From NCBI RefSeq assembly GCF_003033885.1, contig NZ_CP024081.1:3089723-3100032 (forward strand): a DNA stretch of 10,310 bases, read 5' to 3'. The position numbers and the translations under genes were made by a program. Below the pieces are notes generated by a model. That model did not search any database. It had not been told where the DNA came from and saw nothing but the letters and a program-made list of their open reading frames with translations. This document shows, in pieces, positions 1-10,310 of this stretch (the stretch's first letter is position 1; each line of letters starts with the position of its first letter). Source of the DNA: Pseudomonas rhizophila (GTDB lineage: Bacteria; Pseudomonadota; Gammaproteobacteria; Pseudomonadales; Pseudomonadaceae).

Positions 1-3000
1 AACCTGGCCGGTGAACCGCTGAAGCAAAGCCTGGTGGATGCGCTGTATCAGCACCCCATCGGTGGGAGCGAGCCAGTGGAAGCAAAACCAGTAGGAACAG
101 AGCCTGTGGGAGCAAAGCTTGCTCGCGATAGCATCCTATCGGCTGGCCCATGTGTAACTGACCCACCGCCATCGCGAGCAAGCTTTGCTCCCACAGACTG
201 TGCTTCCACAGGAGTGCTCCCACAAGGGATTGAGCACGTCTACGACCTTTACGGCCCCTCGGAAGACACCACCTATTCCACCTGGACCCGCCGCACTGCC
301 GGCGGCACGGCGAACATCGGCCGGCCCGTCAAGCACACCGCCAGCTACCTGCTCGACGCCGACCTGCAAGCGGTGCCCCAGGGCGTTTCAGCCGAGCTGT
401 ACCTGAGCGGCGCGGGTATCACCCGTGGCTACCTCGGCCGCGCCGCGATGACCGCCGAGAAGTACGTACCCAACCCGTTTTCCACAACCGGCGAACGGCT
501 GTACCGCACGGGTGACTTGAGCCGTTATCGCGCCGATGGCGTGCTCGAGTATCAGGGCCGCATCGACCATCAGGTGAAGATCCGCGGCTTCCGCATCGAG
601 TTGGGAGAAATCGAAGCACGGCTGCTGCAGCAACCCCAGGTGCATGATGTAGCGGTGCTGGCCCAGGACGCTCCGGGCGGTCAGCAACTGGTGGCCTACG
701 TGGTTGCTTCGGCGTTGCAAGCGGACGAAAGCAGTGCGCGCGCCCAGCTCAAGGCAGGCCTCAAGGAGCATCTGCCCGACTACATGATCCCGACGCACCT
801 GTTGTTCCTCGAACACCTGCCCCTGACGCCCAACGGCAAACTCGACCGCAAGGCCCTGCCAGCCGTGGATACCGGGTTATCGCAAAGTGGTTACGAGGCA
901 CCCGAGGGTGAGCTGGAGCAACAGATTGCCGGTGTCTGGCAAGAGGTGCTGGAGCTGGAACAGGTCGGTCGCAACGACCACTTCTTCGAGCGCGGTGGTC
1001 ACTCATTGCTGGCGACCCAGGCCGTTTCACGCTTGCGTAAGCTGACCGGCTATCCGCTGAGCCTGCGTGACCTGTTCGATCATCCGCAGCTCAAGGCGCT
1101 GGCGGCGCTGATGGCCGGCTCCGTCGATGGACCGGTCCGGGCGAGCGATTCCCGTGGGGTGTGGCTCCAGGCCCATGGGCCACGCCGTTCCGCGCCGCTG
1201 TCGTTGGTGCAGCGACGTTTGTGGGTCGCCGAACAATTGTCCGGCGGCACTTCGGCGTATGGCATGCCCATGGCGCTGCGCCTGTGCGGCGAGTTGTCGG
1301 TGGAGCGTCTGATGAGCAGCTTTGCCGACGTGGTACGCCGTCATGACGTATTGCGCACTGCGTATCGCCAAAACGAAGAAGGGGATCCGATGGCGCTGAT
1401 TGCCGATGAGGTCCGACTGGACTTCCCGGTGATCGACCTGTCTGGTCTGTCGCCCAGTGCCCGGCAGGAACAGGTGGCCCAGGCGACGCTGGAAAATGCC
1501 CGCACCCCGATCGATCTGGAGCAGGCACCGCTGCTGCGCGGGCGGATTCTGCACCTGGGGCCGACCGAACATGTGTTGCTCTACGCCATGCATCACATCA
1601 TCTCCGATGGCTGGTCGATGGGGCTGCTGATCAACGAACTGGTGCAGGTCTACGAGGCATCCCTCAAGGGTGAACCGATGCCGTTGGCGCCCCTGGAGAT
1701 TCAGTACCATGACTTCGCCTTGTGGCAGCAGGCGCTGGAAGAGCAGGGCGTACTGGCGCGTCAGGCTGACTACTGGAAACACCGGCTCAGTGGCTACGAG
1801 GGGCGCCTGAACCTGCCGCTGGCCCGTCCTCGGGGCCAGACCGCTTCCTATGACGGCGATGCGCTGCAGTTCCAGCTTCCCACCGGGCTGACCGCGGCCT
1901 TGCGCCGGTTGTCCAGCGAAGCCGGGGTCACGCTGTACAGCACGCTGCTGGCGTCCTTCCAGGTGTTATTGCATCGGGTTAGCGCTGCGCAAGATCTGGT
2001 GGTTGGCGCCGACGTGGCCGGTCGTGAACAGCCGGAGCTGGAGCGGCTGATCGGTTTCTTCGTCAACGTGCTGCCCCTGCGTTCGCGCTTGGACGCCGGT
2101 GCCACGTTCGCAAGCTTTTTGGCGAAAACCCAGGACAACCTGCTTGGCGCCCTGGAGCATCAGGACTTGCCGTTCGACCAGATTGTCGAGGCCTCGGGCG
2201 TGCCACGACACAAGGGCATGAATCCCTTGCTCCAGGTGTTGTTCGTGATGAACAACGTGCCGGTGCGCACCCGCTCCATAAAGGGGTTGAGCGTGGAATT
2301 GCTGCCGGCGTTGGAGACCCATTCTAAATTCGACATGGCGTTGTTCGTTGACGAAGAAGAAGGGCAATTGCGCGGCACTTGGCAATTCGCCACAACCTTG
2401 TTCGGACATGAGCACATTCAGCACCTGATTCAGGCCTGGACCGCCCTGTTGGAACAGATCGTCGCTGATCAGGACATTCAATTGGGAGCTATCAGCATGC
2501 CAGTCGACAACTTGGCGGCCGCCGCCAAGCCTGCCACCGTCCCGGGGCCCAAGGCCGATAAGCTGGGCAAGTTTCTCAAACGCTCGGTGACACCGCTCGC
2601 CAAGCCTCGACCGGCGCGGGTGCGTGAATCACTAGTGGCAGCACCGCAGCGATTCCCGTTGATGCTGGAGCCGGGTGAACCCCAGCTGGATGTCATCGAG
2701 TGGATTCATCAGAACCGGCCGCTGATCGAGCAAAAGCTGGCCGAACATGCGGGCATTCTGTTCCGCGGTTTTGAACTGGATGGCATCCAGGGCTTTGAAG
2801 CGTTCGCCGAAGCGATCCAGCCCGGCCTTTATGGTCAGTACGGCGATTTGCCGAAGAAGGAAGGGGGCAAGAACACCTACCGTTCCACGCCGTACCCGGA
2901 GCGCAAGATGATTCTGTTCCACAACGAAAGCTCCCATCAGGACCGCTGGCCGCGCAAGCAGATGTTCTATTGCGAGCAAGCCGCGCCTGTGGGCGGTGCG

Positions 3001-3642
3001 ACTCCAGTGGTGGATTGCCGGTTGATGTACGAAAAACTGCCGTCGGACCTTCGCGAGAAGTTCGAAGACAAAGGGCTGCTGTATGTGCGCACCTTCACCG
3101 ACAAACTCGACGTGTCGTGGCAGCACTTTTTCAAGACCGAGGACCGCCGCGAAGTTGAGGCCCGGTGTCGGGCGGGCGGTATCCAGTGGCGCTGGCTCGA
3201 CAACGACGAGTTGCAGACCCGCACACCGGGGCCGGCGATCATCACGCACCCGATCACCGGGGAGAAGTCGTTCTTCAATCAGGTGCAACTGCATCACATC
3301 TATTGGCTGGAGCCGGATGTGCGGGAGGACCTGCTGTCGATGTTCGGTCTGGAGCGCATGCCTCGGCATGTGTATTACGGCGATGGCTCACCCATCGAGG
3401 ATGAGGTGATGGCGCGCATCGGTGATTTGTATGAAGCCTGTGCGGTGCGTTTCGACTGGCGCAAGGGCGATGTGATCCTGCTGGACAACATGCTGGTGGC
3501 CCACGCCCGCGACCCGTTCGAGGGCCCCCGCAAGATCGTGGTTGCCATGGGCGATATGTATGAGCGCAGCGCGCTGGAGGGCCAGGTCGATGCCGGGGCC
3601 GCCATCCAGGGCATCCGCAACCTGGAGGAAACCGGAGCATGA
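1..3642 (+). CDS. NRPS, 3' part: A(partial)-T-C-(Asp beta-hydroxylase)
   Basis: The 5' end lies outside the window: the frame is open from base 1 and begins inside an adenylation domain (NLAGE, bases 1-15), so no start codon is assigned. 1213 residues are visible. In order: A-domain C-terminal half with A5 DLYGPSE (244-264), A7 YRTGDL (502-519), A8 from GRIDHQVKIRGF (556 on) and A10 NGK with its lysine at 838-840; a carrier domain with GGHSL, phosphopantetheine serine at 1003-1005; a condensation domain (about 1180-2480) with intact HHIISDG at 1591-1611, GFFVNVLPLR and YHDFALW; then a proline/alanine-rich linker and a hydroxylase domain. Visible pocket residues at GrsA positions 299, 301, 322, 330 and 331 read N, A, L, T, Y, reminiscent of alanine-type codes (tentative). 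Odd: a 57-codon repeat-derived insert just before A5. No A or T follows the C domain; these are on the next gene, which overlaps by 4 bases. Confidence 0.95.
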   Translation, partial: NLAGEPLKQSLVDALYQHPIGGSEPVEAKPVGTEPVGAKLARDSILSAGPCVTDPPPSRASFAPTDCASTGVLPQGIEHVYDLYGPSEDTTYSTWTRRTAGGTANIGRPVKHTASYLLDADLQAVPQGVSAELYLSGAGITRGYLGRAAMTAEKYVPNPFSTTGERLYRTGDLSRYRADGVLEYQGRIDHQVKIRGFRIELGEIEARLLQQPQVHDVAVLAQDAPGGQQLVAYVVASALQADESSARAQLKAGLKEHLPDYMIPTHLLFLEHLPLTPNGKLDRKALPAVDTGLSQSGYEAPEGELEQQIAGVWQEVLELEQVGRNDHFFERGGHSLLATQAVSRLRKLTGYPLSLRDLFDHPQLKALAALMAGSVDGPVRASDSRGVWLQAHGPRRSAPLSLVQRRLWVAEQLSGGTSAYGMPMALRLCGELSVERLMSSFADVVRRHDVLRTAYRQNEEGDPMALIADEVRLDFPVIDLSGLSPSARQEQVAQATLENARTPIDLEQAPLLRGRILHLGPTEHVLLYAMHHIISDGWSMGLLINELVQVYEASLKGEPMPLAPLEIQYHDFALWQQALEEQGVLARQADYWKHRLSGYEGRLNLPLARPRGQTASYDGDALQFQLPTGLTAALRRLSSEAGVTLYSTLLASFQVLLHRVSAAQDLVVGADVAGREQPELERLIGFFVNVLPLRSRLDAGATFASFLAKTQDNLLGALEHQDLPFDQIVEASGVPRHKGMNPLLQVLFVMNNVPVRTRSIKGLSVELLPALETHSKFDMALFVDEEEGQLRGTWQFATTLFGHEHIQHLIQAWTALLEQIVADQDIQLGAISMPVDNLAAAAKPATVPGPKADKLGKFLKRSVTPLAKPRPARVRESLVAAPQRFPLMLEPGEPQLDVIEWIHQNRPLIEQKLAEHAGILFRGFELDGIQGFEAFAEAIQPGLYGQYGDLPKKEGGKNTYRSTPYPERKMILFHNESSHQDRWPRKQMFYCEQAAPVGGATPVVDCRLMYEKLPSDLREKFEDKGLLYVRTFTDKLDVSWQHFFKTEDRREVEARCRAGGIQWRWLDNDELQTRTPGPAIITHPITGEKSFFNQVQLHHIYWLEPDVREDLLSMFGLERMPRHVYYGDGSPIEDEVMARIGDLYEACAVRFDWRKGDVILLDNMLVAHARDPFEGPRKIVVAMGDMYERSALEGQVDAGAAIQGIRNLEETGA
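62..120 (+). repeat. Degenerate 14-15-bp tandem REP heads, left flank
   Basis: Four successive units start at 62 (GTGGGAGCGAGCCA), 76 (GTGGAAGCAAAACCA), 91 (GTAGGAACAGAGCCT) and 106 (GTGGGAGCAAAGCTT). The mirror side has three inverted heads at 187-194, 202-209 and 216-223, two of GCTCCCAC and one GCTTCCAC, also 14-15 bp apart. Because 15 bp is five codons, the translated left flank is itself a degenerate pentapeptide repeat: GSEPV, EAKPV, GTEPV, GAKLA. The last unit is the left arm of the REPIN. Confidence 0.8.
105..195. repeat. REPIN (paired inverted REP) inside the NRPS gene
   Basis: The 25 bases at 105-129 (starting TGTGGGAGCAAAGC, ending GCTCGCGAT) are the exact reverse complement of 171-195, with a 41-base spacer. 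The arms differ only at the AAA/CGA position from the REPs at 10045 onward, so they belong to the same family. Pseudomonas REPINs are non-autonomous elements thought to be mobilised by RAYT (IS200-like Y1 transposase) proteins and are normally intergenic. In mRNA or single-stranded DNA this copy would form a very stable 25-bp stem inside a coding region. Confidence 0.93.
2640..3590 (+). other. TauD/SyrP-like beta-hydroxylase domain fused to NRPS C-terminus
   Basis: This is the last third of the first NRPS protein, not a separate gene. It has the TauD-family layout: GILFRGF near the start, then the iron-binding H-x-E in FHNES (His 2920-2922, Glu 2926-2928), the distal His in VAHARD (3502-3504) and the 2-oxoglutarate-binding Arg in GPRK (3529-3531). 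SyrP and related siderophore enzymes hydroxylate the beta carbon of carrier-bound Asp, using Fe(II), O2 and 2-oxoglutarate; related subtypes act on His. The Asp code of the next gene points to Asp. Many relatives are stand-alone proteins; here the enzyme follows the C domain after a linker of about 50 residues (KPATVPGPK...KPRPARVRES), which resembles the N-terminus of a formerly separate protein. Assignment to the interface-dependent subtype is inference from the partner domain. Confidence 0.88.
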
Positions 3643-6600
3643 ACGAGGTATTGATGGACCAGCAGGACCCCGGCTTTGCCTTGACCCCCGAGCAACAAGC
3701 GATGCTCGAACAACTGTCGAGCACGGCGACCTGTGGCGAAGCATTGCGTTGGCTGAATGTGGTCATCGACGGCGATCTCGATCCGCAGCGATTGCAGATC
3801 GCGTTCGATACGCTCCTGGCACAGCAGCCAATGCTGCTGGCGCGGCTGGACAAAGTGGCCGGTTTCCACGGCTTGCGTCAGGTCGCCAGCGGCGCCGCTC
3901 GTTTCCCGCTGACGATACAGGCAGGCGAGCAACGGACCGAGGATGTCCAGGCGCAGATCAAGGATTCGCTGGGCTGTGCTTTTGTGGTGGGCGAATCGCC
4001 AAACGTCCAGGCCGTGCTTTATCGTCTGGCGCCGCAGCAATGGCAACTGGTGCTGGGTATCGCTCGCTACAGTGCCGATGCGCAATCGCTGAATCTGCTG
4101 CTGGAGCAAGTCCAGCAAGCGTACGCCGCAGTTCAGGCGTCGGAAGACGAAGCACCGGGCGAGTTTGCCCAGTACCTGGAATGGCGCAGTGAGGTGGTGC
4201 TTGATGAAGATGCCGCCACCGGACGAACCTATTGGCAGCATTACCTGCAAGGCGTGCAGACGGACATCGCCACACCGTGGTTGGCTGCGCGCAGCGCCGG
4301 CAGTGAGACGGGGGCCGCTGATACCTGTGTGTCGCTGACCCTGGAGCCGGCCCAGCGCGATGGGTTGCAACGGTTGGCCGAGCAGCTCGATCAGCCGCTT
4401 GCCACGCTGCTGCAAGGCGCATGGTGGGTGTTGCTGGGACGTTTGAGCGGCCTTGAGCAGGCGCTGGTGGGCGTGCGTCATGACAGCCGTGGCGACTATG
4501 AATACTTCGCCAATGCTGTGGGCGTGTTCGAGAAAACCCTGCCGCTTAGCGTTTCATTGCCCGCGACGGTGTCGTTCAGCGAGTGGCTGGACGAGCTGGC
4601 GGCGCGTCTGGAAGCCCATCGCACCTGGCAGGAATACTGGGCGCCGGAACTGTCGCCTGAGGCGGCGCGCCCGGCCTACGGCTTTACGCTGGGGCAGGCT
4701 AACCGGGCCGGCAACAGTGGCGGCCTTAACTGGGCTGTTGCAGAGTCCGTGCGGGTGCCGGCAGATCCATTCGAGTTGCTGTTGCAGGTGCAATTGAACG
4801 CTGCCCAGCAGCTTGCCGCGGTCAATCTGCATTACGCCAGCTCGCGTTACTCGCCGGCCTCGGCCAGCGCCGTGTTGGAACAGTACGGCGTGCTGTTGGC
4901 GTCGATCCTTGCCGCTCCACACACCGCATTGGCGCGGCTCGATCTGTTGAGTCGCACCGCAGAGCAGCGCTTGCTGGCAATCAACCCCGCCATGCACGCG
5001 TTAGCTGATGGCCGTTATCTGCCGCAGCGCATCGCCGATCTGGCGTCGCATACACCGAACGCCATTGCCCTGACCGACGCCCGTCAGCAAATGAGCTACG
5101 GCCAGTTGCAAGCCCGGGTCGACAGCATGGCGCAGGGCCTCAAGCAGCAAGGCGTGGGCGCCGGTTCGATGGTCGCGCTGGCGTTGCCGCGCTCGGTGGA
5201 TCTGGTGATTGCAATGCTGGCGAGCTGGCGCCTTGGTGCGGCGTATCTGCCCCTTGATGTGCAGTGGCCCCAGGCGCGTCAGGCGTTGATGCTGGAACAG
5301 GCCGGCGCGGCGTTGTTGTTGACCGATGCGGCGCATCTGCCGGCCTGGCAGGATCAGCCGTATAAGGCGCTGACCGTGGCTGAGCTGAGCCATCCGGCTA
5401 CGCCACTGCCGGCGCTCGCCACCCAGGGCAACGATATCGCCTATGTGTTGTTTACCTCCGGCTCCACCGGTGTGCCCAAAGGCGTGGTGATCGAGCATCG
5501 GCAACTGCTCAACTACACCGCCCAGGCCAGTCAGGCGCTGGGGCTTGCCCAGTGCAAGAACGTCGGTTTCAGTTCCAGCGTGGCGGCGGACCTGGGTAAT
5601 ACGGCGTTGTTTGGCGCGTTGTTCAACGGCGCGACCCTGCATGTGGCCAGCGATGAGCTGATGCAGGACGGCGTGTTGTTTGCCCAGTACCTGCAACAGC
5701 AGCAGATCGACTGCTTGAAAATCGTGCCCTCGCACCTCGCGGCGCTGCTCGACGGTGAACGGGCGCTGCTGCCGGGCACCCTGGTGCTTGGCGGTGAGCC
5801 GATTGCGCCGACCTTGGTCGAGCGCATCGCCCGGTTGCGCAGCGATTGCCGGGTGTTCAACCACTACGGGCCGACCGAAGCCACGGTGGGGGTGATGATT
5901 CATCCGCTGTCTCTGAACGGCGCGGCCAGCGACTGTTCGGCGCTGACCCAGGTGCTGGGCAACAACCAGGTTTACGTGCTGGACGCCGATCTGCGTTTGG
6001 CACCGGTGGGCGTGCTGGGTGAGGTGTACCTGGGCGGAGCGCAGTTGTGCCGGGGCTATCTTAATGCCGAGGCCGATGCGCAGGCGTTCATCCAGAGTCC
6101 CTTTGATCCGGCGCAGCGGTTATATCGCACCGGTGACCTGGCGCGTTATCGGCCGGACGGGGCGATCCAGCTATATGGTCGGCGCGATCAGCAGGTCAAG
6201 GTGCGTGGGTTCCGTATTGAACTGGCGGAGATCGAGGCCGTGCTGGTGCGCATGCCGCAGGTGGCCGAAGCATTGGTGTTGCCGGCAACGTCGGTCGAGC
6301 AGGGGCTGTTGGCCTTTGTCGTGGCGCAGCAGGGACTGTCGACGGGCTTGCTCGACGCCGCGCGCGCTGAGCTGAGCGCCCGCTTGCCCAGCGTGATGGT
6401 GCCGCAGCACGTGCATCTGATCGAACGATTCCCGCGACTGGCCAACGGCAAGATCGATCGCCACGCACTGCAGCAGTTGGCGGTGGCTACAGCGGACGAT
6501 GAAGACGCCGCGCCACGCGATGCGCTGGAGCAATTGCTCGCCGCGCGCATGGCGCAGTTGCTTGGGCTTGAGCGATTGGGCATCGATCGCGACTTCTTCG

Positions 6601-6869
6601 CCGCCGGAGGTCATTCGTTGCTGGTGATCAAACTGGTGGCCGGTATTCGCAAGTTGTTGCAGTGCGAAATTCATCCGGGACTGGTCTTCGATCATCCGAC
6701 CGTGGCGTCGTTGGCCCTGGCCTTGCGGGCGCTGGAGAGCAGTCCGGGGCAATTGGAAAAAATGGCCCAGGTGCGCCTGAAAATGGAGGCGATGAGTCCC
6801 GAGGAAAAGGCCCTCCTGACCGAACAGGCTCGGCAGCTGCAAGCCGCCAAGGCGGCCCAAGGCAGCTGA
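3639..6869 (+). CDS. NRPS: interface(C-like)-A(Asp)-T
   Basis: 1076 residues. ATG overlaps the upstream TGA (ATGA), and GGAGGA lies about 9 bases upstream, so this start is preferred over the in-frame ATG at 3654; translational coupling is likely. Domains: condensation-like residues ~15-440; adenylation ~455-945 with LFTSGSTG (604-611), NHYGPTE (741-747), GRRDQQVKVRGFRIEL (from 847) and NGK with Lys938; carrier with GGHSL, Ser993. Aligning by eye to GrsA, the specificity residues are D651, L652, T655, K694, V716, G718, H742, V750, G751 and K938: DLTKVGHVGK, a standard aspartate code. The chain ends about 80 residues after Ser993 in a charged tail (MSPEEKALL...) with no C, E or TE domain, so transfer must go to another protein. 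It is the Asp-loading half of a module whose C domain and hydroxylase sit on the preceding protein. A strong terminator follows. Confidence 0.95.
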   Translation: MNEVLMDQQDPGFALTPEQQAMLEQLSSTATCGEALRWLNVVIDGDLDPQRLQIAFDTLLAQQPMLLARLDKVAGFHGLRQVASGAARFPLTIQAGEQRTEDVQAQIKDSLGCAFVVGESPNVQAVLYRLAPQQWQLVLGIARYSADAQSLNLLLEQVQQAYAAVQASEDEAPGEFAQYLEWRSEVVLDEDAATGRTYWQHYLQGVQTDIATPWLAARSAGSETGAADTCVSLTLEPAQRDGLQRLAEQLDQPLATLLQGAWWVLLGRLSGLEQALVGVRHDSRGDYEYFANAVGVFEKTLPLSVSLPATVSFSEWLDELAARLEAHRTWQEYWAPELSPEAARPAYGFTLGQANRAGNSGGLNWAVAESVRVPADPFELLLQVQLNAAQQLAAVNLHYASSRYSPASASAVLEQYGVLLASILAAPHTALARLDLLSRTAEQRLLAINPAMHALADGRYLPQRIADLASHTPNAIALTDARQQMSYGQLQARVDSMAQGLKQQGVGAGSMVALALPRSVDLVIAMLASWRLGAAYLPLDVQWPQARQALMLEQAGAALLLTDAAHLPAWQDQPYKALTVAELSHPATPLPALATQGNDIAYVLFTSGSTGVPKGVVIEHRQLLNYTAQASQALGLAQCKNVGFSSSVAADLGNTALFGALFNGATLHVASDELMQDGVLFAQYLQQQQIDCLKIVPSHLAALLDGERALLPGTLVLGGEPIAPTLVERIARLRSDCRVFNHYGPTEATVGVMIHPLSLNGAASDCSALTQVLGNNQVYVLDADLRLAPVGVLGEVYLGGAQLCRGYLNAEADAQAFIQSPFDPAQRLYRTGDLARYRPDGAIQLYGRRDQQVKVRGFRIELAEIEAVLVRMPQVAEALVLPATSVEQGLLAFVVAQQGLSTGLLDAARAELSARLPSVMVPQHVHLIERFPRLANGKIDRHALQQLAVATADDEDAAPRDALEQLLAARMAQLLGLERLGIDRDFFAAGGHSLLVIKLVAGIRKLLQCEIHPGLVFDHPTVASLALALRALESSPGQLEKMAQVRLKMEAMSPEEKALLTEQARQLQAAKAAQGS
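3681..4960 (+). other. Interface-type condensation domain lacking HHxxxDG
   Basis: The N-terminal ~440 residues of the second NRPS look like a condensation domain in outline (LRWLNVVIDGDLD, a YLEWR segment and a YWQHYL segment). At the active site, residues 142-148 read ARYSADA where HHxxxDG is expected: both histidines are gone and Gly is Ala, with only Asp147 kept. Family knowledge: interface domains are a C-domain subgroup that accompany certain siderophore Asp/His beta-hydroxylases and are required for hydroxylation of the bound residue rather than for condensation. Placement directly ahead of an Asp A domain, next to a hydroxylase-bearing gene, fits this well. An alternative is simply a degenerate C domain. 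Confidence 0.8.
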
Positions 6870-6898
6870 CATGGCATGAACAAAAAGGCCTTTTTTAA
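6860..6898 (+). repeat. Gene-end duplication, left copy with collapsed terminator
   Basis: AGGCAGCTGACA, containing the stop codon of the second NRPS, continues TGGCATGAACAAAAAGGCC and T6AA. The same series recurs at 7018-7079 with a few changes. In this left copy the terminator stem is missing: AAAAAGGCC runs straight into TTTTTT (6882-6896), as if the GC stem-loop had been deleted, so it should not terminate well. Confidence 0.75.
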
Positions 6899-6902
6899 GT
6901 TC

Positions 6903-7012
6903 TCGTTCCCCCGCTCTGCGTGGGAATGCATTCCGTGACGCTCTGCGTCACCTTCCAGGGGCGGAACGCGAAGCGTCCCTGGCGGCATTCCCACGCGGGA
7001 GCGTGGGAACGA
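6903..7012. repeat. 110-bp palindromic repeat element
   Basis: The left arm 6903-6929 (TCGTTCCC...GGGAATGC) matches the reverse complement of 6985-7012 apart from one substitution and a T versus CC difference. Inside are a perfect 7-bp hairpin, GTGACGC/GCGTCAC (6935-6941 with 6945-6951), and a CCAGGG/CCCTGG pair (6955-6960 with 6977-6982), so the element can fold into a branched cruciform. From memory, such TCGTTCCCACGCTC...GGGAACGA elements are common between Pseudomonas genes; copy number cannot be tested here. It belongs to a different sequence family from the REPINs. Confidence 0.82.
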
Positions 7013-7017
7013 TCGAA

Positions 7018-7079
7018 AGGCAGCTGACACTCGCATGAAACAAAAGGCCGGCGCCCCTCTGCGCCGGCTTTTTTTTAAC
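7018..7079 (+). repeat. Gene-end duplication, right copy with intact terminator
   Basis: AGGCAGCTGACA, then CTCGCATGAAACAAAAGGCC, repeats the stop-codon region of the second NRPS 158 bases downstream of the left copy. The two copies differ by about three single-base gaps and one substitution over ~32 bases, and this one continues into a complete terminator. The palindromic element lies exactly between the copies. Confidence 0.75.
7047..7076 (+). terminator. Intrinsic terminator of the NRPS operon
   Basis: Perfect 8-bp stem GCCGGCGC (7047-7054) / GCGCCGGC (7061-7068), loop CCCTCT, followed directly by eight T. It lies about 180 bases past the NRPS stop because the palindromic element separates them. 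It should isolate the NRPS transcript from the receptor gene, which therefore needs its own promoter. Confidence 0.93.
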
Positions 7080-7088
7080 TTTTTTCGC

Positions 7089-7109
7089 GAATGATAAATA
7101 AACTCATTC
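7089..7109. promoter_or_regulatory. Candidate Fur box
   Basis: A 21-bp imperfect palindrome with perfect 6-bp arms GAATGA and TCATTC around an AT-rich centre. The core TGATAAATAAACTCA agrees with the 7-1-7 Fur motif TGATAATnATTATCA at 10 of 14 defined positions. It is an AT-rich island between a GC-rich terminator and a GC-rich leader, about 255 bases ahead of the receptor start. Iron repression of a siderophore receptor is expected; the site itself is a by-eye match. Confidence 0.45.
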
Positions 7110-7353
7110 CGGTTTTTGGCAGGTGCTGCGTCTTACTTAGGTATGTGGACAAATCGGGTCGGGCAGGACGCTCAGGCACCGGATGTGTTCAGCAAAAATT
7201 TCGCCGTCGTCCAGCCGGATGACCGTGCCCGGGGAGGGGCCGGTCGGCCCCGCACTGACACATTGCCCTTGGGGCAATCGACCGTGCGGGTTCTCTCGTG
7301 CTGGCGAGCGGCGGGCCCTTCGGCCCCATGGACTTTTACTTCTACCAATAATA
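7110..7353 (+). other. Hairpin-rich leader ahead of the receptor gene, no gene seen
   Basis: I see no supportable gene here. Three short inverted repeats follow one another: GGGGCC/GGCCCC (7236-7241 with 7246-7251, 4-base loop), ATTGCCC/GGGCAAT (7262-7268 with 7272-7278, 3-base loop) and GGGCC/GGCCC (7313-7317 with 7322-7326, 4-base loop). None is followed by a T run. The receptor frame stays open upstream to 7183, but that stretch encodes a basic, proline-rich sequence ahead of an obvious signal peptide, so it is not counted as coding. No confident -35/-10 or ECF promoter was identified. Confidence 0.5.
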
Positions 7354-7358
7354 GAGAG
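7354..7358 (+). promoter_or_regulatory. Ribosome binding site supporting the 7363 start
   Basis: GAGAG ends four bases before ATG 7363, a short spacing. A competing site, AAGG at 7396-7399, lies eight bases before the in-frame ATG 7408 (MSRGLRSRR). Both starts leave a usable signal peptide, so the start could be 15 codons further in. Confidence 0.45.
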
Positions 7359-7362
7359 CACG

Positions 7363-9831
7363 ATGTCATCCATTCATGAGTTGAAACCTCTGTTCAAGGC
7401 ACTCGTCATGTCCCGCGGCCTGCGTTCGCGTCGGGTGTTGACCGGTCTGGGGCTGGTCTGCCTGCTGCCACTCAGCGCTCAGGTGATGGCTGAAGACGTC
7501 AGCATCGACATCCCTGCGCAATCGCTGCCCCAGGCACTGCAAGCGTTCGGTCAGCAGACCAACCAGCAAGTGATCTACAACGCCGGCGATATGGCCGGGC
7601 TGAAAAGCAACCGCGTCAGCGGCAAGATGAGCCCGCAGGCGGCCCTCACCGAATTGCTCAAGGGCACGGGGGTGCGGTACAGCGTTGAGGGCAATACCCT
7701 GATGCTGCTGCGCGGTTCTGCCACTGGGTCCCTTGAGCTGGGCGCGACCACCGTCAAGGCACAGGAGCTGGTTGCGACGACCGAAGGCAGCAAGTCATAC
7801 ACCAGTAACGCCGTGACCATCGGCAAGGGCACCCATACCCTCAAGGAAATTCCTCAGTCGATCACCGTGATGACGCGTAAGCAGATGGATGACCAGAACC
7901 TGGTCAACCTCAAGGACGCCGTCAACCAGACCACCGGCATCGTCGGCCTGCAGGGCGTTGGCCAAGGCATGATCCTGTCGTCACGCGGCTTCCAGATCGA
8001 CGATTGGCAATACGATGGTGTGCCGATCCTGCGTAACAATTATTCGCTGGGCAACTGGGCGACCCAGGACCTGATCTTCTTCGACCGCCTGGAAATCATG
8101 CGCGGCGCCTCCGGCCTGCTGCAAGGCACCGGCAGTCCCGGTGGTGCCGTCAACCTGGTGCGCAAGCGTGGCCAGAACGCACCGACCGTGACCCTGACCG
8201 GCAAGGCCGGCTCCTGGGATCACTACGGCCTGCAACTGGACGCTGGCGGCCCGCTGAACCAGGCCGGCAACATCCGCGGTCGCATCGTCGTCGACGAAGA
8301 CCAGAGCAATTCATTCGTCGACCATGCGTGGAGCAAGACTCACTCGCTGTACGGCGCGCTGGACGTCGACCTGAGCGAAGACACCACCCTGGGTTTCGCG
8401 GTCAGCCAATCCAACGGCGAATCGCGGGGCAACATCCGCGGCCTGCCACGCTACGCCGATGGCAGGATGCCGGACGTGTCGCGCTCGACCTACACGGGGG
8501 CGCGCTGGAACCGCTCCGAAATCGACGTCACCACCCTCTACGCCGATCTGGAGCACCGCTTCAATGAGGACTGGGCGTTCAAGGTCGGCGCGGTGCACAT
8601 GAGCGAAGACAACCAGGCGAAAAACCAGCGCGTCCAAAGGGGAGGTGGTCTCCTGCCTGATGGCAGCGGCGTGCAATATGCCGACTTCCTGACCGATTTC
8701 CAGTCCACGAAGGCCGGTCTCGACATGAACCTGACCGGCAAGTTCGAAGCCTTGTCGATGGAGCAGGAAGTCATGCTGGGCGGCAACTACTCCCAGCTGG
8801 AAACCGATGACCGCTACGCCCGTACATTCAACAACACCAGCGACTCCATCTTCGACATCGACAATGACCGTCCGGACATCAGCTACGACAGTTTGATCGC
8901 CGCGGGTGGCCAGGGCACCCTCAGCAAATACGATATCCGCCAGAAGGGCGTGTACGGCACCTGGCGCGTCAAGCCGGTGGACGATCTGACGCTGGTGCTG
9001 GGTTCCCGGGTCAGCTGGTATGACTACAGCTACAAGTCGAAAACCGAAAACTCAGCCGGTATCACAGGCAACGCGCCAAGCACCGGAACTGAAACCGGAG
9101 TGGTCACGCCCTACGCGGGCATCATCTATGACCTGAGCCGTGAATGGGCCGTGTATGCCAGTTATACCGACGTGTTCCAGCCGCAGACCAATCGCGATGC
9201 CAACGGTTCGGTGCTCAAGCCGATAGTCGGCACCAACTACGAAGTCGGCCTCAAGGGCGAGTTGATGGACGGTCGGGTCAATACCTCCCTGGCAATCTTC
9301 CGCTACGACCATGAGAACCGTGCCATCAACGACGGTGGTTCGGGGTGTGGCGGCTCGGGTTGCTCGGTAGCCTCGGGCAAAGTGCGCAGCCAGGGTATCG
9401 ACGCCGAAATCAGTGGTGAAGTGATAGACAACCTGCAGCTGTTCGCGGGTTACACCTACAACACCACCAAGTACCTGGAGGACCCGGACAATGAAGGGAG
9501 TATTTTCAGCACCTGGACGCCGAAACACATGCTGCGCGTGTGGGGCAACTACCAGTTCACCGGCGACTGGAGCCGTGTCAGCACCGGCTTGGGCTTCACC
9601 AGCCAAAGCCACACGATGGTTTACGACTACGATCGTGAAGTCCCGGGTTACACCGTATGGAACGCCCGCGTCGGCTACCAACTGACGTCGGAAATCGCCT
9701 TGGCGGTCAACGCCAACAACCTGTTCGACAAGACGTACATTACGTCCGCCTACAACCAGCTCAATGGCAACAACAACTTCGGTGATCCACGCAACCTGAT
9801 GTTCAGCGTGACGTACAAACCGCAGTTCTGA
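7363..9831 (+). CDS. TonB-dependent siderophore receptor with STN signalling domain
   Basis: 822 residues from ATG 7363. A basic N-terminus (RGLRSRR) and hydrophobic core (VLTGLGLVCLLPLSAQVMA) form a signal peptide, probable cleavage after VMA. Residues ~48-105 are an STN domain (SIDIPAQSLPQAL, QVIYNAGDM, LLKGTGVRYSVEGNTLML), the periplasmic module of FpvA/FecA-type transducers that contacts an anti-sigma factor. The plug follows (EIPQSITVMTRKQMDDQ, GFQIDDWQYDGVP, EIMRGASGLLQGTGSPGG), then a ~22-strand barrel ending in a C-terminal Phe (FSVTYKPQF). VYASYTDVFQPQ and KPIVGTNYEVGLKGE are typical of ferric-siderophore receptors. A loop contains two close cysteines (GSGCGGSGCS, about 9340-9369). 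It lies downstream of the NRPS operon beyond a terminator, so it is probably its own unit, taking up the cluster's ferric product. Exact ligand, and the matching sigma/anti-sigma pair, cannot be seen here. Confidence 0.95.
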   Translation: MSSIHELKPLFKALVMSRGLRSRRVLTGLGLVCLLPLSAQVMAEDVSIDIPAQSLPQALQAFGQQTNQQVIYNAGDMAGLKSNRVSGKMSPQAALTELLKGTGVRYSVEGNTLMLLRGSATGSLELGATTVKAQELVATTEGSKSYTSNAVTIGKGTHTLKEIPQSITVMTRKQMDDQNLVNLKDAVNQTTGIVGLQGVGQGMILSSRGFQIDDWQYDGVPILRNNYSLGNWATQDLIFFDRLEIMRGASGLLQGTGSPGGAVNLVRKRGQNAPTVTLTGKAGSWDHYGLQLDAGGPLNQAGNIRGRIVVDEDQSNSFVDHAWSKTHSLYGALDVDLSEDTTLGFAVSQSNGESRGNIRGLPRYADGRMPDVSRSTYTGARWNRSEIDVTTLYADLEHRFNEDWAFKVGAVHMSEDNQAKNQRVQRGGGLLPDGSGVQYADFLTDFQSTKAGLDMNLTGKFEALSMEQEVMLGGNYSQLETDDRYARTFNNTSDSIFDIDNDRPDISYDSLIAAGGQGTLSKYDIRQKGVYGTWRVKPVDDLTLVLGSRVSWYDYSYKSKTENSAGITGNAPSTGTETGVVTPYAGIIYDLSREWAVYASYTDVFQPQTNRDANGSVLKPIVGTNYEVGLKGELMDGRVNTSLAIFRYDHENRAINDGGSGCGGSGCSVASGKVRSQGIDAEISGEVIDNLQLFAGYTYNTTKYLEDPDNEGSIFSTWTPKHMLRVWGNYQFTGDWSRVSTGLGFTSQSHTMVYDYDREVPGYTVWNARVGYQLTSEIALAVNANNLFDKTYITSAYNQLNGNNNFGDPRNLMFSVTYKPQF

Positions 9832-9885
9832 TCCTCGCGGGAATGAATAGACCTGCCTTGTGGGTGGTGCTGTTCACTTAAGGAA

Positions 9886-9922
9886 ACGGCGCTTTTCGAG
9901 ACGGGAAAGCGCCGTTTTTTTT
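9886..9922 (+). terminator. Intrinsic terminator of the receptor gene
   Basis: Perfect 10-bp stem ACGGCGCTTT (9886-9895) / AAAGCGCCGT (9906-9915), 10-base loop, and an eight-T run (9915-9922). It starts 55 bases after the receptor stop. Confidence 0.92.
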
Positions 9923-10044
9923 GCCAAGGTGCCCACTGCGCAATGCCTGCGTTCGGCCAGCGTGGTTAACGGGGCGCCGAGATCAACGTCCGACGCGAGG
10001 CGGCCTTATAGCCGACCTGTTCTTACGGGGGAACTCAATCCAAT
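9923..10044. other. Intergenic spacer, no gene seen
   Basis: No convincing start, ribosome site or family motif on either strand. Open frames cross it into the REPIN array, but their translations depend on the repeat itself (GASLLAKA..., ERACSRKRR...), which is a sign of spurious ORFs. The stretch around GCGGCCTTATAGCCGACC looks familiar as a dispersed Pseudomonas intergenic sequence, but I cannot verify that. Confidence 0.55.
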
Positions 10045-10134
10045 TGTGGGAGCGAGCTTGCTCGCGAAAGCGGCGGGTCAGCTTGCGAGGATGTTGGATG
10101 TGCCGACGTCATCGCGAGCAGGCTCGCTCCCACA
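10045..10134. repeat. REPIN copy 1 of the downstream array
   Basis: The left REP at 10045-10067 (TGTGGGAGCGAGCTTG, then CTCGCGA) faces an inverted REP at 10112-10134 that is complementary at 22 of 23 bases (AGG in place of AAG in the right arm). Total 90 bp with a 44-base spacer. It is the same family as the element inside the NRPS gene. Confidence 0.93.
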
Positions 10135-10178
10135 TGAGTTTGCTGGTGTCCTCAGCATCTGCAAACGACACAAAAACC

Positions 10179-10268
10179 TGTGGGAGCGAGCTTGCTCGCG
10201 AAAGCGGCGGGTCAGTTTGCGTTGATGTTGGATGTGCCGACGTCATCGCGAGCAAGCTCGCTCCCACA
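10179..10268. repeat. REPIN copy 2 of the downstream array
   Basis: The arms 10179-10201 and 10246-10268 are perfect 23-bp reverse complements. Length, spacer and sequence match copy 1 apart from a few substitutions, and the left arm is identical to that of copy 1. Confidence 0.93.
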
Positions 10269-10310
10269 TGAGTTTGCTGGTGCTCTCAGCATCTGCAAAC
10301 GACACAAAAA

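Follow-up and report, generated by a model that had tools for sequence, protein, structure and literature searches.

An adenylation (A) domain of a pyoverdine-type non-ribosomal peptide synthetase (NRPS) was found to contain a REPIN that is translated in frame, with a core of 89 bp at 106-194 and arms complementary at 24 of 25 positions. The frame stays open through the insert, which confirmed the central claim of an earlier note on the same DNA, and REP-derived inserts occupy the same site in 16 copies from 13 Pseudomonas genomes, in 13 distinct lengths ranging from +27 to +76 residues. We consider it very probable that a REPIN entered a loop of one pyoverdine A domain, was tolerated there, subsequently grew through a nested REPIN and 15-bp units, and was homogenised between modules. 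The stretch of DNA analysed, hereafter the window, comprises 10,310 nucleotides (G000:C1:3089723-3100032) of a genome represented by a single 5.95-Mb scaffold.

On its plus strand, the window encodes the 3' part of an NRPS gene (1..3642), in which a partial A domain is followed by T, C and TauD-family domains (Pfam AMP-binding, AMP-binding_C, PP-binding, Condensation and TauD), the next NRPS gene with a C-A-T organisation and 1076 aa (3639..6869), and a TonB-dependent receptor with STN, plug and barrel (7183..9831), which we take to be FpvA-like. From inspection of the neighbouring pvd-like genes, we assume that the cluster is directed at pyoverdine. The A domain matched PF00501/PF13193, in line with the AMP-binding fold of an NRPS A domain, and the core motifs A3, A5, A7, A8 and A10 were invariant in 43 sequences, four of which bear an insert. 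The intergenic stretch between the NRPS and receptor genes (6870-7120) appeared by eye to be rich in inverted repeats, with a GTTCCCACGC-like repeat, a terminator-like hairpin and a T run.

The REP-derived insert covers 58..225 (plus strand; 168 bp or 56 residues, with ends uncertain by a few bases) and splits the A-domain run into LVDALYQHP on one side and IEHVYDLYGPSE on the other. Its upstream border was set by the A-domain segment NLAGEPLKQSLVDALYQHP at 1..57 (plus strand), based on an alignment to 11 orthologous segments and on a spacing count, while downstream the insert ends eight residues before the A5 core motif YGPSE (250..264, plus strand), which was located by translation and lies in invariant columns of the alignment. 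The placement in the segment leading to A5, as proposed earlier, was correct. Counted beyond the 23-residue spacing from LAGE to VYD/FD, which is the plain spacing in 122 of 140 loci, the insert amounts to 56 residues; the earlier estimate of about 57 residues and 171 bp was right about extra residues in frame and slightly off in their number.

The type-B REPIN core (106..194, plus strand) was delimited by inverted repeats and RNA folding and consists of a left arm (106-130), a spacer (131-169) and a right arm (170-194). It is preceded by three 15-nt REP-head units on the plus strand (61..105; 61-75, 76-90 and 91-105), with the outer head GTGGGAGC at 62-69 inside the first unit, and followed by two reverse 15-nt REP-head units annotated on the same strand (195..224; 195-209 and 210-224), with the outer head GCTCCCAC at 216-223 on the right side of the insert. 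What had been described as a REPIN with degenerate REP heads is therefore a REPIN indeed, and the supposedly degenerate heads are these 15-nt units, the outermost of which resemble the ends of another REPIN type. Inverted repeats extend beyond the core, with arms of 84% complementarity at 88-132/168-212 and 73% at 62-106/179-223, and the RNA fold of 58-231 reached -97.4 kcal/mol (z -9.3), which none of 200 shuffles equalled or surpassed. Arms and fold show that two inverted REPs share one hairpin, as expected of a REPIN. The second hallmark, a head highly repeated in the genome, was likewise found: the exact type-B head occurs 107 times in its own genome (reversed control 0), and related head types occur there in 134, 949 and 45 copies (reversed-pattern controls 0), the type with 949 copies being the commonest of the four counted. 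The usual extragenic location does not apply, the element lying within the NRPS frame. A search of Rfam at gathering thresholds returned 0 matches. Past the receptor gene and before the next gene, the window also contains a pair of type-A-like REPINs in the usual intergenic setting (10046-10267). They have similar spacers and a repeated tail and offer a natural comparison for the intragenic copy.

Analysis of 140 loci with the flanking motif, a count in which some genomes appear twice and from which locus L090 was omitted as the motif used is absent there, revealed the plain 23-residue spacing in 122, inserts in 16 and a spacing of 22 residues in two. This orthologue alignment had been suggested as a check, and it showed most loci without the extra residues; orthologues free of the REP thus exist, as in REP-decorated proteins. 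Where orthologues do carry a loop, it is REP-derived, and the conserved non-REP loop named as a possible refutation was not what these loci contained. The A-domain family itself was present in 144 of 398 genomes of the genus (protein census, E<=1e-30). Twelve carriers came from 20 re-examined genomes and the thirteenth from a family-level draw; the 13 carrier genomes are a lower bound, since not all the remaining genomes of the 144 were inspected individually, and the figure of 2/398 from the family-level draw is no frequency, as known carriers were missed there, probably owing to the eight candidates per genome taken at first look. Carrier genomes include P. thivervalensis DSM 13194, P. tehranensis SWRI196, P. 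brassicacearum subsp. brassicacearum CCUG 51508 and subsp. neoaurantiaca CDVBN10, and strains RGM2987 and K18, with P. ogarae, P. hefeiensis, P. alvandae and Pseudomonas sp. St316 added by protein record.

Among the 120 proteins listed, 23 with chain lengths of 4,132-4,572 aa carry a total of 26 inserts, each between 11 and 96 residues long. The exact insert of the window recurs in the cluster representatives P0046 (4172 aa) and P0050 (4551 aa), which match both modules of the window's cluster; their 90%-identity clusters have 32 and 14 members, with the insert read in the representatives only. Two REP inserts per chain, located in different modules about 3,000 residues apart, were found in P0001 (P. 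brassicacearum), P0002 and P0005. In P0109, a much reduced insert of +11 residues at about 3778-3812 reads SQLPQGAGSLPVGGG and is perhaps a decayed remnant. A phage or plasmid origin was considered and rejected: megablast against phage records gave no match, and among the 20 plasmid records listed of 65 matching, none covered 80% of the query, with 18 of these 20 matches annotated under NRPS or adenylation genes.

All 16 insert copies are free of stops in the coding frame, and the REP is read through in each of them, again as in REP-decorated proteins. In the alternative frames, stops occur in 11 of 15 copies (frame +1) and in 15 of 15 (frame +2). For 13 of the 16 genome copies, the surrounding frame stays open over 3,080 aa or more; G290, for example, has frames of 4266 and 4567 aa, and G267, G210 and G298 have frames of 4264, 4234 and 4202 aa, respectively. 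Two of the other three copies belong to G153, with frames that reach the contig or locus end, and the third is the window's own 1618-aa frame.

Comparison of the inserts revealed two REPIN types at this site. Type A measures 87 bp and starts in codon phase 1 (8/8 phased), type B measures 89 bp and starts in phase 0 (4/4), and in type B the flanking 15-nt units on both sides restore the frame. All 12 phased cores share a single orientation and a single inner frame. As the outer heads of type B occupy the positions where type-A ends would be, the anatomy is nesting-like and looks like that of a second REPIN inserted into a first. One 15-nt unit corresponds to five codons, and in P0001 the one insert is distinguished from the other by a single such pentapeptide together with two adjoining substitutions. 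Insert identities within one protein were 0.98, 0.93 and 0.87, and those between proteins 0.53-0.87, the highest of which equals the lowest within-protein value. Because inserts within one protein are more alike than most inserts between proteins, the data point to homogenisation between modules. The second copy of G153 (L174) combines a type-A left head with a spacer starting like type B (GATGGCGTCC) and is possibly a recombinant of both types.

In a tree of the upstream flank (600 bp; G689 omitted for its short flank), 15 carrier rows and four non-carriers form one clade (SH-aLRT 99), within which all carriers of the tree fall and on which the carrier label requires four changes, two of them forced by well-supported branches. 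Because the carriers share this clade, a single gain with later losses fits the upstream tree. The downstream flank does not group the carriers and requires at least three changes; recombination has therefore cut through the region, which blurs the picture of a single origin. The non-carriers within the upstream clade are two loci of SI8 as well as G112 and G160, both with plain spacing, and for the latter two a loss or replacement would be needed. Strain SI8, which has been assigned to the P. corrugata subgroup (PMC8461476), adjoins G153 in this clade, and its loci L079 and L080 are distinct from each other (39 mismatches in 1.2 kb around the site). Both read TAC-CCACAGGG at about 760-800 with a spacing one residue short, an apparent in-frame deletion scar of the insert, because the right end of the REP has seemingly been left behind.

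The arms are complementary at 23-24 of 25 positions in all 13 cores measured, a count made without G125, which has no full core, and without G153b. In the left arm of type A, synonymous changes numbered 0 of 154 site-pairs (pS 0.000) at a pN of 0.09, and the right arm gave a pS of 0.05 and a pN of 0.07. The type-A spacer reached a pS of 0.429 and a pN of 0.319 (pN/pS about 0.74), and the type-A flanks a pS of 0.32-0.38 and a pN of 0.03-0.05; throughout these comparisons, the pN/pS pairs are non-independent and site numbers small. Only 3 of 266 flank windows of eight codons had synonymous changes as few as the type-A left arm, i.e. none (G689 omitted from the window test). For type B (four sequences; pair counts without G000a and G290b), the left arm showed a pS of 0.075, the right arm 0 and the spacer a pS of 0.31 and a pN of 0.18; as 20 of 266 flank windows lie at a pS of <=0.08 and six at 0, the freeze of the type-B arms appears weaker. 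Flank pN/pS in carriers was 0.07-0.15; dN/dS medians were taken without G000a, and the non-carrier flank dN/dS was obtained ungapped, which means that indels may inflate it. Overall, the protein encoded by the spacer appears nearly free to change and the arm DNA appears to be held constant and complementary. Because the spacer is almost unconstrained while the arms hardly change synonymously, we read the loop as tolerated and the DNA palindrome as kept.

The REP type at the locus tracks the REP population of its own genome (permutation p 0.00035 over 13 genomes, without control for phylogeny; typed from the left arm in G210 and G268 and from a partial core in G125). The locus type is common in the same genome, yet it is the commonest of the four types in 5 of 13 genomes only. 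Genes for Y1 transposases (RAYT-class) were found in all three carrier genomes searched. The constancy of the arms is compatible with selection for the palindrome, with re-insertion and with gene conversion that draws on the hundreds of copies in the genome.

Within the window's own assembly, the insert is present twice in the cluster (genome positions 3078441 and 3089723, 98% identity over 571 bp). Upstream of the window, a frame break at 3088580-3088592 divides the synthetase whose 3' part the window contains: frame 2 up to 3088592 corresponds to residues 1-2997 of the G290 orthologue and frame 1 from 3088580 onwards to its residues 2962-4567, and a stretch equivalent to about 36 residues thus recurs out of frame at the break. 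Likewise outside the window, the A domain of the sister module (about 3078440) is some 93 residues short. N bases lie 0.04-0.9 kb from these lesions, occurring within each of the two near-identical modules (3077520-3078480 and 3089342-3089722), and a gap of 100 N is located 40 kb upstream; the window itself contains no N. Because counterparts of the broken synthetase and of the short A domain are intact in other records and N bases lie near the lesions, we think that assembly trouble is a likelier cause than real decay. The earlier impression of a cluster without visible decay accordingly applies to the window and fails upstream of it, at the frame break and the short sister domain. Automatic gene or assembly correction could mistake inserts of this kind for errors.

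These lesions, together with an insert only eight residues ahead of A5, could be taken to mean that the enzyme is crippled, the cluster decaying and the open frame a product of chance or recency, which corresponds to the "silently crippled" synthetase of the earlier note. We regard this as very improbable, as 13 insert lengths in 13 genomes are every one in frame, the flanks are under purifying selection, the identical insert stands in proteins of 4172 and 4551 aa, and the N bases within 0.9 kb of the lesions point to assembly trouble between near-identical modules; the long open frames, the flank selection and the exact insert in long proteins led us to reject it as the main reading. The chance that a misassembly pulled the REPIN into the gene is negligible: the suspicion might arise because the assembly was built by scaffolding, has N bases within each of the near-identical modules and contains a gap of 100 N at a distance of 40 kb, but the window is free of N, and inserts at the same site in the independent assemblies of P. 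thivervalensis DSM 13194, P. brassicacearum CCUG 51508 and P. tehranensis SWRI196 exclude such an artefact for the insert. The other option of the earlier note, an enzyme that tolerates a REP-encoded loop, is by comparison favoured by the long open frames, the flank pN/pS of 0.07-0.15, the invariant motifs and the pyoverdine of P. ogarae F113, and on these grounds the loop is apparently tolerated.

Two further explanations concern how the insert arose and why it persisted. Repeated independent insertions at one hot spot, as opposed to one ancestral insertion, would account for the two REPIN types at the site, for their agreement with the REP population of each genome (p 0.00035, phylogeny not controlled) and for the split of the carriers on the downstream tree. 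Such repeated entry would, however, hardly be expected to give one orientation and one inner frame in 12 of 12 phased cores, outer heads retained in type-B inserts at the type-A place, type-B spacers that look alike across species by eye, and carriers that cluster on the upstream tree, and we judge it unlikely. The persistence of the loop across a subgroup and the recurrence of pentapeptides in type-B inserts (PVGAK and APTG, for example) are what one would expect if the loop were adaptive, contacting a neighbouring domain or a partner protein, and selected for its amino acids. A pN/pS of about 0.74 in the type-A spacer, non-synonymous change in the arms about equal to or above that of the flanks with hardly any synonymous change, a length range of +27 to +76 and the existence of non-carriers within the clade that manage without the loop speak against this proposal, which we consider improbable.

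For the preferred explanation, a tolerated and later enlarged insertion, the following course is conceivable. In an ancestor of the P. corrugata/brassicacearum subgroup, a REPIN, i.e. a non-autonomous palindromic element spread by RAYT transposases, would have been inserted in one pyoverdine A domain, into the loop that precedes the strand running towards A5. Orientation and phase would have yielded an open frame, and a loop rich in proline, glycine and alanine would therefore have been gained without destroying the enzyme, to be kept by the lineage. Later, a second REPIN type would have nested inside the first, leaving the outer heads behind, 15-bp REP-head units of five codons would have been gained and lost without a frame shift, and copies in separate modules of one genome would have been homogenised through recombination. 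Of this course, the shared site, the frame and its openness, the nesting-like anatomy, the clade restriction on the upstream flank, the likeness of copies within a protein and the near-frozen arms are observed, whereas a single insertion, the involvement of RAYT and the retained activity are presumed. Within the A-domain core, the insert presumably forms a loop that links two elements of secondary structure, because of its place between the AGE helix and A5 and in view of the A-domain fold. In the region of the insert, several of the matches to solved NRPS structures are interrupted (not mapped residue by residue), and AlphaFold2 models of two carrier A domains (L077 and L073), of low confidence with mean pLDDT values of 49.6 and 56.2 and hence given no weight, show coil at the insert. 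Regarding function, P. ogarae F113, the type strain of its species (PMC8461476), is reported to make pyoverdine (PMC10707752, PMC3986905), and P. ogarae synthetases contain the insert, as read from P. ogarae protein clusters rather than from F113's own gene; a study on the pyoverdine of P. thivervalensis is cited by PMC11366639.

In a further reading, which we advance tentatively and with considerable doubt, the site may be a living member of each genome's REPIN population within a coding gene, because the locus type tracks the genome, the arms are synonymously near-frozen, copies within a protein are alike and the flank trees differ. Gene conversion or the activity of RAYT would then renew the arms from the current REP types of the genome, or hold them to these types, while the palindrome might serve as a recombination site at which A-domain halves near A5 and whole modules are exchanged, feeding pyoverdine diversity.

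The significance of the tolerated insert lies in a mobile element that is housed in the coding frame of a megasynthetase for an iron-scavenging compound, occupies a single site throughout a subgroup of soil bacteria and has remained palindromic. Because the synonymous sites of the arms are near-frozen while the amino acids are free, protein and DNA constraint can be separated, and why REP arms resist change becomes testable. It also shows that the amount of insertion an NRPS A domain tolerates beside A5 can be tested, which would be useful for NRPS engineering.

Among known systems, the REPINs of Pseudomonas resemble the window element as inverted REP doublets with a hairpin and a high genomic copy number (PMC3116915). 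In SBW25, REPs are almost all extragenic, with 14 of 1,067 top 16-mers overlapping genes (Bertels & Rainey 2011, PMC3116915), whereas the window element is translated; the earlier remark that such elements are normally intergenic was accordingly right, although in-frame intragenic REPs had already been described (PMC3733652). Di Nocera et al. (2013, PMC3733652) reported GTAG/CGTC REPs and REP dimers in frame inside ORFs, adding 20-30 residues and 43-82 in clusters, and suggested that in such "REP-decorated" proteins the REPs sit in linkers or loops. These cases share with the NRPS insert the in-frame position within ORFs and differ in that they come from several taxa and include many DNA-repair and RNA genes; neither "pyoverdin" nor "non-ribosomal" occurs in the main text of PMC3733652, and a clade-wide, nested series in several modules, as found here, is not described in the text consulted. 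The Rickettsia palindromic elements (RPE; PMC3733652) are palindromic repeats in frame within conserved proteins. Their host is different and the likeness is drawn from their description, and in contrast to RPE the window element belongs to the REPIN population of its host genome and its arms stay palindromic. The pyoverdine NRPS A domains of the P. fluorescens complex treated in PMC11366639 represent the same gene family and evolve by domain recombination, with no REP insert reported for them in the text consulted. Among the titles and abstracts listed in searches of open-licence literature, none reported a REPIN inside an NRPS A domain. Judged by these sources, REPs inside genes were already known (Di Nocera et al. 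2013, PMC3733652), whereas one that is clade-wide and renewed within an NRPS is new.
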